Notes under the pieces: model-generated
The model's database searches: none
What the model was told of the DNA's origin: nothing
The model's input: only the letters and a program-made list of their open reading frames with translations
In this document: positions 1 through 64,000 of the stretch, in pieces
Layout of the letters: each line of letters opens with the position of its first letter
Position numbering within the stretch: position 1 is the stretch's first letter
NCBI RefSeq assembly: GCF_040448675.1
Contig: NZ_CP159289.1
Coordinates: 4,819,001 to 4,883,000, forward strand
Source: Dyadobacter sp. 676
GTDB taxonomy: Bacteria > Bacteroidota > Bacteroidia > Cytophagales > Spirosomataceae
Length of the DNA: 64,000 bases
Reading direction: 5' to 3'
Program-made: the position numbers and the translations under genes

Positions 1-350
1 AGCGCATCGGCGGCGACGCGACGCTCCGGCAGCTCACCGATAAATTTTACGACCTGGTATTCGGGCACGAGCTCATTTCGAGGCTTTTTAAAACCGATAA
101 AGACCTTATCAAGGAAAAGCAGCGTCTTTTCCTCACGCAATTCCTCGGCGGCCCGCAGCTTTATTCGGAGGTTTACGGACATCCTATGATGCGCGCCCGC
201 CACATGCCGCACACCATCACCGAAGACGATGCCGTAGCCTGGCTGCAATGCATGGCCAGTGCCGTGGAGTCGCTGCCGCTGAGCAAAGAATTGAAGGACG
301 AGCTGTTTGACAGGTTTCCCCGGACGGCGTTTTTTATGGTGAATAGCTAG
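1..350 (+). CDS. Truncated haemoglobin (group II-like globin), C-terminal part
   Basis: The reading frame is open from the window edge (first full codon at base 3) to a TAG at 348-350, so the 5' end lies outside. The visible 115 residues include LTDKFYDLVF, a Phe-rich central helix, and GGPQLYSEVYGHPMMRARH followed by PHTI. This is the typical pattern of the E to G helices of 2/2 haemoglobins, with the proximal His in the RARH region. Such proteins bind haem and O2 or NO in the cytoplasm. The family is recognised by motif only. The missing N-terminus prevents confirming the subgroup or the distal-pocket residues. Confidence 0.75.
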   Translation, partial: RIGGDATLRQLTDKFYDLVFGHELISRLFKTDKDLIKEKQRLFLTQFLGGPQLYSEVYGHPMMRARHMPHTITEDDAVAWLQCMASAVESLPLSKELKDELFDRFPRTAFFMVNS

Positions 351-571
351 AAACGTTATTCTACAAGGTGTTACCTTCCTGATATTCCGACGTCTAAATG
401 ATGTTCTGTTCTGCGGAACATCGTATTTTAGTAAACAGAATATCCATGAGGGTTTTTGTAAAGCGCACACTACGGCAGTTTTGAGAGAAATATCCTGATT
501 CGGAGGTATCTTTTGAAATGGTTCATGTGACATGGATGCAGCCCACCGCTTCATGTCGAACAAGAATTCCC

Positions 572-579
572 TACCTTTG
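572..579 (+). promoter_or_regulatory. Candidate Bacteroidota -7 box (TACCTTTG) for cca
   Basis: TACCTTTG fits the TAnnTTTG -7 consensus of Bacteroidota. It ends only 4 bases before the likely cca ATG at 584, so transcription would begin at or beside the start codon and the mRNA could be nearly leaderless. No clear TTG -33 element is seen about 20 bases upstream. The rest of the 351-583 gap shows no gene. Confidence 0.35.
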
Positions 580-583
580 CGGC

Positions 584-1999
584 ATGAATTTCAAAGAGCA
601 ATTGACACCATACCCGGTTCTGGAAATAGTTGCCGCGGCCGCGAAAGAGCTGGGTGTGGAGGCTTATATTATCGGTGGGTTCGTTAGAGATCTGATACTC
701 AAACGAAACAGCAAGGATATCGACATCGTCTCTATCGGCAGCGGCATCGAGCTGGCCGAAATGGTGGCTGCACGGCTTGGAAAGGATGTTTTTGTGAGTG
801 TTTTCAAAAATTTCGGTACTGCGCAGATCCGGCAGGGCGATCTTGAAATCGAATTCGTAGGCGCCCGCAAAGAATCTTATCGCTCGGAGTCGCGTAAGCC
901 GGCCGTGGAAGACGGTACGCTCGCCGACGACCAAAACCGCCGCGATTTTACCATCAATGCGATGGGAATCAGCCTTAATGCCGGCACTTTCGGGGAGCTG
1001 ATCGACCCGTTCGACGGGATGAGCGATCTCCGAAAGAAAATTATCCGCACGCCGCTCGACCCGGAAATTACATTTTCGGACGATCCGTTGCGCATGATGC
1101 GTGCGATCCGGTTCGCGAGTCAGCTTAATTTCGATATCGAGCCCGACACTTTCGAAGCGATCGTTAACATGAAAGACCGCATCGGCATTGTGTCGATGGA
1201 ACGGATCTCCGATGAATTGAATAAAATTATCCTTTCCAAAACCCCTTCCTACGGTTTCAAATTACTCTATCATGCTGGCCTTCTCGCGATCATTTTTCCG
1301 GAAATGGTGGAATTGCAGGGCGTGGAGCATATCGAAGGCAAGGGGCATAAGGACAATTTTTACCATACATTACAAGTGCTGGATAACGTTTCGCAGGTTT
1401 CCGACGACCTTTGGCTACGCTGGGCGGCGATCTTGCACGACATCGCAAAACCCGCGACTAAAAAATTCGATAAGCGTAACGGCTGGTCGTTCCATAACCA
1501 TGAGGAAGTAGGCTCGCGCATGGTGCCGGTCATTTTCCGGCGAATGAAACTGCCGCTGAACGAAAAAATGCGGTTTGTGAAAAAGCTGGTCAGGTTGCAT
1601 CTGCGTCCGATCGTGCTTTCGAAAGACGAAATCACCGATTCGGCCATGCGGCGCCTGCTCGTAGAGGCCGGAGAGGATATCGAAGCGCTGATGAACCTGT
1701 GCAGGGCGGATATTACATCCAAGAACCCGGAAAAAGTAAGGCGCTTCATCAGCAATTTCGACCTGGTCGAACAGAAGCTCAAAGACCTCGAAGAGCGCGA
1801 CAAGCTCCGCAATTTCCAACCGGTCATCACGGGGGAAATGATCATGGAGGCTTTCGGCCTGAAGCCCGCGCGCGAGGTGGGTATTATCAAAGAAGCGGTG
1901 CGGGAAGCGATTCTGGAAGGCATTATTCCCAACGAGTACGAGCCGGCTTTTGCATTCATGATCCGCGAAGGGGAAAAAATGGGACTGAAACGAACCTAA
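584..1999 (+). CDS. cca: tRNA nucleotidyltransferase (CCA-adding enzyme) with HD domain
   Basis: This cytoplasmic enzyme adds or repairs the 3' CCA end of tRNAs. The poly(A)-polymerase-type head shows the GGFVRD motif and the metal-binding KDIDIV (D-x-D) within the first 60 residues, then RRDFTINAM and the DPLRMMRAIRFASQL arm. An HD phosphohydrolase-type domain follows, with LHDIAKP at about residue 290. I start at ATG 584 (MNFKEQL, 471 residues) rather than an in-frame ATG at 518. The extra 22 residues at 518 look non-homologous, and a TAnnTTTG box lies between the two. The tmRNA at 61.6 kb has no encoded CCA, so it needs this activity. Function is confident; the start is less so. Confidence 0.93.
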   Translation: MNFKEQLTPYPVLEIVAAAAKELGVEAYIIGGFVRDLILKRNSKDIDIVSIGSGIELAEMVAARLGKDVFVSVFKNFGTAQIRQGDLEIEFVGARKESYRSESRKPAVEDGTLADDQNRRDFTINAMGISLNAGTFGELIDPFDGMSDLRKKIIRTPLDPEITFSDDPLRMMRAIRFASQLNFDIEPDTFEAIVNMKDRIGIVSMERISDELNKIILSKTPSYGFKLLYHAGLLAIIFPEMVELQGVEHIEGKGHKDNFYHTLQVLDNVSQVSDDLWLRWAAILHDIAKPATKKFDKRNGWSFHNHEEVGSRMVPVIFRRMKLPLNEKMRFVKKLVRLHLRPIVLSKDEITDSAMRRLLVEAGEDIEALMNLCRADITSKNPEKVRRFISNFDLVEQKLKDLEERDKLRNFQPVITGEMIMEAFGLKPAREVGIIKEAVREAILEGIIPNEYEPAFAFMIREGEKMGLKRT

Positions 2000-2044
2000 G
2001 GCACATTTTTTGTTGGGCAGCCGTCGTTGACAATCCTTATTTGA

Positions 2045-2052
2045 TATTTTTG
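2045..2052 (+). promoter_or_regulatory. Candidate -7 box (TATTTTTG)
   Basis: TATTTTTG matches TAnnTTTG and lies 31 bases before the ATG at 2084. A TTG at 2027-2029 is the nearest -33-like triplet, but the 15-base spacer is shorter than the usual 19-21, so the upstream half is doubtful. Confidence 0.4.
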
Positions 2053-2083
2053 CGAACTTTTAATCTCCTCATAGACACATTTC

Positions 2084-2281
2084 ATGGAAAACGCCCAGTT
2101 TAAACGTTTTTTCGGTTCGCTGCTCACTATTTTGGGAATAGCGGTGCTGCTTTTTGCCTGCGTCGCCTTCCTGTCGGACAAGCCCGTGTTGGGACTCACG
2201 GTTTCCAAATGGGAATCGATCGTACCTTTTCTGGTGGGCACCGTGTTCCTGCTGACGGGTGTGAACCTGGTTAAGGGTTAG
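2084..2281 (+). CDS. Small two-helix membrane protein
   Basis: The protein has 65 residues. It has an N-terminal FKRFFGSLL segment running into a hydrophobic helix (about residues 10-29), a short loop with SDKPVLGLTVSKWES, and a second hydrophobic helix (about 44-60) ending in NLVKG. I do not know the family. Small proteins of this shape are common in Bacteroidota and are normally inner-membrane. A -7-like box lies just upstream. Its last 11 bases overlap the end of the convergent DUF2851 gene, so the two stop codons are interlocked and no terminator fits between them. Confidence 0.6.
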   Translation: MENAQFKRFFGSLLTILGIAVLLFACVAFLSDKPVLGLTVSKWESIVPFLVGTVFLLTGVNLVKG

Positions 2282-3569
2282 GTTCCCTCACCAGGGCCGC
2301 GCCTACGGGGCATTCGAGGCATTGCCTGGGCGTGCAATAATTGTTGAACCATTCGATCAACGCCTGGGAATCTGCGGCTGTTTTTACCCGCATTCCCAGC
2401 GAAGCCCACTCGCGCGTGATACGGTTGTCCTCGGCCGGGATTTCGGAAAGCCAGTAAATCGCCTTGTCGAGGAGTTCAGGTTGCTGCCTTTGTTTGGAAT
2501 AGGCCACCAGCAATGGCACCGCGGCGTTCACGATCAGCAAATGCGCGGCATCCGTTCCCAAGGGGGGAACCTGCGCCCTGGATTTCTTGCCGAATGTATA
2601 ATGCTCCCGCCAGTAGGCCGATTGCCCGATCCTGAACAGCGCCCGTACCTCGTCGAAATGATCGGAAATCACAATCCGGTTCAAAAAGCCGCCGGTATTG
2701 GACAGTAGTTTCGCGAATTGCGCCAGCCTGACGGTCGGGAAACCAGCCGGCCGTAAGCGTGCGAACCTCCATTCATGAGGCTGCATCACATTATCCAGTA
2801 ATCTGTACTTGGCACCAAGGAACCGGAACTCCTGTTGAAGCTGCCGTGCGTAGATGTCTTCTGAGTCGTCGGGGACCAGTCCGGCGCAGCCAAACAGCAG
2901 CGCCTCTATTTGCAGCAACCGTTCTGTATGCTTGCGGATAACTTTCCATGGAATAATACGAGTCAGCCGTTGAAAAGGCGCATCGTTGAGCTTAAACCCG
3001 AAATGCCGCCCAAGCCATTGGTAGCCGGTTTGCTCCCAGTCCTGCCCGTTTGTTTCCAGTAGCTGTTGAACTTCCGACGCTTTGCGTTCGAGCCTTTCGA
3101 GCAGCGCGCGGTCGAGCATGGCATATTTGCGAATGTGGTCTACGGTGGCAAACTGCCGGTGGCATGGTACCGCTTCTTTTTCGTCGAGCAAGCGTCGGTA
3201 TCTTTCCAGTATGGATGCTTTCACAAGCCCGTTCAATGTCAGTGTGGGTACAGGCGTGCCGTCGTGCCTGATTACCTCACGGTCATTTTCCCAAACCACA
3301 TGCAGAACAACGCCGTCGTATGCGCCATTTTGCTCGTGTTCATGGAAATACCAGTCCGAGGCCTTCACATGCAGCTCGATGCTTCCAACCCACAGCACGC
3401 CGTCGATCAGGACCCGGGCTTCGGAAAAATCGGGGCCGGCATCGGCGTTTTTGTGGCCCGGCCGGATAATGGAGAGCGACAAATTTTCGTCGGTATGCAA
3501 TGCTTTCTTTTCGAAATACTGAAAGCGCCAGATAAAACTGAGGAGATCTTCATTCATAAGCGGCGTCAA
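2271..3569 (-). CDS. DUF2851 family protein
   Basis: The protein is 432 residues (or 428 from the second Met, MNEDLLSF, at 3557, which is equally likely as the start). I recognise it as the Bacteroidota-typical DUF2851 family from the opening NEDLLSFIWRFQYF, the GHKNADAGPDFSEARVLIDG stretch, GSIELHVKASDW near residue 60, and the C-terminal YCTPRQCLECPVG cysteine cluster. The function is unknown. The first half resembles a compact nuclease-like beta fold (IELHVK), but that is only an impression. No signal peptide is visible, so it is probably cytoplasmic. It converges with the small membrane-protein gene and is divergent from mtgA. Confidence 0.8.
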   Translation of the reverse strand: MTPLMNEDLLSFIWRFQYFEKKALHTDENLSLSIIRPGHKNADAGPDFSEARVLIDGVLWVGSIELHVKASDWYFHEHEQNGAYDGVVLHVVWENDREVIRHDGTPVPTLTLNGLVKASILERYRRLLDEKEAVPCHRQFATVDHIRKYAMLDRALLERLERKASEVQQLLETNGQDWEQTGYQWLGRHFGFKLNDAPFQRLTRIIPWKVIRKHTERLLQIEALLFGCAGLVPDDSEDIYARQLQQEFRFLGAKYRLLDNVMQPHEWRFARLRPAGFPTVRLAQFAKLLSNTGGFLNRIVISDHFDEVRALFRIGQSAYWREHYTFGKKSRAQVPPLGTDAAHLLIVNAAVPLLVAYSKQRQQPELLDKAIYWLSEIPAEDNRITREWASLGMRVKTAADSQALIEWFNNYCTPRQCLECPVGAALVREPNP

Positions 3570-3681
3570 TGAAAAAATTGGCGATTAAGGCACCTAATTC
3601 TTTGCCTAAACCTGATTAGTTTCTGTTCTTTGTACGCTGTTTTTATTACTTGGTTTCTATTTGTAGAAGTAAAAAATTTTT

Positions 3682-4368
3682 ATGCTCCGCCGTCTGCAAT
3701 TTATTGCGCTCAGAATCCTCCTCGCTTTTTTTGTAATTTCGATCGTTTGGGTGGTGATTTTGAGGTTTTTGCCGATCTGGGTTACACCTTATATGATTTC
3801 GAGAAAGATCGATGCATTCAGGGCCGGAGAAGACACGGAGATTTACCACGACTGGGAGCCCTACGAAAACATTTCCAAAGAAGCAGCCCTGGCGGTGGTC
3901 GCTTCCGAAGACCAGAATTTTCCCAATCACTGGGGATTTGATTTCGATCAGATTTATAATGCCATGACCGAGGACCGCAAGCGTGCCCGCGGTGCCAGCA
4001 CTATTTCGCAGCAGGTCGCTAAAAATGTTTTCCTCTGGCACGGCCGCAGTTACATTCGTAAAGGTCTCGAGGCTTACTTTACAGTCCTGATCGAGGTGTT
4101 ATGGAGCAAGGAGCGTATTCTGGAAGTGTATTTGAATGTAGCTGAAATGGGAAAAATGACCTTCGGGGTCGAAGCAGCCTCACTGCGTTATTACAACAAA
4201 TCCGCCAGGCGCCTTACACGCTATGAAGCTGCCCGTATTGCCGCGGTATTACCCAATCCGATCCGTTTCTCCATCAAAAATCCGTCTGCGTATGTGAACA
4301 AGCGTACCAATCAGATCGTCCGGCAAATGCGGTATCTGGGAGGGCAGAAGTACCTGGCTGATTTGTAG
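3682..4368 (+). CDS. mtgA: Monofunctional biosynthetic peptidoglycan transglycosylase
   Basis: This family-51 glycosyltransferase polymerises lipid II glycan chains at the outer face of the inner membrane. At 228 residues it has the usual size of the family. One N-terminal transmembrane helix (about residues 8-30) is followed by the catalytic ASEDQNFPNHWGFDFDQI motif containing the first catalytic Glu, then GASTISQQVAKNVFLW, and RILEVYLNVAEMG with the second Glu. No transpeptidase domain follows, which separates it from class A PBPs. It is a single gene, divergent from DUF2851 and convergent with the amidohydrolase. Confidence 0.92.
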   Translation: MLRRLQFIALRILLAFFVISIVWVVILRFLPIWVTPYMISRKIDAFRAGEDTEIYHDWEPYENISKEAALAVVASEDQNFPNHWGFDFDQIYNAMTEDRKRARGASTISQQVAKNVFLWHGRSYIRKGLEAYFTVLIEVLWSKERILEVYLNVAEMGKMTFGVEAASLRYYNKSARRLTRYEAARIAAVLPNPIRFSIKNPSAYVNKRTNQIVRQMRYLGGQKYLADL

Positions 4369-4451
4369 TTGATATACCTTGATAACGCCTCGGGTTTCCC
4401 CGGTGCCATCCGGCTGCGGGGCGCCGGCCCGAATGCCTGAAACAATGTGAA

Positions 4452-5792
4452 TTATTCGGCCTGTTTAACCCAAACCCCATTCAGCATCACCTTGCTGACG
4501 TTGCGGGTAACCGAGATGTTTTTCAAAGGATCTCCCTTAATGAGGACGAGGTCGGCCTGTTTCCCTTTTTCAATGCTGCCCAGGCGATCGTCGATCCGGA
4601 AGAAACGCGCATTTTGAAGCGTAGCCGCGGAAATCACCTCTGCCGGGCTTAGCCCGCTGTCGACCAGCAGCTCCATTTCCCGCTGAAAAGCCCATCCGGT
4701 TTCGGCGTAAGGGATCATCGAATGCGAGCCCACTACTATCCTCGCCCCGGCCCGGTGCAATTTGCCGGTTATTTTCTTCATTTTGATGAACCCTTCCAAA
4801 CGGGCGGTGTCGAACGGCTGACCGGCAGCTGCCTGGTATTCGAATGCGCCGAGGGTTGGGCTTACGAATGTGCCCCTGTTTCTTAAAAAAATACCCAGGG
4901 AGTCGGTCATCGGGTCGTCGGGATCGATATTTTTCCAAACTTCGTAACGGCCTTGTTTCCGGGCATTATTATCGGCCATAACCATCTGGCGGTATTTCTC
5001 GCCTTCGATTTGCGGCACGAGCGACAGTCCGAACGAGGTGATATGCTCAACGCCGTCCAACCCGGCCTCGATGGCCTCCCTGGCCTCGGTTGTTTCCAGA
5101 TGCGCCGTTACCGGCAAACCGCGTGCATGGGCAGCTTTGCAAACCTCGCGGATGATGGCGGGAGGCAGCCGATAATACACTTTGATCACCGAAGCTCCCC
5201 GGTCGGCCAGGCGATTGACCTCCCGCACCGCTTCGTCGGCGTCCCTGACCACGTACGCATCGCGCGGGTAGGCAGGCGGGAACATGTCCAGATGCGGGCC
5301 TGCGAGGAACAGGCGAGGAACCGGCTGGCCGCTGTTTCTTTCGCCGTCATACATTTCGATCCACGCGCCCGGGTCGCGGAGCGAGGTGACGCCGTTTTGC
5401 AGAAACCGGGCAGGCAAGCCGTGGACGCCGTCGAGATGAAAATGGGAATCGATGAACCCGGGCAGGAGCGTAAGACCGGCTGCATTCACTATTTGCGCAT
5501 CGCCGGGTATTCCAATGTCGCCCCTTTTTCCTACGGCGGTTATCGTCCCGTTGCTAACGATCACGCAGCCATCGGCAACAGCCGGCCGGCCGGTTCCGTC
5601 GACGACCGTCGCCCCGGTTATGGCGAATATTCCCTGTTTTGAAACGATTTCCTTTTGATTGATTTCTCTGATGCGGGCCAGGCCTCCGGTGCCGTCAGTT
5701 TCTCTGCCACATCCGGCAAAACCGGCTGCGAGAAGTACGAAAGCAAACTGGCAGACAGCGGGCGGAAAGAGGTCCCGTAGCTTCACTATCAT
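4452..5792 (-). CDS. Amidohydrolase-family lipoprotein (imidazolonepropionase-like)
   Basis: The protein has 446 residues from ATG 5792 (MIVKLRD). The longer frame, open back to 5870, adds an unlikely basic leader. It begins with a lipoprotein-type signal (hydrophobic run to AAGFAGC, Cys lipidated), so it is probably envelope-anchored. Metal-site motifs of the amidohydrolase TIM barrel are present: GFIDSHFHLD (HxH), a Lys in VIKVYYRLP, TAHLETT and GVEHITSF. The usual strand-8 Asp (GTD in relatives) is replaced: the sequence reads VVGSHSMIPYAE. The C-terminal beta sandwich (GSIEKGKQADLVLI) is intact. The substrate is unknown and could be a peptide, a lactam or an N-acyl compound. The missing Asp may mean altered metal chemistry. 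Confidence 0.8.
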   Translation of the reverse strand: MIVKLRDLFPPAVCQFAFVLLAAGFAGCGRETDGTGGLARIREINQKEIVSKQGIFAITGATVVDGTGRPAVADGCVIVSNGTITAVGKRGDIGIPGDAQIVNAAGLTLLPGFIDSHFHLDGVHGLPARFLQNGVTSLRDPGAWIEMYDGERNSGQPVPRLFLAGPHLDMFPPAYPRDAYVVRDADEAVREVNRLADRGASVIKVYYRLPPAIIREVCKAAHARGLPVTAHLETTEAREAIEAGLDGVEHITSFGLSLVPQIEGEKYRQMVMADNNARKQGRYEVWKNIDPDDPMTDSLGIFLRNRGTFVSPTLGAFEYQAAAGQPFDTARLEGFIKMKKITGKLHRAGARIVVGSHSMIPYAETGWAFQREMELLVDSGLSPAEVISAATLQNARFFRIDDRLGSIEKGKQADLVLIKGDPLKNISVTRNVSKVMLNGVWVKQAE

Positions 5793-5879
5793 CCGTTTGG
5801 GGAATATCTTAAATTTTCCGTGACGGGTAAAACTGAATGTGATGGCGGCATGGAATCGCATGTGGGTCACTGATTTAAA

Positions 5880-6551
5880 TCACTTCCTTACAACTGCCCG
5901 GTTCCGGTCTTTCAAAAAACGATAGTTTCGGTGAGAAGCCAGCGATGGGTCGAGCTTTTCAAATAGTCCCCTGCCTTTGAGTGCAAACCAATTGACTTTC
6001 AGCAGGTACAAGCTGACATACGATTTAGGATGGGCAGCGATAAAACCGGCCATCTCGTCCCAGTGTTTCTCACGTTCGGCCGCTTGCCGCCCGACCCAGT
6101 ACCGGACACTATCGGGCAGATTTCGTTTTCTGGCACTCGCCTCTGCGGCTATACACGCATCCAGGCGTTCGTCCGACGGAATTTGGATCAGTGTTTCGTA
6201 TTGTCGCCATTCCTCGTTGCTTTTGGAACGGCTTACGGTCGACTTTGCCAGATTGGAGGTATCCAGCCGTATTTCCGTGCCCGGGTCGAAAAAAAATGTC
6301 AAAGCGCCTTTTTTTTGTGATACCTGGAATTGATAGAGATCCGGCAGCATGTCGGCATCCATGTGGAGATGTGTGGTATCAAAACCCAGCCTGATCGAAT
6401 GCACCACCGCCGCGAATCCTTTCTCCCGCGTCAGTAAAATGGCTTTCCTGTCATTCCAGGCTTTGGGGGCGATGATCTTGATTTTGACGCTTTGCGTCGA
6501 AGATCCGGCCAGCGGAATGAGCGCCAGAAGAAGCAGGAGCGATTTGAACAT
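5880..6551 (-). CDS. Exported DUF4369-like protein without a thioredoxin domain
   Basis: The protein has 223 residues with a clear signal peptide (MFKSLLLLLALIPLAGSS). The following beta-rich region (VKIKIIAPKAWNDRKAILLT to GTEIRLDTSNLA) resembles the DUF4369 domain found before thioredoxin or AhpC domains in Bacteroidota. The second half is helical and charged (DERLDACIAAEASARKRNL, FIAAHPKSYVSLYLL), as in the linker of those proteins. The thioredoxin part with its CxxC is absent and the gene simply stops after DRNRAVVRK. It may therefore be a stand-alone accessory domain or a shortened relative. It lies 87 bases before the amidohydrolase on the same strand, perhaps co-transcribed. The family match is a judgement from pattern only. 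Confidence 0.6.
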   Translation of the reverse strand: MFKSLLLLLALIPLAGSSTQSVKIKIIAPKAWNDRKAILLTREKGFAAVVHSIRLGFDTTHLHMDADMLPDLYQFQVSQKKGALTFFFDPGTEIRLDTSNLAKSTVSRSKSNEEWRQYETLIQIPSDERLDACIAAEASARKRNLPDSVRYWVGRQAAEREKHWDEMAGFIAAHPKSYVSLYLLKVNWFALKGRGLFEKLDPSLASHRNYRFLKDRNRAVVRK

Positions 6552-6607
6552 CGGGAGCGGAAGTGTTTCGTAACGGCTTCTAATTTAGCATTTATATACA
6601 AAACAAA

Positions 6608-6661
6608 GGCAGCCGGCCATCAACGATCGAATTTCTTTCAAATCGCCAAAAGCCGACTGCC
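6608..6661 (-). terminator. Candidate terminator after the EEP-family gene
   Basis: GGCAGCCGGC at 6608-6617 pairs with GCCGACTGCC at 6652-6661 (one mismatch) around a 34-base loop. On the minus strand it is followed by a T-rich run (TTTGTTTTG). The loop is large, so this is only moderately convincing. Confidence 0.4.
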
Positions 6662-6681
6662 GATAGCTATTAGCCGAAGTT

Positions 6682-7524
6682 TTATTTAATCTCCACCTTT
6701 ACCAGCACAGGCTGATGATCGGACGGATAGCGTTGTTCTTTCGAGTCGGTCAGTACGCCGTATTTCAGCACATTCACATTTTTACTTACAAAAATATAAT
6801 CGATCCGGGTCTTCATTGCCGCGTCGAATTTGAAGCTATTGAATGTGCCTTCCGGGCCGTAAGGGGGTTGTTTGGTTACATTGTGGGTGTCGTTCAGCAA
6901 TTCGCTGATGGTTTTAATCTGTTCGGTGTCGGGTGTCGAGTTGAAATCGCCGGTGAGGATGGTTGTAGCATTACCTGCGATTTCCTTGATTTTTTTCACC
7001 ATCAGGTATCCCGACTGCCTGCGTGCTTCCACGCCCTGGTGGTCGAAATGCACATTGAAGAAGAAGAACTTCTTTTTCGTATTCAGATCCTCGAATTGAG
7101 CCCATGAGCAAATGCGGTTACAGCACTTGGCGTCCCAGCCGAGTCCCGGTTTGTCCGGCGTTTCGCTGAGCCAGAAATCCCCCGATTTCAGCAGTTTGAA
7201 CCGGTCTTTCCGGTAAAAAATAGCCGAATGCTCGCCGCCCTCCTTGCCGTCGTCGCGACCTTTTCCGTAGTATGCGAATTCGGTGAGTTCGGCAACGTCC
7301 TTCAATTGGCCGACGAGCGCTTCCTGCACGCCGAAAATGTCGAATTCGTGAAAACGGATCAGTCCTTTTACATTTTCCTTACGGTTGGGCCAGGCATTCA
7401 CGCCGTCGTTAGGGGTGTTGTAGCGAAGGTTGTAGGAAGCTACGTTGATAGTTGCGGTTTTTTGTGCAAATGAAGCCGTTGTGACCGACAGCATTGCCAA
7501 TAGGTAAAGGGCAAATTTTTTCAT
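6682..7524 (-). CDS. Exported endonuclease/exonuclease/phosphatase (EEP) family protein
   Basis: The protein has 280 residues, with a signal peptide cut near TASFAQ. The EEP (DNase I-like) fold is shown by NVASYNLRYN at the start, VQEAL (metal-binding Glu) at about residue 67, NVHFDHQG with the catalytic His, TGDFNSTPD, RIDYIF and the terminal SDHQPVLVKVEI. Members hydrolyse phosphodiester or phosphomonoester bonds of nucleic acids, sphingolipids or inositol phosphates; which one cannot be read here. Export to the periplasm or beyond fits nutrient scavenging. It lies downstream of the first Sus locus on the same strand, but a good terminator at 7551-7576 separates them. Confidence 0.85.
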   Translation of the reverse strand: MKKFALYLLAMLSVTTASFAQKTATINVASYNLRYNTPNDGVNAWPNRKENVKGLIRFHEFDIFGVQEALVGQLKDVAELTEFAYYGKGRDDGKEGGEHSAIFYRKDRFKLLKSGDFWLSETPDKPGLGWDAKCCNRICSWAQFEDLNTKKKFFFFNVHFDHQGVEARRQSGYLMVKKIKEIAGNATTILTGDFNSTPDTEQIKTISELLNDTHNVTKQPPYGPEGTFNSFKFDAAMKTRIDYIFVSKNVNVLKYGVLTDSKEQRYPSDHQPVLVKVEIK

Positions 7525-7550
7525 TGGGTATGAATGATGATTGATAAACT

Positions 7551-7576
7551 ATAAAACAAAAGACCCCGAAGGGTCT
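7551..7576 (-). terminator. Rho-independent terminator after first SusD gene
   Basis: On the minus strand AGACCC-TTCG-GGGTCT forms a six-base-pair stem with a UUCG-type tetraloop, followed directly by TTTTGTTTTAT. It lies 68 bases past the SusD stop and before the EEP gene, which suggests the Sus transcript ends here. Confidence 0.75.
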
Positions 7577-7643
7577 CCTGTTTTCAAATCAAAAATATGC
7601 GATTAATGTTAACTCATGATGAAAAATCGCGGTGCCGAACGTT

Positions 7644-9244
7644 TTACCAGCCTGGCGTTTGTCTGTAAGCGCCGTTGCTGCGCGAAATTTCGTCCGGGTT
7701 CATTGGCCAGGCCATGTGTTTCGCCGCATCGAATTTACGGGCAGGCCATATCTCCTGGATTTTGTAAGCTGATTTCGGGTCGGTTTTATTGTCATGGATA
7801 CGGCCGTGGAGCGGCATATTGATTTTGTCGTAATCACCCCAGCGTTTCAGGTCGGCGAAACGGTCGGTCCATTCGCAGGCCAAAGCTCGACACGCCGTTC
7901 GTGTTTAAGGTCCGCCAAAGTAGGCGATGCGATGGGTGCCAGCCCGACGCGGGCGCGGATTTCGTTCAATGGCCCCGCTGCTTCCGTATTTTTACCCTGT
8001 TTGATCAAGGCCTCCGCTTTGAAAAGCAGGATTTCGGCATAGCGCATCAGCGGCAGGTTAAGGCGCGTCGACGGGCCGTCGCCGTTCTGGTTGATCATCG
8101 TGTTGCTGCCGGCGTCTTCATTGCTGCCGTAGCTGTAAGGTTCCATGTATTTGCGGATTTGAAAGCCCGAGAGGCTGTTGGTGGAGAAATACGCCCGCTC
8201 TTTGCCGAAATACGTGAATTTATCGCCGAATTTCAGGATCGTCACCTCGCGGCGCGGGTCTTTGGCTTCGTATTCTTCATACAATTCTTCCGTAGGCTGG
8301 AAATAGCCCCAGCCATTGAACACACCCCAGCCTTTGTTTTCCAATGCCACACCCGGGAAGATCGAACCGCCCTGGATACCGGAATTCACCGACCAGATGT
8401 ATTCGCTGCTCCAGTTGTTTTCGATCGTGAACACCGCCTGGTAATTCGCGGCCGGCGTGGCTTTGCCTGTTATGAGTGCGCGGGCGCCTTCGTTTTTGAT
8501 CTTATCAGCCAATTCGGGAATCAGCGCCCATTTGGAGGCATCGTATTGCGCCCAATAGGCGTAGGTTTTGACCATATAGCCCCATGCCGCCGCCTTATGC
8601 GCGCGACCCTGGTCGCCCGGGCCGTAGGTTTGGAATAACGGAAGCAGATCGGCGGCTTTTTGTAAATCGCCGATGATCTGTGCGTAGTTGTCGGTTACGG
8701 AGGGAAGTTGCGGCGGGATGCGTTTGCCGAATTCCGGATTCTCCGGACCGTCGAACGGAACGCCGAGATCTTTGTGCCCCCATGAATAGGCAAGCCAGAA
8801 ATGGGCGAATCCACGGATAAAATAAGCCTCACCCAGCGCGCGGTTCCTGACCGCATCCGAAACGCCGGTGGCTGTTTGCACGCCCTGGATTACCTGATTG
8901 GCCTTGTTCAGCATCCAGTATACATCGTTCCAGCAGTTGGCTATGGAACCTTCGCGACCGGTTATATTGAAGTTTTTGATATTATCGCTCTCGGCACGCA
9001 CGCGGCCGGTCACGACGTCGTCGCTCGCATTCTGCATCCAGAAGAGGTTCCTTCCCCAGGTGTTTTCATAGCCCATCGGCGCGTACATGGCGGCTACGGC
9101 TTTGTTTACATCTTCGTCGCTTTTCCAGAAGAACGCCGTGGTGGGCGAACCGTTCGGTTTGGTGTCTACCCAGCTTTCGGTACATGCGGATGCGCCAACA
9201 GCCATAACAATGGCGAGACCCGCATTTTTTATGATATCTTTCAT
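7644..9244 (-). CDS. RagB/SusD-family nutrient-binding lipoprotein (frameshifted in this sequence)
   Basis: This outer-membrane surface lipoprotein captures a nutrient for its SusC partner. The N-terminus has a lipoprotein signal (VMAVGASACTES). TPR-like helices follow, with GEAYFIRGFAHFWLAYSWG at about 120-140 and the RYAEILLFKAEALIKQG motif. The main frame stops early at 7847 after HERRVELWPANG. The other frame continues with CEWTDRFADLKRWGDYDK to the typical SusD end AYRQTPGW at 7644. Removing two bases from the AAA at 7882-7884 gives HERRVELACEW, the family motif, and a 532-residue protein. The break is probably a sequence error. It is 27 bases downstream of susC. Confidence 0.85.
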
Positions 9245-9271
9245 GAGTCTTTGTTTGGTCGAATTTGGGTG

Positions 9272-12200
9272 TTAGAATTTGAGCTTCACGCCGGCCGAAT
9301 AAACCCTGGCGACAGGATATTGGCCGCCGTCGAGGCCCGGTGCGGTATAGCGGCCGTCGATCAGCTGGCTGCCGATCTCGGGGTCCATGCCCGAGTATTT
9401 GGTGAATGTCAGCAGGTTGTCGCCGCTCACGTACACGCGCAGGCTGGGTTTGCCGGGTTTGCTTTTGAATGTGTAACCGACGATCAGGTTTTTCAAACGC
9501 AGGTAGTTTCCGTTTTCCAGATACCAGTCCGAATTGGTGGAAAAATTTTTGTTGGGATCGTTCGCCCTGATTTTGGGAATATCCGAACCGGTATTGGTTT
9601 CCGACCATGCGTCGAGGATTTTGTCCCAGCGGTTGTAACCCTGCTCGGCACCATTCAATGTCGATTGTTTGAACGCATTGAAGAGCTTAACGCCGCCGAC
9701 CCCCTGGAAGAAGATGCTGAAATCGAAGTTTTTCCAGTTTGCATTCGCAGTAATACCATAGGTGATTTTCGGGAATGCATTGCCCATGTACACGCGGTCG
9801 CCGTCGTCGATTTTGCCGTCGCCGTTTTCGTCCACAAATTTCAGGTCGCCTGCCTTTGCATTAGGCTGGATACGTTCGCCGGTAGGGCCTACATACGCCG
9901 CGGCGGCTTCGTCCGATTGGAAGATACCCGCGTTCTTAATGAGCCAGTAGGAGAAATAAGGCTGGCCAACCGTCGAGCGGAATGGCACCAGGATGCTTCT
10001 CCACGCGTCGCCGTGCGTCCAGACCGAGTTCGGGTTCTCGTCGATGTAGTCGACGCGGTTTTTGAGCGTGGCGAAGTTACCGCCGATCTCGTAGCCGAAC
10101 TCGCCGATATTATCCCGCCAGTTTGCCGCAAATTCGAAACCGGTATTGCGGATTTTGCCCTGGTTGATAAAGGGTGCGCCGTAGCCGTTGGTATTCGTCC
10201 ATTCGGTATCCTGTTGCTTGATAAGATCGTAGGTCAGTTTGTTGAAATAGTCTGCCGTGATAGTCAGTTTTTCTTTCAGGAGGCTGATATCCAGACCGAA
10301 GTCGGTTTGCTGGGAAGTTTCCCAGGACAGTTCGGGGTTGAACCTCGAGGCGACATACAAGCCGTTGCTGATAGGCGCTCCGTTGCCGATCTGGTAGGTG
10401 CTGTTGGGCGTAAGATTGGGATAACCGTAATATCTGCCAATGGAACCAATATTGCCGATCCGGCCCCAGCTCGCGCGAAGTTTCAGCAGATCAAGGCCTT
10501 TTACATTAAAGAATGGCTCGGAGCTCAGTTTCCAGGCACCGGTAAATCCCGGATAACCTTTCGCACGATAACCCTGGGCAAGGCGGCCGGCAATATCGTA
10601 ACGATAGCTGGCGGTTACGAAATAACGGTCGGCCCAGCTGTATGAAAGGCGACCGACGTACGACGCATTACGGTCTTTCCATTCGTCGTCCGTTGGCCTG
10701 TTCTGATCAAAAATGGATGCATTGACGAAGAACTGCGCCCAGTCGGCTTCGTTCTCGAAACCCCTGGCAGCGATGCCGAAGTTACGGTTGCCATTTTCCT
10801 GCGCGGTCATAGATAGCATCGCTCCCACATTGTGGCGGCCGAACACGCGGGAGTAATTGGCTGTATTTTCCCATATCCAGTGGTAGCCGCGATTGGTGGC
10901 GTAGGAGAGGGTGTTCTGGTTGTTCGGTTTGCCGGGTTCGGTCCTTTTCGGTTCGAAGTTCTTCCAGAGCGAGCTGTTCTGCCGGTAGCTGAAACGCGTC
11001 AGGAAGCTAAGGCCGGGAATGATGTCGGAATACCCCAGTTCGGTAACCGATTGCATATCATTGCTTTTATTAAATGGACGGTTGCGGAGCAGCGTGCCTA
11101 CCGGGCTGATCGCATCGCCGTGAATACCCAGGTATTGTGAGTCGCGAGGGCCTACACCGCCAAAGCTGCCGTCTTCATAGTAAGGGACCGCGGAACGGGG
11201 CATGTAGATGGCCGAAAGCACAGTGCCGCTGTAACCACTCGTGGTTTCGGTGCCGCGGTTATCGTTGTTATTGTAAAAAAGCTCCTGCCGGAGTTTGATC
11301 TTGTCGGTGAACTTGTACATCGCATTGAAGCGGACCGACAAATTTTGCGCATAAGTGTTGATCAGCGTGCCTTCGTCGCGCTCGTAACGGCCTTGCAAAA
11401 GGGTTGAAAACTTGTCGGTACCCGCATTGAAGCTCAGATTATGGCGCTGAATGAGTCCGGTGCGGAAGATTTCGTCGATCCAGTCGGTGCGGGTTACCTG
11501 TGCATAAGGATTTTTAGTCGCGTCCCAGCCGTCGAGCGGTGCGAGGCCCGCGTTGGTATAAGCCAGATTGGACACCTTCGCTTCGTCCTGGGCAGTAAGT
11601 GATTGCGGCAGTTTCCAGGCCTGCTTCATTCCCACGAAACCACTATACTCGACGCTCGGCTTGCCCTGTGCGGCCTGGCGGGTCGTAATGAGGATTACCC
11701 CGGCAGATCCCGAAAACGCGCCATAGATCGCCGCCGAGGCCGCATCTTTCAAAACCGTGATGGATTCGATGTCGGCCGGGTTGTAGGGCGCGTTGGGCAC
11801 GCCGTCGACGACGTATAGCACGCTTTCAGTACCGCGCGAACCGGTGCCCCGGATGGTGACATTGGGGGTCTGATTCGGGTGGCCGCCGTTGCTGATCGCC
11901 GTTACGCCCGCCACTTTGCCCTGAATCATGCTGCCGACGTTCAACACCGGCCGGTTTTTGATCTGGTCCATATCCGGAACCGTAGCTACCGCCGCCGACA
12001 AGTCGGATTTCTTGGCTGTTCCGTAACCGATCACCACCACTTCCTGCAATGATTTGGTATCCGAAAGTAAAGTCACATCGAGTTCCGACAGGTTTCCAAC
12101 GTTTACCTCCTGGGCGATATAACCCACAAAACTGAAAATCAGCTGTGCGTCGCCATTCGGGATTTCTATTTCAAATGTTCCGTCTGCTTCCGTTGAGGTA

Positions 12201-12715
12201 CCGCGCTGGGTGCCTTTTACGACGACGCTCACACCGGGCAGCGGCTCTTTGGTGTCGGCGGCGGTCACCTTTCCGCGGATTACGCGGTCTGCGGGACCGT
12301 CATTACCGAAAAAGTCCGGCAGGCTGGCATCATGGTCGTCGGACGGGTCCCTGGACTGCTTGCGGTTGAGGATAATATATTCCCTGGAAACCGAATAGCG
12401 GATATTCAGAGGCATGAGCAATTGGTCGAGAACGGCCGATAAACGCTGGTTTTCGGCCGTGATGCTCACTTTCTGGTTGCGCACCAGCGAAGGCACGTAG
12501 GAAAAACGCACGCCGGTCGATTTTTCGAGCGTGGTAAGTACCTGCCGCAGCTCCTGCCGTTCGGCTTTGAGCGTTACCGGGCGTTGCAGCAGCTCCTGGG
12601 CCAGACCATTGCTGGCAATCGACAGGCTGCTGAATAGCAGGGTCAGTAAAAATGGTATGCATGCAATTTTCATCACAGTCACCAGGTACGTTAGTGGTCG
12701 ACTACATTTTTTCAT
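9272..12715 (-). CDS. SusC/RagA TonB-linked outer-membrane transporter with STN domain
   Basis: The protein has 1147 residues and is intact. In order it carries a signal peptide, an STN (secretin/TonB short N-terminal) domain at about 45-120 (LTTLEKSTGVRFSYVPS), a carboxypeptidase-regulatory-like domain at about 145-225 (IRGKVTAADTKEPLPGVSVVVKG), the SusC-type TonB box region LQEVVVIGYGT, the plug (IQGKVAGVTAIS, RGTGSRG, YVVDGVP), and a long beta barrel ending in Phe. The STN domain is the part that talks to FecR in cell-surface signalling, matching the FecR and sigma genes just upstream. It is partnered with the SusD gene downstream. The substrate is not evident; no glycoside hydrolase is nearby. 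Confidence 0.93.
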   Translation of the reverse strand: MKKCSRPLTYLVTVMKIACIPFLLTLLFSSLSIASNGLAQELLQRPVTLKAERQELRQVLTTLEKSTGVRFSYVPSLVRNQKVSITAENQRLSAVLDQLLMPLNIRYSVSREYIILNRKQSRDPSDDHDASLPDFFGNDGPADRVIRGKVTAADTKEPLPGVSVVVKGTQRGTSTEADGTFEIEIPNGDAQLIFSFVGYIAQEVNVGNLSELDVTLLSDTKSLQEVVVIGYGTAKKSDLSAAVATVPDMDQIKNRPVLNVGSMIQGKVAGVTAISNGGHPNQTPNVTIRGTGSRGTESVLYVVDGVPNAPYNPADIESITVLKDAASAAIYGAFSGSAGVILITTRQAAQGKPSVEYSGFVGMKQAWKLPQSLTAQDEAKVSNLAYTNAGLAPLDGWDATKNPYAQVTRTDWIDEIFRTGLIQRHNLSFNAGTDKFSTLLQGRYERDEGTLINTYAQNLSVRFNAMYKFTDKIKLRQELFYNNNDNRGTETTSGYSGTVLSAIYMPRSAVPYYEDGSFGGVGPRDSQYLGIHGDAISPVGTLLRNRPFNKSNDMQSVTELGYSDIIPGLSFLTRFSYRQNSSLWKNFEPKRTEPGKPNNQNTLSYATNRGYHWIWENTANYSRVFGRHNVGAMLSMTAQENGNRNFGIAARGFENEADWAQFFVNASIFDQNRPTDDEWKDRNASYVGRLSYSWADRYFVTASYRYDIAGRLAQGYRAKGYPGFTGAWKLSSEPFFNVKGLDLLKLRASWGRIGNIGSIGRYYGYPNLTPNSTYQIGNGAPISNGLYVASRFNPELSWETSQQTDFGLDISLLKEKLTITADYFNKLTYDLIKQQDTEWTNTNGYGAPFINQGKIRNTGFEFAANWRDNIGEFGYEIGGNFATLKNRVDYIDENPNSVWTHGDAWRSILVPFRSTVGQPYFSYWLIKNAGIFQSDEAAAAYVGPTGERIQPNAKAGDLKFVDENGDGKIDDGDRVYMGNAFPKITYGITANANWKNFDFSIFFQGVGGVKLFNAFKQSTLNGAEQGYNRWDKILDAWSETNTGSDIPKIRANDPNKNFSTNSDWYLENGNYLRLKNLIVGYTFKSKPGKPSLRVYVSGDNLLTFTKYSGMDPEIGSQLIDGRYTAPGLDGGQYPVARVYSAGVKLKF

Positions 12716-12912
12716 AAATTGGAATGGTTTTGATGAATTCTGGACAAAGCCCTCCCGTGCTCCGATTTTGACGGAACTGTCCTTCTGTCTGAAATGAACC
12801 GGGAGAATCAGGCCGGTAATGCTGCAATCATTGCCGGCTTTTTAATGAATCTGGGGTCAACGTTTTGCCATAAAGTGGAGGGGGTTGGTTTTGGGTGAAA
12901 GGAACAACGTGG

Positions 12913-13992
12913 TTATTCGCAGCCTGGTCCCGTGATAACGACCTGTCCGTCGGTTACCTGGTAACTTGCTTCGATGGTAGAGCAGATAATTCCTAACTTG
13001 TCAAAAAAAGGCTCGTCGCGCAATGCTACGCGCAGGTAGCAGTTTTCGAGCTTTGTGGAGTCGTACAAAATGGGTATCCCGTAGGTTTCCTGTAATAATT
13101 TGAACACTTCCCCCACCGGCTGGTTATCGAACGTAAAATCGGGCCTGGTAGCGGGAGACGCGATGGCGACCGGATTGCCCGTTATGCTACGGGCCATGAC
13201 CGGCCGCTGAGCAGTGAACACGATTCGCTGATTGGGAGTCAACAGCATTTCATTCACCGGTTCGCTACCCGCAAGGTCCCTGGCCTGCATTACCGCCACC
13301 TTTCCCGTACGGACAATCACTTCCACGCGCTCGGCAGAGGATTTAATGGTAAAACTCGTTCCTACCACCCGAGTGACGAGGTCGTTGGCATATACGAAAA
13401 ACGGGTTGGCTTTATTTTTTTTTACTTCGAAAAAGGCTTCCCCGGTCAGATAAACTTCTCTTTTATGTTGACGGGTAAAAACCGGCGCATAGCTCACCGC
13501 CGCCTCCGGCATGAGCCTGATGCGGCTGCCGTCGGGCAAGTCGAGCGTCATAGGGGTTTTGCCCCGGTTCACCACCTCTTTCAATGGCACCCGCGAGGCG
13601 GAAACATAGCGTTTATACGTAAAACGGTTGTTCGAAAACAGCCCGTCGCCGGACATTGCCCAACCGATTCCCGCGAGTATCAGCACCGCTGCCGCGGCAT
13701 ACCACCAGCGCATTCGAACAATGCGGGCCTTTCTGGCAGGTATCGTCCGCACCGACTCGTTCAGGATGCGGTTCACTTCGTGGTCGAGCTCTTCATGCGT
13801 GAGTTCGCTGGGTTGTTTTTCCCAGGTGAGGATCAGTTCGGCAGCCTGGTCCATCAGCAATGCCTTTTCGGGGTATTCCGAGCGCAGCTTGGCCCAGAAG
13901 AAATCGTTACGCGGCTGGCCGTTTTTAACCCACAACCGGAAATCGTCGTCAGTAAGGAAATCTTCCAGGTTGTAATGGTAAAAAGGATGCAT
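12913..13992 (-). CDS. FecR-family anti-sigma factor
   Basis: The protein has 359 residues. The N-terminal about 90 residues are cytoplasmic and bind the ECF sigma factor. One transmembrane helix (WWYAAAAVLILAGIGWAM) follows at about 100-118. The periplasmic FecR domain has the LPDGSRIRLMPEAAVSYAPVF, REVYLTGEAFFEVKKN and TRVVGTSFTIKS motifs. The C-terminal DUF4974-like STN-binding domain spans about 275-359 (FDNQPVGEVFKLLQETYGI). In the known Fec paradigm it relays substrate binding by the SusC STN domain to the sigma factor. It lies 88 bases after the sigma gene and 197 before susC, the standard order. Confidence 0.92.
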   Translation of the reverse strand: MHPFYHYNLEDFLTDDDFRLWVKNGQPRNDFFWAKLRSEYPEKALLMDQAAELILTWEKQPSELTHEELDHEVNRILNESVRTIPARKARIVRMRWWYAAAAVLILAGIGWAMSGDGLFSNNRFTYKRYVSASRVPLKEVVNRGKTPMTLDLPDGSRIRLMPEAAVSYAPVFTRQHKREVYLTGEAFFEVKKNKANPFFVYANDLVTRVVGTSFTIKSSAERVEVIVRTGKVAVMQARDLAGSEPVNEMLLTPNQRIVFTAQRPVMARSITGNPVAIASPATRPDFTFDNQPVGEVFKLLQETYGIPILYDSTKLENCYLRVALRDEPFFDKLGIICSTIEASYQVTDGQVVITGPGCE

Positions 13993-14080
13993 CGGTCGTG
14001 AATGATGGTGTTCTGAAAGTATAATCCCGTACGACCGTCAGGATCATGGAAGAATGCGGGAAAATTTTCGAAAAAATTGA

Positions 14081-14713
14081 TTAATGCCCTTCCACGAGGA
14101 AAAGGAGCAGCAGCCCCGCAAGCAAAAGCCATTTCTCGCGGAACATTTTCAGGCTCTCGTACAGCAGATTGGCTGTCGCCGGGCGCGAAATATTGAGGAT
14201 TTCCGCAATGCGTTCGTTGGGAAGGTCCTGGTAAAATTTTAAATGGATGATCTCCTGTTGCCGGGGTGTAAGCGACCGGATAATGTGCCGGATGCGGGAC
14301 AATTTTTCGGCCGCGGACTCGGTGAGGATAAGTTCGCTTTCGATGGAGTTGGCCGTTTCATGGAAATCCTCCGGCGCGTGTTCCATCGTCAGGAAAATCC
14401 CGGACTTGCCGCTGTCTTTAAAGATCCGGTTACGGAGGCTGGTGAGCAGGTAAGGCTTGATCTGATCGGTTTTGCCCAGAAACGCCCGGCGTTCCCACAA
14501 ATGCAGGAAGAGGTCGTGGACAATGTCTTTCAACTGATCGCGATCGGTGACGAAGCGCCTGCCGTAATCGAACAATGGCCGGTAATAACTGCGCAGGAGT
14601 TGTTCGAAGGCAAGCGGGTCGCCTTCCCTGAACTTCTGCCAAAGTACCGGGTCCTGTTCCACTGAAAATGGGTTACGTGCAAAAGCAAATGTACCATTTT
14701 TATCAATTGGCAA
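14081..14713 (-). CDS. ECF RNA polymerase sigma factor (FecI-like)
   Basis: The protein has 210 residues. Region 2 is seen in LAFEQLLRSYYRPLFDYGRRF and DIVHDLFLHLWERR. Region 4 is a helix-turn-helix, LTPRQQEIIHLKFYQDLPNERIAEILNISRPATANLLYESLKMFRE. A hydrophobic tail (WLLLAGLLLLFLVEGH) is unusual for a sigma factor but occurs in some Bacteroidota ECFs; it may tether the protein to the membrane near FecR. The exact start is uncertain because Met codons near the N-terminus are few; the frame begins at MPIDKNG. It heads the first Sus locus and should control susCD transcription. Confidence 0.9.
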   Translation of the reverse strand: MPIDKNGTFAFARNPFSVEQDPVLWQKFREGDPLAFEQLLRSYYRPLFDYGRRFVTDRDQLKDIVHDLFLHLWERRAFLGKTDQIKPYLLTSLRNRIFKDSGKSGIFLTMEHAPEDFHETANSIESELILTESAAEKLSRIRHIIRSLTPRQQEIIHLKFYQDLPNERIAEILNISRPATANLLYESLKMFREKWLLLAGLLLLFLVEGH

Positions 14714-14764
14714 AAATCGGGGGTAGGCGGGGCCGGTTTATTTAACGTTGGGATAATATTTTAT

Positions 14765-14801
14765 CCAAAAAACGGCAGCAAATCTGCCGACTTGCTGCCG
14801 T
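14765..14801 (-). terminator. Rho-independent terminator after the metallophosphoesterase
   Basis: ACGGCAGCAA at 14772-14781 pairs perfectly with TTGCTGCCGT at 14792-14801 across a 10-base loop. Read on the minus strand the stem runs into TTTTTTGG. It sits 9 bases after the stop of the phosphoesterase gene, closing the second Sus transcript and shielding the sigma gene downstream. Confidence 0.8.
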
Positions 14802-14810
14802 CCGAACGGG

Positions 14811-16040
14811 TCACTTGTTTTTCTTCGGAATCAGGAATTTGCCGACGAGCTCGCCGTCGTCACGGATCATCTTCAGGTCCAGGTGCTTACGGGTCGCATG
14901 GAGCTTGATGAGCGTTCGTTTGCCTTCCAGCGGGCCGCCGCCGATGACGATCGGCCAGTTATGGTCGGCGTCGGGCTCGTGCGTCATGTAACGGTGCGTG
15001 TGCCCGGAAATCTGAAGGTCGATTTTAGCCCGGTTCAAAACCGGCCCGAACAAAGCGCGGCAATGCATCGTGCCATGCCAGTCGCCGGAATGGTAAGGTG
15101 AAATGTGGATCAATACCACCCGGAAATCGGCTTTTTTGAATTCCGGCGATTCTATTTCCTTTTCAAGCCATTTCTTCTGCACCTCGCGGTAACGGTCGAA
15201 TGCCGATAAACCGCCGTACTCCACACTGTCGTCCGTTTTGTCCTCTCCTGAATCCAGCACCACAAACCGGACCGGCCCGCGGGTGAATGCGAAGTAATAT
15301 TTGTTATCGGGATAAGCGTAATACCCGGGAATGTGCCGCGAGAAGCTCCCGCGGCATTCGTGGTTGCCTTGCGTGAGCAGAAAGGGGAACTCCGTCGCGA
15401 AAATATCGACCGACGGCTTGATCAGGTGATCGACCATTTGCTGCTCTTCGGTCACCCAGTCGAAGCAATCGCCGTTGAAGACCACGAAATCGTAATCTTT
15501 GGTATTACCCGTATAACCATGGCGGTACAAAAGCTGGGGGATGATCTGGGGGCGGTCGTGGATGTCGTTGAACACTACCATTTTGAACTCGTCCTCACTC
15601 TGGCCCCAGGTTTTGAAACCATACATCGGGCTGGAAATCGTTTCACCGAATTCTACTTTGGAACCTTTGTAACCCAGTACTTCGGTGGACACGATCTTGT
15701 ACTTGTGCTCGGTACCGGGTGTCAGGTTGGTCAGCGTGATCTTGTTGATCCGGTTGTTCGCCTCAATAAGTCCGTTGTTGTAGCCAAACTCGCGCTTGCT
15801 GGTATAAGTACCCGCACCGTATTCGACCCAACTGAAACAGTTCTTGTGGGTGATCCACATGATCGTGACCTCGTTGGGGCCCATATTCTGTAAATAAGGG
15901 CCGGCTACGAAATGGTTTTTCTCCTCGGCGATGGGCGAAGCTTCGGCCGCACGGGCTGCCTGCGAACCGGCGAGGGGCAACAAACTCAGTGTCCCGATCC
16001 GGGACATTTTCTCCAAAAACGACCTTCTGTCTGAAAGCAT
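14811..16040 (-). CDS. Exported metallophosphoesterase, purple-acid-phosphatase-like
   Basis: The protein has 409 residues. The N-terminus carries a twin-arginine type leader (DRRSFLEKM, then a hydrophobic run to ARAAEA), so it probably folds with its metals before export. A fibronectin-III-like domain (residues about 45-130, PYLQNMGPNEVTIMWIT) precedes the calcineurin-like core. The metal motifs are VVFNDIHD, FNGDCFDW, TQGNHECRG, LIHISPYHSGDWHG and QISGHTHRYMTH. This is the layout of purple acid phosphatases. It is the last gene of the second Sus operon, 34 bases after SusD, so it may release phosphate from the imported or captured substrate. The substrate class is inferred. Confidence 0.88.
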   Translation of the reverse strand: MLSDRRSFLEKMSRIGTLSLLPLAGSQAARAAEASPIAEEKNHFVAGPYLQNMGPNEVTIMWITHKNCFSWVEYGAGTYTSKREFGYNNGLIEANNRINKITLTNLTPGTEHKYKIVSTEVLGYKGSKVEFGETISSPMYGFKTWGQSEDEFKMVVFNDIHDRPQIIPQLLYRHGYTGNTKDYDFVVFNGDCFDWVTEEQQMVDHLIKPSVDIFATEFPFLLTQGNHECRGSFSRHIPGYYAYPDNKYYFAFTRGPVRFVVLDSGEDKTDDSVEYGGLSAFDRYREVQKKWLEKEIESPEFKKADFRVVLIHISPYHSGDWHGTMHCRALFGPVLNRAKIDLQISGHTHRYMTHEPDADHNWPIVIGGGPLEGKRTLIKLHATRKHLDLKMIRDDGELVGKFLIPKKNK

Positions 16041-16074
16041 AGAAATTAAGGGTTAGGAATAGTCGGACAAGGCA

Positions 16075-17814
16075 TTATTCCCAGTTAGGGTTTTGTGTCA
16101 GGTTGGGGTTCAACAGGCGCTCCTGCTTGGCAATAGGGTAAAGGTAATCCCGGTTCTCGATGAATTTCTTGGTAATATGGCCATTGACGACAATGTTGCC
16201 GCCTTTTACGCCATTTTCAAGCACGATGTCGCTGCCCAGTTTCAGCAACTGAGCACCTTTGATGTCGGGTTTCGTGCCCTCGTAAATCACCACGTCGATC
16301 GTTCCGCTCTTATCGAGGTCGTATTGGCCCGGTCCAGGGAAATACATGCCTTTGAATTGCTTCGTCAAAGCCTGTCCTTCTTTCCAGCGGATAATATCGT
16401 CCCAGCGGAAATAGTTTTCCATCACCAGCTCGATGCGGCGTTCCCGGCGGATTTCGAGGATCACGCCCAGGTTTTTACCACTGATCTGTGTGTATTGCGC
16501 GGCCTGGTACGGATCTGGGTTTGCGTTGGCCTGTTCCATATTGATGTTCGGCATTCCCACGCGGTCGCGGGTGAGCTTGGTCGAAATGTCGAGGTCTGCC
16601 TGGGTCAGCGTGCCTTTTTCGGCTTTGGCCTCGGCATAGTTCAGCAGCACTTCGGCATAGCGGAAGATCGGCATGTCGGTAATGTCCTTATTGAAAGTAT
16701 CCCACTTCGGAGCCGATACGAATTTGATCAGCTGGTAACCCGTTACGGTGGCGCCGAATTCCGGCACGAGCTGGGCCGTTTCGCCGATGCGCGTATATCC
16801 CGGCGTGCGGATGGTCTGCGTAAGGCGGGGATCGCGGTTCTGGACTTCTTCGAAGAACTGCATGGTTTCGTAACCTTTCTTGTCGGTAAACCGCGAGCCG
16901 TCGGCCATCAGGTAGCTGTTCACCAGCTTCTTTTCCAGACCCGGGCGGCCATATGAAGCCGTCATCGTGTAATAGTTGAGGTTATGATAAACCTGCAATT
17001 CGTCGCTGAAATCGCGCGCCAGGATGATTTCATCGGCAATCGCATTGTCGGCCGAGAAAAGTTTCAGGTAAGCTGTGGACGGCGTGGCCTTGTAGATGGT
17101 GTAACCGCTGTTTTTCATCAGCTCTTCCGAAGCGGAAATACATGCATCGAGGAATTTGTCGGCATCGGGCAGGTTAAATTCCGGGTGGTATTTGCGGAAA
17201 GTACCTTCATACAATGCCATGCGCGATTTGAGTGCCAACGCGGTCCATTTCGTGACGGTGTTTACCTGACGGCTGGCATCGAGATTGGCGATCGCGTAGT
17301 CGATGTCCGCCATGACGGAGTCCATTACAAGCGTGCGCGGGTCGCGGGCCTTGGTGAGCAACTCCTGATCTTCCAGTTCGATGGTGGTCGAATACCAGGG
17401 CACATCGCCGAAGCGCTTCACCTTTTTGAAATAAAAATAAGCGCGGAAGAAGCGGGCAAGGCCATTGTATTTGGCGACGGCCTTTTTATCGGGGCATTTA
17501 CCCGAGTTTGCCAGGAAGTAGTTGATATTGCGCAAATCGGTCCAACGCCAGCCATTCGCGTCGGTTTCGGTAGCCGGTACCACGCGGGTTCCCTGTAACT
17601 CGTCGCGCAAGCTGGTTTTAACAATATTATCGACGTCCTCGTTGTACACGTCCTCGGCGCCGGGCAATGCATTGTAGAAGGAGTTGGTGTACAGCAGGAG
17701 GTCGTTCTCAGTATTGAAGAATGTCTCCGGCGAAATCGCGTCCTGCGGAAGCTGTTCCAGGTCACAGGCTGTAAGACCTGCGGCTATGGCTATAATGCTA
17801 AGTATTTTTTTCAT
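16075..17814 (-). CDS. RagB/SusD-family nutrient-binding lipoprotein
   Basis: The protein has 579 residues and is intact. The lipoprotein signal is MKKILSIIAIAAGLTAC with the lipid-modified Cys at residue 17. The SusD core is shown by NYFLANSGKCPD, YNGLARFFRAYFYFKKVKRFGDVPWY, IFRYAEVLLNYAEAKAEKG and the late EIRRERRIELVMENYFRWDDIIRWK motif, ending NLTQNPNWE as expected for the family. A DLDKSGTIDVV stretch near residue 500 looks like a calcium-binding EF-hand-type loop. It is 15 bases after susC2 and should cover that transporter on the cell surface. Confidence 0.92.
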   Translation of the reverse strand: MKKILSIIAIAAGLTACDLEQLPQDAISPETFFNTENDLLLYTNSFYNALPGAEDVYNEDVDNIVKTSLRDELQGTRVVPATETDANGWRWTDLRNINYFLANSGKCPDKKAVAKYNGLARFFRAYFYFKKVKRFGDVPWYSTTIELEDQELLTKARDPRTLVMDSVMADIDYAIANLDASRQVNTVTKWTALALKSRMALYEGTFRKYHPEFNLPDADKFLDACISASEELMKNSGYTIYKATPSTAYLKLFSADNAIADEIILARDFSDELQVYHNLNYYTMTASYGRPGLEKKLVNSYLMADGSRFTDKKGYETMQFFEEVQNRDPRLTQTIRTPGYTRIGETAQLVPEFGATVTGYQLIKFVSAPKWDTFNKDITDMPIFRYAEVLLNYAEAKAEKGTLTQADLDISTKLTRDRVGMPNINMEQANANPDPYQAAQYTQISGKNLGVILEIRRERRIELVMENYFRWDDIIRWKEGQALTKQFKGMYFPGPGQYDLDKSGTIDVVIYEGTKPDIKGAQLLKLGSDIVLENGVKGGNIVVNGHITKKFIENRDYLYPIAKQERLLNPNLTQNPNWE

Positions 17815-17829
17815 CGGTATGGATGCCTT

Positions 17830-20800
17830 TTAGAATGTGATGTTTAAACCGGCTGAAATGGTTTTCGACATAGGGTATGTACGCCCGTTGGTTGCGTCGC
17901 CGTCGAATGCTTCGGGATCGATATATTTCGAGCGGAGCGGTGTGTAAGTCAGCAGGTTTTCACCGCTGATGTAAATACGGGCTCTGGGAATGCGGACCAT
18001 TTTGCTGATTTTCTCGGGAACGGTGTAGCCGATCACGACATTTTTCAGGCGCAGGTAACCCACATTCTGAATGTAGCGGTCGTTGGCCGCGTTCAGGTCG
18101 CCGCCCGCGTTGAGGGCCGTGTAACCCCGCAATACAGGGAAGTACGCATTCGGGTTTTCAGGCGTCCAGATATCCTTGCCGAAATCTTCGGGAATAAACG
18201 AGTAATAAGGACGTGAATAGGGGCCCCAGAATTTGTCGGCATTGTTGCCCGGATACCAGTTTTTCCGGAGAATACCCTGCGCCAGCGCCGAAAAGTCGAA
18301 GCCGTTCCAGGATGCGCCGATATTGATCCCGTACCGGTAGCGTGCGCGGTTATTCCCGATCTTTTTCAGGTCGCCGTGGTCGCCCAATGTGTTCGCCCCC
18401 TGGTCGATCTTGCCGTCGCCGTTAAGGTCGGCGAATTTCAGGTCTCCGGCCTGCAATTTGCTCCAGTCGCCCGGCGCGCTCAGTCGTTGTTTGTTCACGA
18501 TGGTCTGATCCACCTTGTATGCCTGGGCTTCCTCGTTGCTCTGGAACATGCCGTCGATCTGGTAACCCCACATTTCACCGATTACCTGGCCAATGTACGG
18601 GTTCGACAGCGTCTTGTTAGGGTTGTCGTATTTGGTAACCTTCGATTTCGAATCCGACACGACAAAGGACACATTGTAGGAGAATGGCCTGCCGCCTATG
18701 TTGAAGCGATCGGCCCAGCCGAGGGTTAGCTCGAAACCTTTGGTCCGGATGTTACCCGCATTCTGGGTAGGCACCGTAGCTCCGTAAACCGACGGCAGCA
18801 CCTGCCCCGGTACCAGGATGCCCGTGGTATTGCGGATGTAGCCGTCGAAGGAGATATTCAGACGGTTTTTCAGCAACGTCGCGTCCAGACCGATGTTCGA
18901 GGTCGTCGCGGATTCCCAGGTGAGTCCTGCCGAAATAGGCGCCGGGCTGCTCACATATTGCAATTTCTGGCCGTTGGTGATCCAGCTTGACTGCGCGGTG
19001 GGCATCATCGGGATGTAAGGGTAGAAGCTCGACGATGCGGGGTTGTCGTTGAATTTCGGAGGCAGCTGGTTGCCCAACGTTCCGTATGAAGCACGGATTT
19101 TCAGGTTGTTGACCGCATTGCGTGCCGATTCGAAAAAGTTTTCTTCGCTGATGCGCCATCCGGCCGACACCGAGGGGAAGAAGCCATTGCGGCGGCCGCT
19201 GCCAAAGCGCGAAGTTCCGTCCAGGCGGCCATTCACTTCCAGCAGGTATTTACCCAGGTAATCGTAGTTCGCGCGGAAAAACGCTCCGAAGAGCTCATAC
19301 TCATAGGCGCCGCCATTCACGAGCTGTTCGCCGGTACCGAGGTTCAGGTCGTTGAGACTTTCGGAAAGCAGGTTTTTCCTGGAACCCGCCAGTACCTGAT
19401 GTTTGCGCGTTTCGTAGTTGATACCCGCCATTGCGCTCACGTAATGCTTGCCGAAAGTATGGTTGTAAGATGAAAACACGTTCACTACGTTCTGAGGGTC
19501 GAACCAGAATGTTTTTTTCAACTGATCGGTATTGTAGTTCGGAACGGTGGTCATGATGCCCGGCTGAATGGAATAGGTGGCAACAGCGGAACGGTACCAG
19601 TCGTCGGTAATATAGAATGAATACGAATGGTTCGCGGTCAGGTTCCAGTTTTTGGCCAGGCTCAGTTCCACCGTGTTAATTGTCGTAAGTTCGTGCACTC
19701 TCTGTTCGCCACCCGCAACGCCTTTAAGGAGATTGGCAAACAAGCCGTCGCCGATCGAGTAATTGTTTTTCAGCGTATTGTAAGTAGGCGTGCCGTCGGG
19801 GTTACGCGGCGCGTAAATGGGCAATGCATGCACGGTAATGGCTACGAAGTTGGAGTTGGCGCCGCCTTCCAGGCCCGGATATTTGTATCTCGAATCGAAG
19901 TACTGGGTATTGTTGCTTACTTTCAGCCAGGGCGTGAGCTGCGCATTGATTTTACTGCGCAGGGTGTACGACTTGAAATTGTCGGTATTGATGCGCATGA
20001 TGCCATCTTTCGAAAACAGCGAACCCGACAAAAAGTAATTTACCTTGTCGGTACCCCCCCGAGAGGTTCAGGTTGTGCTGTTGCGAAGGCTGCTTCATGT
20101 CGAAGATCGTGTTCCACCAGTCGTAGTTACCGTAGTAGTTGTAAATGTCCTTTCCATTCACATTTTTTACCACTACCCACGGACGGGCCGGATTTTCGGT
20201 TTTATCGAAACGACGCGCCTCGATTTCCTTGTAATCTTCCTCGGAATAGCGGGTGTAGCTGTTACCCGTTGCGCGGGTGAATGCTTCGTCATTGATCCTG
20301 ACATATTCATAACCGTTGGTCATGAAGTTGGTGTGGATGGTAGGTTTCGACCAGCCGAAGTTATTGCTGTAGGAAACGGAGGTCTTACCGTTCTTCGCTG
20401 ATTTGGTAGTTACGAGAATTACCCCGAACGCGCCGCGGGCACCATAAATCGCCGAAGCGGCGGCGTCTTTCAAAACGGAAACCGACTCCACATCGCCCGG
20501 GTTGATGCGGTTGAGGTCGCCCGGGATACCGTCGATAAGGACCAGCGGAGGTGCGCTGCCGCTGATGGACGTTTCGCCGCGCACATTCAGTGCGCCGCCT
20601 TTACCCGGCTGGCCGGTGCTGAATGTGATGTTCAGGTTGGGCACCATCCCTTGCAGGATCTGAGACATATTGTTCAAAGGCCGGTTTTCCAGGTCTTTTG
20701 CCTGTACCTGTGAAACCGCTCCCGTGAGGTTCACGCGTTTCTGCGTTCCGTAACCCACCACCACGAGTTCGGACAATGCCTTGTTGTCGGCCTGCAAGGT

Positions 20801-21472
20801 CACATTGATTGCGGTGTGGGTCCCCACCACGATTTCCTGTGAAATATAACCTACATAGCTGAAAACCAATGCCGATTCCACATTAGGAACCGTGATTTCG
20901 TACTTTCCCTCGCTGTCCGTAGTGGTACCCTGCGAGGTTCCCTTCACGACAATGCTGACACCCGGTAGGGTACCCTGCCCGTCGGACGAAGACACCGTTC
21001 CGCGCACCCGGATTTCGGTAGGCAGCACATATTGCTGTAACTTTTCTTCCAGCTCGGGGATCACCGACTCTTCGCGGCTGACGCGCGTCTTGGCGAGCAC
21101 GATCTGGTTGTCGATCAGTTTGTAATTGATACCGCGAGGAGCCAGCAGCTGGTCCAGCACTTTGGAAAGTTTCTGGTTTTTTACCTCGATCGTGACGTTT
21201 TCCTTGACGGAGACCCGGCTGCTGTAAACAAAGCGGGTGTTGGCACGGGCCTGGATCTCGTTCAGGGCCTGTTTGAGCGAAACATTGCGGAGCGTGAGCG
21301 TAAGGTCCTTGCTCAGCACAGACTGGGCCGCAGTTTCCTTCGCATAACTGCCGGCTGCAAGCGAGACGGCAAGAATCCATTGAAGCAGTCCAATGCGCAT
21401 AATTTTTCGCCAGTCGACCGGCTTGTTACGTACTGTTTTTTGCATAATTTTGATTGTCTGATGGTTAGGCAC
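17830..21472 (-). CDS. SusC/RagA TonB-linked transporter with STN domain (frameshifted in this sequence)
   Basis: Two overlapping frames together make one normal 1213-residue SusC. The first (21472 down to 19952) has the signal peptide, STN domain (LKQALNEIQARANTRFVYSS), carboxypeptidase-regulatory-like domain (VRGTVSSSDGQGTLPGVSIVVKG), TonB-box region LSELVVVGYGT and plug. The second (down to 17830) has the whole barrel. They switch at a run of seven C at 20054-20060. With six, the reading becomes LSGGTDKVNYFLSGSLF, the conserved SusC sequence. The gene is paired with SusD at 16075 and FecR/sigma upstream. An overcalled base is the likely cause, but slippage in a G7 tract of a surface protein is an alternative. 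Confidence 0.88.
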
Positions 21473-21613
21473 TATTGGATAAAAACATCCTTTTGAAACG
21501 GTGGTACGAAGAAAAAGGATGGCATTTCGGGGCCGGGTAGTGGTGGTACACTTCCGGCCTTTTTCACGGCGGTACGGACGGGTTTTTCATAAGTTCATGG
21601 GTGGGTATGTTCG

Positions 21614-22639
21614 TTATTCACAGGGTTCTCCGTTGATGGTGATGTTATTGTCTGAAATAGTGTAGGTTACTTCGAGCGAGGTACAGAGAATTTCCAGAAT
21701 AGCGGGGAAAGCCTGCGACTCGAAGTTGGCGGTAAGGCCGCATCTGGCCAGGCCGGGATTTGTAAGCGCGATCGACACGTTGAAGCGTTTTTCGAGCTGT
21801 TCGATCACCTTGCTCAGCGGCGTTTCCTCAAATACGATGGTTACGGGCTCGTAAAGCTCTTTTCTCGTTTGCGGAGGTAATGTTTTATAGGTCAGTTTTT
21901 TGGAATCGAGTTCGAATAAAGCCTGCTGCTGCGGTTTCAGAACCACTTCCTGCCTGTCGAACGCCTTGCCCGCCGCGGTCACCTGAACACTGCCTGTCAC
22001 GACATCCACCTGGAATTTTTTCTGGCTTTCTATCGCTTTTACATTGAAGCTCGTACCCAGCACTCGGATGACCATGTCGCCGCTGGCGATGTTGAACGGA
22101 CGTGTTTTGTCTTTTTTTACATCAAAAAAACCTTCTCCCGAAAACATCACAAACCGTTTGTTGTCGGCAAATGCGGTACGATACTTGATGGTGGATTTCG
22201 GATGCATGCTCACGACGCTGCCATCGGGAAGCCGGTGCCGGACAATCTGTTTGCCGGTATTTTCAAAAGTGGTTACCGGCAACGCTTTCGGCGGATCGGA
22301 TTTCTGACCCTTGACGGTAACCTCGGGCAATCGCATTGTTTTCAGGTTTCCCGCGAGGAAAATACCCAGCGTAACGAGTATAGAGGCCGCTATTCCCGCC
22401 AGCCAGTGCCACGGTAACCGGCGCACCGGCCGCTCTTCCGTCAAATTCAGCTCCCGCCGGATATTCCCGAATGTTTCATGCCGTAATTCGTCCTGTTCCG
22501 CATCCGGCAAATGATCCAGATAACGCGGCTCGCCCTGGAGCGACGCATACCAGGCTTCGACGAGTTCTTTTTCCGCGTCGGTGCATTCACCGGACAGGTA
22601 TTTTTCGAGTAATTCGGGCGGTATGCCGTTCGGCTTCAT
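21614..22639 (-). CDS. FecR-family anti-sigma factor
   Basis: The protein has 341 residues. The cytoplasmic N-terminal domain includes LLEKYLSGECTDAEKELVEAWYASL. One transmembrane helix (WHWLAGIAASILVTLGIFLAG) lies at about 79-99. The periplasmic FecR core has LPDGSVVSMHPKSTIKY, RFVMFSGEGFFDVKKDKTRPF and VIRVLGTSFNVKA. The C-terminal STN-interaction domain has FEETPLSKVIEQLEKRFNVSI and ends in GEPCE, as in the first locus (GPGCE). It relays the SusC2 signal to the sigma gene upstream. Gaps of 72 bases to the sigma gene and 141 to susC suggest a shared or regulated transcript. Confidence 0.92.
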   Translation of the reverse strand: MKPNGIPPELLEKYLSGECTDAEKELVEAWYASLQGEPRYLDHLPDAEQDELRHETFGNIRRELNLTEERPVRRLPWHWLAGIAASILVTLGIFLAGNLKTMRLPEVTVKGQKSDPPKALPVTTFENTGKQIVRHRLPDGSVVSMHPKSTIKYRTAFADNKRFVMFSGEGFFDVKKDKTRPFNIASGDMVIRVLGTSFNVKAIESQKKFQVDVVTGSVQVTAAGKAFDRQEVVLKPQQQALFELDSKKLTYKTLPPQTRKELYEPVTIVFEETPLSKVIEQLEKRFNVSIALTNPGLARCGLTANFESQAFPAILEILCTSLEVTYTISDNNITINGEPCE

Positions 22640-22711
22640 GGGATCTGGGATGTTGTCATCCCGGAAGTCGCGCGCCGGAGAGGAGACCCTTAGTCGTTTT
22701 TGAATTTTTTT

Positions 22712-23299
22712 TTAAAAAGAAGAAAAAAGGATCAGAGCGCAGGTCATATGCTCCTTTAAATGCGCTTTGAGAATACGCAGGGCCTTGGTGATGTGCTGTT
22801 CGACAGTCTTTTCGGAAATGCCCAGCTGCTCGCCGATTTGCCGGTTCGAAAATCCCTGGCGGCTCATGACGAAAACTTCGTGGCACTTGGGCGACAGTAA
22901 ATGGAGCCCTTTTTCGTACCGGTTTTGCAGGTCGGAGGCGAGGGTAGGCTGGTCGGCGAACTCGGAAACTTCGCTGCGCTGGATCTTCCATTGTCCGTAG
23001 TGGTGCTGGCGGGTGTATTCCTTCCGGTAGAAAGATATTATCAGCCGTTTAGCAATTGTAAACAGAAACGACCGCCCGCATTCCACCCGGTTTTGCCGAC
23101 GATGCTGCCAGATATTCACAAAAAGCTCCTGCACGATTTCCTGCGCGGTGAACCGGTCGTTGACTTTGGAGTAAGCGTAGTTGAAGAGGGTTTTGAAGTA
23201 ACGGTCGTACAGTTCCGCGAAGGCCAGCTCATCGTCCTGTTCACTGATCAGCGCAAGGATATTTTCATCGGAACAGGTGGCGTAAAAGTTGTTCATCAT
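22712..23299 (-). CDS. ECF RNA polymerase sigma factor (FecI-like)
   Basis: The protein has 195 residues. Region 2 is FAELYDRYFKTLFNYAYSKVNDRFTAQEIVQELFVNIWQHR. Region 4 is a LuxR-like helix-turn-helix, LSPKCHEVFVMSRQGFSNRQIGEQLGISEKTVEQHITKALRILKAHL. A short hydrophobic tail (CALILFSSF) follows, again like the first locus. It heads the second Sus locus and is divergent from araR. The 23300-23518 gap between them holds AT-rich promoter-like DNA, but I found no exact TAnnTTTG box there. Confidence 0.9.
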   Translation of the reverse strand: MMNNFYATCSDENILALISEQDDELAFAELYDRYFKTLFNYAYSKVNDRFTAQEIVQELFVNIWQHRRQNRVECGRSFLFTIAKRLIISFYRKEYTRQHHYGQWKIQRSEVSEFADQPTLASDLQNRYEKGLHLLSPKCHEVFVMSRQGFSNRQIGEQLGISEKTVEQHITKALRILKAHLKEHMTCALILFSSF

Positions 23300-23518
23300 G
23301 AAGATAGCCTTTTAATAATCTGATTATTTCGCTGCGAAGCGGTACAAAATTCGTACTTAAATTTGTGACTTAACTCTTTAGACAGATTAAGTAATCTCGT
23401 TCTTTTTTTTACTTTCTTAATATAAACTTAACATTTTCCCGGATTGTCCGCGAAAATATTTTGTAACTAGTAGTTGAATTATTGCATTGAAAGACAATGC
23501 CTCTACGAGACCACATTA

Positions 23519-24220
23519 ATGAATAACTATCCCCAGGCCACCCGGATCCTCGTGGCTATCGACTGTATTATTTTCGGTTTTGACGGCAAGGACATCAAAC
23601 TGTTGCTGATTAAGAGGAACTTCGAGCCGGAAAAGGGCAAATGGTCGCTGATGGGCGGCTTTCTGAATGCTGACGAGGACCTTGACAATGGCGCGGCGCG
23701 TATCCTGTACAATCTCACGGGCCTGAAAGACATTTATGTGGAACAGCTCGAAACTTTTGGCAAGGCCGACCGTGACCCGGGGGAGCGCACCGTTTCGGTT
23801 GTTTTCTTTGCGTTGATCAAAATCGACGACCACGATTCGGAGGCCGTCAAGAGCCACAATGCGTCCTGGATCACCCTCGATGCACGCCCGAAACTCATCT
23901 TCGACCACGAACAAATGGTGCTCCGGGCCATCGAACACCTCAAATACAAGGCCGCGCTGCACCCGATCGGCTTCGAGCTCCTCCCCGAACGCTTCACCAT
24001 CCCGCAACTCCAGAAACTTTACGAAGCCATTTACAATATTCCCATCGACAGACGGAATTTCAGCCGCAAACTGCTTTCGACGGGCCTGCTCATCGACACC
24101 GGCCAGAAAAACAACAATAGCGCCACGAAGAAAGCGACGCTCTACAAACTCGATGCCGAGCGGTACAAGACAAAATTCCATTCGTTCTGGAATTTCATGC
24201 CGGATTCGATGAAGAGCTAA
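23519..24220 (+). CDS. araR: AraR-type NUDIX-family arabinose regulator
   Basis: The protein has 233 residues from ATG 23519 (MNNYPQATRIL). An in-frame start at 23474 adds a poorly supported 15-residue leader. The N-terminal NUDIX-like fold (LLLIKRNFEPEKGKWSLMGGFLNADEDLDNGAARILYNLTGL) keeps the shape of the Nudix box, but REXXEE is degraded to DNGAARILYNLTG, so hydrolase activity is unlikely. The C-terminal part (FTIPQLQKLYEAIYNIPIDRRNFSRKLLSTGLLIDTG) is a winged helix. This is the architecture of the L-arabinose-responsive repressor AraR known from Bacteroides. The araBAD genes lie immediately downstream on the same strand, which supports the assignment. Confidence 0.87.
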   Translation: MNNYPQATRILVAIDCIIFGFDGKDIKLLLIKRNFEPEKGKWSLMGGFLNADEDLDNGAARILYNLTGLKDIYVEQLETFGKADRDPGERTVSVVFFALIKIDDHDSEAVKSHNASWITLDARPKLIFDHEQMVLRAIEHLKYKAALHPIGFELLPERFTIPQLQKLYEAIYNIPIDRRNFSRKLLSTGLLIDTGQKNNNSATKKATLYKLDAERYKTKFHSFWNFMPDSMKS

Positions 24221-24235
24221 TGAGCCAATGATTGA

Positions 24236-24373
24236 TTGAATGAGTGAATGAGTGAATAGTCAAGCTTTGTCAGGAATTGTTTTGGGCGGTGATGATTATT
24301 TCCATGCCACACAACTCATGGCTATACTTGACCATAACTGAATATTCACTCATTCGGTCATTCACTCATTCAA
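24236..24373. repeat. Intergenic mirrored repeat element (GAATGAGT / GTCARG units)
   Basis: TTGAATGAGTGAATGA at 24236-24251 has an exact inverted copy at 24358-24373. Inside it, AGTCAAGCTT and TGTCAGGAAT (24258-24277) face ACTTGACC at 24327-24333 on the other arm. The element can fold into a long imperfect hairpin between araR and araB. Its 10-base GTCARG units are the same as those in the element at 42070-42290. It may separate araR transcription from araBAD; the role is unknown. Confidence 0.75.
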
Positions 24374-24414
24374 AATTTAAATTGTGTCAATATTACACCA
24401 AAAGCAATTTTATT

Positions 24415-24422
24415 TATATTTG
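24415..24422 (+). promoter_or_regulatory. Candidate -7 box (TATATTTG) of the araBAD promoter
   Basis: TATATTTG matches TAnnTTTG and lies 60 bases before the araB ATG. No TTG is found at the usual 19-21-base distance (the nearest is 24382-24384, spacer 30). AraR should act here; a weak palindrome GTGT...ACAC at about 24384-24398 could be part of an operator, but I cannot confirm it. Confidence 0.4.
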
Positions 24423-24482
24423 TTAGGTGATAAGTTAAATAAATGCGTCAAATTGGTTTGATAACATCCTAAACCGACATTT

Positions 24483-26147
24483 ATGAAAGAGAACTACGTC
24501 ATTGGTATCGACTTCGGTACCGATTCTGTGAGGGCATTGGTGGTCAATGCGGATACCGGGGCACAGGTAGGGACGGCCGTGGAGGAATATCCGCGCTGGA
24601 AACAGGGCAAGTATTGCGATGCGGGCATCTCGCAATTCCGGCAGCATCCGCTTGATTACCTCGAAAGCCTGGAAAGCGCCGTGCGTGGCGCATTGGACCA
24701 GGCTCCGGAGGGCGTTAGGCAAAATGTACGGGGTATTTCGGTGGACACGACGGGTTCCACACCGGTAGCCGTGGACCGCGCCGGAACGCCGCTGGCACTG
24801 CTGCCCGAATTCGCCGATAATCCGAACGGGATGTTTGTCCTCTGGAAAGATCACACGGCCAATGAGGAGGCCGGGGAGATCAACAGGCTGGCGCATCGAT
24901 ATGATATCGATTTTACCAAATACGTGGGTGGCATTTATTCGTCGGAATGGTTTTGGGCCAAAATCCTGCACACGCTGCGCGCGGACGAAGCCGTACGCCG
25001 ACAAGCATTCTCGTGGGTGGAGCATTGCGACTGGATTTCCGCCGAACTGACCGGCATTACCGACCCGCTCACATTAAAACGCTCCCGCTGCGCCGCGGGC
25101 CACAAGGCGCTCTGGCATCAGGAATTCGAAGGCCTGCCGCCCAATGCGTTCTTCAAAGAGCTCGATCCGCTGCTCGACGGCCTTCGCGAGCGTCTTTTCA
25201 CTACAACCGAAACCTCCGACCAGCCAATGGGTACCATTTCAAAAGAATGGGCCGCTAAGCTGCGCATTCCGGAAGAGGTGGTTATCGGCGTAGGCGCATT
25301 CGATGCGCATATGGGCGCGGTAGGCGCGCTGATCGAGCCGTATTCACTCTGCAAGGTGATCGGTACTTCCACCTGCGATATGCTCGTGGCCCCCAATGAG
25401 GAGGTTGGGCACTTGCTGATTAAAGGCATTTGCGGGCAGGTTGACGGTTCCATCGTGCCGGGCATGCTGGGTATGGAAGCAGGGCAATCGGCTTTCGGCG
25501 ATATTTACGCCTGGTTTTCCAGGATCGTTATCGAACCGGTGCGTGCACTGCTGGGCGACGCAGAAGCCGCTGAACTATCGCGGAAATTGATTCCGTACCT
25601 TGCGGAACAAGCCTCGGGGCTTCCGGTTACGCCCAATGATATTATTGCTGTCGACTGGCTGAACGGTCGCCGCACACCGGACGCAAAACACACGTTGAAA
25701 GGCGGACTGCTGGGGTTGAACCTCGCCAGCGACAGCGCGCGCATATTCAAGGCATTGGTGGAAGCAACTGCCTACGGCTCCAAGGCTATTGTAGAGCGTT
25801 TCAGGAACGAAGGCGTGCCCATTCACCAGGTTATCGCGATTGGAGGGGTAGCTAAAAAATCGGCATTTGTAATGCAAACGCTGGCCGATGTGCTCGATAT
25901 GCCCATTAAGGTAGCTGCATCAGAGCAGGCTTGTGCCTTGGGCGCCGCGATGTTCGCGGCGGTAGCGGCTGGCGTACACGATACGTTGCAGGAAGCTCAG
26001 GAAGCGATGAGTTCCGGTTTCGATGCGGTGTATCAGCCAAGGGAAGCGCAATCTGCGGTGTATCGGCAGCTTTATCAGAAATACCTCGAAGCAGGTAACT
26101 ATATCGAAAACGAATTTTTACAAAAAGCACATTTACAATTCACCTGA
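24483..26147 (+). CDS. araB: Ribulokinase
   Basis: The enzyme phosphorylates L-ribulose to L-ribulose 5-phosphate in arabinose catabolism. It has 554 residues, the normal length. The FGGY-kinase N-terminal ATPase motif is [16 protein letters not shown] (residues 8-23). Ribulokinase-type signatures are [25 protein letters not shown] and [12 protein letters not shown], followed by [16 protein letters not shown] and IGTSTCDML. The C-terminal lobe has [21 protein letters not shown]. Its stop TGA shares the final A with the ATG of araA (TGATG at 26145-26149), so the two are translationally coupled. Confidence 0.96.
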
Positions 26148-27637
26148 TGCTTGATTTAAAACAGTTTGAAGTCTGGTTTGTTACCGGAAGCCAGCACTTG
26201 TACGGCGACGAAACACTACGCCAGGTCGATGAGCATTCGGAGATCATCGCCCGTTACCTCGATCAAGCCCCGCAAGTTCCCGTGCGGGTGGTTTTCAAAC
26301 CGGTTGTAAAAACGCCGGACGAAATTTATAACATCATTCAGGAGGCCAACAGCGCGGCCCGTTGCATTGGGATAGTGGCATGGATGCATACTTTCTCACC
26401 GGCTAAGATGTGGATCCGTGGCTTGCAGATATTGCAGAAGCCTTTGCTTCATCTGCATACCCAGTACAACCGCGATATTCCCTGGGCGGAAATCGATATG
26501 GATTTCATGAACCTGAACCAGTCGGCGCATGGCGACCGGGAGTTTGGTTTCATGATGACGCGCATGCGCCTGAGCCGTAAAGTGCTCGTAGGGCATTGGC
26601 AGCAGCCGGAGGTAGCAGAAGGTTTGGGCCAATGGGCCAGGGTAGCGGCAGGGCATCATGACCTGAAAGGGGCGAAATTCGTTCGTTTCGGGGATAATAT
26701 GCGCGAAGTGGCGGTTACGGACGGCGATAAGGTGGCTGCGGAAATGACCTTTGGCTTCTCGGTCAATACCTATGCCGTAGGCGATCTGGTGGCCGTTATC
26801 GACCAGGTTTCGGATGCGGAAGTTTCGGATTTGGTCCATGAATACCAGGACGTTTACCAGCTGGCTTCCGGCCTGGAAGCGGGCGGTTCGCGGCACCAGG
26901 CTCTGCGGGATGCCGCGAAAATCGAGCTGGGCCTGAAGTACTTTCTCAGGGACGGAAATTTTAAAGGTTATACCAACACATTCGAGGATCTCCACGGCAT
27001 GAAACAACTGCCGGGAATAGGCTCGCAGCGCATGATGGCCGCAGGATACGGGTATGCGGGCGAGGGCGACTGGAAGACCTCGGCGATGGTTCGCGCATTG
27101 AAAGTGATGGCCAGCGGCCTGCCGGGCGGCAATTCGTTTATGGAGGACTATACTTATCATTTCAACCCTTCCAACAACCTTGTGCTCGGCTCGCATATGC
27201 TTGAAATCTGTCCGAGCATCGCGAAAGGCAAACCGTCGGTTGAAATCCACGCGCTCGGCATAGGAGGGAAGGAGGACCCCGTCCGCCTTGTTTTCGATGC
27301 CCCTGCCGGCCCTGCTTTAAACGTGTCGCTGGTGGATATGGGCAACCGCTTCCGTTTGCTCGTGAACGAAGTGGAAGCGACCGAGGCAACAGAGCCGTTA
27401 CCTAAACTGCCCGTCGCGAGGGTACTCTGGAAACCGCTGCCGGATATGCAAACCGGCTGTGCGGCCTGGATTTATGCCGGCGGCGCGCACCATACCGCTT
27501 TCAGCCAGAACCTCACCACAGGGCACATCGAGACATTCGCCGAAATGGCAGGCGTAGAACTCGTGGTAATCGACAAAAACACGACGCTGCGGCAGCTGAA
27601 AAACGAACTGCGGTGGAGCGAAGCTTATTACAGATAA
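26147..27637 (+). CDS. araA: L-arabinose isomerase
   Basis: The enzyme interconverts L-arabinose and L-ribulose, the first step of the pathway, using Mn2+. Its 496 residues match the family. Conserved segments include [13 protein letters not shown] at the start, [52 protein letters not shown] (catalytic Glu), MEDYTYHF (second Glu), [12 protein letters not shown] (His) and [10 protein letters not shown] (His). It overlaps araB by one base and is followed 6 bases later by araD, so araBAD is one transcript. Confidence 0.97.
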
Positions 27638-27643
27638 TCCGGA

Positions 27644-28349
27644 ATGTCAAAATATAAATACCTCAAAGAACAGGTTTACGAAGCCAATATGGAAATTCCG
27701 GGGGGAAGACCTGGCGATCGTAACCTTTGGAAATGTAAGCGGTATCGACCGGGCGGAAGGCGTAGTAGCCATCAAGCCGAGCGGCGTACCCTACCACCGA
27801 CTGAAAGCCGACGACATCGTGGTTGTGGACCTCGACAATAGGATTGTGGAGGGGAATATGCGGCCGTCATCGGATACGAAAACGCATACGCTGCTTTACA
27901 AACACTTCCCGGCGATCGGGGGCGTGTGCCATACGCATTCCACCTATGCCGTAGCGTGGGCACAGGCGATCCGGCCTATCCCGAACCTCGGGACCACGCA
28001 TGCCGACCATCTTACGGCGTCCATCCCGATAACGGAAGTGATGTCCGATGAAATGATCCTGCGCGACTACGAACTGGAAACCGGAAACCAGATCCTGAAC
28101 CTGTTTGCAAAGGAAAATCTGAGTTATGAAGAAGTGGAAATGGTGCTTGTAGCCTGTCATGGCCCGTTTACCTGGGGAAAAGACCCGGGCAAAGCCATTT
28201 ATAATTCAATCGTGCTGGAAGAGATCGCGAAAATGGCCTATCTCACATTGCAGATTAATCCGGCCGCGACGACGATCAAGCAAAGTCTGATCGACAAGCA
28301 TTATTTCAGGAAGCATGGTAAAGACGCCTACTATGGGCAAGGCTGCTAG
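27644..28349 (+). CDS. araD: L-ribulose-5-phosphate 4-epimerase (frameshifted in this sequence)
   Basis: The enzyme converts L-ribulose 5-phosphate to D-xylulose 5-phosphate, the last step of the operon. The frame from ATG 27644 reads KYLKEQVYEANMEIPGG and then becomes nonsense; the correct sequence continues in the next frame (FGNVSGIDRAEGVVAIKPSGVPY, SSDTKTHTLLYKHF, CHTHSTYAVAWAQA with the Zn-binding His pair, GTTHADHLTASIPITEVM, HGPFTWGK). Removing one G from the six at 27700-27705 restores MEIPGEDLAIVTFGNVSG and a 234-residue protein of standard length. A homopolymer overcall is most likely, since losing AraD would leave a toxic sugar-phosphate dead end. Confidence 0.92.
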
Positions 28350-28371
28350 GCAGCCCGGGACGAGCGCGAGG

Positions 28372-28521
28372 TCAGTCTTTTTTGGACGAGCGACGGCTGG
28401 CGATATTGCGCATTTGCTGCAATGCCTCCTGGCGGGTGATCGCTTTTTCGTTGGACTTGGCTTCCCGGAAGGCTTCTTTGGAAAAACGGCCTTTAAGCAG
28501 ATTGAAAATCGTGAAAATCAT
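28372..28521 (-). CDS. Small basic protein, 49 residues
   Basis: This short frame runs from ATG at 28519-28521 to TGA at 28372-28374. It reads MIFTIFNLLKGRFSKEAF, then a highly charged helical stretch with EKAITRQEALQQMRNIASRR and a Ser-Lys tail. The regular amphipathic pattern and charged residues look like a real small protein rather than noise, and it is placed just convergent to araD. I do not recognise the family. No strong Shine-Dalgarno is seen, which is normal in this phylum. It could be chance. Confidence 0.45.
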   Translation of the reverse strand: MIFTIFNLLKGRFSKEAFREAKSNEKAITRQEALQQMRNIASRRSSKKD

Positions 28522-28595
28522 GTTATTGTTTGTGCTACGCGGGGCAAACGGCCCGTTATCTACCCAAATTTAGCAAACAACCCTTTATAAAAAAA

Positions 28596-28623
28596 GCTGC
28601 CGGTGTTCCCATTCACCGGCAGC
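28596..28623 (-). terminator. Rho-independent terminator
   Basis: GCTGCCGGTG at 28596-28605 pairs perfectly with CACCGGCAGC at 28614-28623 across an 8-base loop. On the minus strand the stem is followed by TTTTTTTATAAA. It serves the small gene ending at 28665. Confidence 0.85.
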
Positions 28624-28664
28624 CATCGTTAAGAACGTTGAGTATAATGAGTGCTTTTTGCTGA

Positions 28665-28853
28665 TCAGGAAAGTGCCTCTTTACGCAACTTCTTTCCGGG
28701 GTGAAATTCGTCCTGGATCCAACGTACAAAATTATGGGAGTTTGTTTTGTAAATCTCCATTGACAAGGGCTTGATACCACTGTATTCAACCTCTTTAACG
28801 TACTGTGCGTGCAATTTCAAAATCTCGGCCAGGGTTTTGCTATCAGTTTTCAT
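28665..28853 (-). CDS. Small hypothetical protein, 62 residues
   Basis: The frame reads MKTDSKTLAEILKLHAQYVK, then EVEYSGIKPLSMEIYKTNSHNF and VRWIQDEFHPGKKLRKEALS. It is a charged, mostly helical, soluble small protein with no signal peptide or helix long enough for a membrane. I do not recognise a family. A strong terminator lies 42 bases past its stop, which supports it being an expressed gene. It could equally encode a small regulator or toxin/antitoxin-type protein; there is no partner gene beside it. Confidence 0.55.
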   Translation of the reverse strand: MKTDSKTLAEILKLHAQYVKEVEYSGIKPLSMEIYKTNSHNFVRWIQDEFHPGKKLRKEALS

Positions 28854-29242
28854 TAAACATTGTGTTAAGGTTTACACTGGTTGTCGATGGGTACCCAATA
28901 AAGATGTACCTGCCTCTTTCTGAACCCTTTCAATATTTAAAAAATTATATTATTGATTCGAAACCTTATAGTAAGGTTCGGAAAATGAGGACCCTTCGAC
29001 GCATTACTCGACGCGACAGTCGTCAGGATTGTTACATAATAGGACAATTTGTGGAGGTCCGGTTCTGCCCGGCTGCCGGTTTATTTGCTTGACAGTCAGT
29101 TTGTAGAAGCCTGTTTATTGCCCTGATACGCCAAAAACTTGTCTTTAAGGCGATTCCAGGCTGGTGTAGCCGGAAGCGTACCCGATATTGTTACAGTTTT
29201 ATCCAGCTACTTTAAACTTATAGCAAAAATTATACTACAAAG
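28854..29242. other. Intergenic stretch, no gene seen
   Basis: These 389 bases separate the small protein gene from the end of the signalling operon. I see no convincing reading frame. AACCTTA-tag-TAAGGTT at 28962-28978 is a perfect 7-base dyad that could be a regulator site or a chance hairpin. No U-run terminator for the operon was recognised here. Confidence 0.5.
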
Positions 29243-29632
29243 TCAAAGAGCCAGTTTCTTTTTGAGAAACGGGATTTCGAGCGGTTTGGGTAGCAGGTCG
29301 ATGATGTGCCGGCTCGCCCGGGCTTTCTCGATGTCGCGGGTGTCGATGGTCGATGAAAGCATGAATATCCTGATTTTCTGCCGGATACTTTCAGGAAGCT
29401 TGTCGAACTCGTCGATGAATTCGAAGCCGTTCATGTCGGGCATTTGGAGATCGAGCAGGATAACGGTATCGGGCAGGCTGCCGGCCTGGCCGATGAGGTG
29501 TTTGAGGGCGTCGCGCGCCGAATTGAAAGTTTTGACCGAATTTGTAATGCCGCTTTTGATCAATAGCTTTTCGTAGATGAACAGGTCGAATGCGCTGTCA
29601 TCTATCAAAAAGAAGTTAAGCAGTGGCTCCAT
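29243..29632 (-). CDS. Single-domain response regulator (CheY-like receiver)
   Basis: The protein has 129 residues, all one receiver domain. The acidic pair is IDDS (D11, D12), the phospho-acceptor Asp61 is in ILLDLQMPDMNG, the conserved Ser/Thr is in MLSST and Lys116 is in LLPKPLE. There is no output domain, so it passes phosphate or binds a partner. Its closest known relatives are the lone receivers that sit beside hybrid kinases in Bacteroidota. It is the last gene of the five-gene operon, 6 bases after the receiver-kinase gene. Confidence 0.9.
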   Translation of the reverse strand: MEPLLNFFLIDDSAFDLFIYEKLLIKSGITNSVKTFNSARDALKHLIGQAGSLPDTVILLDLQMPDMNGFEFIDEFDKLPESIRQKIRIFMLSSTIDTRDIEKARASRHIIDLLPKPLEIPFLKKKLAL

Positions 29633-29638
29633 GTCGGG

Positions 29639-30730
29639 TTATTTGTTAATAGAAGGAATGTTAATTTCAAAAATACTACCCTGGCCGATTTTTGAAGTTA
29701 CGCTGATTTCTCCTCCTAATTTCGAGATCGCCTCGTGTACAATGTAAAGTCCTATCCCTGAGCCGCTGTTGGTCGCGCCTGCACGGTAAAACATTTTGAA
29801 AATTTTGTCCTGATCGGATTCCTTAATACCTGTTCCGTTGTCTTCTACTATGATTTTGGCCTCCGACGGCGTCGATTTCACGGTCAGGTGCACAAACGGG
29901 TCCGGCTTGGATTTATCCTGGAATTTGATCGCGTTGTTGATCAGGTTATTGAAAATGATCCGCAGCTTCATCACGTCCGAATGAAACACGCCGTCCTGCT
30001 GGATATCGGTGGTCATTTTCAGGTTGCCGTATTCGGGCAGGTATTGAATGGTCGCCTGCACCTCCGTTACCAGCTCCTCGAAGCTGATATCGGTGACGAC
30101 GGGCACACCGCGGGCATTTTTGTAATAGTCGATGATGTTGATGATGAACGTATCCAGCTTTTTCACCGACTGCCGGATTAGTTCCAGATATTCATTCTGC
30201 GATTTGACGTCCTCTTCGAGCAATGCGAGGTTCACAATGCCGAGCACCGACATCAGCGGCGCGCGCAGGTCGTGCGAGGCGCTGTACACAAATTTATCCA
30301 GCTCTTCGTTCGCCTTTTGCAATTCGATGTTCCGCTGTTTCAGGTCTTCGCGGGTTTTGTAAATATCGTAAGCATTGGAAATGGCATTTTCGACATATTT
30401 ATAATCCCAGGGTTTGTCGATGAACCTGAAAACTTCGCCTTTGTTGATCGCGTCGATGGCCGCGCCGATGTCCGTATGCCCTGTGATAAGGATACGGATC
30501 GGTTTCGGGAATTTGACCCTGATTTTCTCGAAAAACTGGACGCCCGTCATCACCGGCATCCGCTGGTCGGCCAGGATGATACAGAAATCCTTCTCTTCCA
30601 GCATTTGCTCTGCTTCCACTACCGAGGAGGTGATCGTGATATCGTATTGCTTGCGGAAGGAAGCCTTGAACGAATGCAGATTGTGCTCCTCGTCGTCAAT
30701 GTACAGAATGGTTATCGCTTTTTCGCTCAT
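29639..30730 (-). CDS. Receiver-histidine kinase hybrid
   Basis: The protein has 363 residues. An N-terminal receiver domain (1-120; YIDDE, Asp55 in LADQRMPVMTG, Lys106 in IDKPW) is joined by a coiled coil (about 123-145) to a HisKA domain with His153 in YSASHDLRAPLMSVLG. The HATPase domain shows NNLINNAIKFQD (N box), DNGTGI (G1) and GSGIGLYIVHEA (G2). There is no membrane segment, so it is cytoplasmic and probably takes phosphate or input from the 7TM kinase upstream. Its ATG overlaps the stop of that kinase by 4 bases (ATGA). Confidence 0.93.
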   Translation of the reverse strand: MSEKAITILYIDDEEHNLHSFKASFRKQYDITITSSVVEAEQMLEEKDFCIILADQRMPVMTGVQFFEKIRVKFPKPIRILITGHTDIGAAIDAINKGEVFRFIDKPWDYKYVENAISNAYDIYKTREDLKQRNIELQKANEELDKFVYSASHDLRAPLMSVLGIVNLALLEEDVKSQNEYLELIRQSVKKLDTFIINIIDYYKNARGVPVVTDISFEELVTEVQATIQYLPEYGNLKMTTDIQQDGVFHSDVMKLRIIFNNLINNAIKFQDKSKPDPFVHLTVKSTPSEAKIIVEDNGTGIKESDQDKIFKMFYRAGATNSGSGIGLYIVHEAISKLGGEISVTSKIGQGSIFEINIPSINK

Positions 30731-32904
30731 TGAAAATCAGGGATTGGGCGGGCTTTTCTTTTAACCGGAAGCGTGATCAGGAATTCTGTTCCCTCACCTA
30801 CCTCCGTGTTAACTTGAATATTACCGCTGTGAACTTCGATAATTTTAAAGACAATTGAAAGCCCGAGTCCGGTACCGTCGCCGACCTGCTTTGTGGTGAA
30901 GAAGGGTTCGAAAATCTTCGCGCGGACCTCCGGTGTCATGCCGGGACCGTTGTCGCGGATCGATATCGCCACGGTTTCGGGATCTTTCAACCAGGATTTC
31001 ACCCAGATAGTCGGTGTTTTGCTCTGGTGTTTTTCCTTTTGCAAGGCATAGATGGAGTTGGTGAGAATATTCATAAAAACCTGGTTGAGCTTGCCTGCGT
31101 AGCATTCGATGCTCGGTATGTTGCCGAGTTCCTTTACGAGCGTAATTGAATTCCCCATCTGGTAGTTGAGGATAATGAGTGTGGATTCGATTCCCTCGTT
31201 GATATTGACCAGATTAAGGTCGGTTTCATCCACCCGCGAGAATATCTTCAGGCCCTTCACGATCTCGACAGTCCGGTGGGCGCCGTCTTCCATGCCTTTC
31301 AGCAACGTGCCGAGCTCCGTTTTGAGATAATCCAGATCGAGGTCTTCTTTAAGCCGTTCGATTTCCTTCACCTTGTCCTGAAGTTGTTCCAGCGAACCGA
31401 CTTCCCGGATGCCGTCGTAGGAGTCCAGGATTTCCAACACATCGTCGATGTCTCTCCTTAGCGGCCGGATATTGGAACTGACGAAGTTAATCGGGTTATT
31501 GATCTCGTGCGCGATACCCGCCGTGAGCTGACCGAGCGACGCCATTTTTTCCGAGTCGATCAGTTGTGTCTGGGCGTCTTTTAGTTTGGTAAGTGTAAGG
31601 TTGAGCTCGTTGTTGGCAAATTGTAACTCCGCGGTTCTTTCATTCACGCTTTTTTCAAGGAAAGCGTTTTGTTCCAGAATGATTTTTTCGTTCTCCATGG
31701 AAATACGTAGCGCCTGGGCCTGCGAAGCTTCTTTCTCTTTTTTCAGAATGTTGATTTTATCTGCAAGTGCAAAAGATAGCAAAATAACTTCTATGGTTGC
31801 CCCTACCTGCTGTGTGTAATTTGTGAACATGTTGTAAGGCAGGATATTGAGATTACGGAGTGTGTACAACACGATACCGATCAGGAACATTATCCAGGCC
31901 ACAAGATAGAATTTAGCCGGACGGTAACCTCTGAGTGAAAGCTGGATCGCAACCGCCAGAACAAGCAGGCAGGCGGCAACTCCGGTTACGTCGATAACCC
32001 GGTAGCTAAGCCTTTGCATTCCTAACAGGTTAAAAAGTATTGCAAATCCGTAGGAGACGAAAATGAGGGTCAGTACTTTGTGTATCACCGGCGAATTTTC
32101 CCTGCTATGCAGGAAATTCTGCATAAACAGCACAGCAAAACTTCCCGCCAGGGACGGGAAAATCCGTATTGCATAGACGTTGAACATCGGCAAATCGGGC
32201 CAGATGTATTTAAATGTGTAGCCCGTGATGGTCGTCTGCGTCAACCCGATGAAGAGAATATACAGCACATAATACAAATAGCTTTTTTCCCTGATCGAGA
32301 AGTACAGAAAGAAGTTGTACAGCATCATTACAGTGAGGATACCCATCTGTATCCCTGCGATGACCTCGTTCTTCAACGCAAATCGAAAAAAGCCCATCTC
32401 ACTTCGCACAAACAGCGGAAGTACGATTTGCTCACTCCCCAGGACCTTGAGATAGTATGTTTTCGATTGCCCCGGCGGGATATTCAGTTTGAACACCGTA
32501 TTCTGATGCTGTACTTCTCTGGCGGCGAAAGGTTCGTTCAGAGAGATCCTTTCCTGCCGGATCTGACCGTTTTCTTCGTTATAAATCGTGCAGAAATCAA
32601 TACGCGCGTTGGCGAGCTCGAAAAAAATATTGGGGTCTTTCGTTTCATTTCTGAGTGTAAACCTGATCCAGAAGGCGGAATTGCTGAGGCCGAAATTGGG
32701 CGTCTGCTCCTGATTGGGGACGAAGCGGCCGGACGATCTTACCTGCTGGAAAGTCAGGGTTCCCAGTGAGTCTTCAAGGATATCAACGTATTGACCAATG
32801 GAGATATCGCTACCCGAAAAGACGATTTCACCGGCACGGGATGCTTTGCCGAAAACCAGAAAGGTAAATAGAAGAAATAATATCCTGTAAAATTTTATAA
32901 CCAT
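30727..32904 (-). CDS. 7TM-DISM sensor histidine kinase
   Basis: The protein has 725 residues. A signal peptide (to about 24) is followed by a periplasmic 7TMR-DISMED2-like beta domain (about 27-165, with [14 protein letters not shown]), seven transmembrane helices (about 180-385), a coiled coil (390-450) and a kinase core with His466 in [31 protein letters not shown] (N box), DNGPGM and [15 protein letters not shown]2 domains are thought to bind carbohydrate-like or other small ligands in the periplasm. The protein overlaps the GNAT-like gene upstream by 10 bases and the receiver-kinase downstream by 4, so it is co-translated with both. The ligand is unknown. Confidence 0.93.
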
Positions 32905-33587
32905 CTGGCGATATCATAAATGATTGTTAATTCCCCTCTGCGCCCGTTTTCAGTCACCGTTTGCTTTGGATTTTCTCTGAGGCTAAAAATTTTTTCCCTT
33001 TCCTCGTCCGTTGCGACAGGCAAGTTTACCAGGTCCCTGGCGATGAGTGAGGTCGCGATAAGTCCTTCTTTGGGATAGTAAAAAGTCCCATTGTTTCCCA
33101 GATCTTTTAGCACCTCAAAACCGATCCGCTCGCTCATCAGTAATGTAATCGGGGAGCATAATGCAAGGAGATGCTTAATCCCGACGAGGCCGGAAACGGC
33201 CATTGCGATTCTGCACAGGTATAAACTGCCTATTCCGTATCCGGCTACTTCCCTTGAATTAAAAAGGCCGCAAAATTCGGCTACGTTGTAATCGCCGATG
33301 GCGTCCACATAGCTGTAAATCCTTTTGTCGATTTTTGCGATGGCATCTTCCATCGGCATTTTAAGATTTGGCGAGCGTACCTGTACACGGGTACCTCCGT
33401 AAATCTTGCTGCCGTCTTCCGATTCAACGATCAGTACATACGTATTAGGATCTTCGAGCCAGTTATGTACGGCCGAAGTAACCTGTTTTATCCCGTAAGC
33501 CTCTAACACTTTTCGGTGACCTTCCGCGTATCTGAGACTGGTCTCGATGTCGTCTGATGCGCGGTATCCTTTAATGCGAGCTACCAT
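32895..33587 (-). CDS. GNAT-fold protein resembling N-acyl amino acid or autoinducer synthases
   Basis: The protein has 230 residues and no signal peptide. The N-terminal half carries NTYVLIVESEDGSKIYGGTRVQVRSP, like the strand 'expressed to cofactor' region of acyltransferases. The central VAEFCGLFNSREVAGYGIGSLYLCRIAMAVSGL contains a GNAT-type R-x-x-G-x-G motif (REVAGYG), followed by MSERIGFEVL, the common late GNAT segment. The layout recalls FeeM or LuxI-like N-acyltransferases, but the LuxI catalytic residues are not clearly present. The substrate is unknown. It lies 6 bases after the E1-nitroreductase gene and overlaps the 7TM kinase by 10, which ties it to both. Confidence 0.6.
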   Translation of the reverse strand: MVARIKGYRASDDIETSLRYAEGHRKVLEAYGIKQVTSAVHNWLEDPNTYVLIVESEDGSKIYGGTRVQVRSPNLKMPMEDAIAKIDKRIYSYVDAIGDYNVAEFCGLFNSREVAGYGIGSLYLCRIAMAVSGLVGIKHLLALCSPITLLMSERIGFEVLKDLGNNGTFYYPKEGLIATSLIARDLVNLPVATDEEREKIFSLRENPKQTVTENGRRGELTIIYDIARWL

Positions 33588-33593
33588 TTATTA

Positions 33594-35915
33594 TCAAAGG
33601 TTTACGATAAAAAGTGTCTCTTCAAGTGGTAATCTGTAACTTTTTATCTCTGGTTTTGGTGCACTGGCAATTTTGAACAGGAACACCTCTGCAAGATTAT
33701 CTTCAAACGGAACGAGTTTCATAAATTTTTCCCGCAAATCCTGCAATTTTAAGCTTTCCGCTTCATCCAGGCCGGTCCCATTGCCCCTGGTCACCCTGGG
33801 GAATATATAAAACGGGGAAATTAACGGATGGATCGCAAATTGCAATTCTTCTGCTTTCAGCCAAAGCCGTTGCATGGATACTCCTCCCCAAAAGAAATCC
33901 GGATAGTCGTATCTCGGCATTGTGATCATACCCAGGGCCGATGCAGTCTTCACCGTGGTCCGGGCAACGTCGATCAGTGCCCCGCCTCCCTGAATGCTTT
34001 TTAAGCCTTTGGCAACTTCTTCGTCCCGGATGATCGAAAGTGCCGTCATTTGCCCTTTGGTCATGCCCAACGTCCGGATATCGATCCCGTCTCTGGATTT
34101 TTCAGCATCGGCCGGGGACCATTTCATTTCCCTTTCAACAAAATCCCGGTGGCCATTGGGGTTTAAAAGTCTTATCCGGTCACATTCTCCGATAATTTCT
34201 GCGAGTGCGAGCATTTGTTCCCTGTCGTCAAAATAGTGGAACCGGGCACCTTCCACGCTTTCGGCGGCCGTCCGTAACGCTTCAAATTCTTCGGCAGAAA
34301 TTGGTACTGGGGTAGAAGGGTTCCTGTTGGTGCAACGCTCGAATATCACCGCGACCGATTGTGGCGAAAAAACCGGTGATGTATTTGCGGCCGCACCGTT
34401 ATCTGCAAACGTAATGACCGCGATCAGCGTAGATTCCTGCCCCAGCGGGAACAATTCCGCCCGGATACGCAGCCCTGCTTCATTGCTTTTCAGGACCAGG
34501 TTCTCGTACGCAGCCCCAAACGAGATGTTCGATGCGATCTGGTCGAAATCACCGAAAGAGTAGGAGCGGTAGCGGTCATGGAACAAATGCAGCCTGCCGT
34601 TCCGGTAAAGCCATTTCCACGGCTGGTCGTTTCCGGTTGAAGGGGCATGGCATGCCGCGTTTACAATCTCTTTTAAAATAGCTTCGTCGATTACTCCGGA
34701 AGGTTGCCCGGCAGCCAACGAATCGGCCACGCGAATAGCATCGTTCAAATCGAACGGTTCGAAAGGATTGCCGGGATCCGACGTTTCCGGCTTTGGCGAT
34801 TTGTTGCCCACAAGCTCTTCAAGATCGACATAATACCTGCCCGATTCGCTAAACTGATCGAGCAGGATGCGGCGGCACACGTCGCTGACGACACCTCCGC
34901 CCAAGGTCACCGCGCTGGCAAGTTGCGGCCATGTTCCAATGCTCTGTCCGATCTCCATCAGCGAAACCTTGCCTCTTTTCGATGCGTTGGCCGCATTCAC
35001 GATCCGGAGCACGAGCGGAAGCCTGTCTTCTTCGGAGATATGTTCGAATTTTTCCAGCGGGAGGCCTTGCAGGAGCCCATGGAGAATGGGCCGGTTCGGT
35101 TCGTTGTCAAACCGTTCCACGTCGAGCATTCCCCGGTCGCTCGTTTCCATGACGACCGGTATGGCCAGCTGGGCGGCGCGGAGCCGGCAGTTGATTTTCA
35201 GTGCCATATCGTCGCATTCGTCGATGAGGATATCCAGTTTGCCGCCATCGAGCAGAAACCCGTCCAGGTTTGCTTTGTCAATGCCCTCCGGAAAGCATTC
35301 AACCGTCAGGAAAGGGTCGATCTCGGCAATTTCCCGGGCGGTAACAATGCATTTGTTAATGCCGATGTTGTGCAGCCCTGTGCGTATACGGTTAAGGTTA
35401 CTTAGTTCAATGGTGTCAAAATCAGCCAGTTTCAGCCTGCCGCATATTCGCTCGGTGGCGATGCTCAAAGCGACCGAGTGCCCGACTGACAGGCCGATAA
35501 TGCCAATGGAACGCCCCGAAAGTTCTTGCTGCTCGGCGGGCGTGATTTTAAACTGGTTCCGGCTGGTCCTGAGTTCAATGAATTCCGCTTCCGCTACGAC
35601 ATGCAAAAGGCGCCCGGACCAGGGATAGTAGATCCAGTGGCCTTCGGTGTCGGTATCCCTGCCAGCAGCCCATTCGCTGTAACGCTGTTCAACCTCAGCG
35701 GCGGTAAGCCGTTTTCTGGGGTTACGGATACGTATGAGTTCTTTTTTCTGGGAAGCAAATAAATCCAGGATGGTTTTGCCGCGATAGTCTTCGATGAACG
35801 AAAGAAACTTTTCTTTATCTGCGTAGCGCTCTTTGGAGATGAAAACCGGTTTGTAGATATGGTTATTCTCTGTGTCGTGGTACATTTTAGAATAATTGTG
35901 AAGGCTATCTTTCAA
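33594..35915 (-). CDS. Rv1355c-like fusion of E1/ThiF adenylyltransferase and nitroreductase-like domain
   Basis: The protein has 773 residues. Residues about 125-350 form an E1/ThiF/MoeB fold: GIIGLSVGHSVAL (nucleotide loop, G141-x-x-x-G145), KLADFDTIELSNLNRIRTG with the conserved NLNR at 173-176, and LIDECDD at about 230-236. No CxxC zinc pairs are visible. Residues about 395-773 are nitroreductase-like: AACHAPSTGNDQPWKWLYR (422-437, FMN-site motif) and GMITMPRYDYPDFFWGGVSMQRLWLKA. The same fusion is called Rv1355c or MoeY in Mycobacterium, where the function is unproven. E1 domains adenylate carboxylates and flavin domains do redox, so a modified small molecule or peptide is a fair guess. 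First gene of the operon. Confidence 0.82.
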   Translation of the reverse strand: MKDSLHNYSKMYHDTENNHIYKPVFISKERYADKEKFLSFIEDYRGKTILDLFASQKKELIRIRNPRKRLTAAEVEQRYSEWAAGRDTDTEGHWIYYPWSGRLLHVVAEAEFIELRTSRNQFKITPAEQQELSGRSIGIIGLSVGHSVALSIATERICGRLKLADFDTIELSNLNRIRTGLHNIGINKCIVTAREIAEIDPFLTVECFPEGIDKANLDGFLLDGGKLDILIDECDDMALKINCRLRAAQLAIPVVMETSDRGMLDVERFDNEPNRPILHGLLQGLPLEKFEHISEEDRLPLVLRIVNAANASKRGKVSLMEIGQSIGTWPQLASAVTLGGGVVSDVCRRILLDQFSESGRYYVDLEELVGNKSPKPETSDPGNPFEPFDLNDAIRVADSLAAGQPSGVIDEAILKEIVNAACHAPSTGNDQPWKWLYRNGRLHLFHDRYRSYSFGDFDQIASNISFGAAYENLVLKSNEAGLRIRAELFPLGQESTLIAVITFADNGAAANTSPVFSPQSVAVIFERCTNRNPSTPVPISAEEFEALRTAAESVEGARFHYFDDREQMLALAEIIGECDRIRLLNPNGHRDFVEREMKWSPADAEKSRDGIDIRTLGMTKGQMTALSIIRDEEVAKGLKSIQGGGALIDVARTTVKTASALGMITMPRYDYPDFFWGGVSMQRLWLKAEELQFAIHPLISPFYIFPRVTRGNGTGLDEAESLKLQDLREKFMKLVPFEDNLAEVFLFKIASAPKPEIKSYRLPLEETLFIVNL

Positions 35916-35942
35916 CGGGGCTCGCCCTGATTAAACAAATCA

Positions 35943-35974
35943 CAAAATTATTGTCGATCTTCGTATAAATTCAA
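35943..35974 (-). promoter_or_regulatory. Candidate promoter of the signalling operon (TTG-N21-TAATTTTG)
   Basis: On the minus strand a TTG (35972-35974) is followed after 21 bases by TAATTTTG (35943-35950), matching the Bacteroidota -33/-7 pattern. It lies 28 bases before the first ATG of the five-gene operon, a suitable distance. A possible CCCG/CGGG hairpin lies just further upstream around 35975-35995. Confidence 0.55.
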
Positions 35975-36052
35975 CGGACCCGCTACCGGGCCCCGTGAAT
36001 CTCGTATATTCACGCTTTTACTCGCTTCAATAGTTACACAAATTGCTGAATT

Positions 36053-36060
36053 TATTTTTG
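36053..36060 (+). promoter_or_regulatory. Candidate -7 box (TATTTTTG) upstream of lone receiver gene
   Basis: TATTTTTG matches TAnnTTTG but lies 211 bases before the receiver ATG at 36271 and lacks a TTG at the right distance, so a long leader or another promoter would be needed. The 35916-36270 intergenic region otherwise shows no gene. Confidence 0.3.
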
Positions 36061-36270
36061 TAAAACTAACCTCTGGTTCAATGGAGGGCAAAATATTTGG
36101 ACGTTTGGGCCAAAAATTCCCTTATTAGCAGAAGCTTGCGCCTATGCATCGCTTAAAAAATTATCAAAAGTGCTGTGGCTGGTGATGCGAATATAGAATT
36201 AATATTATAATATTATCAATTAGTTCGGGGTCGACGACCGGCTGATCCCGCCAAGCACCAAGTATTCAGG

Positions 36271-36735
36271 ATGGAAAAAGGAAAAATAAGCGTACTGTAC
36301 GTGGATGATGAAATCAACAACCTTAACTCATTCAAGGCCGCTTTCAGGAGAGACTTTAATATTTTAATCGCTACCTCGGGGCGGGAAGGCCTGGAACTTC
36401 TGAAGCACAATGTGGTACATGTGATCATCACCGACCAACGGATGCCCGAAATGACCGGCGTCGATTTCCTGATCGAGGTCCTCAAAAATTACGCTGACCC
36501 CGTACGTATCCTGTTGACGGGCTATACGGACATTACAGCGGTGATCGACGCCGTGAACAAGGGGCATATTTATTACTATCTCAACAAGCCCTGGGACGAA
36601 CAGCAATTACGGATCATCATTAAAAACGCCTACGAGATCTTCCATTTGCGGGAAGAAAACAAGGAACTGATCGAAAAGCTGATCGATGTGAACGGGCAGC
36701 TGGAATTTCTTCTCCGACAGAACCTGCTTTCCTAG
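36271..36735 (+). CDS. Single-domain response regulator, paralogue of the hybrid kinase receiver
   Basis: The protein has 154 residues. The receiver keeps LYVDDE, Asp55 in ITDQRMPEMTG, LLTGYTD and Lys106 in LNKPWDE, then a C-terminal coiled helix (EIFHLREENKELIEKLIDVNGQLEFLL). Residue numbering of the active site is identical to the receiver of the 363-residue hybrid at 30730, and long stretches are alike (NNLNSFKAAFRR against HNLHSFKASFRK, TDITAVIDAVNKGHI against TDIGAAIDAINKGEV). It is therefore a paralogue, transcribed divergently from the operon. It has no DNA-binding domain, so it probably works as a phosphate shuttle or protein-binding switch in the same pathway. Confidence 0.9.
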   Translation: MEKGKISVLYVDDEINNLNSFKAAFRRDFNILIATSGREGLELLKHNVVHVIITDQRMPEMTGVDFLIEVLKNYADPVRILLTGYTDITAVIDAVNKGHIYYYLNKPWDEQQLRIIIKNAYEIFHLREENKELIEKLIDVNGQLEFLLRQNLLS

Positions 36736-36741
36736 ACAGGC

Positions 36742-36915
36742 TCAGCGGGACGGGTGCATTTTCCTGAAAAGGTCCCTGATGCCCGCCAGCGACGGCCGGG
36801 AGCCGCGGAACATGTACGTCAGCAGCGAAAATGCCATAGAGAAAGCAACCGCCAGCAGGAGTATCGCCGCGAAAAGAAGGTTACCGATTACTTTCAAAAG
36901 AATGATAATATCCAT
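36742..36915 (-). CDS. Small membrane protein, 57 residues
   Basis: From ATG 36915 the frame reads MDIIILLKVIGNLLFAAILL and continues through a hydrophobic stretch to LLTYMFRGSRPSLAG, ending DLFRKMHPSR. One long or two short membrane helices and a basic C-terminal tail are visible. The frame is open further upstream to 37128, but that part looks like noise and lacks a good start. No family is recognised. It ends 6 bases from the end of the convergent receiver gene. Confidence 0.5.
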   Translation of the reverse strand: MDIIILLKVIGNLLFAAILLLAVAFSMAFSLLTYMFRGSRPSLAGIRDLFRKMHPSR

Positions 36916-37051
36916 GACTTCATATAGTGGGTGATTCCCGGATTTTGTAAAAACCATACCAGAAGTGTTCGCGTCGCCGGTTTCCGGGCTCTGGTATCGT
37001 TTTTGTAAATGAGCGGTTTTTGAAAATCGACAAACAAAACCGGTATCAATC

Positions 37052-37261
37052 ATGAAAAAGAGCATAATCATCGGGACCGCGGCAGGTGTTATCCTGTTCC
37101 TGCTGGTAATTTCATGCGGGCGGCGCATGCAGGCGTCCGATCAAAAAACAGAGCAGTCGGATGTGGCCAAAAAGAACAAAACGGAGGGATATTTTTACCA
37201 TCAGCCCGAACAGGATACCCGCACAGATTCGAGCAGGATCAGAAAAAACATAAATAATTGA
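37052..37261 (+). CDS. Small lipoprotein-like protein, 69 residues
   Basis: The frame begins MKKSIIIGTAAGVILFLLVISCGRR, a type II signal (lipobox VISC, Cys 22). It continues with a hydrophilic, Gln/Lys/Asp-rich mature part (DQKTEQSDVAKKNKTEGYFYHQPEQ, ending RKNINN). The mature peptide of 48 residues is low in hydrophobics and probably disordered. Function and family are unknown. It stands alone in an intergenic region, followed by a strong dyad at 37337-37373. Confidence 0.5.
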   Translation: MKKSIIIGTAAGVILFLLVISCGRRMQASDQKTEQSDVAKKNKTEGYFYHQPEQDTRTDSSRIRKNINN

Positions 37262-37336
37262 GTCGATCGCACAGGGGCCGGTTACATCCGAAGCGAAAAG
37301 CGATTAATTTCGCATGCAAATAGCCCCGGAAGAAAT

Positions 37337-37373
37337 GCAGCAAAGCCGGACTATCGACGTCCGGCTTTGCTGC
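37337..37373. terminator. Perfect 15-bp dyad, likely bidirectional terminator
   Basis: GCAGCAAAGCCGGAC at 37337-37351 has an exact inverted partner at 37359-37373 with a 7-base loop. Only a weak T-run follows (GTTAGTTT), so termination efficiency is uncertain. It lies between the small lipoprotein and the esterase. Confidence 0.6.
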
Positions 37374-37423
37374 GTTAGTTTGAATAGAATCAGCCAGTAC
37401 CAGCAATATTAATCTCTGTAAAC

Positions 37424-38536
37424 TTGAAGCCACTTTACCGGACATATACTTTGGTTGTTCTGATCGGGCTAGGTATCAGTTGCCGCTACCCGGCTCCCGA
37501 GCCGGGGCCTGTCGACGGTGGCTGCGACACAACGGTCCCCAATAAGCCGGATACGGTGATTATCGATACGATCCCCGCCAAAAATCCGGATTCCCTGCTT
37601 GCCCGCACCGCGCGTTTCGGCGCCGACCGGATTTTCGACGATGCCAGCCTGGACATCAGCAAAGGCGTATTTGCGACTGCAACGGATTACCGCGGACAAA
37701 AAGTAGATCTGAACTACGAGTTTGTCGCGCCGGCGAACGATTCCCTTAAATACCGTCCGTTTGTGCTGACGGTCCATGAAGGGGCATTCCTTTTTGGTGA
37801 TTTGGGCAACGAAATGGGGAAGGCCCGCGGGCTGGCCCAAAGGGGGTACGCGGCGGCGGCGATCAATTACCGGCTCGGGTTCAACGGCGCCAGCGAACAG
37901 AATGCCTGTGGGGGCAACAGCACGGAAGCCGTGCGGGCCGTCTACCGGTCGGTGCAGGATACTTACGCGGCCATTCACTATTTCGTAGATCGTGCGGAGG
38001 AATTCGGCATCGACACCCGGCAGATCATGCTCGCAGGCAGCAGTGCGGGAGCGATCACCGTAACCGCACTCGTGTATATGAACGAGGCCGATTTCGAGGC
38101 GCTTCAACCGGGTATTACCAAAGCATTGGGCCGGCTCGACCCACAAGCCGAGAACAGCCCGTTCCGGGTGCGGGCGTTACTTACACAACTCGGGTACGGC
38201 ATATTCAGAAGCGACTATATCAATGCTTCGAATGCCATGCCGACGGTGTTTTTTCAACGGATAGGCGATAATGTGCTGCCCTATTACAGAGGGACATTTC
38301 TTTCATGCCCGACTTATCTGCCGATGGAAGGGGCAAAAATGGCGTCCGATCAATTGAAAAAATTCAAAATACCGTTCGAACTGAATTACGAAAACCTGGA
38401 AGGTCATCACCTGAGCTTTCCCGAAGAATATGTGGTGAGCCGCTATGCGCAGTTTATGAAACGGTTGTGGTCGCAGGACCCGCGGCAAATTACGAACGAC
38501 GCCTACAAGACGGTGGAAGACGTGGCGCTGCACTGA
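37424..38536 (+). CDS. Alpha/beta hydrolase (carboxylesterase-like) lipoprotein
   Basis: The protein has 370 residues with a lipoprotein signal (LVVLIGLGISC, Cys 20), so it is envelope-anchored. The mature N-terminus is Pro- and Asp-rich. The esterase domain begins near residue 85 with YRGQKVDLNYEFVAP, then PFVLTVHEGAFLFGDLGN (oxyanion-type HEGAF in place of HGGGF), AAAINYRLG and the nucleophile elbow MLAGSSAGAITVTAL. The late ENLEGHHLSFP supplies a candidate catalytic His. The substitution HEGAF for HGG is as expected for divergent relatives. The substrate is unknown. It converges with the acyltransferase, whose stop is 1-2 bases away. Confidence 0.8.
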   Translation: MKPLYRTYTLVVLIGLGISCRYPAPEPGPVDGGCDTTVPNKPDTVIIDTIPAKNPDSLLARTARFGADRIFDDASLDISKGVFATATDYRGQKVDLNYEFVAPANDSLKYRPFVLTVHEGAFLFGDLGNEMGKARGLAQRGYAAAAINYRLGFNGASEQNACGGNSTEAVRAVYRSVQDTYAAIHYFVDRAEEFGIDTRQIMLAGSSAGAITVTALVYMNEADFEALQPGITKALGRLDPQAENSPFRVRALLTQLGYGIFRSDYINASNAMPTVFFQRIGDNVLPYYRGTFLSCPTYLPMEGAKMASDQLKKFKIPFELNYENLEGHHLSFPEEYVVSRYAQFMKRLWSQDPRQITNDAYKTVEDVALH

Positions 38537-38537
38537 C

Positions 38538-39690
38538 CTAACGGCCCATATGCTCCGGCACCGCGAGTTTTTTCCCGGCATTCATCCATTGGCCGAGGTA
38601 GGAGGTAAGCCTTATTTCGAGGTATTCGTACGACAACCGTGAAGCCACGAGGGTAAGGGTCAGCGAAAGAAAGAACATCGCGGTGCCTTCGCTGTACACG
38701 GGGAACCCTATTTTCCGGAAAAGAAAACCGAGGCCAACTACAACCGGAACGTGCAGCAGATATATGGAAAACGACATATCGCCCAGCCTGACAAGCCAGG
38801 AGGGGAATTTCTGAATGCGGTGCTGGTAGTGGAAAACGAATACCGCAAAAATCGCCATAGACCCGATCCCCCATTCGAAAGGCCCGAAACCGCCGAGAAA
38901 GCCCGACAGAAACTGCCAGACCGCCAGGCAAAGAATGGCGGGAGCCATCATCCTGACGGCAAGGAACGCGCCGATGCGTTCGTGAAGCGCACGATGGTAA
39001 TACGCCAGTCCCAGAAATACGCCGCATACGAAGTTCCAAATAATCGGATTGGTGACCATGTTGAGGTAGGGAGCGCCCAGATCGGCCATTTTATCGGCCT
39101 TGAAGGTGAAAACACCGTAATAGGTAGGAATGCCCACCAGCGTAACGGCGATCATCAGGAAAAACGCATACCAGCGAAGCCTTTGGAAAAACATCGAAAC
39201 CGCTATCAGAAGGTAAAAGTAGATCTCATAATTGAGGCTCCATCCCACATTGAGCGTGGCATAGCCGTAGAAAGGCGCCGGGGTATCGGACAACGGGATG
39301 AAAAGGAGGCTTTTGACAAGTTCCGACGGCCACTCGGGACTGATCGAAAGGCGGCTTTGCAGAAAACAGTAGGCCAGGGTAACGATCGCATATACAGGCC
39401 AGATCCTGATCAGCCGTTTGAGAAAAAAGCGCAGAACGTTCCGCCCCGAAAGTACGGTATTGCGGGTGATATACACCATAATAAAACCACTGATCACAAA
39501 AAAAGAGGCTTACGCCGGCCGGCCCCGACCCGAAAATAAAGTCGGTTTCCTTCCGGAAAGTGTCACCCTCGTTCATGACGTCCTTCAGGTGATAAATCGT
39601 GACATATAATGCGGCGACGCCCCTCAAAACCTGGATGCTGTTTAATTTGGCTTCGTTGGTCGCGCGGCTAAGGCGATGTTCCTGCCCCAT
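38538..39690 (-). CDS. Acyltransferase 3 family membrane protein (frameshifted in this sequence)
   Basis: These inner-membrane enzymes O-acylate sugars or lipids. The N-terminal frame from ATG 39690 reads LNSIQVLRGVAALYVTIYHL (motif R-x-x-A-x-x-x-V-x-x-x-H) and then leaves frame after SGPAGVSLFF. The rest continues in another frame as ISGFIMVYITRN and about nine further hydrophobic helices (GWSLNYEIYFYLLIAVSMFF, LVRLGDMSFSIYLLHVPVV). Dropping one A from the seven at 39498-39504 restores VSLFFVISGFIMVYI and a 383-residue protein of normal size. The second catalytic region (NVGWSLNYEIYF) is intact. Which molecule it modifies is not visible from context. Confidence 0.85.
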
Positions 39691-39983
39691 ACCGATCAGA
39701 ATTGTAGATTGACTGTCTGTTGCTTAATGATTTGACACAGTTATTTCAGGAACCGTGTCAGGTGTTGAAAAATATCGGGTGCCTTAACGAGGGGGTATGG
39801 GTGCAGTGTCCTGATTGATAGTGCGTTGTGTGCGTACATATTACAGCCGGTTGTGTGTCTTGATCGCAATTGAAAACGAAAGATACTGAAAAGTGTTTTT
39901 CCTTCACAACAGGGGGATAGTGATAACCGGCACGCGGCATGGTTTTTTGCCTGAATCATAAATTGAAACACAAATACAGGTTT

Positions 39984-40412
39984 ATGGCACAGGAGCTTAC
40001 CGTCAGCAAAAAAATATTCATCGAAGCCCCTGTGGCAAAGGTGTGGGAGGTGTTGGTCGCGCCCAAGTACATCCGACAATGGGACGATCTTCCCGCCGAT
40101 TTCGAGGATTACTACCTGGAACATGGAAAAGTGATCGACTGGTCGGGAATGACGCGCCTTACGGTTACCGGATACGAACCCAATGAATCGCTTGTTTTCT
40201 CGCTCTACGTTTCGAAATGGGAACTGCCGCCCTCGCATTACAATATCACATACAGTTACCGGCTGACTGAGGAGGGAACGGGTACCTGGCTGGAACTGGA
40301 AATCGGAGACTTTTCGGTGCTGCCCGACGGCCGCGACTACCATGCTTCTTCGGAACAGTTTGCAAGCGCAGCGCTGGGGAAAATCAAAAATCTGTCGGAA
40401 AACAGGGTTTAA
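39984..40412 (+). CDS. SRPBCC (START-like) domain protein, AHSA1 type
   Basis: The protein has 142 residues. I start at ATG 39984 (MAQELTVSKKIFIEAPVAKVWEVLVAP); the frame is open to 39939 but the earlier part has no conserved look. KKIFIEAPVAKVWEVL is the opening of the Bet v1-like fold, followed by WDDLPADFEDYYLEHGKVIDW and ITYSYRLTEEGTGTWLELEIGDF. The fold forms a hydrophobic ligand pocket; functions range from binding to stress response. No gene-specific clue is present. The gap before it (39691-39983) has no convincing gene. Confidence 0.8.
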   Translation: MAQELTVSKKIFIEAPVAKVWEVLVAPKYIRQWDDLPADFEDYYLEHGKVIDWSGMTRLTVTGYEPNESLVFSLYVSKWELPPSHYNITYSYRLTEEGTGTWLELEIGDFSVLPDGRDYHASSEQFASAALGKIKNLSENRV

Positions 40413-40425
40413 CAGCCCGGGCGAT

Positions 40426-40433
40426 TATCTTTG
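40426..40433 (+). promoter_or_regulatory. Candidate -7 box (TATCTTTG) for the MerR gene
   Basis: TATCTTTG matches TAnnTTTG and lies 21 bases before the ATG of the MerR-family gene, a good distance for a short leader. A TTG at the usual -33 distance is lacking. Confidence 0.45.
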
Positions 40434-40453
40434 TAGTAACCGCATCGAGGACT

Positions 40454-40765
40454 ATGGAACCCAATACGAAACTATATTACGACACCAACGAAGTTGCCGA
40501 AATGGTAGGTTGCGAACCGTCGGCGCTCCGGTTCTGGGAGAAAAAATTTCCGCAGCTCAATCCCAAACGCGATTCGCGGAACCGCAGGCGCTACACCGAG
40601 CGCGATATCGAGATCATCCGGAAAATCATGCACCAGCGCGACAAGCAGGGGCGTACCATCAAGGGCACGCGCGAACAGCTGCGCCGTAAGGAGGAAGCCC
40701 AGCTGCTGATCCAGCGGCTGATGCGCGTAAGGAAGTTTTTAACAGATATTCACGAAGTGCTCTGA
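40454..40765 (+). CDS. MerR-family transcriptional regulator
   Basis: The protein has 103 residues. The winged helix-turn-helix is clear: YYDTNEVAEMVGCEPSALRFWEKKFPQLNPKRDSRNRRRYTERDIEIIRKIMHQR (about 8-62). The R-F-W-E and N-R-R-R-Y patterns are as in DNA-binding MerR proteins. After this come KQGRTIKGTREQLRRKEEAQLLIQRLMRVRKFLTDIHEVL, a helical dimerisation part. It is short for MerR proteins and lacks a visible effector domain or Cys cluster, so it may sense nothing directly. It precedes the M28 peptidase by 61 bases. Confidence 0.9.
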   Translation: MEPNTKLYYDTNEVAEMVGCEPSALRFWEKKFPQLNPKRDSRNRRRYTERDIEIIRKIMHQRDKQGRTIKGTREQLRRKEEAQLLIQRLMRVRKFLTDIHEVL

Positions 40766-40826
40766 CCGCCGGTTATTCACAACAGACATGGGGCACAGAA
40801 GCCGGAACCGGAGTGATTGTTTCAAA

Positions 40827-42050
40827 ATGAAATACCTTTTTTCAACGATATTGGCGGTTGCCTTTGTCCTGGAATCATTCGGGCAACGTTTTCAGGCCGG
40901 AGCTATTCGAAAACACATCGAATTCCTGGCTTCCGACGATCTGGAAGGGCGAGGGACGGCCAGCCTGGGGGAGATAAGGGCCGCTAATTACATTGTCGCA
41001 GCATTCAAGGCGGCGGGATTGAAACCTGCCGGTACCAGAGGCTATTTCCAGCCTTTCGAAGTTACATTCGGTATCGATGGAGAAGCACATGATCTCACAG
41101 GCAGGAACGTGGCCGGGTTTCTCGATAACGGCGCGCCGAAGACCATTGTGATCGGAGCGCATTACGACCATTTAGGCAAGGGTTTTCAGGGAAGCTCGCT
41201 ATCTCCCGACAGTAAGAACAAAATCCACAACGGGGCCGACGACAATGCCTCCGGAACCGCTGGCGTGCTGGAACTGGCCCGCTATTTTGCGGGAAATAAT
41301 GTGAAGGAAAAGCACAACTTCCTGTTTATCACATTCTCCGGTGAAGAATTGGGCCTTATTGGTTCCAAGCACTACGTAGAGAAGCCAACATTGCCTCTGA
41401 ATACTTTTTCAGCGATGATCAATATGGATATGATCGGACGGCTGGATGAGCGGAAGGGCATCATCGTTTCCGGCTGGGGCACGAGCAGCGTTTGGGGAAA
41501 GCTGATCCCGGACCTGGCTAAACGGCAGAACCTGAAATATACCGTTGACTCGTCCGGGGTAGGGGCTTCGGACCACACCTCCTTTTACCTGAAAAACATT
41601 CCGGTAGTGCAGTTCTTCACCGGCAGTCATGGGGATTACCACAAAATATCCGACGATCCTGAGAAGATCAACTACGAAGGAGAAGCGAGGATACTCGCAT
41701 TGATATCCGATTTATTGGAAAGTCTCGACAAGGAAACGGCCGATCCGGAATTTGTGACGGCCGGCAACCCGCATTCGGGTGCTACAACCAGCAATTTCAA
41801 GGTAACCCTCGGTGTAATGCCCGATTACAGCTATACGGGCGAAGGCCTGAAAATCGACGGCGTTTCAAAAGCGCGTCCTGCCGAGAAAGCGGGCATTGTG
41901 GTTGGTGACATTATTACAAAACTTGGAGGAGAGCCGATCGGGACGATCTACGATTACATGGAAATCCTGGGCAAACACGAAAAAGGCGAGACCGTCGAGG
42001 TTGAGCTCCAGCGCGGTGGCGAGACGAAGGTTGTCAAGGTGACGTTCTGA
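40827..42050 (+). CDS. Exported M28-family metallopeptidase with C-terminal PDZ domain
   Basis: The protein has 407 residues from ATG 40827 (MKYLFSTILAVAFVLESFG, a signal peptide); an earlier in-frame start at 40788 would bury this signal. The two-zinc peptidase core shows IGAHYDHLG (first His and Asp), HNGADDNASGTAGVLELAR (bridging Asp), TFSGEELGLIGSKHYV (catalytic and metal Glu), INMDMIGRL (Asp) and FTGSHGDYHKISDD (His). A PDZ-like domain at about 320-405 (TLGVMPDYSYTGEGLKIDGVSKARPAEKAGIVVGDIITKLGG) follows. It is likely an aminopeptidase in the periplasm or on the surface. Confidence 0.93.
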   Translation: MKYLFSTILAVAFVLESFGQRFQAGAIRKHIEFLASDDLEGRGTASLGEIRAANYIVAAFKAAGLKPAGTRGYFQPFEVTFGIDGEAHDLTGRNVAGFLDNGAPKTIVIGAHYDHLGKGFQGSSLSPDSKNKIHNGADDNASGTAGVLELARYFAGNNVKEKHNFLFITFSGEELGLIGSKHYVEKPTLPLNTFSAMINMDMIGRLDERKGIIVSGWGTSSVWGKLIPDLAKRQNLKYTVDSSGVGASDHTSFYLKNIPVVQFFTGSHGDYHKISDDPEKINYEGEARILALISDLLESLDKETADPEFVTAGNPHSGATTSNFKVTLGVMPDYSYTGEGLKIDGVSKARPAEKAGIVVGDIITKLGGEPIGTIYDYMEILGKHEKGETVEVELQRGGETKVVKVTF

Positions 42051-42069
42051 CCGCCGGGCATTGCAATAT

Positions 42070-42290
42070 GGTCAAGGTGTAGTCAGGTATTGTCAAGGGT
42101 TGTCAGGTGTTGTTAAGTGTAGTCAAGAATAGTCAAATGTGGTCAGGAATGGTCAGGCATTTTCATGGGTTGATTTTTCTCAAAATCGATTGTCCTTTCA
42201 CTTCCTGATTATTCTTGACTACCCCCGACTATTCTTGACTATTCCTAACTACCCCTGACAACACCTGAGCATTCTTGACTGCCGCTCACT
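42070..42290. repeat. Mirrored array of 10-bp GTCARG repeats forming a giant hairpin
   Basis: The left arm 42070-42170 holds ten consecutive 10-base units of consensus RGTCARGNRT (for example AGTCAAGAAT, GGTCAGGAAT). After a 30-base loop the right arm 42201-42290 holds nine inverted units (ATTCTTGACT, ACCCCTGACA). The strict 10-base pitch matches about one helix turn. The array fills the gap between two convergent genes and its last unit touches the stop codon of the phosphodiesterase. It may act as a strong bidirectional terminator or a mobile intergenic element. Confidence 0.85.
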
Positions 42291-42798
42291 ACGACACCGC
42301 TCCCCGTTTGCCCAGCTCGATCGCTTCCATCTGACTGATCAGCCCTTCATGAAGGTTGAAGCGCAGCAATGTGCGGAATTTGTGGAATCCTTCACGCCCC
42401 GCGGCCCCGGGATTGATGTACAGCATATTATTCAAAGTCTTGTCGCGCATTACCCGGAGGATGTGGGAATGTCCGCAGACGAAAATATCGGGTGTATTCG
42501 ATTTCAGTGTCGACATGACCTGCGGGTTGTAGCGCGGGGGAGCACCGCCTATGTGGGTAATCCAGACCCGGAATCCCTCTACCTCGAAATGCAGGTTTTC
42601 GTGTGTAAGCGCACGCACCTGGGACGTATCGATATTCCCAAAAACAATACGGGTTGGTTTGAACGCCTGTAACTGCCCGATGATCTCCACCGAGCCGATA
42701 TCTCCCGCATGCCATATTTCGTCACAATTGGCAAAATGATCGAAAACGCGTTCATCCAGGTAGCCGTGTGTGTCTGATATTACTCCGATACTTTTCAT
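42289..42798 (-). CDS. YfcE/MJ0936-type phosphodiesterase
   Basis: The protein has 169 residues from ATG 42798 (MKSIGVISDTHGYLDERV); the frame starting at 42831 adds an unlikely leader. The calcineurin-like metal motifs are ISDTHG, WHAGDIGS (GDxx), FGNID (GN), THIGG and CGHSHILRVM. This small size and pattern match YfcE-like phosphodiesterases, which hydrolyse model phosphodiesters and are often of unknown cellular role. It has no signal peptide, so it is cytoplasmic. Its 3' end abuts the giant repeat element. Confidence 0.9.
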   Translation of the reverse strand: MKSIGVISDTHGYLDERVFDHFANCDEIWHAGDIGSVEIIGQLQAFKPTRIVFGNIDTSQVRALTHENLHFEVEGFRVWITHIGGAPPRYNPQVMSTLKSNTPDIFVCGHSHILRVMRDKTLNNMLYINPGAAGREGFHKFRTLLRFNLHEGLISQMEAIELGKRGAVS

Positions 42799-43077
42799 TT
42801 CAACACTAATACAATAAAAACTAAAGGGCAAATATGGTCAATGAAATCCAGCCGGAAATAATTTAATGAAAAATTTATGGACTTTAAGTAACTTATATAT
42901 ACCAAAATCGATACTTTTACAGTTGTTGTTCTTAATAAAAGTTAAATAATTCTCAATTCCATATAAATTCAACTTTAAACTATATTTTTAGTTGTAAATT
43001 GAATGCGCATTCCCTATAATTGCAAAATTGTAATACCTCAGTTACAACCTCTACTCACATAACCTCGAAAATTAGCC

Positions 43078-45916
43078 TTGAAAAAAATCCTACTTCTGTT
43101 ATGGTTATGCCTTCCCATGCTCTCTGCGCACGCGCAGACCGGAGGGCGTTTTACGTTAAAAGGAGTGGTAGCCGACACCGCCGGGGCGGGTCTGCCCGAA
43201 GCGACCGTCATGCTGCTTACTCCCAAAGATTCTACGCTCGTCAATTTCATGCGTACTTCCAAGCAGGGCGCGTTTGAGTTCAAAGGGTTGAAAAGAGGTA
43301 GTTATCTGTTGAAAATCACCTATGTAGGTTATCTGCCGTACCAGCATACAGTGAACCCCAACGATGGCGACCTGACCGACATGGGAAGCATCAAAATGGC
43401 CTTTATGGACCAGAATCTCTATGAAGTGGTGGTCAAAGCCTTCCGGGCGCCATTGAGCATCCGGGGCGACACAATCGAGTATGACCCCAAGGCATTCAAA
43501 GTACCGCCCGGTGCGAACGTTGAGGACCTGATAAGGCGACTGCCGGGGATGCAGGTTGAGCAGGATGGAAGCATCAAAGCGCAGGGCGAAACCGTCAAAC
43601 GTGTAACGGTAGACGGTAAGCGGTTTTTCGGTGACGACACAAAGGCCGCAACCAAGAATCTTCCGGCCGAAGCGATTTCAAAAGTGCAGGTCTTTAATGA
43701 AAAGACCGAGCAGGCGCGCCTGACGGGTGTCGACGACGGTAAGCATGAGAAAACGCTCAACCTGCAACTGAAAGACAGCCACAAGAAAGGTGGTTTTGGC
43801 AAAAGTTGCCGCCGGCATCGGTACCGAAAAACGGTTGGAGGGAAAAATCAATTACAACCGGTTTAATGAAAAGAACCAGTTTTCGTTCATCGGGCTTGGA
43901 AATAATACCAACCAGGGCGGGATGTCGTGGGACGATTACCAGGACTTTAAAGGCAGCCAGTCGTTCAACTGGGGCGATGATGGCGATTTCGGGTTCAATG
44001 GTGGCATGCGGTACATTTCTTTCGGTGGCGACGACGAAGAAAGCCTGACCATCCAGGCCGGCCGGGGTGCGCAGAACAGGGGTTTTAATAAAAACTGGGC
44101 AGGTGGGGCTAACTACAACTTCGATACGAAGAAAACCAAGTTCAATACCAGCTATTATTACAACAAGAATACCCAAGATCTCGATGCCACTTCACGGCAA
44201 ACCAACTTCCTGACCAACTCCGCGTTTACGAAACTCGACACCAATGGTCGGCTGAATTCCAATCAGAACCATCGCGGGAGCGTGCGTTTCGAAAAAAGCC
44301 TGGATTCCAACAATACGCTCGTAGTGCTGTCCAACTTCCGCTTCGGTAATGGTACGGCCGATTACCGAAGCCATCAGGAGTTTTTCCGCGGCGTGCAGGA
44401 TTCGACCCAACTTTCGAATATGAGCGATATTACCAATTTCTCGGATTTTAATTCGTTCGCCATTGCCAACACGGCCATTTATCGCCTTAAATTCAAAAAG
44501 AAGGGCCGGAACTTCGCTTTGAGTGCGGGTTACAATGTGAACAATTCCGAGGGCGATGTACGGCAGAGATCAACCAACCGGTTTTTCCGTTCTTCGCAAA
44601 CCGAGCCCGACAGCGTGTTGAATATCAATCAGACCAATCATACCAAAAGTCTGCGCAATCAGCTGAAAAGCAGCGCGCTTTTTACGGAGCCGTTATCCAA
44701 GAAATTCGTGCTCGAAACATTCTATAATTTCAGTCTGAAAAGCGACGAGGTGGATCGCGACGTGTTCGACAACAACGAAGGCGGCGCAGTAAGAAACCTG
44801 AACCTCAGCCGGTATTACACCAACAATACCACTTTCCACCGCGGCGGAACATCGCTTCGCTATTCGTATAATGGATTGAACCTCCTTGGCGGGATCGGCT
44901 TGCAGCAAATCCACATGGACGGGAAGTTTGCCGTGAACCAGGAAGACCCCGCCCGTACGCGTGTCGATCGCCGGTTTACAAACTGGGTGCCCAATGTTTC
45001 CTTGAACTACAACCTGAAAAACAACCGTTATCTATACGGAGGTTATAATTTCTCCGTACAGGAGCCTAATATTCGCGATTTGCAGCCTATTGTCGATAAC
45101 AGCAATCCGCTTTATATTACCCAAGGCAATCCCAATCTGTCGCCGACGAAGAGCCATTCGTTCAATATCGGGTATAACCACTTCAATGCGACGAAGTTTA
45201 CGCAGATGTTCTTCGGTGCGTATTTCAACAAGTACAAGGACCAGATCATTTACAGCCAGACCGTCGACGAGAACCTGGTGACCCGAACCATGCCGACCAA
45301 TATCAGCGGCGGCCGGAACTTCAATATTTACGGTCATTACGGTTTCCCGATCGTGAAAACGAAAAGTAACCTGAGCATGAATGTCGGATATAACAACGGC
45401 AAGAACCTCACATTTATCAATGGCGAGCTCAACGATACGAAGAGCAACGGGTATAACGGAGGCCTGCGGCTCGATTTAACGCCTAGCGATAAGTTCACGG
45501 TTTACGCGAACGCCAACTGGAACGTTTCCGACACGCGTTATTCGCTTAGCAGTGCCCAGAACCAGAAAATCGTGAATTCGTTTTACGGTGCCGAAATGAA
45601 TTTCAAGCTGCCCAAAGACATTTATTTCAACAGCCGCTTCAACTACAACCGGTACGTGAACGACCGCTTCGGGTTTAACCAGGATATGCCGATCCTGAAC
45701 GTTTCGATTTACAAAACCATGCTGAAAAGTAAAAAGGGGGAAATCCGGCTTTCCGCATTCGACCTTTTCAACAAGAACAGGGGAATCTCGCAATCGGCTT
45801 ACCAGAACTTCGTCTCGCAGGAGCAGGTGCGCACGCTCGCGCGGTACTTTATGCTGAGCTTCGCGTATAACATGCGCGGTATGTCGCATTCGGTACGCCG
45901 GAAGGGTGGGTTTTAA
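43078..45916 (+). CDS. TonB-dependent outer-membrane receptor (frameshifted in this sequence)
   Basis: Start codon is TTG at 43078, preceding a signal peptide (MKKILLLLWLCLPMLSAHA). A carboxypeptidase-regulatory-like domain spans about 24-112 (FTLKGVVADTAGAGLPEATVML, YVGYLPYQ). A plug domain has VEDLIRRLPGMQVEQDGSIKAQGE. The frame is lost at KGGFGK, and the next frame carries the beta barrel to HSVRRKGGF. Deleting one A of the four at 43801-43804 gives GFGKVAAGIGTEKRLEGKINYNRF and a 945-residue protein of the outer-membrane beta-barrel family. It is followed 32 bases later by a GLPGLI protein, its usual partner. The cargo is unknown. Confidence 0.85.
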
Positions 45917-45948
45917 TAATCATCGATAGCAATTTATAACAGTATATA

Positions 45949-46689
45949 ATGAAAAAACTTTGGATGATATGTTTGCTGCTGAGCGGTTTGCCGGCTTTTG
46001 CGCAGCAGGAAGGCGTGGTGGTAACCTACGAAAAAGAACATTTCTGGTCGAAGATTTACGACAGGCTTACATTTCTTTCCGAGGAGGAGCGGAGCCGTAT
46101 CAAAACGACCTGGGGCAGTCGTGACGAAGGGTACAAAACCAAGGGGCAGTTGTTCGCAACCGCCGCCGAAAGTAAATACAACGATATGGAGCCCGAAGCC
46201 GACGGCGGATGGCGCGGCCGTGTGAGCGAGTTCATGGTTTACCGTAACCTGGATACGGAACGTAAAATAGAGATCGAGGAATTTGCCGGTAAGACGCTCG
46301 TGATCGACGATTCGCTCAAAGCGCCTTCCTGGAAAGTATTGAACAAAATCAAGGAGATCAACGGTTACCTGTGCATGATGGCCGTGGCCGAGGATACCGT
46401 TCGCGACGCCAAACTGACCGCTTGGTTTGCGAATGATCTGGCGTTCAACGCAGGTCCTGAGCGCTACTTCGGCTTGCCGGGTTTGATCATGGAGCTGAAC
46501 GTGAACGATGGCGAGGTTATTTTTACCGCCATCAAAGTGGAGAAAAAGCCGCTTAATGACGAGCCGAAGCCGCCAAAGAAAATAAAAGGCAAGAAAATTA
46601 CGACGGCAGACTATGACAGGATGCTGAAATCGTACATTAACGACAGCATAAAGTCGCACCGGAACCCGTATTGGAACATCCGGTACTGA
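45949..46689 (+). CDS. GLPGLI-family exported protein
   Basis: The protein has 246 residues with a signal peptide (MKKLWMICLLLSGLPAFAQ). The family motif appears as FGLPGLIMELNVNDGEV at about residue 180. Before it are VVTYEKEHFWSKIYDRLTFL and AWFANDLAFNAGPERYFG, typical of the family. GLPGLI proteins are periplasmic or surface partners encoded next to TonB-dependent receptors; the molecular role is unknown. The Lys-rich tail (KPPKKIKGKKITTADYDRMLK) is ordinary. It is very probably co-transcribed with the receptor upstream. Confidence 0.87.
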   Translation: MKKLWMICLLLSGLPAFAQQEGVVVTYEKEHFWSKIYDRLTFLSEEERSRIKTTWGSRDEGYKTKGQLFATAAESKYNDMEPEADGGWRGRVSEFMVYRNLDTERKIEIEEFAGKTLVIDDSLKAPSWKVLNKIKEINGYLCMMAVAEDTVRDAKLTAWFANDLAFNAGPERYFGLPGLIMELNVNDGEVIFTAIKVEKKPLNDEPKPPKKIKGKKITTADYDRMLKSYINDSIKSHRNPYWNIRY

Positions 46690-46750
46690 AACTTGTTTGC
46701 TTTCAAGGAAAAAGGGACGTGTGTCGTTACGACATTCTTTCCTTTTTTTG

Positions 46751-46758
46751 TACTTTTG
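46751..46758 (+). promoter_or_regulatory. Candidate -7 box (TACTTTTG) for the OmpA-like lipoprotein
   Basis: TACTTTTG fits TAnnTTTG and lies 111 bases before the ATG at 46870. No clear TTG -33 element is found about 20 bases upstream. The intervening AT-rich leader holds no other gene. Confidence 0.4.
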
Positions 46759-46869
46759 CGTTTTAAAAGCACCCTTGGCTCTGGCTCGATTATTGATAAC
46801 GATCAGTGTAGTGGTACCAAATCATTTACTTAACAGTGTTTATCTATTATTAACAACCCTAAGACGATT

Positions 46870-47757
46870 ATGAAACAAACGCTTTTAGCCGTTGCTATGC
46901 TCTTTGTACTGGGCTCATGTGCAAGCAAGAAAAAGCTGCTTTCCGCACAGAAGCAAGCCAATGAGATCCAAATCCAACTGGACAAAGCAAGAGCCGACCT
47001 GAATGATTGTGACAGCAGAACTGCTAGCCTGAATAATGATTTGAAGGCAAAAAATGACGAACTGACCAGCAAAAACGCAAAACTGAAAGAGCTGGAAGAC
47101 CAGGTTGAATTCCTCAAAAAGAACAACAACAATCTTCTTGACCGCATGTCGGACCTTTCGGTGATTTCGAAAGAAGGCTCGGAAAGCATCAAAAAATCGC
47201 TCGCGATGATGGACCAGCAAGGTGCCCAGATCCGCGACCTGAACAGAAGTATCCAGCACAAAGATTCCCTGAATATGGCGCTGGTACTCAACCTGAAACG
47301 TTCTTTGGCTGACGTAAGCGACGAAGACGTGCAGATCGAGGTTAAAAAGGGCGTCGTTTACGTTTCGCTTTCCGACAAAATGCTTTTCCGCTCGGGAAGC
47401 TCGGTTATCAACTCCGCTGCCGACAATGTGTTGAGCAAGGTGGCAAAAATCCTCAACGATTATAAGGAAATCGAAATCCTGATCGAGGGCCACACGGATA
47501 ATGTACCTATTTCGACGGACAAGGTTGCCGACAACTGGGATCTTTCTGTGTTGCGTGCGACAGCGGTTGCGCGTACGCTGCAAAAGAAATACGGTGTCGA
47601 ACCGGTTCGTATGATCGCCGGCGGTCGTGGCGAATATCTCCCCAAAGTGCCTAACGATTCGGCGCCTAACCGCAGCCTGAACCGTCGCACGGAGATCATC
47701 ATCACGCCGAAACTCGACCAGTTCTTTAACCTTTATACACCAAATGCCGGTAAATAA
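46870..47757 (+). CDS. OmpA-family lipoprotein with coiled coil
   Basis: The protein has 295 residues. The lipoprotein signal is MKQTLLAVAMLFVLGSC with Cys 17. Residues about 25-140 form a long coiled coil (KKLLSAQKQANEIQIQLDKARADL, NAKLKELEDQVEFLKKNNNNLL). The C-terminal OmpA-like peptidoglycan-binding domain is MLFRSGSSVINSAADNVLSKVAKILNDYKEIEILIEGHTDNVPI and NRRTEIIITPKLD (NRR-E pattern). It anchors the outer membrane to peptidoglycan, and the coiled coil may act as a spacer. It is a single gene with its own terminator. Confidence 0.92.
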   Translation: MKQTLLAVAMLFVLGSCASKKKLLSAQKQANEIQIQLDKARADLNDCDSRTASLNNDLKAKNDELTSKNAKLKELEDQVEFLKKNNNNLLDRMSDLSVISKEGSESIKKSLAMMDQQGAQIRDLNRSIQHKDSLNMALVLNLKRSLADVSDEDVQIEVKKGVVYVSLSDKMLFRSGSSVINSAADNVLSKVAKILNDYKEIEILIEGHTDNVPISTDKVADNWDLSVLRATAVARTLQKKYGVEPVRMIAGGRGEYLPKVPNDSAPNRSLNRRTEIIITPKLDQFFNLYTPNAGK

Positions 47758-47782
47758 GGTAAACTGGGAAATTTTTCAGATG

Positions 47783-47820
47783 AGGGCCCGTCGGTAACAA
47801 GACGGGCCCTTTTTCTTTTT
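47783..47820 (+). terminator. Rho-independent terminator after OmpA-like lipoprotein
   Basis: AGGGCCCGTC (47783-47792) pairs perfectly with GACGGGCCCT (47801-47810) around an 8-base loop and is followed by TTTTCTTTTT. This is a textbook terminator 25 bases after the stop codon. Confidence 0.92.
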
Positions 47821-47841
47821 AATGCAGGAACAATTTTCATA

Positions 47842-48808
47842 ATGTACACCGATATGACCGGAACTGTACCTACCCGAGAAACGATCGAAGCGGCTCATGC
47901 GCTCGTTAAACCTTACATTCATCACACGCCCGTTTTCACTTCGCAGTTCCTGAATGAGCTGTCGGGCGCTGAATTGTACTTCAAATGCGAAAACCTGCAA
48001 AAGATTGGTGCATTCAAGGCGCGAGGCGCGCTCAATGCAGTGCTCTCGCTACCGGCCGAACAGTTGGCGAACGGTGTAACTACGCATTCATCGGGTAACC
48101 ACGCGCAGGCCATTGCGTTTTCGGCGCAGAAAGTAGGGGCTAAATGTTACATCGTCATGCCCGAAAACTCGCCGAAAGTGAAGATAGCGGCAGTGGAAGG
48201 CTATGGTGCAACCATTGCTTTTTGTAAAAACACACCCGAGGACAGACAGCGGACGGTCGATGAGATCGTAGCACGCACGGGCGCGACGTTCATCCATCCA
48301 TTCAATAATTACGAAGTGATCGCCGGGCAGGCTACGGCGGCCAGGGAACTGATCGGGGATACTGCGGTTACCCTGGACGCGATCGTCGCGCCGGTCGGAG
48401 GGGGGCGGTTTGCTGAGCGGCACCGCGTTGTCGGCGAAATACTTTTCCCCGGGCACGTGCGTATACGCGGGCGAGCCGGAGGGGGCGGCCGACGCAGTGT
48501 TGTCTTTTCGGAGCGACAAAATTGAAAAGGCACCCTATGTCAACACCATCGCCGACGGCCTGCTCACCTATTTGGGCGACAAGACTTTTCCCATCATCAA
48601 ATCCGGGGTGACAGACATTCTTACGGTTTCCGACGAGGAAATCGTTGGGGCGATGCGCTATCTGTGGGAACGGATGAAAATCGTGGTGGAGCCGTCCGGG
48701 GCCGTGTCCACTGCGGCGGTTTTGAAAAACAGGGCCATTTTCGAGGAAAAAAAGGTAGGTATCATCATCTCCGGCGGCAATGTCGACCTGGGACGGCTAC
48801 CGTTTTGA
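47842..48808 (+). CDS. PLP-dependent threonine/serine dehydratase-like enzyme (frameshifted in this sequence)
   Basis: The family deaminates Thr/Ser or racemises Ser in the cytoplasm. The PLP Lys is in KIGAFKARGALNAV (about residue 53), with SSGNHAQAIAFSAQKVGAKCYIVMP, YGATIAFC and VAPVGGG as further fold II hallmarks. The frame breaks at that glycine loop. Removing one of six G at 48400-48405 gives GGGGLLSGTALSAKYFSPGTCVYAGEPEGAADAVLS, the phosphate-binding loop, and a 321-residue protein lacking an ACT domain, so it is the non-regulated, serine-racemase-like type. It follows the OmpA-like terminator and has no clear operon partner. Confidence 0.85.
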
Positions 48809-48892
48809 AATAGTTTGAAATGAATAAATTATTGCCTCGATATGCGCATTCCGGGGCGGTACCGTTATAGTAGGAAATTTCGGATGCGTGTT

Positions 48893-48900
48893 TATATTTG
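48893..48900 (+). promoter_or_regulatory. Candidate -7 box (TATATTTG)
   Basis: TATATTTG matches TAnnTTTG and lies 28 bases before the ATG of the small lipoprotein at 48928. No clear -33 TTG at the right distance. Confidence 0.45.
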
Positions 48901-48927
48901 AAAATTGTTTACTCTTAAAATTGAAGT

Positions 48928-49407
48928 ATGAAAAAGCTGATTTTTTGCTGTCTGGTAGTTCTGATGGGCGCTTGCAAGGACGACAAGAAAGACCCCGAGC
49001 CGGAAACGGATTATGCAACGAGCTTTGTAGGAGTTTATGAAACCACCACTGTGGAGGGCGGGATCACCAGTAATTATAAATGGGACGTCACCACCGAAGC
49101 GAAGAACCAGTTGAGCATCAAATACACCAAGGAAACAAAAGTTACCGTTTCCGGTACGACCATTACGCTAACCCAGGACTACCCGCTGGTGGCCGTGAAA
49201 ACAACTGCCCAGGATAATTTCGAGGTGAACGAGAAAGTGGATGTTACCCAAAGCACCGGTGAAGCCTTGAGTGTGCGGCTCAGCGGCATTGGTAGCAGAA
49301 TCGTGAATGCCAGCGGGGTATCGCAGATCAACATTACGCTTAAGACTTCGGAAGCCAGCACAGGTGCGCCCGATGAAGAAGTATACCTCGAATTCAAAAA
49401 GAAATAG
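48928..49407 (+). CDS. Lipocalin-like or beta-sandwich lipoprotein, unknown family
   Basis: The protein has 159 residues with a lipoprotein signal (MKKLIFCCLVVLMGAC, Cys 16) and a charged linker (KDDKKDPEPETD). The rest is beta-rich and Thr-rich: YATSFVGVYETTTVEGGITSNYKWDV, ISIKYTKETKVTVSGTTITL and VSQINITLKTSEAS, consistent with a small beta sandwich or lipocalin-like fold. I do not recognise the family. Such short lipoproteins are common on the Bacteroidota surface. A terminator follows at 49428. Confidence 0.7.
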   Translation: MKKLIFCCLVVLMGACKDDKKDPEPETDYATSFVGVYETTTVEGGITSNYKWDVTTEAKNQLSIKYTKETKVTVSGTTITLTQDYPLVAVKTTAQDNFEVNEKVDVTQSTGEALSVRLSGIGSRIVNASGVSQINITLKTSEASTGAPDEEVYLEFKKK

Positions 49408-49427
49408 CCGCACTCCATGCAGCAAAA

Positions 49428-49462
49428 AGGCGGATGAGACAACTCACCCGCCTTTATTTTTT
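49428..49462 (+). terminator. Rho-independent terminator
   Basis: AGGCGGATGAG (49428-49438) pairs with CTCACCCGCCT (49443-49453), one mismatch, with a 4-base loop, followed by TTATTTTTT. It lies 21 bases past the lipoprotein stop. Confidence 0.8.
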
Positions 49463-49484
49463 GAGAGGCGTTTCGATTTCGGTA

Positions 49485-49625
49485 TTAAAGGGATACTTCT
49501 TTAAAAAACATCTGAAACTTGTCGAACAAGACAAAAACCGGGAATGTAACGCCTATCACGAGGCAGGTTACGACAAAGGCCATCAGCCAGATAATGAAGA
49601 GGGTTAATTTTGCTACCACGATCAT
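49485..49625 (-). CDS. Small membrane protein, 46 residues
   Basis: From ATG 49625 the frame reads MIVVAKLTLFIIWLMAFVVT, then CLVIGVTFPVFVLF and DKFQMFFKEVSL. It is a single hydrophobic hairpin or helix with a charged C-terminal tail. The frame extends upstream to 49718 but that part looks random. No family is recognised. It lies 80 bases after the end of the AddB-like gene on the same strand, so it could be the last member of that transcript. Confidence 0.42.
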   Translation of the reverse strand: MIVVAKLTLFIIWLMAFVVTCLVIGVTFPVFVLFDKFQMFFKEVSL

Positions 49626-49705
49626 ACCGTAAACGATTTTTTTAAAAAGATCGCATTGGTTACACAATGGTTGCAAGGCTTGACGGGTATTTTTAGAGTA
49701 GCAGA

Positions 49706-52612
49706 CTACCGTCCGCAAATGCCGGTAAAGTCGCAGAATTTACAGGTGGTAAGGTCGTCTGTTTTCCGGAACGGGATGTCCGGATCGAGCATAACATTCA
49801 GGATGTCGGTCAGTAGCGCTTCCGATTTTTCGATGAATTCCTCCGGCGCCAGTTGCGCTGTCAGTTCCAGCGGGTTGGCGATCAGGTTTTTCGGGTCGCG
49901 AAATGAGTAAAAGCCCGATTTGACAGCATAGTCGCCGAAATTGTATGTATCTCCCCGGAGTTTAAGCCCTTTTTCTTCCTTCATCCGGCGATACATCAGG
50001 TATTCGTATATCCAGAGCTGGCGCACATAACCCATTTTACGGTCGGGATCGAACCGGATTGCTTCCTCGCGGCCGGCGGGATCGGCGAGTTTTTGTTTGC
50101 CCGTAAGCTCCACGCTGCCGGTTTTGTAATCCATTATGTACAATGTACGGTCGTCGGCAAGCTCGATGCGGTCGATCTTCCCGCCCACGCGCACGGGAGT
50201 GTAGGCGCCCTGTAACACGAGCTGGATGCGGGTGTGGAGCGGCTGCTCGGCGGCGAGTATCTTTCTGCGCGGCTGCCGGGCCATGTGATGGCGGAGGAAG
50301 GTCAGAATCTGCTGTTCGCCGATCTGATAGTAAATGCGGTTAAGGCCGAGGTCGGTCACGTAGCCTTTGAAAAGCCGGTCGAATTCCTCCCGAAGCACGG
50401 TCGTGATCTGCTCCTCCGAAGGATCATTGTCCAGCAGGAAAAATTCGAGATCGAGGCGTTCCAGTGAGGCGTGGAGCCAGGTCCCGATCTTGTCCATCCC
50501 CAATTCTTCCTCCACCTCTTCTTTCTCCTTCACACCGGCGATGTGTTTGAGATAAAACTGCATGGAGCAACGGATAAACTCATTGAGGTGGGTAGGGTAA
50601 ATGCCCTTGCCATCGAGGTATGCCCGGATAGCGGCAATGAGCGCGTCGTCCTTGTGCACTATTTCTTCCAGCTCCCGTTGTTGCTGGGGTTCGAAAACGA
50701 CCGTTTTATTCTCGATGCGGATCAGCGGGTTAAACTGCGTCAGTTCGTACTCGATTTGTCTGATAAAACGGCTTTTTTCCCCTCCGCCGGGCGCGTCGTT
50801 CGTGCTGGTGTAAAGCACGTGCACTTCGGATGCGCGTTGGAGCAGCCGATAAAAATGGTAGGACATCACCGCCTCCTGATGCTGGTGTGTCGGCAATCCC
50901 ACCGCTTGCGCAGCATCGTAGGGAATCAGCGAATTTTGTCGTTTGGCGGTCGGGATAATCCCTTCGTTCGCCGACAGGATGATGATCCGCTCGAAATCCA
51001 GGGCCCGGGTTTCGAGCATACCCATGATTTGCAGGTTACTGACGGGCTCGCCGCTGAACGGAATGCGCGTTTGCCGGATAAGCTCGAACATGAACGATTT
51101 CAGTGTCCGTAAGGTAATCAGCTCTGTCCGCTCTTCGATCGTTTGCTCGAATTGTTTCAGTAATGTGTAAAAAAGGTAGAGATACTCGGTTTCCAGCGCA
51201 TTTTTGTAGTCCTTATAAACCTCGCGGAGCAACTCGACGAGTTGATAAAACGAACGTATGACCTGCTGTGCGTTGTTTTTCTGCCAGCGTGTGAAAAGGA
51301 CCTGAAACAAAGGGTGGTTGTCGCCCAGCGCGATCAGCTCTTCCGAACTCAGGAAAACCTGATTCCCCTCGGTGATTTCGCGTAAAGTGCGCTGAATGAT
51401 CGTTTGCCCGTCTTCCAGTGGTGCCATTGCCACGTGCTCATAATGCCGGATAAACGGATGGTTGAGTATTTTATCGATGGACTTGTGCCCGAACTTTGGT
51501 ACACGGACCATTTTCCCGCTCCTTGTCCGGAACTCCACCACATTTTGTTGCAGCTCAAAAATGCCGTCGACCAGCGTGTAAAGCAGCGAATTTCGCATCG
51601 ATAGGCCCATCGTCACATTCAGGTCGCGGACTTCCTGGTCTAATGAGTACAGCATCGGCAGCAGCAAGTTCTCGTCGGCCAGGACAATGGCCGTCGGGAC
51701 AGGTGCATCGTCGGCGTCGAAGCGCTTCATCCGTTGGTAAAGCTCGCCTGCCACTTTCGTTTGAAGCGTGGCATTGGGCACGCCGTAAATGGTAATGTGC
51801 TTTTCGGTCGAAAGCAGATCGTCGCTTGTCCAGTCCCATTCGCCGAACTCCTTGCTGCGCTGGTATTCACGAAGGCTTTTTCCGGCCTCCACCACCGTAT
51901 TTTCCGACATATAATACCGGTCCGAATCCCACAGGACCTCCGCTTTCTTTGCCTTGACCAATGCGGCTACAATGACCCGTTCCGAAGTGGTGAATGCATT
52001 AAAACCCACAAAATAAATGCGTTCGGCCTCGGTGCGTGCCGAAGTAAGTCCGGCAATATCCTCCGCCAGTTCGCGATAGGCCATTCCGCGGTAAGCTTTG
52101 CCTTTTGCAAGCAGGCGCCGGCGGAACGAATGGTACACCTTGTTAATATTCTCGAAAAGCGAAAAATATTGCTTTGACCCGCCTTCGCTCCGAAGCGTTT
52201 TACCTTCGGGCAGGTTCTCCTGCCAGCGCGATAGCGTGTGTGCCTCCGTGAGGTATTCGAACAGAAAATCCGCTTTCACCAGGTACTGGTCGATTTTATC
52301 GAGGTCGCTCAGCAATACCGACGCCCATCCCATAAACCGGTCGAACTGCACGTCGGGATCGATTTCCCTGAATGTTTCGTACAGGTCAAAGAGCAAATGC
52401 ACCGGGTCTTCGATTTCCAGGCTGCAAATGCTTTCCACGAAATCGTCGATCGCCATAATGCCCGGGCTCATAATGGCCTCGGTGGTCAGACCGGCCAGTT
52501 CCTGCATGAGAAAAAATGCCGCACGCCGCGTCGGGACCACAATTTGCACGCGGTCGAGCGAAGTATGGTTGGCAAGCAGGCGTTTGGCGACGAGGTTCAG
52601 GAAAGAAGGCAT
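49706..52612 (-). CDS. AddB-like PD-(D/E)XK exonuclease subunit
   Basis: The protein has 968 residues. The N-terminal helicase-like region has no intact Walker A (QIVVPTRRAAFFLMQEL instead of GxxGxGKT), as expected for inactivated AddB-type subunits. It continues with AIDDFVESICSL and DLDKIDQYLVKADFLFEYLTEA. The C-terminal nuclease domain has GGKIDRIELADDRTLYIMDYKTGSVEL (D and YK of PD-(D/E)XK), and four Cys for a Fe-S staple: FIRCSMQFYLKHIAG near 650 and TCKFCDFTGICGR at the very end. Such proteins work with an AddA helicase in double-strand-break resection; no AddA gene is in the window. Confidence 0.85.
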   Translation of the reverse strand: MPSFLNLVAKRLLANHTSLDRVQIVVPTRRAAFFLMQELAGLTTEAIMSPGIMAIDDFVESICSLEIEDPVHLLFDLYETFREIDPDVQFDRFMGWASVLLSDLDKIDQYLVKADFLFEYLTEAHTLSRWQENLPEGKTLRSEGGSKQYFSLFENINKVYHSFRRRLLAKGKAYRGMAYRELAEDIAGLTSARTEAERIYFVGFNAFTTSERVIVAALVKAKKAEVLWDSDRYYMSENTVVEAGKSLREYQRSKEFGEWDWTSDDLLSTEKHITIYGVPNATLQTKVAGELYQRMKRFDADDAPVPTAIVLADENLLLPMLYSLDQEVRDLNVTMGLSMRNSLLYTLVDGIFELQQNVVEFRTRSGKMVRVPKFGHKSIDKILNHPFIRHYEHVAMAPLEDGQTIIQRTLREITEGNQVFLSSEELIALGDNHPLFQVLFTRWQKNNAQQVIRSFYQLVELLREVYKDYKNALETEYLYLFYTLLKQFEQTIEERTELITLRTLKSFMFELIRQTRIPFSGEPVSNLQIMGMLETRALDFERIIILSANEGIIPTAKRQNSLIPYDAAQAVGLPTHQHQEAVMSYHFYRLLQRASEVHVLYTSTNDAPGGGEKSRFIRQIEYELTQFNPLIRIENKTVVFEPQQQRELEEIVHKDDALIAAIRAYLDGKGIYPTHLNEFIRCSMQFYLKHIAGVKEKEEVEEELGMDKIGTWLHASLERLDLEFFLLDNDPSEEQITTVLREEFDRLFKGYVTDLGLNRIYYQIGEQQILTFLRHHMARQPRRKILAAEQPLHTRIQLVLQGAYTPVRVGGKIDRIELADDRTLYIMDYKTGSVELTGKQKLADPAGREEAIRFDPDRKMGYVRQLWIYEYLMYRRMKEEKGLKLRGDTYNFGDYAVKSGFYSFRDPKNLIANPLELTAQLAPEEFIEKSEALLTDILNVMLDPDIPFRKTDDLTTCKFCDFTGICGR

Positions 52613-52640
52613 CGGGAAATCGGGATGTAATGCGGTAATA

Positions 52641-53237
52641 TCAATGAATGCGGTCGCCGCGGGGCGAAAGCGATTGCATGATCAGGGCTTCGGCGTGGAG
52701 GAGCTCCTTCCAGCGCGCCCTCACTTTGTCCGCAGGAACGTAGGTTCCGGCCAGTTCCAGGAATGTGCGGTAATGTCCGGCTTCGGAGATCATCAGTTCT
52801 CGGTAAAACTTTTGGAGCGATTCGTCTTCCAGGTTTTCCGAAAGCAGTTTAAACCGTTCGCAACTCCGTGCCTCGATCAGCCCGCAAATGAGCAGGCGGT
52901 CCAGGAACATTTTCTCGCGGTCGCCTTTGGTAACGAGCAGCATGAGCTGGTTCACGTATTCGTCCTTGCGCTGGCGGCCAAGGGGAATATTTCTTTTCTT
53001 CAATTCCTTTAAAACCCGCTGGAAATGTCCCCATTCCTCGGTTACGATGGGTGTCAGCGTTTCTACAAGCAATGCTTTTTCCGGATAATGCACGATCAGT
53101 GAAATGCAGCTGGATGCCGCTTTCTGCTCGCAATAGGCGTGGTCGATCAGCACATCGCCGATCTGCATGGCGGCAATGTCGGTCCAGCGGGGATCGGTTG
53201 GAAGTTCCAGCCCGAGGGTCGTGAGTGTTGTAGCCAT
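52641..53237 (-). CDS. miaE: tRNA-(ms2io6A) hydroxylase
   Basis: The enzyme hydroxylates the isopentenyl group of the modified A37 in tRNA, using a diiron centre and O2. The protein has 198 residues, normal length. The ferritin-like four-helix bundle carries the iron ligands in DHAYCEQKAASS (Glu), EEWGHFQRVLKEL (Glu-x-x-His), LLICGLIEARSCERFKLL (Glu) and LMISEAGHYRTFLELA (Glu-x-x-His). Its start is 14 bases after the putative porin stop and its end is 28 before the AddB-like gene, so all three are likely on one transcript. Confidence 0.92.
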   Translation of the reverse strand: MATTLTTLGLELPTDPRWTDIAAMQIGDVLIDHAYCEQKAASSCISLIVHYPEKALLVETLTPIVTEEWGHFQRVLKELKKRNIPLGRQRKDEYVNQLMLLVTKGDREKMFLDRLLICGLIEARSCERFKLLSENLEDESLQKFYRELMISEAGHYRTFLELAGTYVPADKVRARWKELLHAEALIMQSLSPRGDRIH

Positions 53238-53251
53238 AATGAGCGTTTTGT

Positions 53252-55237
53252 CTAGTCGAACAATGGCCAGTTGATCCCGAACGAAAATGCCCTCGCCAGG
53301 CCCAGATAACCGGGTGTGACATAATAGCCTTTCGGGAAAAGACCGAAGTTGCCTCCCTGGTTAAGGTAAGACATTTTAAAGAATAACCGCACGCGTTTGA
53401 TGCGTACATTGGCAAAACCGTCGACAACCACATTCTGGTCCAGCCGGGTATCGTTCTGCAAATGAAACTGCTGCGTGACCGGCATGTAGGCGTCCGCGAG
53501 ATAGGAGGAACGGTATCGTGCCGCCAGGCCGAGCTGAATGAAGAGCACTTTTGCATACACGAAATCGAAAGTCACTTCGCCGCTCGCAAATACCGTGGGA
53601 ATGCGCATGACGTCCTTGTTGTCGTTGACCGTGAGATAGCCCATCGTCGTGAAATTCCAGCGGTTCAGGTGAATGCCCGAATTGAAGCCCACCCTGAATA
53701 AACGGAATCCCGAATTCAGCTGCCGCGGAACTGCTGCGGTGTCGTAATAAATGTAGTCGTTGATCTGGTGAATTTGTGCTTCGGGCACAAATTCGATCTT
53801 CTTCGTTTTCAATACCAACGACGCGAATATCGTCTGGACTTTCATAGGGTCGAGATTCGTACGCCAATCGAAATGATTGCCGAGGTAGCGTTGCGTGAGC
53901 AGGTCGGGGGCAGTCTGGATGCTCTGGAAGCCGGCCTTCCCCCAGCGGGTATTCAGTTCGCCTTTCAAGCGATATTCCACATTTTTGGCGAGGTTCAGAT
54001 CAGCTTCGGCGGTGAGATATTGGACCGAATCCTTCAAATAATAGCCAAGCCATGCGCCGATAATGTTGTCGAATTTGAGCCCGGTACGATAGGTCACATA
54101 GGGATCTCCCGTTTCATTCTTGGGCTGCGCCGCGGTACGCATGCCATAAAACCGCTGCCGGACGTAGGCCCGGTAATTGAAGCCTTCATAAAATCCCTTG
54201 ATGCCTACTTTGTTATCCAGTAGTTTGTAATAAAGGTCCTGCCTTGTCTCCGTAGAATCGAATTTTACTGTCTTGTAAACACCCTTTTCGATGCCCCGTG
54301 TGATGTCCTTGTCGGTGTAACGGTTGATAATGCTGGTATAATCGCCCTGCTGAAATACCTGGAAACCGTTCGCAAGCCGATATTGCTGATAGACATGGAA
54401 CACGTGGCGCCGTTCCCAGGAATTGGCGTCATCACTGAGCCGGGCGGAACCGTCGTAGGAATACTTGTCCACTTCGCCCGTTACGTCGTCGACATTCGGA
54501 ATAACGCCGCCTTGCTCCCGTACTTTCATGTTCAGGTGCCTGTAATGGGCCAGGATCGCGTACTTTTTATTTTTGGAAAAGAAACTCGTATGCGCCAGGA
54601 ATGTCCAGTTTTGTCCCAGGAATGCAGCGGAGTTGATGCTATTGGCGAATCCGTATATTTTATTGGACGTCAAACGCGTGCCGCGTATCCCGAAATTGAA
54701 CCGCGCGTGCACGTTCTGGGTGTAGGCGAATGTACCGAGCGAGGTCTTTTTCGGTCCCGACATAAAATCGAGCTCGGTATGCTGCGATTTGGTATCCACA
54801 TAGGCTACATCTTCCTGCCTGATCGCGTACGCATCGTAAGCACGAAGGCCCAATTGCGTTCCTATATCCTCGCGTGGTTGAAAAAACAGGTTTCGCGAAG
54901 CCGTTACATGATTGCCGAGATCGGCGAGTTTGCCCCAGGCTTTGTCCATTGGCATCCACCGGTGGAAATTTGTCAGATTGGTATCCACCCGGTACCGGAC
55001 CGAATCGCGGTTATTGAAAATATCGTGTTCGTAGAAATGAAGCGTTGTTTGCGGCCCGTAGACCGTCTTGGTGCTATCGTCCAGAATCGACTGTCCTCCG
55101 CCTCCGCGTGCCCCGCCGCCTCCTCCACCGCCCGGCATCCGTATATTGCCGGGCAACTTTACCTGTGCGTAGGTTGCCGGTATAATCAGGATGAAGCTGC
55201 ATAAAACACACAGTAAGCTATATAAAACAATTCTCAT
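53252..55237 (-). CDS. Putative porin (Bacteroidota large outer-membrane beta-barrel)
   Basis: The protein has 661 residues with a signal peptide ending ATYAQ. The mature N-terminus is remarkably Gly-rich (residues about 36-52). Then come LHFYEHDIFNNRDSVRYRVDTNLTNFHRW and alternating amphipathic strands throughout, ending in FGINWPLFD with the terminal aromatic signature of outer-membrane barrels. The 'putative porin' family of this phylum has this size and pattern. No TonB box or plug is visible. It lies 24 bases after lpxK; linkage to lipid A synthesis is an ordinary envelope context. Confidence 0.82.
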   Translation of the reverse strand: MRIVLYSLLCVLCSFILIIPATYAQVKLPGNIRMPGGGGGGGARGGGGQSILDDSTKTVYGPQTTLHFYEHDIFNNRDSVRYRVDTNLTNFHRWMPMDKAWGKLADLGNHVTASRNLFFQPREDIGTQLGLRAYDAYAIRQEDVAYVDTKSQHTELDFMSGPKKTSLGTFAYTQNVHARFNFGIRGTRLTSNKIYGFANSINSAAFLGQNWTFLAHTSFFSKNKKYAILAHYRHLNMKVREQGGVIPNVDDVTGEVDKYSYDGSARLSDDANSWERRHVFHVYQQYRLANGFQVFQQGDYTSIINRYTDKDITRGIEKGVYKTVKFDSTETRQDLYYKLLDNKVGIKGFYEGFNYRAYVRQRFYGMRTAAQPKNETGDPYVTYRTGLKFDNIIGAWLGYYLKDSVQYLTAEADLNLAKNVEYRLKGELNTRWGKAGFQSIQTAPDLLTQRYLGNHFDWRTNLDPMKVQTIFASLVLKTKKIEFVPEAQIHQINDYIYYDTAAVPRQLNSGFRLFRVGFNSGIHLNRWNFTTMGYLTVNDNKDVMRIPTVFASGEVTFDFVYAKVLFIQLGLAARYRSSYLADAYMPVTQQFHLQNDTRLDQNVVVDGFANVRIKRVRLFFKMSYLNQGGNFGLFPKGYYVTPGYLGLARAFSFGINWPLFD

Positions 55238-55261
55238 AGAGGAAAACTCGTTCTGCCGTAT

Positions 55262-56302
55262 TTAAAACCGGTTGCCGGCCTGTGAAGTGACCCATTGCAC
55301 AAAGGCCGGTTCCCCATCCCCGAAATCTACAGAAACCGGAATGTAGGCGAAGCGGTCAGCGCAGCCTCTCGCGACAACCAATGGTTTTAATTTGACCATA
55401 TCCTTTTCAGTCGTGACCACAAAAGTATCGTTTTTTAAGTTCTTAATAAGGTCCTCGACGTCGCTTGCCGTGTAATTGTAATGATCGCGGAATACCCTCA
55501 TATCTGTAACGCTGAACCGGGCGCCAAGATATGCAGCGAATGGGGCGGGATTTGCGATACCGGCTGCCATTTTAACATTCTTTAACTGAACAGGGGCGCC
55601 TTCGTACGACAAAGGGATGCCATAGCGGGTCGTTGCGAAGAAAATCGGGGTGCTCCGGCGCGTGTAGCGGCGGATGCGAAGGCTGATCGCCTCTTTCTCC
55701 CCGGCATCCAGTGTGGCCGGGCATTTGGTGACGATCACCGCATCGGCCCTCCGCGCACCGTGCCGGCGCTCGCGAAGCCTGCCCGCAGGGAAGGGGTGGT
55801 CCTCGTAAAACGGCCGGTTGTAGTCGTTGAGCAGGATATTCACGTCGCGGCGAATGGCGCGGTGCTGGAATGCATCGTCGAGAAGCAGGAGCTTTATGCC
55901 GGGATGCTTTTGATGAATTTTGAATGCGCCTTCGACACGTTTTTCGCACACCGCCACATTTACCGTTTCGCCGAATCGGGCAAAAAACTGAAAGGGTTCG
56001 TCGCCGATCGTATCCGGGGTAGCCGAGCCGCCGGCCTCGACATAGCCGCGCGTCCGGCGACCATATCCGCGGCTCAGAATAGCCGTCGGGACATGATTTG
56101 AAAATAGGGACGCGAGGTATTCGATAACAGGTGTTTTCCCCGTGCCGCCGACCGTGAGGTTGCCCACCGCGATGACTTTCTGCGGTACTTTTTGGGAACT
56201 CAGAATGCCGGTATCAAAGAGGATATTCCGCACATCGGTGACGAAACCGTAGATCCACGAGAGGGGCAGCAATGCTTTTTTTATCGGGGGCAGTTCTTTC
56301 AT
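55262..56302 (-). CDS. lpxK: Tetraacyldisaccharide 4'-kinase
   Basis: The enzyme phosphorylates the 4' position of the lipid A precursor at the inner membrane. The protein has 346 residues, normal. The N-terminal amphipathic or membrane segment (LLPLSWIYGFVTDVRNILF) is followed by the Walker A motif VGNLTVGGTGKTP (about 46-58), ILSRGYGRRTRGYV, GDEPFQFFARF, DDAFQHRAIRRDVNILL (Walker B region) and PFPAGRLRERRHGARRADAVIVTK. All are LpxK signatures. It heads a minus-strand operon with the porin, miaE and the AddB-like nuclease, and is divergent from menC. Confidence 0.95.
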   Translation of the reverse strand: MKELPPIKKALLPLSWIYGFVTDVRNILFDTGILSSQKVPQKVIAVGNLTVGGTGKTPVIEYLASLFSNHVPTAILSRGYGRRTRGYVEAGGSATPDTIGDEPFQFFARFGETVNVAVCEKRVEGAFKIHQKHPGIKLLLLDDAFQHRAIRRDVNILLNDYNRPFYEDHPFPAGRLRERRHGARRADAVIVTKCPATLDAGEKEAISLRIRRYTRRSTPIFFATTRYGIPLSYEGAPVQLKNVKMAAGIANPAPFAAYLGARFSVTDMRVFRDHYNYTASDVEDLIKNLKNDTFVVTTEKDMVKLKPLVVARGCADRFAYIPVSVDFGDGEPAFVQWVTSQAGNRF

Positions 56303-56369
56303 CCTGGTGCATAATTACGTAAATTTTGTCTAATATTGTGCCCCTTTTAAAATCTGACACCGCAAAATC

Positions 56370-57470
56370 ATGCCGTTAAAAATTGTGTATAAGCCACATA
56401 CGCTTCATTTTCGTAGAGAAGCGGGCACCTCTCGCGGGGTACTTACACAAAAAACATCCTGGATCGTCATGATCACCGATTCGGAGAAGCCCGGCGTAGC
56501 CGGTTACGGTGAATGCGGACCGTTACCGGGCCTGAGTGTCGACGATATTCCGGATTTCGAGGCGCAACTCGCCGATGTCTGCAGCATATTCAATGAGCTC
56601 GACCTGGAAGTTTTTCCATTCAATCTGGGCATCATTCTCGAACAGCTTATTCCCGAAAACCTTCCTTCCGTTCGCGCGGGTATCGAAATGGCGTTGCTCG
56701 ACATTATGAACGGCGGCCGGCGGATCCTTTTTAAGAGCGGTTTTTCCGGGAGTGAAGAAGGGATCCTGATGAACGGGCTGATCTGGATGGGTTCTTATGA
56801 AAACATGCTGGCGCAGGTAGAGGAAAAGCTCTCACAGGGCTTTACTACCCTGAAAATGAAGGTGGGAGCTATCGATTTTGCGCAGGAGTGCAGGATATTG
56901 GAGGCTGTCAGGGAACGGTTCGATAAGGATAGGATTACGCTGCGCGTCGATGCCAATGGCGCATTTACAGCCGAAAATGTGAAGGAGAAACTTGCGCGCC
57001 TCAGCGCATTCGACCTGCATTCCATCGAACAGCCGGTAAAAGCCGGGCAGCATGAGCTCACTGCGGAAATTTGCGCATCTTCGCCGGTGCCTGTGGCACT
57101 GGATGAAGAGCTGATAGGGGTTGCCGCCTACCGCGAAAAATTTGCATTGCTCAAAAAACTGATGCCGCCCTTTATCATCCTCAAACCGACGTTGCTGGGC
57201 GGCTTTTCGGCTACCAGCGAATGGATCGAAATAGCGAACAGATTGGGCATCGGGTGGTGGATCACCTCGGCGCTGGAATCCAATATCGGGCTGAACGCAA
57301 TTGCGCAATATACGGCCAGGTTTAACAACCCGCTGCCGCAGGGACTGGGCACCGGCCAGCTTTATACCAATAACTTCCGTTCCCCACTTACCGTCGAAAA
57401 CGGACATTTATATTACCGGAAAGAAATCGCCTGGGAGTTACCAGATTATGCCCTTGCGGAGCCAGCCTAG
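56370..57470 (+). CDS. menC: o-Succinylbenzoate synthase (enolase superfamily)
   Basis: The enzyme dehydrates SHCHC to o-succinylbenzoate in menaquinone synthesis. The protein has 366 residues. Enolase-superfamily residues are visible: the KxK acid-base pair in TTLKMKVG (about 168-174), the metal Asp in LRVDANGAF, the Glu in HSIEQPVK, Asp/Glu in VALDEELIG, the second Lys in FIILKPTLLGG and the capping-side WWITSALESNIG. MenC and the dipeptide epimerases look alike; the short loops and KPTLLGG favour MenC. Its 3' end overlaps the end of hemF by 33 bases on the other strand. Confidence 0.87.
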   Translation: MPLKIVYKPHTLHFRREAGTSRGVLTQKTSWIVMITDSEKPGVAGYGECGPLPGLSVDDIPDFEAQLADVCSIFNELDLEVFPFNLGIILEQLIPENLPSVRAGIEMALLDIMNGGRRILFKSGFSGSEEGILMNGLIWMGSYENMLAQVEEKLSQGFTTLKMKVGAIDFAQECRILEAVRERFDKDRITLRVDANGAFTAENVKEKLARLSAFDLHSIEQPVKAGQHELTAEICASSPVPVALDEELIGVAAYREKFALLKKLMPPFIILKPTLLGGFSATSEWIEIANRLGIGWWITSALESNIGLNAIAQYTARFNNPLPQGLGTGQLYTNNFRSPLTVENGHLYYRKEIAWELPDYALAEPA

Positions 57471-58349
57471 GGTTGCGGTTTCCTCCGAGCCCGGTTCGGG
57501 AGTGAAATTGTATTCCCAGTTGGCCTGAGGTGGCAGACTCATCAGAATGGATTCGGTCCGGCCATTGGTTTCTAGGCCGAATTTCGTGCCACGGTCCCAT
57601 ACCAGGTTGAACTCGACATATCTTCCCCGGCGCAGATATTGCCATTGTTTTTGTTGTTCGGTAAACGGCTTGTCGGCGTACTTCTTCATCAGCGCCGTGT
57701 AAATCGGGGCAAAACTTTCTCCTATTTCCTTTACAAATCCGAAAAGCCGGGCTTTGGATAAGCCCTCACCGTTGCCGGGTTCGTCGGGTTTGAGGTAATC
57801 GAAGAAAATGCCGCCCACCCCGCGGGTTTCATTGCGGTGCGGGATGAAAAAGTAATCGTCGGCCCATGCTTTAAACCGGGGGTAAAAACCGGGATGATGT
57901 TTGTCGCAGGCGTCTTTCAAAGCGCGATGGAACGTGCGCGCGTCTTCTTCCACCACATAATGCGGTGTGAGATCGATGCCCCCGCCGAACCAGCAGGTAC
58001 CATTATCGAGCTCGAAATACCGCACGTTCATGTGTATGATAGGCACGTGAGGATTGCGCGGGTGCATCACGATGGACACGCCCGTAGCCGTGAACTGCGG
58101 GCTGGCGTCGTCGCCCAGGTTCATCTGCGCGCGTAACCTGGGATGTACCTCGCCTTTCACGCTTGAAAAATTGACACCGCCTTTTTCAATTATGCCGCCG
58201 TGCTGGATCAGCCGCGTACGGCCGCCCCCGCCGGAATGGTGCTGCCAGAGGTCTTCGTGAAATTGCGCACCGCCATCGGCAGATTCGATAGCTGAACAAA
58301 TGCGGTCTTGTAAATCCTTGAAAAACGATTCTATATCTTCAACTTTCAT
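57438..58349 (-). CDS. hemF: Oxygen-dependent coproporphyrinogen III oxidase
   Basis: The enzyme decarboxylates coproporphyrinogen III to protoporphyrinogen IX in aerobic haem synthesis. The protein has 303 residues. Characteristic motifs are WQHHSGGGGRTRLIQHGGIIEKGGVNFSSVKG, MHPRNPHVPIIHMNVRYFE, WFGGGIDLTPHY, RGVGGIFFDYL, and RRGRYVEFNLVWDRGTKFGL. The last 33 bases overlap the convergent menC gene, an uncommon arrangement for two housekeeping genes. A CAAAAGTA element at 58374 (-7 box on this strand) suits its promoter. Confidence 0.95.
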   Translation of the reverse strand: MKVEDIESFFKDLQDRICSAIESADGGAQFHEDLWQHHSGGGGRTRLIQHGGIIEKGGVNFSSVKGEVHPRLRAQMNLGDDASPQFTATGVSIVMHPRNPHVPIIHMNVRYFELDNGTCWFGGGIDLTPHYVVEEDARTFHRALKDACDKHHPGFYPRFKAWADDYFFIPHRNETRGVGGIFFDYLKPDEPGNGEGLSKARLFGFVKEIGESFAPIYTALMKKYADKPFTEQQKQWQYLRRGRYVEFNLVWDRGTKFGLETNGRTESILMSLPPQANWEYNFTPEPGSEETATLGWLRKGIIW

Positions 58350-58373
58350 AGTCGGGAGTCATGCTGCGAGCCG

Positions 58374-58381
58374 CAAAAGTA
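58374..58381 (-). promoter_or_regulatory. Candidate -7 box (TACTTTTG) of hemF
   Basis: On the minus strand the sequence reads TACTTTTG, matching TAnnTTTG, 25 bases before the hemF ATG. A TTG at the -33 distance is not obvious. Confidence 0.4.
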
Positions 58382-58405
58382 CGATAAATAGCACTTTGAG
58401 GGCAT

Positions 58406-58435
58406 AAAAAAGCAGGGTGGGTTACCCTGCTTTTT
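58406..58435 (-). terminator. Rho-independent terminator of the PepSY-like gene
   Basis: AAAAAGCAGGGT (58406-58417) pairs with ACCCTGCTTTTT (58424-58435) around a 6-base loop. Both sides end in T-runs, so it can act in both directions; the gene ending at 58456 is the likely user. Confidence 0.85.
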
Positions 58436-58455
58436 GAATCCAATATGCATCCATT

Positions 58456-58884
58456 TCAGTCATCAATGCGCAAGAAGGTACCTGCAAGGTTGAAAACCAG
58501 CTCTTTGTGGTTCGATAGCCGCACTTCCTGGTCTGTCCGGTCCTTTTCCCAGTCGGTAATGAAGGCGTCGGGGTAATGCTCCCGGATGTATTCGAGTACT
58601 TTGACGGGGATAACGGTATCTGGCAGTTTTTCAGTGCGGCGGCTTTCGATACTGTAACAATCGCCCTTGTGATCAAATTCGAGTTTTACCTGGTTATCGA
58701 GAATGACGTCATAGGTGGTTTCCAGGTTGTCGCGCTCGCGCACTACCTGCGAAATTCGGGCGTCGGGGAAGTGGGCCTCGATATAATCCTGTGCATTGAC
58801 CGGAAGCTTGTTTTCATCCACTACTTTTTCATTGTCACAGGCAGCAAACAGGAGAAAGGCCAGAAACGTTGCCAGTTTTTTCAT
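58456..58884 (-). CDS. PepSY-like domain lipoprotein
   Basis: The protein has 142 residues with a lipoprotein signal (ATFLAFLLFAAC, Cys 16). Two repeats resembling the PepSY-like fold are visible: AQDYIEAHFPDARISQVVRERDNLETTYDVILDNQVKLEFDHKGD and VLEYIREHYPDAFITDWEKDRTDQEVRLSNHKELVFNLAGT. Such proteins are periplasmic and of unknown function in Bacteroidota; they look like the BLIP-like inhibitory fold but no inhibitor role is shown. It is a single gene. Confidence 0.8.
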   Translation of the reverse strand: MKKLATFLAFLLFAACDNEKVVDENKLPVNAQDYIEAHFPDARISQVVRERDNLETTYDVILDNQVKLEFDHKGDCYSIESRRTEKLPDTVIPVKVLEYIREHYPDAFITDWEKDRTDQEVRLSNHKELVFNLAGTFLRIDD

Positions 58885-59093
58885 AGTTGTTGTCGGTTAA
58901 ATTGAGTATTTGTTTTGTTGCTGACAACTCGGCTATTGTTTTCCCCTATGCGTGCTACTATTTTTTGCGCCCTTACTTTTGGCGGTTCGAACAGGGCGAC
59001 CTCCACGAACACGATCCGGTTATTCATGAGTGTTTTGAGCAGCCTACCTGGAGAATAGGTCTTTTTTGGACCAACCGGTCATACTCTTACGAG

Positions 59094-59124
59094 TTGTCCG
59101 GCGCAACGATTCACTCTATTTTTG
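59094..59124 (+). promoter_or_regulatory. Bacteroidota promoter (TTG-N20-TATTTTTG) for TonB receptor
   Basis: TTG at 59094-59096 and TATTTTTG at 59117-59124 are spaced 20 bases apart, the best match to the -33/-7 consensus in the window. The start codon lies 34 bases downstream, suggesting transcription start near 59130. Confidence 0.7.
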
Positions 59125-59157
59125 TAACTGGTAGTTTTGAATATTAACCGTCCACCT

Positions 59158-61461
59158 ATGATCCGCATCATTTTACTGCTCTTTCTTTCCGTCAATTTTG
59201 TTTTTGCCCAGGAATTTACATCCGTTGTGCGCGGGAGCGTGAAAGACGCCGATACCGGCCTGCCGCTGGCGCAAGCGACCGTTCAGCTTGACGACAAAGG
59301 CAGCATGACCGACGAAGCGGGGCAGTTCCGTTTTGAAGGAGTAGGGGTAGGCCGGCATATTCTAACGGTATCGTTCGTAGGCTACCAGACTCTCGTAATC
59401 CAGGAGATATTGCTCGAATCGGGCAAGGAAAACGTGCAGGAAGTGCGGCTCAGCGCTACCGGCAGGCAGTTACAAGAGGCAACCGTATCGGGCAACAGGC
59501 CGCCGGCATTCAACAGCGTGCAGGCCATTACCGCGGAACAAACCCTGCGCTACGCGGCCACCTACCTCGATCCTGCGCGTGTAGCGACCTCCTTCGCAGG
59601 AGTAGCCGCAGCCAACGATCAGGCCAACGGACTGGTGGTACGCGGCAACTCGCCGAACAGTATGCAATGGCGCCTGGAAGGAGTGGAGATCGTGAACCCG
59701 AACCATCTGTCGAATGCAGGAACGTTTAGTGACCGACCGACATCGACCGGGGGAGGGGTGAATATTTTGAGCACGCAGTTGATGGGAACATCCTATTTTA
59801 TGAGCGGCCCGTTTCCTTCACAGTATGGAAATGCCACTGGGGCTATTCTGGACATGGCTCTGAGAAAGGGTAACGACGAGCAAACGGAATTTACCGGCCA
59901 GGCAGGTTTGATTGGCCTCGATCTGGCGGCAGAGGGCCGGCTTTTCAGAAAATCGAAAGCGTCCTATCTCGTCAACTACCGTTATTCGTTCACCGGCCTG
60001 CTCGGTGCGATGGGCGTGAATTTTGGTGGAGAGGATATCCGGTTTCAGGACCTTGCCTTTCATCTCAACTTCCCGACGCGGAAGGGTGGCCGGTTTGCCA
60101 TATTCGGCATGGGAGGAGTGAGCAAAAACACCTTTGAGCCGGATAAGGACACGACTGCGTGGCAGTTTGAGAAAGATGGCCGCTATGTGTATTACGAGAA
60201 CAAAATGGGCGCCGCGGGCGCAACATTAGACCAGCCGGTCGGACGCCGGGCGTCACTGCGGACCGCGCTGGTGGCCTCCGGCCTCAACACTTTCCGTAAA
60301 GCATATCAAGTCGATCCAGCTACATTGCAGCACGGTGACCTGATTGGAAACGATGGTATTGTGAACGGCAAAATTTCGTTTAACTCCACGCTGAACTACA
60401 AGATCCGTTCGGGTGTGGCATTCAGGGGTGGTTTATACATGACTTCGCAGCAATACAGGATGCCACCCGCTTTTCCCGATTTGGAAGTAAAGTCGTGGTA
60501 TATTCAGCCATTTGTTAGCTGGTCGCATCGGGCGGGAGCATTTGTAACAGAGGTTGGTTTGCACGGTATGATCAGCCGGGTACAAAGGCCGGGAGTAAAA
60601 GCCAGTGCGCTTGTCGAACCACGCCTAAGCGTGAAGTGGTTGGGAGCGCCCGACAAGCAGTTGAGCGTAAGTTATGGCTTGCATAGCCAGTTACAAACTC
60701 CAAATGTATATTCATCCGTATATGGGATGACCAATATCGGCCAAAATTTCGATCTGAAACCGACCCGTGCACATCAGGTAACCCTTGCCTATCAGCAATT
60801 TTTCAAGCGAGGCAGCAGTCTGAAAATCGAAGCATATTGGCAGCACCAGTTCGATGTGCCGGTCGGGACCGACATGCGGGACAACTATTCGGCCATTAAC
60901 CTTATCGAGGAACGTCCGGATGTGCGCTTGTACAATCAGGGAACCGGCCGGAATTACGGCTTGGAGGCTACTTTTCAAAAGTACCTCGCCAGTCAGTTTT
61001 ATTTGCTTGTTTCTGGTTCGCTCTACAAGGCAACGTATACCGACTACCTGGGCCTGCGGCATGATAGCCGCTTTGATGGAGGGCATACGTTCAGCGTCAC
61101 TACCGGGAGGGAATTCAAAGCGCGGCACGGCGGGTTATGGGGCGTGAATGCAAAGATATTGTGGCTGGGTGGTTTCCGCGACAGGCCTATCGATGCCGCA
61201 TATGCTGCCTATTTGAAACAAACCATTTATGTGTACCAGGCTGATTATTCCGTTAAAATGAAAGATTACTTCCGTCCCGACCTCCGGATATACTGGAAAA
61301 AAGGCCGGGTAAAATTCAATCGGACCCTCGCGATCGATCTGCAGAATGTATCAGGGACTAAAAATGAGGCCTACCGGTATTTTGATACCCGACAGAAGCG
61401 GGTTGTAGTGCAAAAGCAACTCGGGTTGATTCCGGTGTTGAGTTATCGGGTAGAGTTTTAG
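59158..61461 (+). CDS. TonB-dependent outer-membrane receptor
   Basis: The protein has 767 residues from ATG 59158 (MIRIILLLFLSVNFVFAQ, a signal peptide); an in-frame start at 59137 is less suitable. A carboxypeptidase-regulatory-like domain occupies about 22-108 (VRGSVKDADTGLPLAQATVQL, VSFVGYQTL). The plug has LVVRGNSPNSMQWRLEGVEIVNPNHLS and STQLMGTSYFMSGPFPSQYGNATGAILDM. The barrel ends in PVLSYRVEF. It is shorter than SusC proteins and lacks an STN domain and SusD partner, so it is a stand-alone receptor of unknown cargo. It precedes ssrA. Confidence 0.9.
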   Translation: MIRIILLLFLSVNFVFAQEFTSVVRGSVKDADTGLPLAQATVQLDDKGSMTDEAGQFRFEGVGVGRHILTVSFVGYQTLVIQEILLESGKENVQEVRLSATGRQLQEATVSGNRPPAFNSVQAITAEQTLRYAATYLDPARVATSFAGVAAANDQANGLVVRGNSPNSMQWRLEGVEIVNPNHLSNAGTFSDRPTSTGGGVNILSTQLMGTSYFMSGPFPSQYGNATGAILDMALRKGNDEQTEFTGQAGLIGLDLAAEGRLFRKSKASYLVNYRYSFTGLLGAMGVNFGGEDIRFQDLAFHLNFPTRKGGRFAIFGMGGVSKNTFEPDKDTTAWQFEKDGRYVYYENKMGAAGATLDQPVGRRASLRTALVASGLNTFRKAYQVDPATLQHGDLIGNDGIVNGKISFNSTLNYKIRSGVAFRGGLYMTSQQYRMPPAFPDLEVKSWYIQPFVSWSHRAGAFVTEVGLHGMISRVQRPGVKASALVEPRLSVKWLGAPDKQLSVSYGLHSQLQTPNVYSSVYGMTNIGQNFDLKPTRAHQVTLAYQQFFKRGSSLKIEAYWQHQFDVPVGTDMRDNYSAINLIEERPDVRLYNQGTGRNYGLEATFQKYLASQFYLLVSGSLYKATYTDYLGLRHDSRFDGGHTFSVTTGREFKARHGGLWGVNAKILWLGGFRDRPIDAAYAAYLKQTIYVYQADYSVKMKDYFRPDLRIYWKKGRVKFNRTLAIDLQNVSGTKNEAYRYFDTRQKRVVVQKQLGLIPVLSYRVEF

Positions 61462-61465
61462 AGTT

Positions 61466-61482
61466 TTGAATGACTGAATGAG
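61466..61482 (+). repeat. Single copy of the GAATGAGT-type repeat unit
   Basis: TTGAATGACTGAATGAG is nearly identical to the arm sequence of the mirrored element at 24236-24373 (TTGAATGAGTGAATGA). No inverted partner was found nearby. It lies just after the receptor stop codon. Confidence 0.4.
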
Positions 61483-61632
61483 CAATGTTTTTCCAATGTA
61501 ATGTATTGCTTTTCAACTGCTTATTTGTTGTGTTTCGGATTTTTATAAAACCTCACGAACTTTCTGCATTTGAAAATTGTAAAGTTATCTGCAAACGAAC
61601 TTTGGCTTTACCGAAGCTGCACGACCAAAAAT

Positions 61633-62002
61633 GGGGGTGACCGGTTTTGACAGCGGGCTGAGGGCTTGTGTGTAAGCATGTCGGGAGTTGAGAGCACCTC
61701 CCGGAAATAATGTTCTCGAACAATAACTGGCGAATCTACTTACGCCATGGCTGCCTAATCCGGAGAGATTAAGCTAATGCCATCATCCCTCCATCCTACG
61801 TACTGCCGGGTGGGTTAAGGGGTGTCGAAACGCAGTGCTGGTCAGGTTAGCGATACGGATACCTGACGAGACCCTAGTATCTAAGGCTATGATGCAGGTC
61901 CGCCGTGAACCTTGTCAGGCTCGAAAACCGAATCGCGGATAAGCATGTAGAAGACGCAGGTTTTCCCTGTTCTGGACGAGGGTTCGACTCCCTCCGCTTC
62001 CA
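61633..62002 (+). ncRNA. ssrA: Transfer-messenger RNA (tmRNA), tag GESTYAMAA
   Basis: The 5' end GGGGGUG can pair with CGCUUCC at 61995-62001 to form the tRNA-like acceptor stem (two G-U pairs), and the T-arm is GAGGG-TTCGACT-CCCTC. The tag frame starts at GGC 61729 and reads GESTYAMAA then TAA (61729-61758), the Cytophagales type with a -YAMAA end. The molecule of 370 bases releases stalled ribosomes and marks the peptides for proteolysis. No CCA is encoded after the discriminator A at 62002, so the CCA-adding enzyme is needed. A short gap follows before its terminator. Confidence 0.95.
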
Positions 62003-62027
62003 CTCTAAGTACAATCAAATGCTCAAT

Positions 62028-62064
62028 ATGCCCGTAAATCAACCATTTGCGGGCATTTTGTTTT
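62028..62064 (+). terminator. Rho-independent terminator of ssrA
   Basis: ATGCCCGTAAAT (62028-62039) pairs with ATTTGCGGGCAT (62045-62056), one G-U pair, with a 5-base loop, then TTTGTTTTC. It is 26 bases after the tmRNA 3' end. Confidence 0.85.
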
Positions 62065-62106
62065 CTGCTAGCGATTGCAAAACATTCATTTTTTATCAAA
62101 AGCCAC

Positions 62107-62160
62107 GGGACGAATTCGGGACTGATCTGATCCTACCGAATTTGGTCCCGAATTCGTCCC
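62107..62160. repeat. Perfect 16-bp inverted repeat downstream of ssrA
   Basis: GGGACGAATTCGGGAC at 62107-62122 has an exact inverted partner, GTCCCGAATTCGTCCC, at 62145-62160, with a 22-base loop. It lies between the ssrA terminator and the decayed IS. It has no U-run, so it is not a typical terminator. It could be a recombination site or a remnant of an inserted element. Confidence 0.6.
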
Positions 62161-62232
62161 TTTAACACTTGTAAGGTGCTGTGAAACAGTAAGATGCTTA
62201 CGAAATGAACATTGACGTCCTCCCAGGTATTC

Positions 62233-63043
62233 AGACGGTTAAAAGTAGAGTTTCCGGCGTTTCTTGATGTAAATTAACAAATTCCTTCGGGACCGTCCGC
62301 GGCTGCGGTTAAATCATTCAGTGCGCTGTGCGGCCTGAAGTGGTTGTATTCCCATCGAAAGTCCTCGATCTTTTCTCTGGCATCGTCGAGAGATAAGAAC
62401 CAATTGACGGAAAGCCATTCATCCCGGAACTTCCCGTTAACAGATCGCTCCGGCGACCCGGTCAACATACGGATTGTCTGTCGGTTTTCCAGGCCTTGAA
62501 AAGTCCAGTGTAACACCATTCGAATATGCCCATAAGTCCATTTCCTTTGAAATAAATTCGCTGCCATTATCACATTGTATACGCTCTGGAAAGCAGCCTT
62601 CTACCAAGCTGATTCGGCTCAGTTCAGCGACAACATCGCTCCCTTTTAGTGATTTTCCCGGAAGTAATCCTAGGCAAATCTTGCCGCCGGCCCCGTACAA
62701 TTATCGACTACAGTTAATACCCGGAACCGTTCGCCGTTGTAGAGCGCGTCTTGGGCCGCAGTGGCCGCTACGCTACCAGCTTCTTCAATTGGGCGTTTTC
62801 TTCCTCCAACTGGCGCAATTTTCGGAGCGCAGTAACCCCCCAGCCCACCATATTTCTTTTTCCAGGCAAAAAATGTTGCCTGAGAGACGCCCATTTGACG
62901 ACAGATGTCTTCGACCCGCGTTCCGGCCTCAGATTGCCTAAGGGCATACGCAATCTGCACCCGGTGAATTTCGACTTTTTCATAGTGACAAATTACAATT
63001 TTGACCCGTTTTTGCCACCGAAAATCTCTATTTTCAGCTGTCT
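62233..63043 (-). mobile_element. Decayed IS3-family insertion sequence
   Basis: The minus strand holds pieces of an IS3-type orfA (MKKSKFT, then VEDICRQMGVSQATFFAWKKKYGGLG in another frame, then VTALRKLRQLEEENAQLKKLVA) and orfB (RFRVLTVVDNCT, CFPERIQCDNGSEFI and FRWEYNHFRPHSALNDL). Imperfect terminal inverted repeats appear at 62233-62257 and 63018-63043. About 450 bases of the N-terminal part of orfB are missing relative to a normal 1.2-1.3 kb element, the third catalytic acid region is damaged, and at least four frameshifts interrupt it. No target duplication was recognised. The element is dead. Confidence 0.8.
62274..62983 (-). pseudogene. Degenerate IS3 transposase (OrfA and OrfB remnants)
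   Basis: OrfA opens at ATG 62983. Its helix-turn-helix (VEDICRQMGVSQATFFAWKKK) and leucine-zipper (LRKLRQLEEENAQL) parts are in different frames. One shift is a run of six C at 62836-62841 where five would fit; another, near residue 7, needs an extra base. OrfB survives as the first catalytic Asp (VVDNCT), the second (CDNGSEF) and the tail NGKFRDE to NHFRPHSALND, each separated by a shift or stop. The catalytic Glu region has become unrelated sequence, so no active transposase can be made. Confidence 0.8.
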
Positions 63044-63074
63044 CGTTTGCGGGGGGAGGTCAGAGGGTAAAGCA

Positions 63075-63105
63075 AAAAGCTTGGTTGTATTGCAGCCAAG
63101 CTTTT
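63075..63105 (-). terminator. Rho-independent terminator
   Basis: AAAAGCTTGG (63075-63084) pairs perfectly with CCAAGCTTTT (63096-63105), and the minus strand continues TTGCTTT. It lies 83 bases after the stop of the 131-residue gene. Confidence 0.7.
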
Positions 63106-63187
63106 CATTATTACAAATTTCCTCTCTCACACTAAGTAGGAGGCGATAGCACTTTGACAAGCGGATCGAGGTAATATAACCAGTTAG

Positions 63188-63583
63188 TCATCCCTTTTCA
63201 TCAAGTTGTAACTCCTTGAATAAGGTGACAAATTGCTCACACGCCTTTTTATCCTGCAAGGAGAGTGCCCAGTACGCCCGGCGAAAATTTGGATCGCTTA
63301 CCTTGGTTATGGCTGTCCCGTTTTGGAGAAAAAACTTGACTTGGTATTTCCCCCCGTCTCTTTCAGATCGGATAAGAGTAGTTTTGGCTAAGGGAACAAT
63401 CAAATCACCAATTTGGAGTGCGCGCTTGTCTGCCAAAAGATGGACAGATGTGGGCTGATCAGGCCCAGTTTGCTCTACAAGGGTTTGTAGTTGTGCTACA
63501 CTATTTGAACCTTTGATTTGTTGCGCATGGGCAGAACTGCACAGTAAGCAAATTGCAAACAGGTTATTAATGATATACTTCAT
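63188..63583 (-). CDS. Small exported protein of unknown function
   Basis: The protein has 131 residues with a signal peptide (NLFAICLLCSSAHAQ). The mature part reads IKGSNSVAQLQTLVEQTG, then VHLLADKRALQIGDLIVPLAKTTLIRSERDGGKYQVKFFLQNGTAI, and a helical end RAYWALSLQDKKACEQFVTLFKELQLDEKG. It has the balance of a real secreted protein, a beta-rich centre and one Cys. I do not recognise the family. It stands alone beside the dead IS, so it may be an accessory gene; a terminator follows. Confidence 0.6.
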   Translation of the reverse strand: MKYIINNLFAICLLCSSAHAQQIKGSNSVAQLQTLVEQTGPDQPTSVHLLADKRALQIGDLIVPLAKTTLIRSERDGGKYQVKFFLQNGTAITKVSDPNFRRAYWALSLQDKKACEQFVTLFKELQLDEKG

Positions 63584-64000
63584 AAGAGTTGACTAGGATT
63601 TGTTTTCAATCGTAAGATGCGATGGGCTGCATTTAGGTTGCATATAACTTTTGATATTGAAGTCGAGATCCCTCAGTTTTACGATAGAACCTAAACCTTA
63701 AAAGCCTATTGGTTCGCTTTGCATGGTATAATTATTGTTGCTTTTCCAACGGACCTATTACCCGATATTATGCTAAGCACAACTGAAAAGATCAAAGAAG
63801 AAGCCCAGGCGGCTGCGCAGACTGTCAAGGATAATCAAAATGTCGGTAATTTGTATAATAAATCTAAGATTGTTGGGCTATAACTTGCCTTTTCATTGCT
63901 TGTTTTCCAAGTTCCATCAATACGAAAGCATTCGTTTTTAATTCAATCTCGGCCTTTCAGTTGTTGAGCAAGTTATAACTATTACTCATGTCATGCCCCG
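63584..64000. other. Non-coding end of window, with weak short frames
   Basis: No convincing gene is seen. A 37-codon plus-strand frame (63770-63883, MLSTTEKIKEEAQAAAQTV) and a short minus-strand stretch (around 63868-63960, AEIELKTNAFVLMELGKQAM, broken by a stop) look slightly protein-like, perhaps remnants of mobile-element genes, but neither has a start, promoter or homologue I can name. Confidence 0.3.

Follow-up and report, generated by a model that had tools for sequence, protein, structure and literature searches.

In Dyadobacter sp. 676, five intact genes lie tightly packed on the minus strand of the window (the whole 64,000-nucleotide stretch that was analysed), in the order in which they were first described and with intergenic spacings of 6, -10, -4 and 6 bases from gene 1 to gene 5. 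This reproduces the 6-base gaps and 4-10-base overlaps of the original prediction, and Pfam and NCBIfam matches bear out the domains it had assigned to genes 1, 3, 4 and 5. The five genes stand as a unit, the extent of which had been underestimated: a sixth gene, a lone receiver transcribed divergently, had been overlooked. Of the 80 named loci, 78 have it and the other two lie at contig ends; it has D55 in 84/84 rows and usually belongs to the block, which comprises the following features.

33594..35885, minus strand: TrzS-like enzyme (gene 1), 763 aa, ThiF/E1 cyclase domain and nitroreductase-fold FMN oxidase domain
32895..33587, minus strand: putative TrzA-like N-acyltransferase (gene 2), 230 aa, predicted FeeM/LuxI-type GNAT fold, without a family model
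30727..32904, minus strand: DISMED2-7TM sensor histidine kinase (gene 3), 725 aa, candidate receptor, assigned by Pfam
29639..30730, minus strand: receiver and histidine kinase protein (gene 4), 363 aa, Pfam REC, HisKA and HATPase
29243..29632, minus strand: lone receiver (gene 5), 129 aa, Pfam REC 49.8 bits
36271..36735, plus strand: divergent lone receiver, 154 aa, sixth member of the block, Pfam REC 66.2 bits
35886..36270, no strand: divergent intergenic region with conserved A+T-rich blocks and putative promoters only, from 41 aligned upstream regions and a consensus scan

The start codon of gene 1 is probably the ATG at 35885 (763 aa) rather than the TTG at 35915, and the database copy from the same genome (P0121) also has 763 aa. 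The -33/-7 promoter placed upstream of it (GTTG-N21-TAATTTTG, 35975-35943) did not hold up: it has one mismatch and is poorly kept in the 41 Dyadobacter-type upstream regions. A second one-mismatch match, at 36092-36061, lies inside a better conserved block of these regions. Neither sigma-70-type promoters (12 sites vs 9.8 in shuffles) nor terminators (9 vs 10.4) were found in excess by the scans.

The enzymes, the sensor and the receivers

By its sequence, gene 1 is a full-length enzyme of the Rv1355c/TrzS family: residues 6-764 align to positions 2-720 of the family model NF005901 with 847.6 bits (cut-off 476), as expected of the Rv1355c-like fusion of E1/ThiF and nitroreductase domains that had been proposed. 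Pfam recognises the ThiF domain (56 bits) and gives the nitroreductase domain 19.3 bits, below its cut-off of 23.5. Plasmid-borne actinobacterial proteins of the Rv1355c family are 31-34% identical to gene 1 across 87-98% of the length, and one plasmid protein was found to combine FeeM, ThiF and nitroreductase domains by fusion. G131 and G135, for the adenylation motif, and D225 (E-C-D motif) are conserved in 85/85 rows having a residue there. D225 would correspond to D217 of M. smegmatis by a shift in numbering that holds for two of three actinobacterial relatives and was set without the M. smegmatis sequence itself; R570 would be R540 of the oxidase domain by this shift in two of three relatives, and is conserved in 6/7 aligned rows (lost in P0198). 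A role in defence was dropped because the PADLOC matches to the E1 part were weak and to E1-E2 models only.

Gene 2 is best described as a putative TrzA-like N-acyltransferase. Its AlphaFold model (pLDDT 91) has a GNAT fold with FeeM and the CoA-dependent LuxI synthases as closest structures, in line with the suggested kinship to N-acyl amino acid or autoinducer synthases. The predicted fold is like that of BjaI and RpaI (LuxI-type) and of FeeM, whereas their Pfam models are unmatched: the autoinducer synthase model found neither gene 2 nor its 42-member set, the FeeM model (PF21926) matched none of the 42 synthase members at E up to 1, and no other Pfam or NCBIfam model matched gene 2. Because the likeness lies in the fold alone and Pfam matches are missing, we file the modelled protein as LuxI-like and not as a member of the LuxI family. 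Searches of PHROGs and PDB sequences with gene 2 or its profile gave nothing usable, and a plasmid search with the synthase gave nothing. With a single sequence on one side, which weakens such tests, profile comparison gave a probability of 2.4% (hhalign, E 0.02) for the neighbour of the Rhodococcus TrzS, a TrzA candidate, and no significant match for the Nitratidesulfovibrio and Streptomyces fusions.

The domain content of gene 3 assigns it to the 7TMR-DISM histidine kinases: it has DISMED2 and 7TM regions (PF07696 113 bits, PF07695 178 bits), a HATPase domain (87 bits) and a HisKA domain which, at 25.8 bits, is slightly below the cut-off (26.9) and has its histidine, H466, conserved in 84/84 kinase-type rows. 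Such 7TM-DISM proteins are abundant in some of these genomes, with up to 56 first-look candidates. A likeness of the sensor to human WLS and TMEM87A, considered as a hint of lipid binding, was left unused as evidence because the rmsd in those rows is 14-18 Å and many unrelated seven-helix receptors score equally high; WLS is absent among the matches listed (50 VIA entries). The receiver-kinase protein (gene 4) was found at 74 of the 80 named loci, with D55 and H153 in 75/75 rows, and the lone receiver of gene 5 at 44, with D61 in 50/50 rows. The three-part phosphorelay that had been read from genes 3 to 5 is a guess, because Pfam finds no Hpt domain in the five operon proteins.

Conservation of the synthase-sensor pair

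The original prediction had named beforehand the conservation of the genes together as a point on which it could fail, and it survived this check. First, a DISMED2-7TM sensor adjoins the synthase in all 80 named loci. Second, the two are together in 40 of 44 loci of the host's order (three of the four misses are contig ends), a count without synthase rows below 100 bits, i.e., the second rows of G343 (85 bits) and G370 (82 bits), the G385 row (44 bits), and fragments in G344 and G320. Third, beyond that order, the sensor is beside the synthase in 57 of the 59 synthase-bearing genomes sampled from the class and in 19 of 20 families; five of these 59 loci had contributed to the search profile, and one of the two misses is a contig edge and the other real. 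Fourth, the sensor is beside the synthase in 10/10 phylum genomes seeded with E1. All these counts include genomes of the same lineage, and hence are not independent. The exceptions comprise genomes with E1 and synthase and no sensor (G341 and G610), one with E1 and sensor and no synthase (G275), and a weaker synthase paralogue (the 85-bit row of G343, L132), which adjoins an FtsX/MacB gene with no sensor nearby.

Of the 30 genomes with a sensor of at least 350 bits, 29 also have the synthase (Fisher p 2e-22, ignoring kinship and with a sensor profile built from linked sensors). The divergence of the sensor follows that of the synthase given the divergence of the kinase part (partial correlation 0.485 for the ectodomain and 0.695 for the 7TM part, with 0/500 permutations as high), and we give this no weight because shared descent and the SpoIIE rows, with their non-homologous "kinase" columns, can yield it. 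Matches to E1 and FAD-oxidase are missing (0/20) near the unlinked control sensors (L146-L165), which are informative solely in this respect because they were chosen for the absence of a nearby synthase row.

The middle enzyme around the pair varies between E1-nitroreductase, E1 alone, an FAD-linked oxidase (12 loci) and methyltransferases of three kinds (seven loci), and its label changes at least eight times on the tree of the synthase, which was built quickly, lacks bootstraps and drew long-branch warnings. Some genomes have, beside the synthase, a sensor that ends in a SpoIIE phosphatase in place of the kinase. We rejected the idea that this is one and the same sensor with its output exchanged; these SpoIIE-type sensors were probably recruited separately, because the tree places them among unlinked SpoIIE-type sensors.

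A candidate signalling module and its rivals

In LuxM/LuxN and CqsA/CqsS of Vibrio, the gene of a synthase adjoins that of the membrane-bound histidine kinase by which the product is read. The Dyadobacter pairing may work alike, with a different synthase, receptor domain and chemistry. OxzAB is reportedly another producer of N-acyl oxazolones, and OxzB is said to be a fusion protein as well. RetS is not known, to us, for an adjacent synthase or lone receivers; the Dyadobacter sensor, in contrast to RetS and other 7TMR-DISM receptors, adjoins a synthase and is accompanied by lone receivers. LuxI-type systems differ in their regulator: no DNA-binding protein of the LuxR type is present among the six Dyadobacter proteins scanned.

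The published chemistry of their families lends good support to the claim that the two enzymes produce a small molecule. TrzA and TrzS are described as N-acylating an aromatic amino acid, cyclising it with ATP and desaturating it with FMN and O2 into an N-acyl oxazolone (PMC12856293), and TyzACB (acyltransferase, ThiF cyclase and flavin oxidase) as making N-acyl oxazolones too (PMC10404671); the two papers appeared in 2023 and 2025. Gene 1 shares with TrzS of Mycobacterium and Rhodococcus its curated family, domain order and adjacent acyltransferase gene (PMC12856293), to which the Dyadobacter locus adds the 7TM-DISM kinase, the receiver-kinase protein and lone receivers. It differs from the Tyz enzymes, which are separate proteins, in being fused; a receptor kinase is not mentioned for TyzACB, and the word "kinase" is absent from the main text of both papers (PMC12856293, PMC10404671). 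That no function was known for the combination is accurate for the enzymes plus the sensor, since we found no paper in the open-access literature searched joining synthase, tailoring enzymes and a 7TM-DISM sensor, and inaccurate for the enzymes alone. The novelty is the sensor partner beside the synthase, the chemistry of TrzS-type enzymes being already known.

On this basis, the Dyadobacter product is probably, by analogy, an N-acyl oxazolone. To judge by its fold and published homologues, the TrzA-like protein would take an acyl group from acyl-CoA or acyl-ACP and attach it to an amino acid that is probably aromatic. As shown for the TrzS family, the E1 domain would then adenylate the carboxylate and close the oxazolone ring, which the FMN domain would desaturate with O2. 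The neutral, membrane-permeant oxazolone or its ring-opened form might bind the DISMED2-7TM protein and alter kinase activity at His466, from where phosphate, as domains and invariant residues suggest, may reach the receiver-kinase protein and the lone receivers. From the association of the synthase and sensor genes, we infer that the sensor reads the product of the enzymes, which could act between cells or within one cell. The initial interpretation of the locus is partly supported, and on balance we think it slightly more probable than not that the operon is a small-molecule signalling module made of a synthase, a tailoring enzyme and their cognate membrane receptor. The exchange of the middle enzyme around a constant pair, the SpoIIE-type sensors that look separately acquired and the plasmid-borne fusion with a FeeM domain also speak for the module. 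A signalling role was also proposed by the authors of the trzAS study, on the ground that c-di-GMP genes adjoin trzAS (PMC12856293). Against the module count the exceptions named above, the abundance of 7TM-DISM proteins in some genomes, the missing Pfam matches of gene 2 and the related ThiF-nitroreductase clusters in which the oxazolone was not seen (PMC12479983); further, tryptazolones are reported to be more abundant in cells than in the medium (PMC12856293), and the sensor ectodomain is similar to RetS.

The principal rival is that an outside cue regulates the enzymes: the 7TM kinase would sense something in the envelope or outside (a glycan, an ion, membrane stress) and control a protective N-acyl oxazolone, the lipid being the output. 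We find this rather unlikely, because the type of sensor is constant across loci that differ in the middle enzyme and hence in the product, because a second sensor lineage, with phosphatase output, also adjoins the synthase, and because Pfam finds no DNA-binding domain in any of the receivers of the block. A clearly less probable alternative is an antibiotic-like compound or a ring-opened N-acyl dehydro amino acid, the sensor serving for self-protection or for monitoring the cell's own compound and not for communication. Antimicrobial N-acyl tyrosines do exist (PMC12856293), and ThiF and nitroreductase genes in related clusters serve N-acyl dehydrotyrosines, in an account where the oxazolone was not seen (PMC12479983); however, the listed neighbours of the block in the window include no recognisable gene for transport or immunity, and the acid group would often be taken away by the middle enzyme. 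Finally, membership in the E1/ThiF superfamily and the weak E1-E2 defence matches would suit thiamine or molybdopterin synthesis or protein conjugation beside unrelated kinases, a reading made very improbable by cofactor-enzyme models that all stay below their cut-offs (ThiF 53.8 vs 159 bits, MoeB 44.6 vs 266, a further one 34.8 vs 376.55) next to the Rv1355c score, by the different published chemistry of the family (PMC12856293, PMC10404671), by the lack of a carrier protein, E2 or JAB gene among the proteins scanned, by another ThiF-family gene in the genome (269 bits), and by a neighbourhood kept over many families.

Across Bacteroidota, the tailoring enzyme is exchanged around a constant synthase and type of sensor. 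Since cyclisation by E1 and methylation could each hide the free carboxylate, the products may share one class, that of capped N-acyl amino acids with a chemical likeness to acyl-homoserine lactones. More tentatively, and somewhat short of what we would call probable, these loci may form an undescribed, class-wide family of chemical signalling in Bacteroidota, with a LuxI/FeeM-fold synthase that makes N-acyl amino acids, an exchangeable capping or modifying enzyme, and a DISMED2-7TM receptor whose output is a kinase or a SpoIIE phosphatase. The N-acyl alanine methyl esters of Roseovarius are capped N-acyl amino acids, and the methyltransferase loci might make compounds of this type; the Roseovarius esters are described as having no part in AHL signalling, and the abstract makes no link to 7TM sensors (PMC11580390).

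The group that studies bacterial N-acyl oxazolones regards their role as a major unresolved question (PMC12856293). If our reading is true, oxazolones would gain a function, 7TMR-DISM receptors would have a lipid-like ligand made by the cell itself, and diversity of signals would arise from enzyme swaps with synthase and receptor type unchanged. For most 7TMR-DISM receptors, to our knowledge, no ligand is known, and we know of little on acyl-type cell-cell signalling in Bacteroidota. Since the synthase is present in 64 of the 345 genomes sampled from the class, a proven function would extend to many species. With the synthase gene adjoining that of its candidate receptor in environmental bacteria that can be cultured, both the role of oxazolones and the ligands of these receptors become directly testable.

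The operon in the window

The host genome, whose proteins match Dyadobacter best, is a single contig of 7.28 Mb, in which genes 1-5 lie on the minus strand, each intact from ATG to stop, with intergenic distances of 6, -10, -4 and 6 bases. A sixth gene completes the block.

Members of the block
Gene 1, minus strand: ThiF/E1 domain and nitroreductase-like domain in one chain
Gene 2, minus strand: TrzA-like putative synthase (predicted GNAT fold)
Gene 3, minus strand: DISMED2-7TM histidine kinase (the sensor)
Gene 4, minus strand: receiver plus kinase
Gene 5, minus strand: lone receiver
36271-36735: lone receiver, divergent from genes 1-5

Gene 1 is a full-length member of the NCBI Rv1355c family (847.6 bits against a cut-off of 476); family-model searches gave no match for gene 2, and a domain scan detected no DNA-binding domain in any of the three receiver proteins. 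Chance adjacency of synthase and sensor is remote in this host because its genome encodes only two DISMED2 proteins and one synthase; it is less remote in certain other genomes, which hold far more 7TM-DISM proteins. Elsewhere in the window, araD (27640-28349, plus strand), which adjoins araA, matches a 234-aa relative in two frames that split near the start (residues 1-19 and 21-234); the explanation is either a broken reading frame or a small error in the single-contig assembly.

Conservation of the synthase and its sensor

Searching with the synthase as seed gave 153 confirmed relatives; the best 80, of which 79 carry Bacteroidota titles, were compared. L050, titled as an Azovibrio restrictus MAG, is probably a binning error; it has the same block, with scores near-identical to those of L052, which is titled Bacteroides. 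Among these best 80 of 153, every locus has a DISMED2-7TM gene at most 3.2 kb from the synthase gene and in the same orientation, the divergent receiver is present in 78 (both misses are contig ends), E1 in 75, the receiver-kinase in 74 (two contig ends and four real losses) and the last lone receiver, of the gene 5 type, in 44. The E1 ORFs divide into 45 with a nitroreductase match in the same ORF (one of only 30 bits) and 30 without. Dyadobacter tibetensis and D. jejuensis (L030, L032) keep E1, with the nitroreductase part barely (30 bits) or not detectable. In Echinicola (L046:4875-8136), the divergent receiver is preceded by genes for a PorX-like receiver-PglZ protein, for TsaE and for a protein resembling alanine dehydrogenase, and most Cyclobacteriaceae loci have same-sized ORFs at these positions.

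Seeding a survey of 247 genomes of the phylum with the Rv1355c model gave 10, the host included, with a match of at least 146 bits covering the E1 part; synthase and sensor adjoin E1 in all 10, and the 20 next-ranked loci (at most 110 bits) showed no synthase match. In the host order, the synthase was counted in 44 of 194 genomes, including 6/6 of its own genus and 0/11 others of its family. Among the 44 synthase rows of at least 100 bits, which come from 43 genomes, the sensor lies at most 3 kb downstream in 39, in eight of nine families; it is truncated at a contig end in G387 (L137), contig ends also cut short the loci of G347, G333 and G344, and G341 (L124) is a genuine sensor-less exception. 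There (L124:3393-6477), a fatty acid desaturase gene adjoins E1 and synthase. Four tandem DISMED2-7TM sensor genes follow E1-nitroreductase and synthase at L126:5326-14308, a 616-aa ORF with three tandem TrzA-like domains runs to the contig end in G344 (L130:4593-6442), and a weaker synthase paralogue (84 bits; L132:4318-6269) has an FtsX/MacB-type permease gene as its neighbour and lacks a 7TM sensor nearby.

Across the host class, the synthase occurs in 64 of 345 genomes, 59 of them outside the host order and spread over 20 families. All 59 loci were examined, and 57 of them carry the sensor in the orientation of the synthase and no more than 3.5 kb away. Five of the 59 had already turned up in the E1-seeded survey and contributed to the synthase profile. 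The misses are L219, cut by a contig end, and G610 (L253), where a distant synthase stands beside E1 and the sensor is absent. Leaving out G610, a receiver resembling the divergent one is nearby in 50/58, the receiver-kinase in 48/58 and E1 in 48/58 (30 of the 48 with a nitroreductase part).

Exchange of the middle enzyme

A FAD-linked oxidase replaces E1 in 12 loci, with Pfam FAD_binding_4 confirmed on L053 only and the others recognised by tblastn or a three-sequence profile; L129 includes no more than part of the synthase, at a contig end. Ten class loci had no E1 match: seven hold a methyltransferase between synthase and sensor, L203 has nothing there, and contig ends truncate L205 and L219.

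Loci with another middle enzyme
FAD-linked oxidase, among the best 80 of 153 synthase relatives: L048, L053, L062, L082
FAD-linked oxidase, eight further loci: L118-L122, L127-L129
Class I methyltransferase: L210, L215, L217, L227, L239
ICMT/PEMT-type methyltransferase: L209
PF00891 O-methyltransferase: L233 (the contig starts immediately ahead of the synthase, which makes an E1 further upstream possible)

On a 73-row tree of the synthase, built before the methyltransferase loci were recognised, a three-way middle-enzyme label requires at least eight changes, and well-supported branches force three for the FAD label. Either methylation or cyclisation by E1 could eliminate a free carboxylate, and the methyltransferase loci may make methyl esters.

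Oxazolone chemistry and the possible role of the sensor

According to PMC12856293, Rv1356c/TrzA N-acylates tryptophan, and TrzS, of the Rv1355c family, carries out ATP-driven cyclisation and then O2 desaturation to an N-acyl tryptazolone; this 2025 paper likens oxazolones to acyl-homoserine lactones, calls their role a major unresolved question and places c-di-GMP genes beside trzAS. D217 and R540, the sites of mutations made in TrzS of M. smegmatis, would correspond to D225 and R570 of the window protein by a numbering offset that fits two of three relatives. TyzACB follows a similar route with tyrosine as substrate (PMC10404671). PMC12479983 ties N-acyl dehydrotyrosines to ThiF and nitroreductase genes, and no oxazolone was seen from those clusters, so the end product of the Dyadobacter locus could be ring-opened.

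Related genes occur on plasmids. In Nitratidesulfovibrio, a single polypeptide contains FeeM, ThiF and nitroreductase domains. In Streptomyces, the E1 protein of one plasmid begins with a weakly GNAT-like part, below Pfam cut-offs, and the E1 gene of a second plasmid overlaps a GNAT-annotated gene. Three Rhodococcus regions (L115, L141, L145) carry a GGDEF gene two genes from the TrzS-family gene, resembling the published trzAS neighbourhood, and three mycobacterial regions (L113, L114, L144) have none beside it; this comparison covers the annotated Rhodococcus and mycobacterial regions, the Nocardia region carrying no annotation.

Among the titles and abstracts listed by searches of an open-licence library, none connects a 7TM receptor with this synthase or with the E1-oxidase. 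The sensor might detect an unrelated stress and merely regulate the enzymes, but a number of arguments make this less expected. First, the synthase-sensor pair is steady. Second, the middle enzyme beside it is exchanged. Third, the output differs in one lineage, whose sensor, probably recruited separately, ends in a SpoIIE phosphatase in place of the kinase. This combination of gene contents is what one would expect if the sensor reads the product of the synthase.
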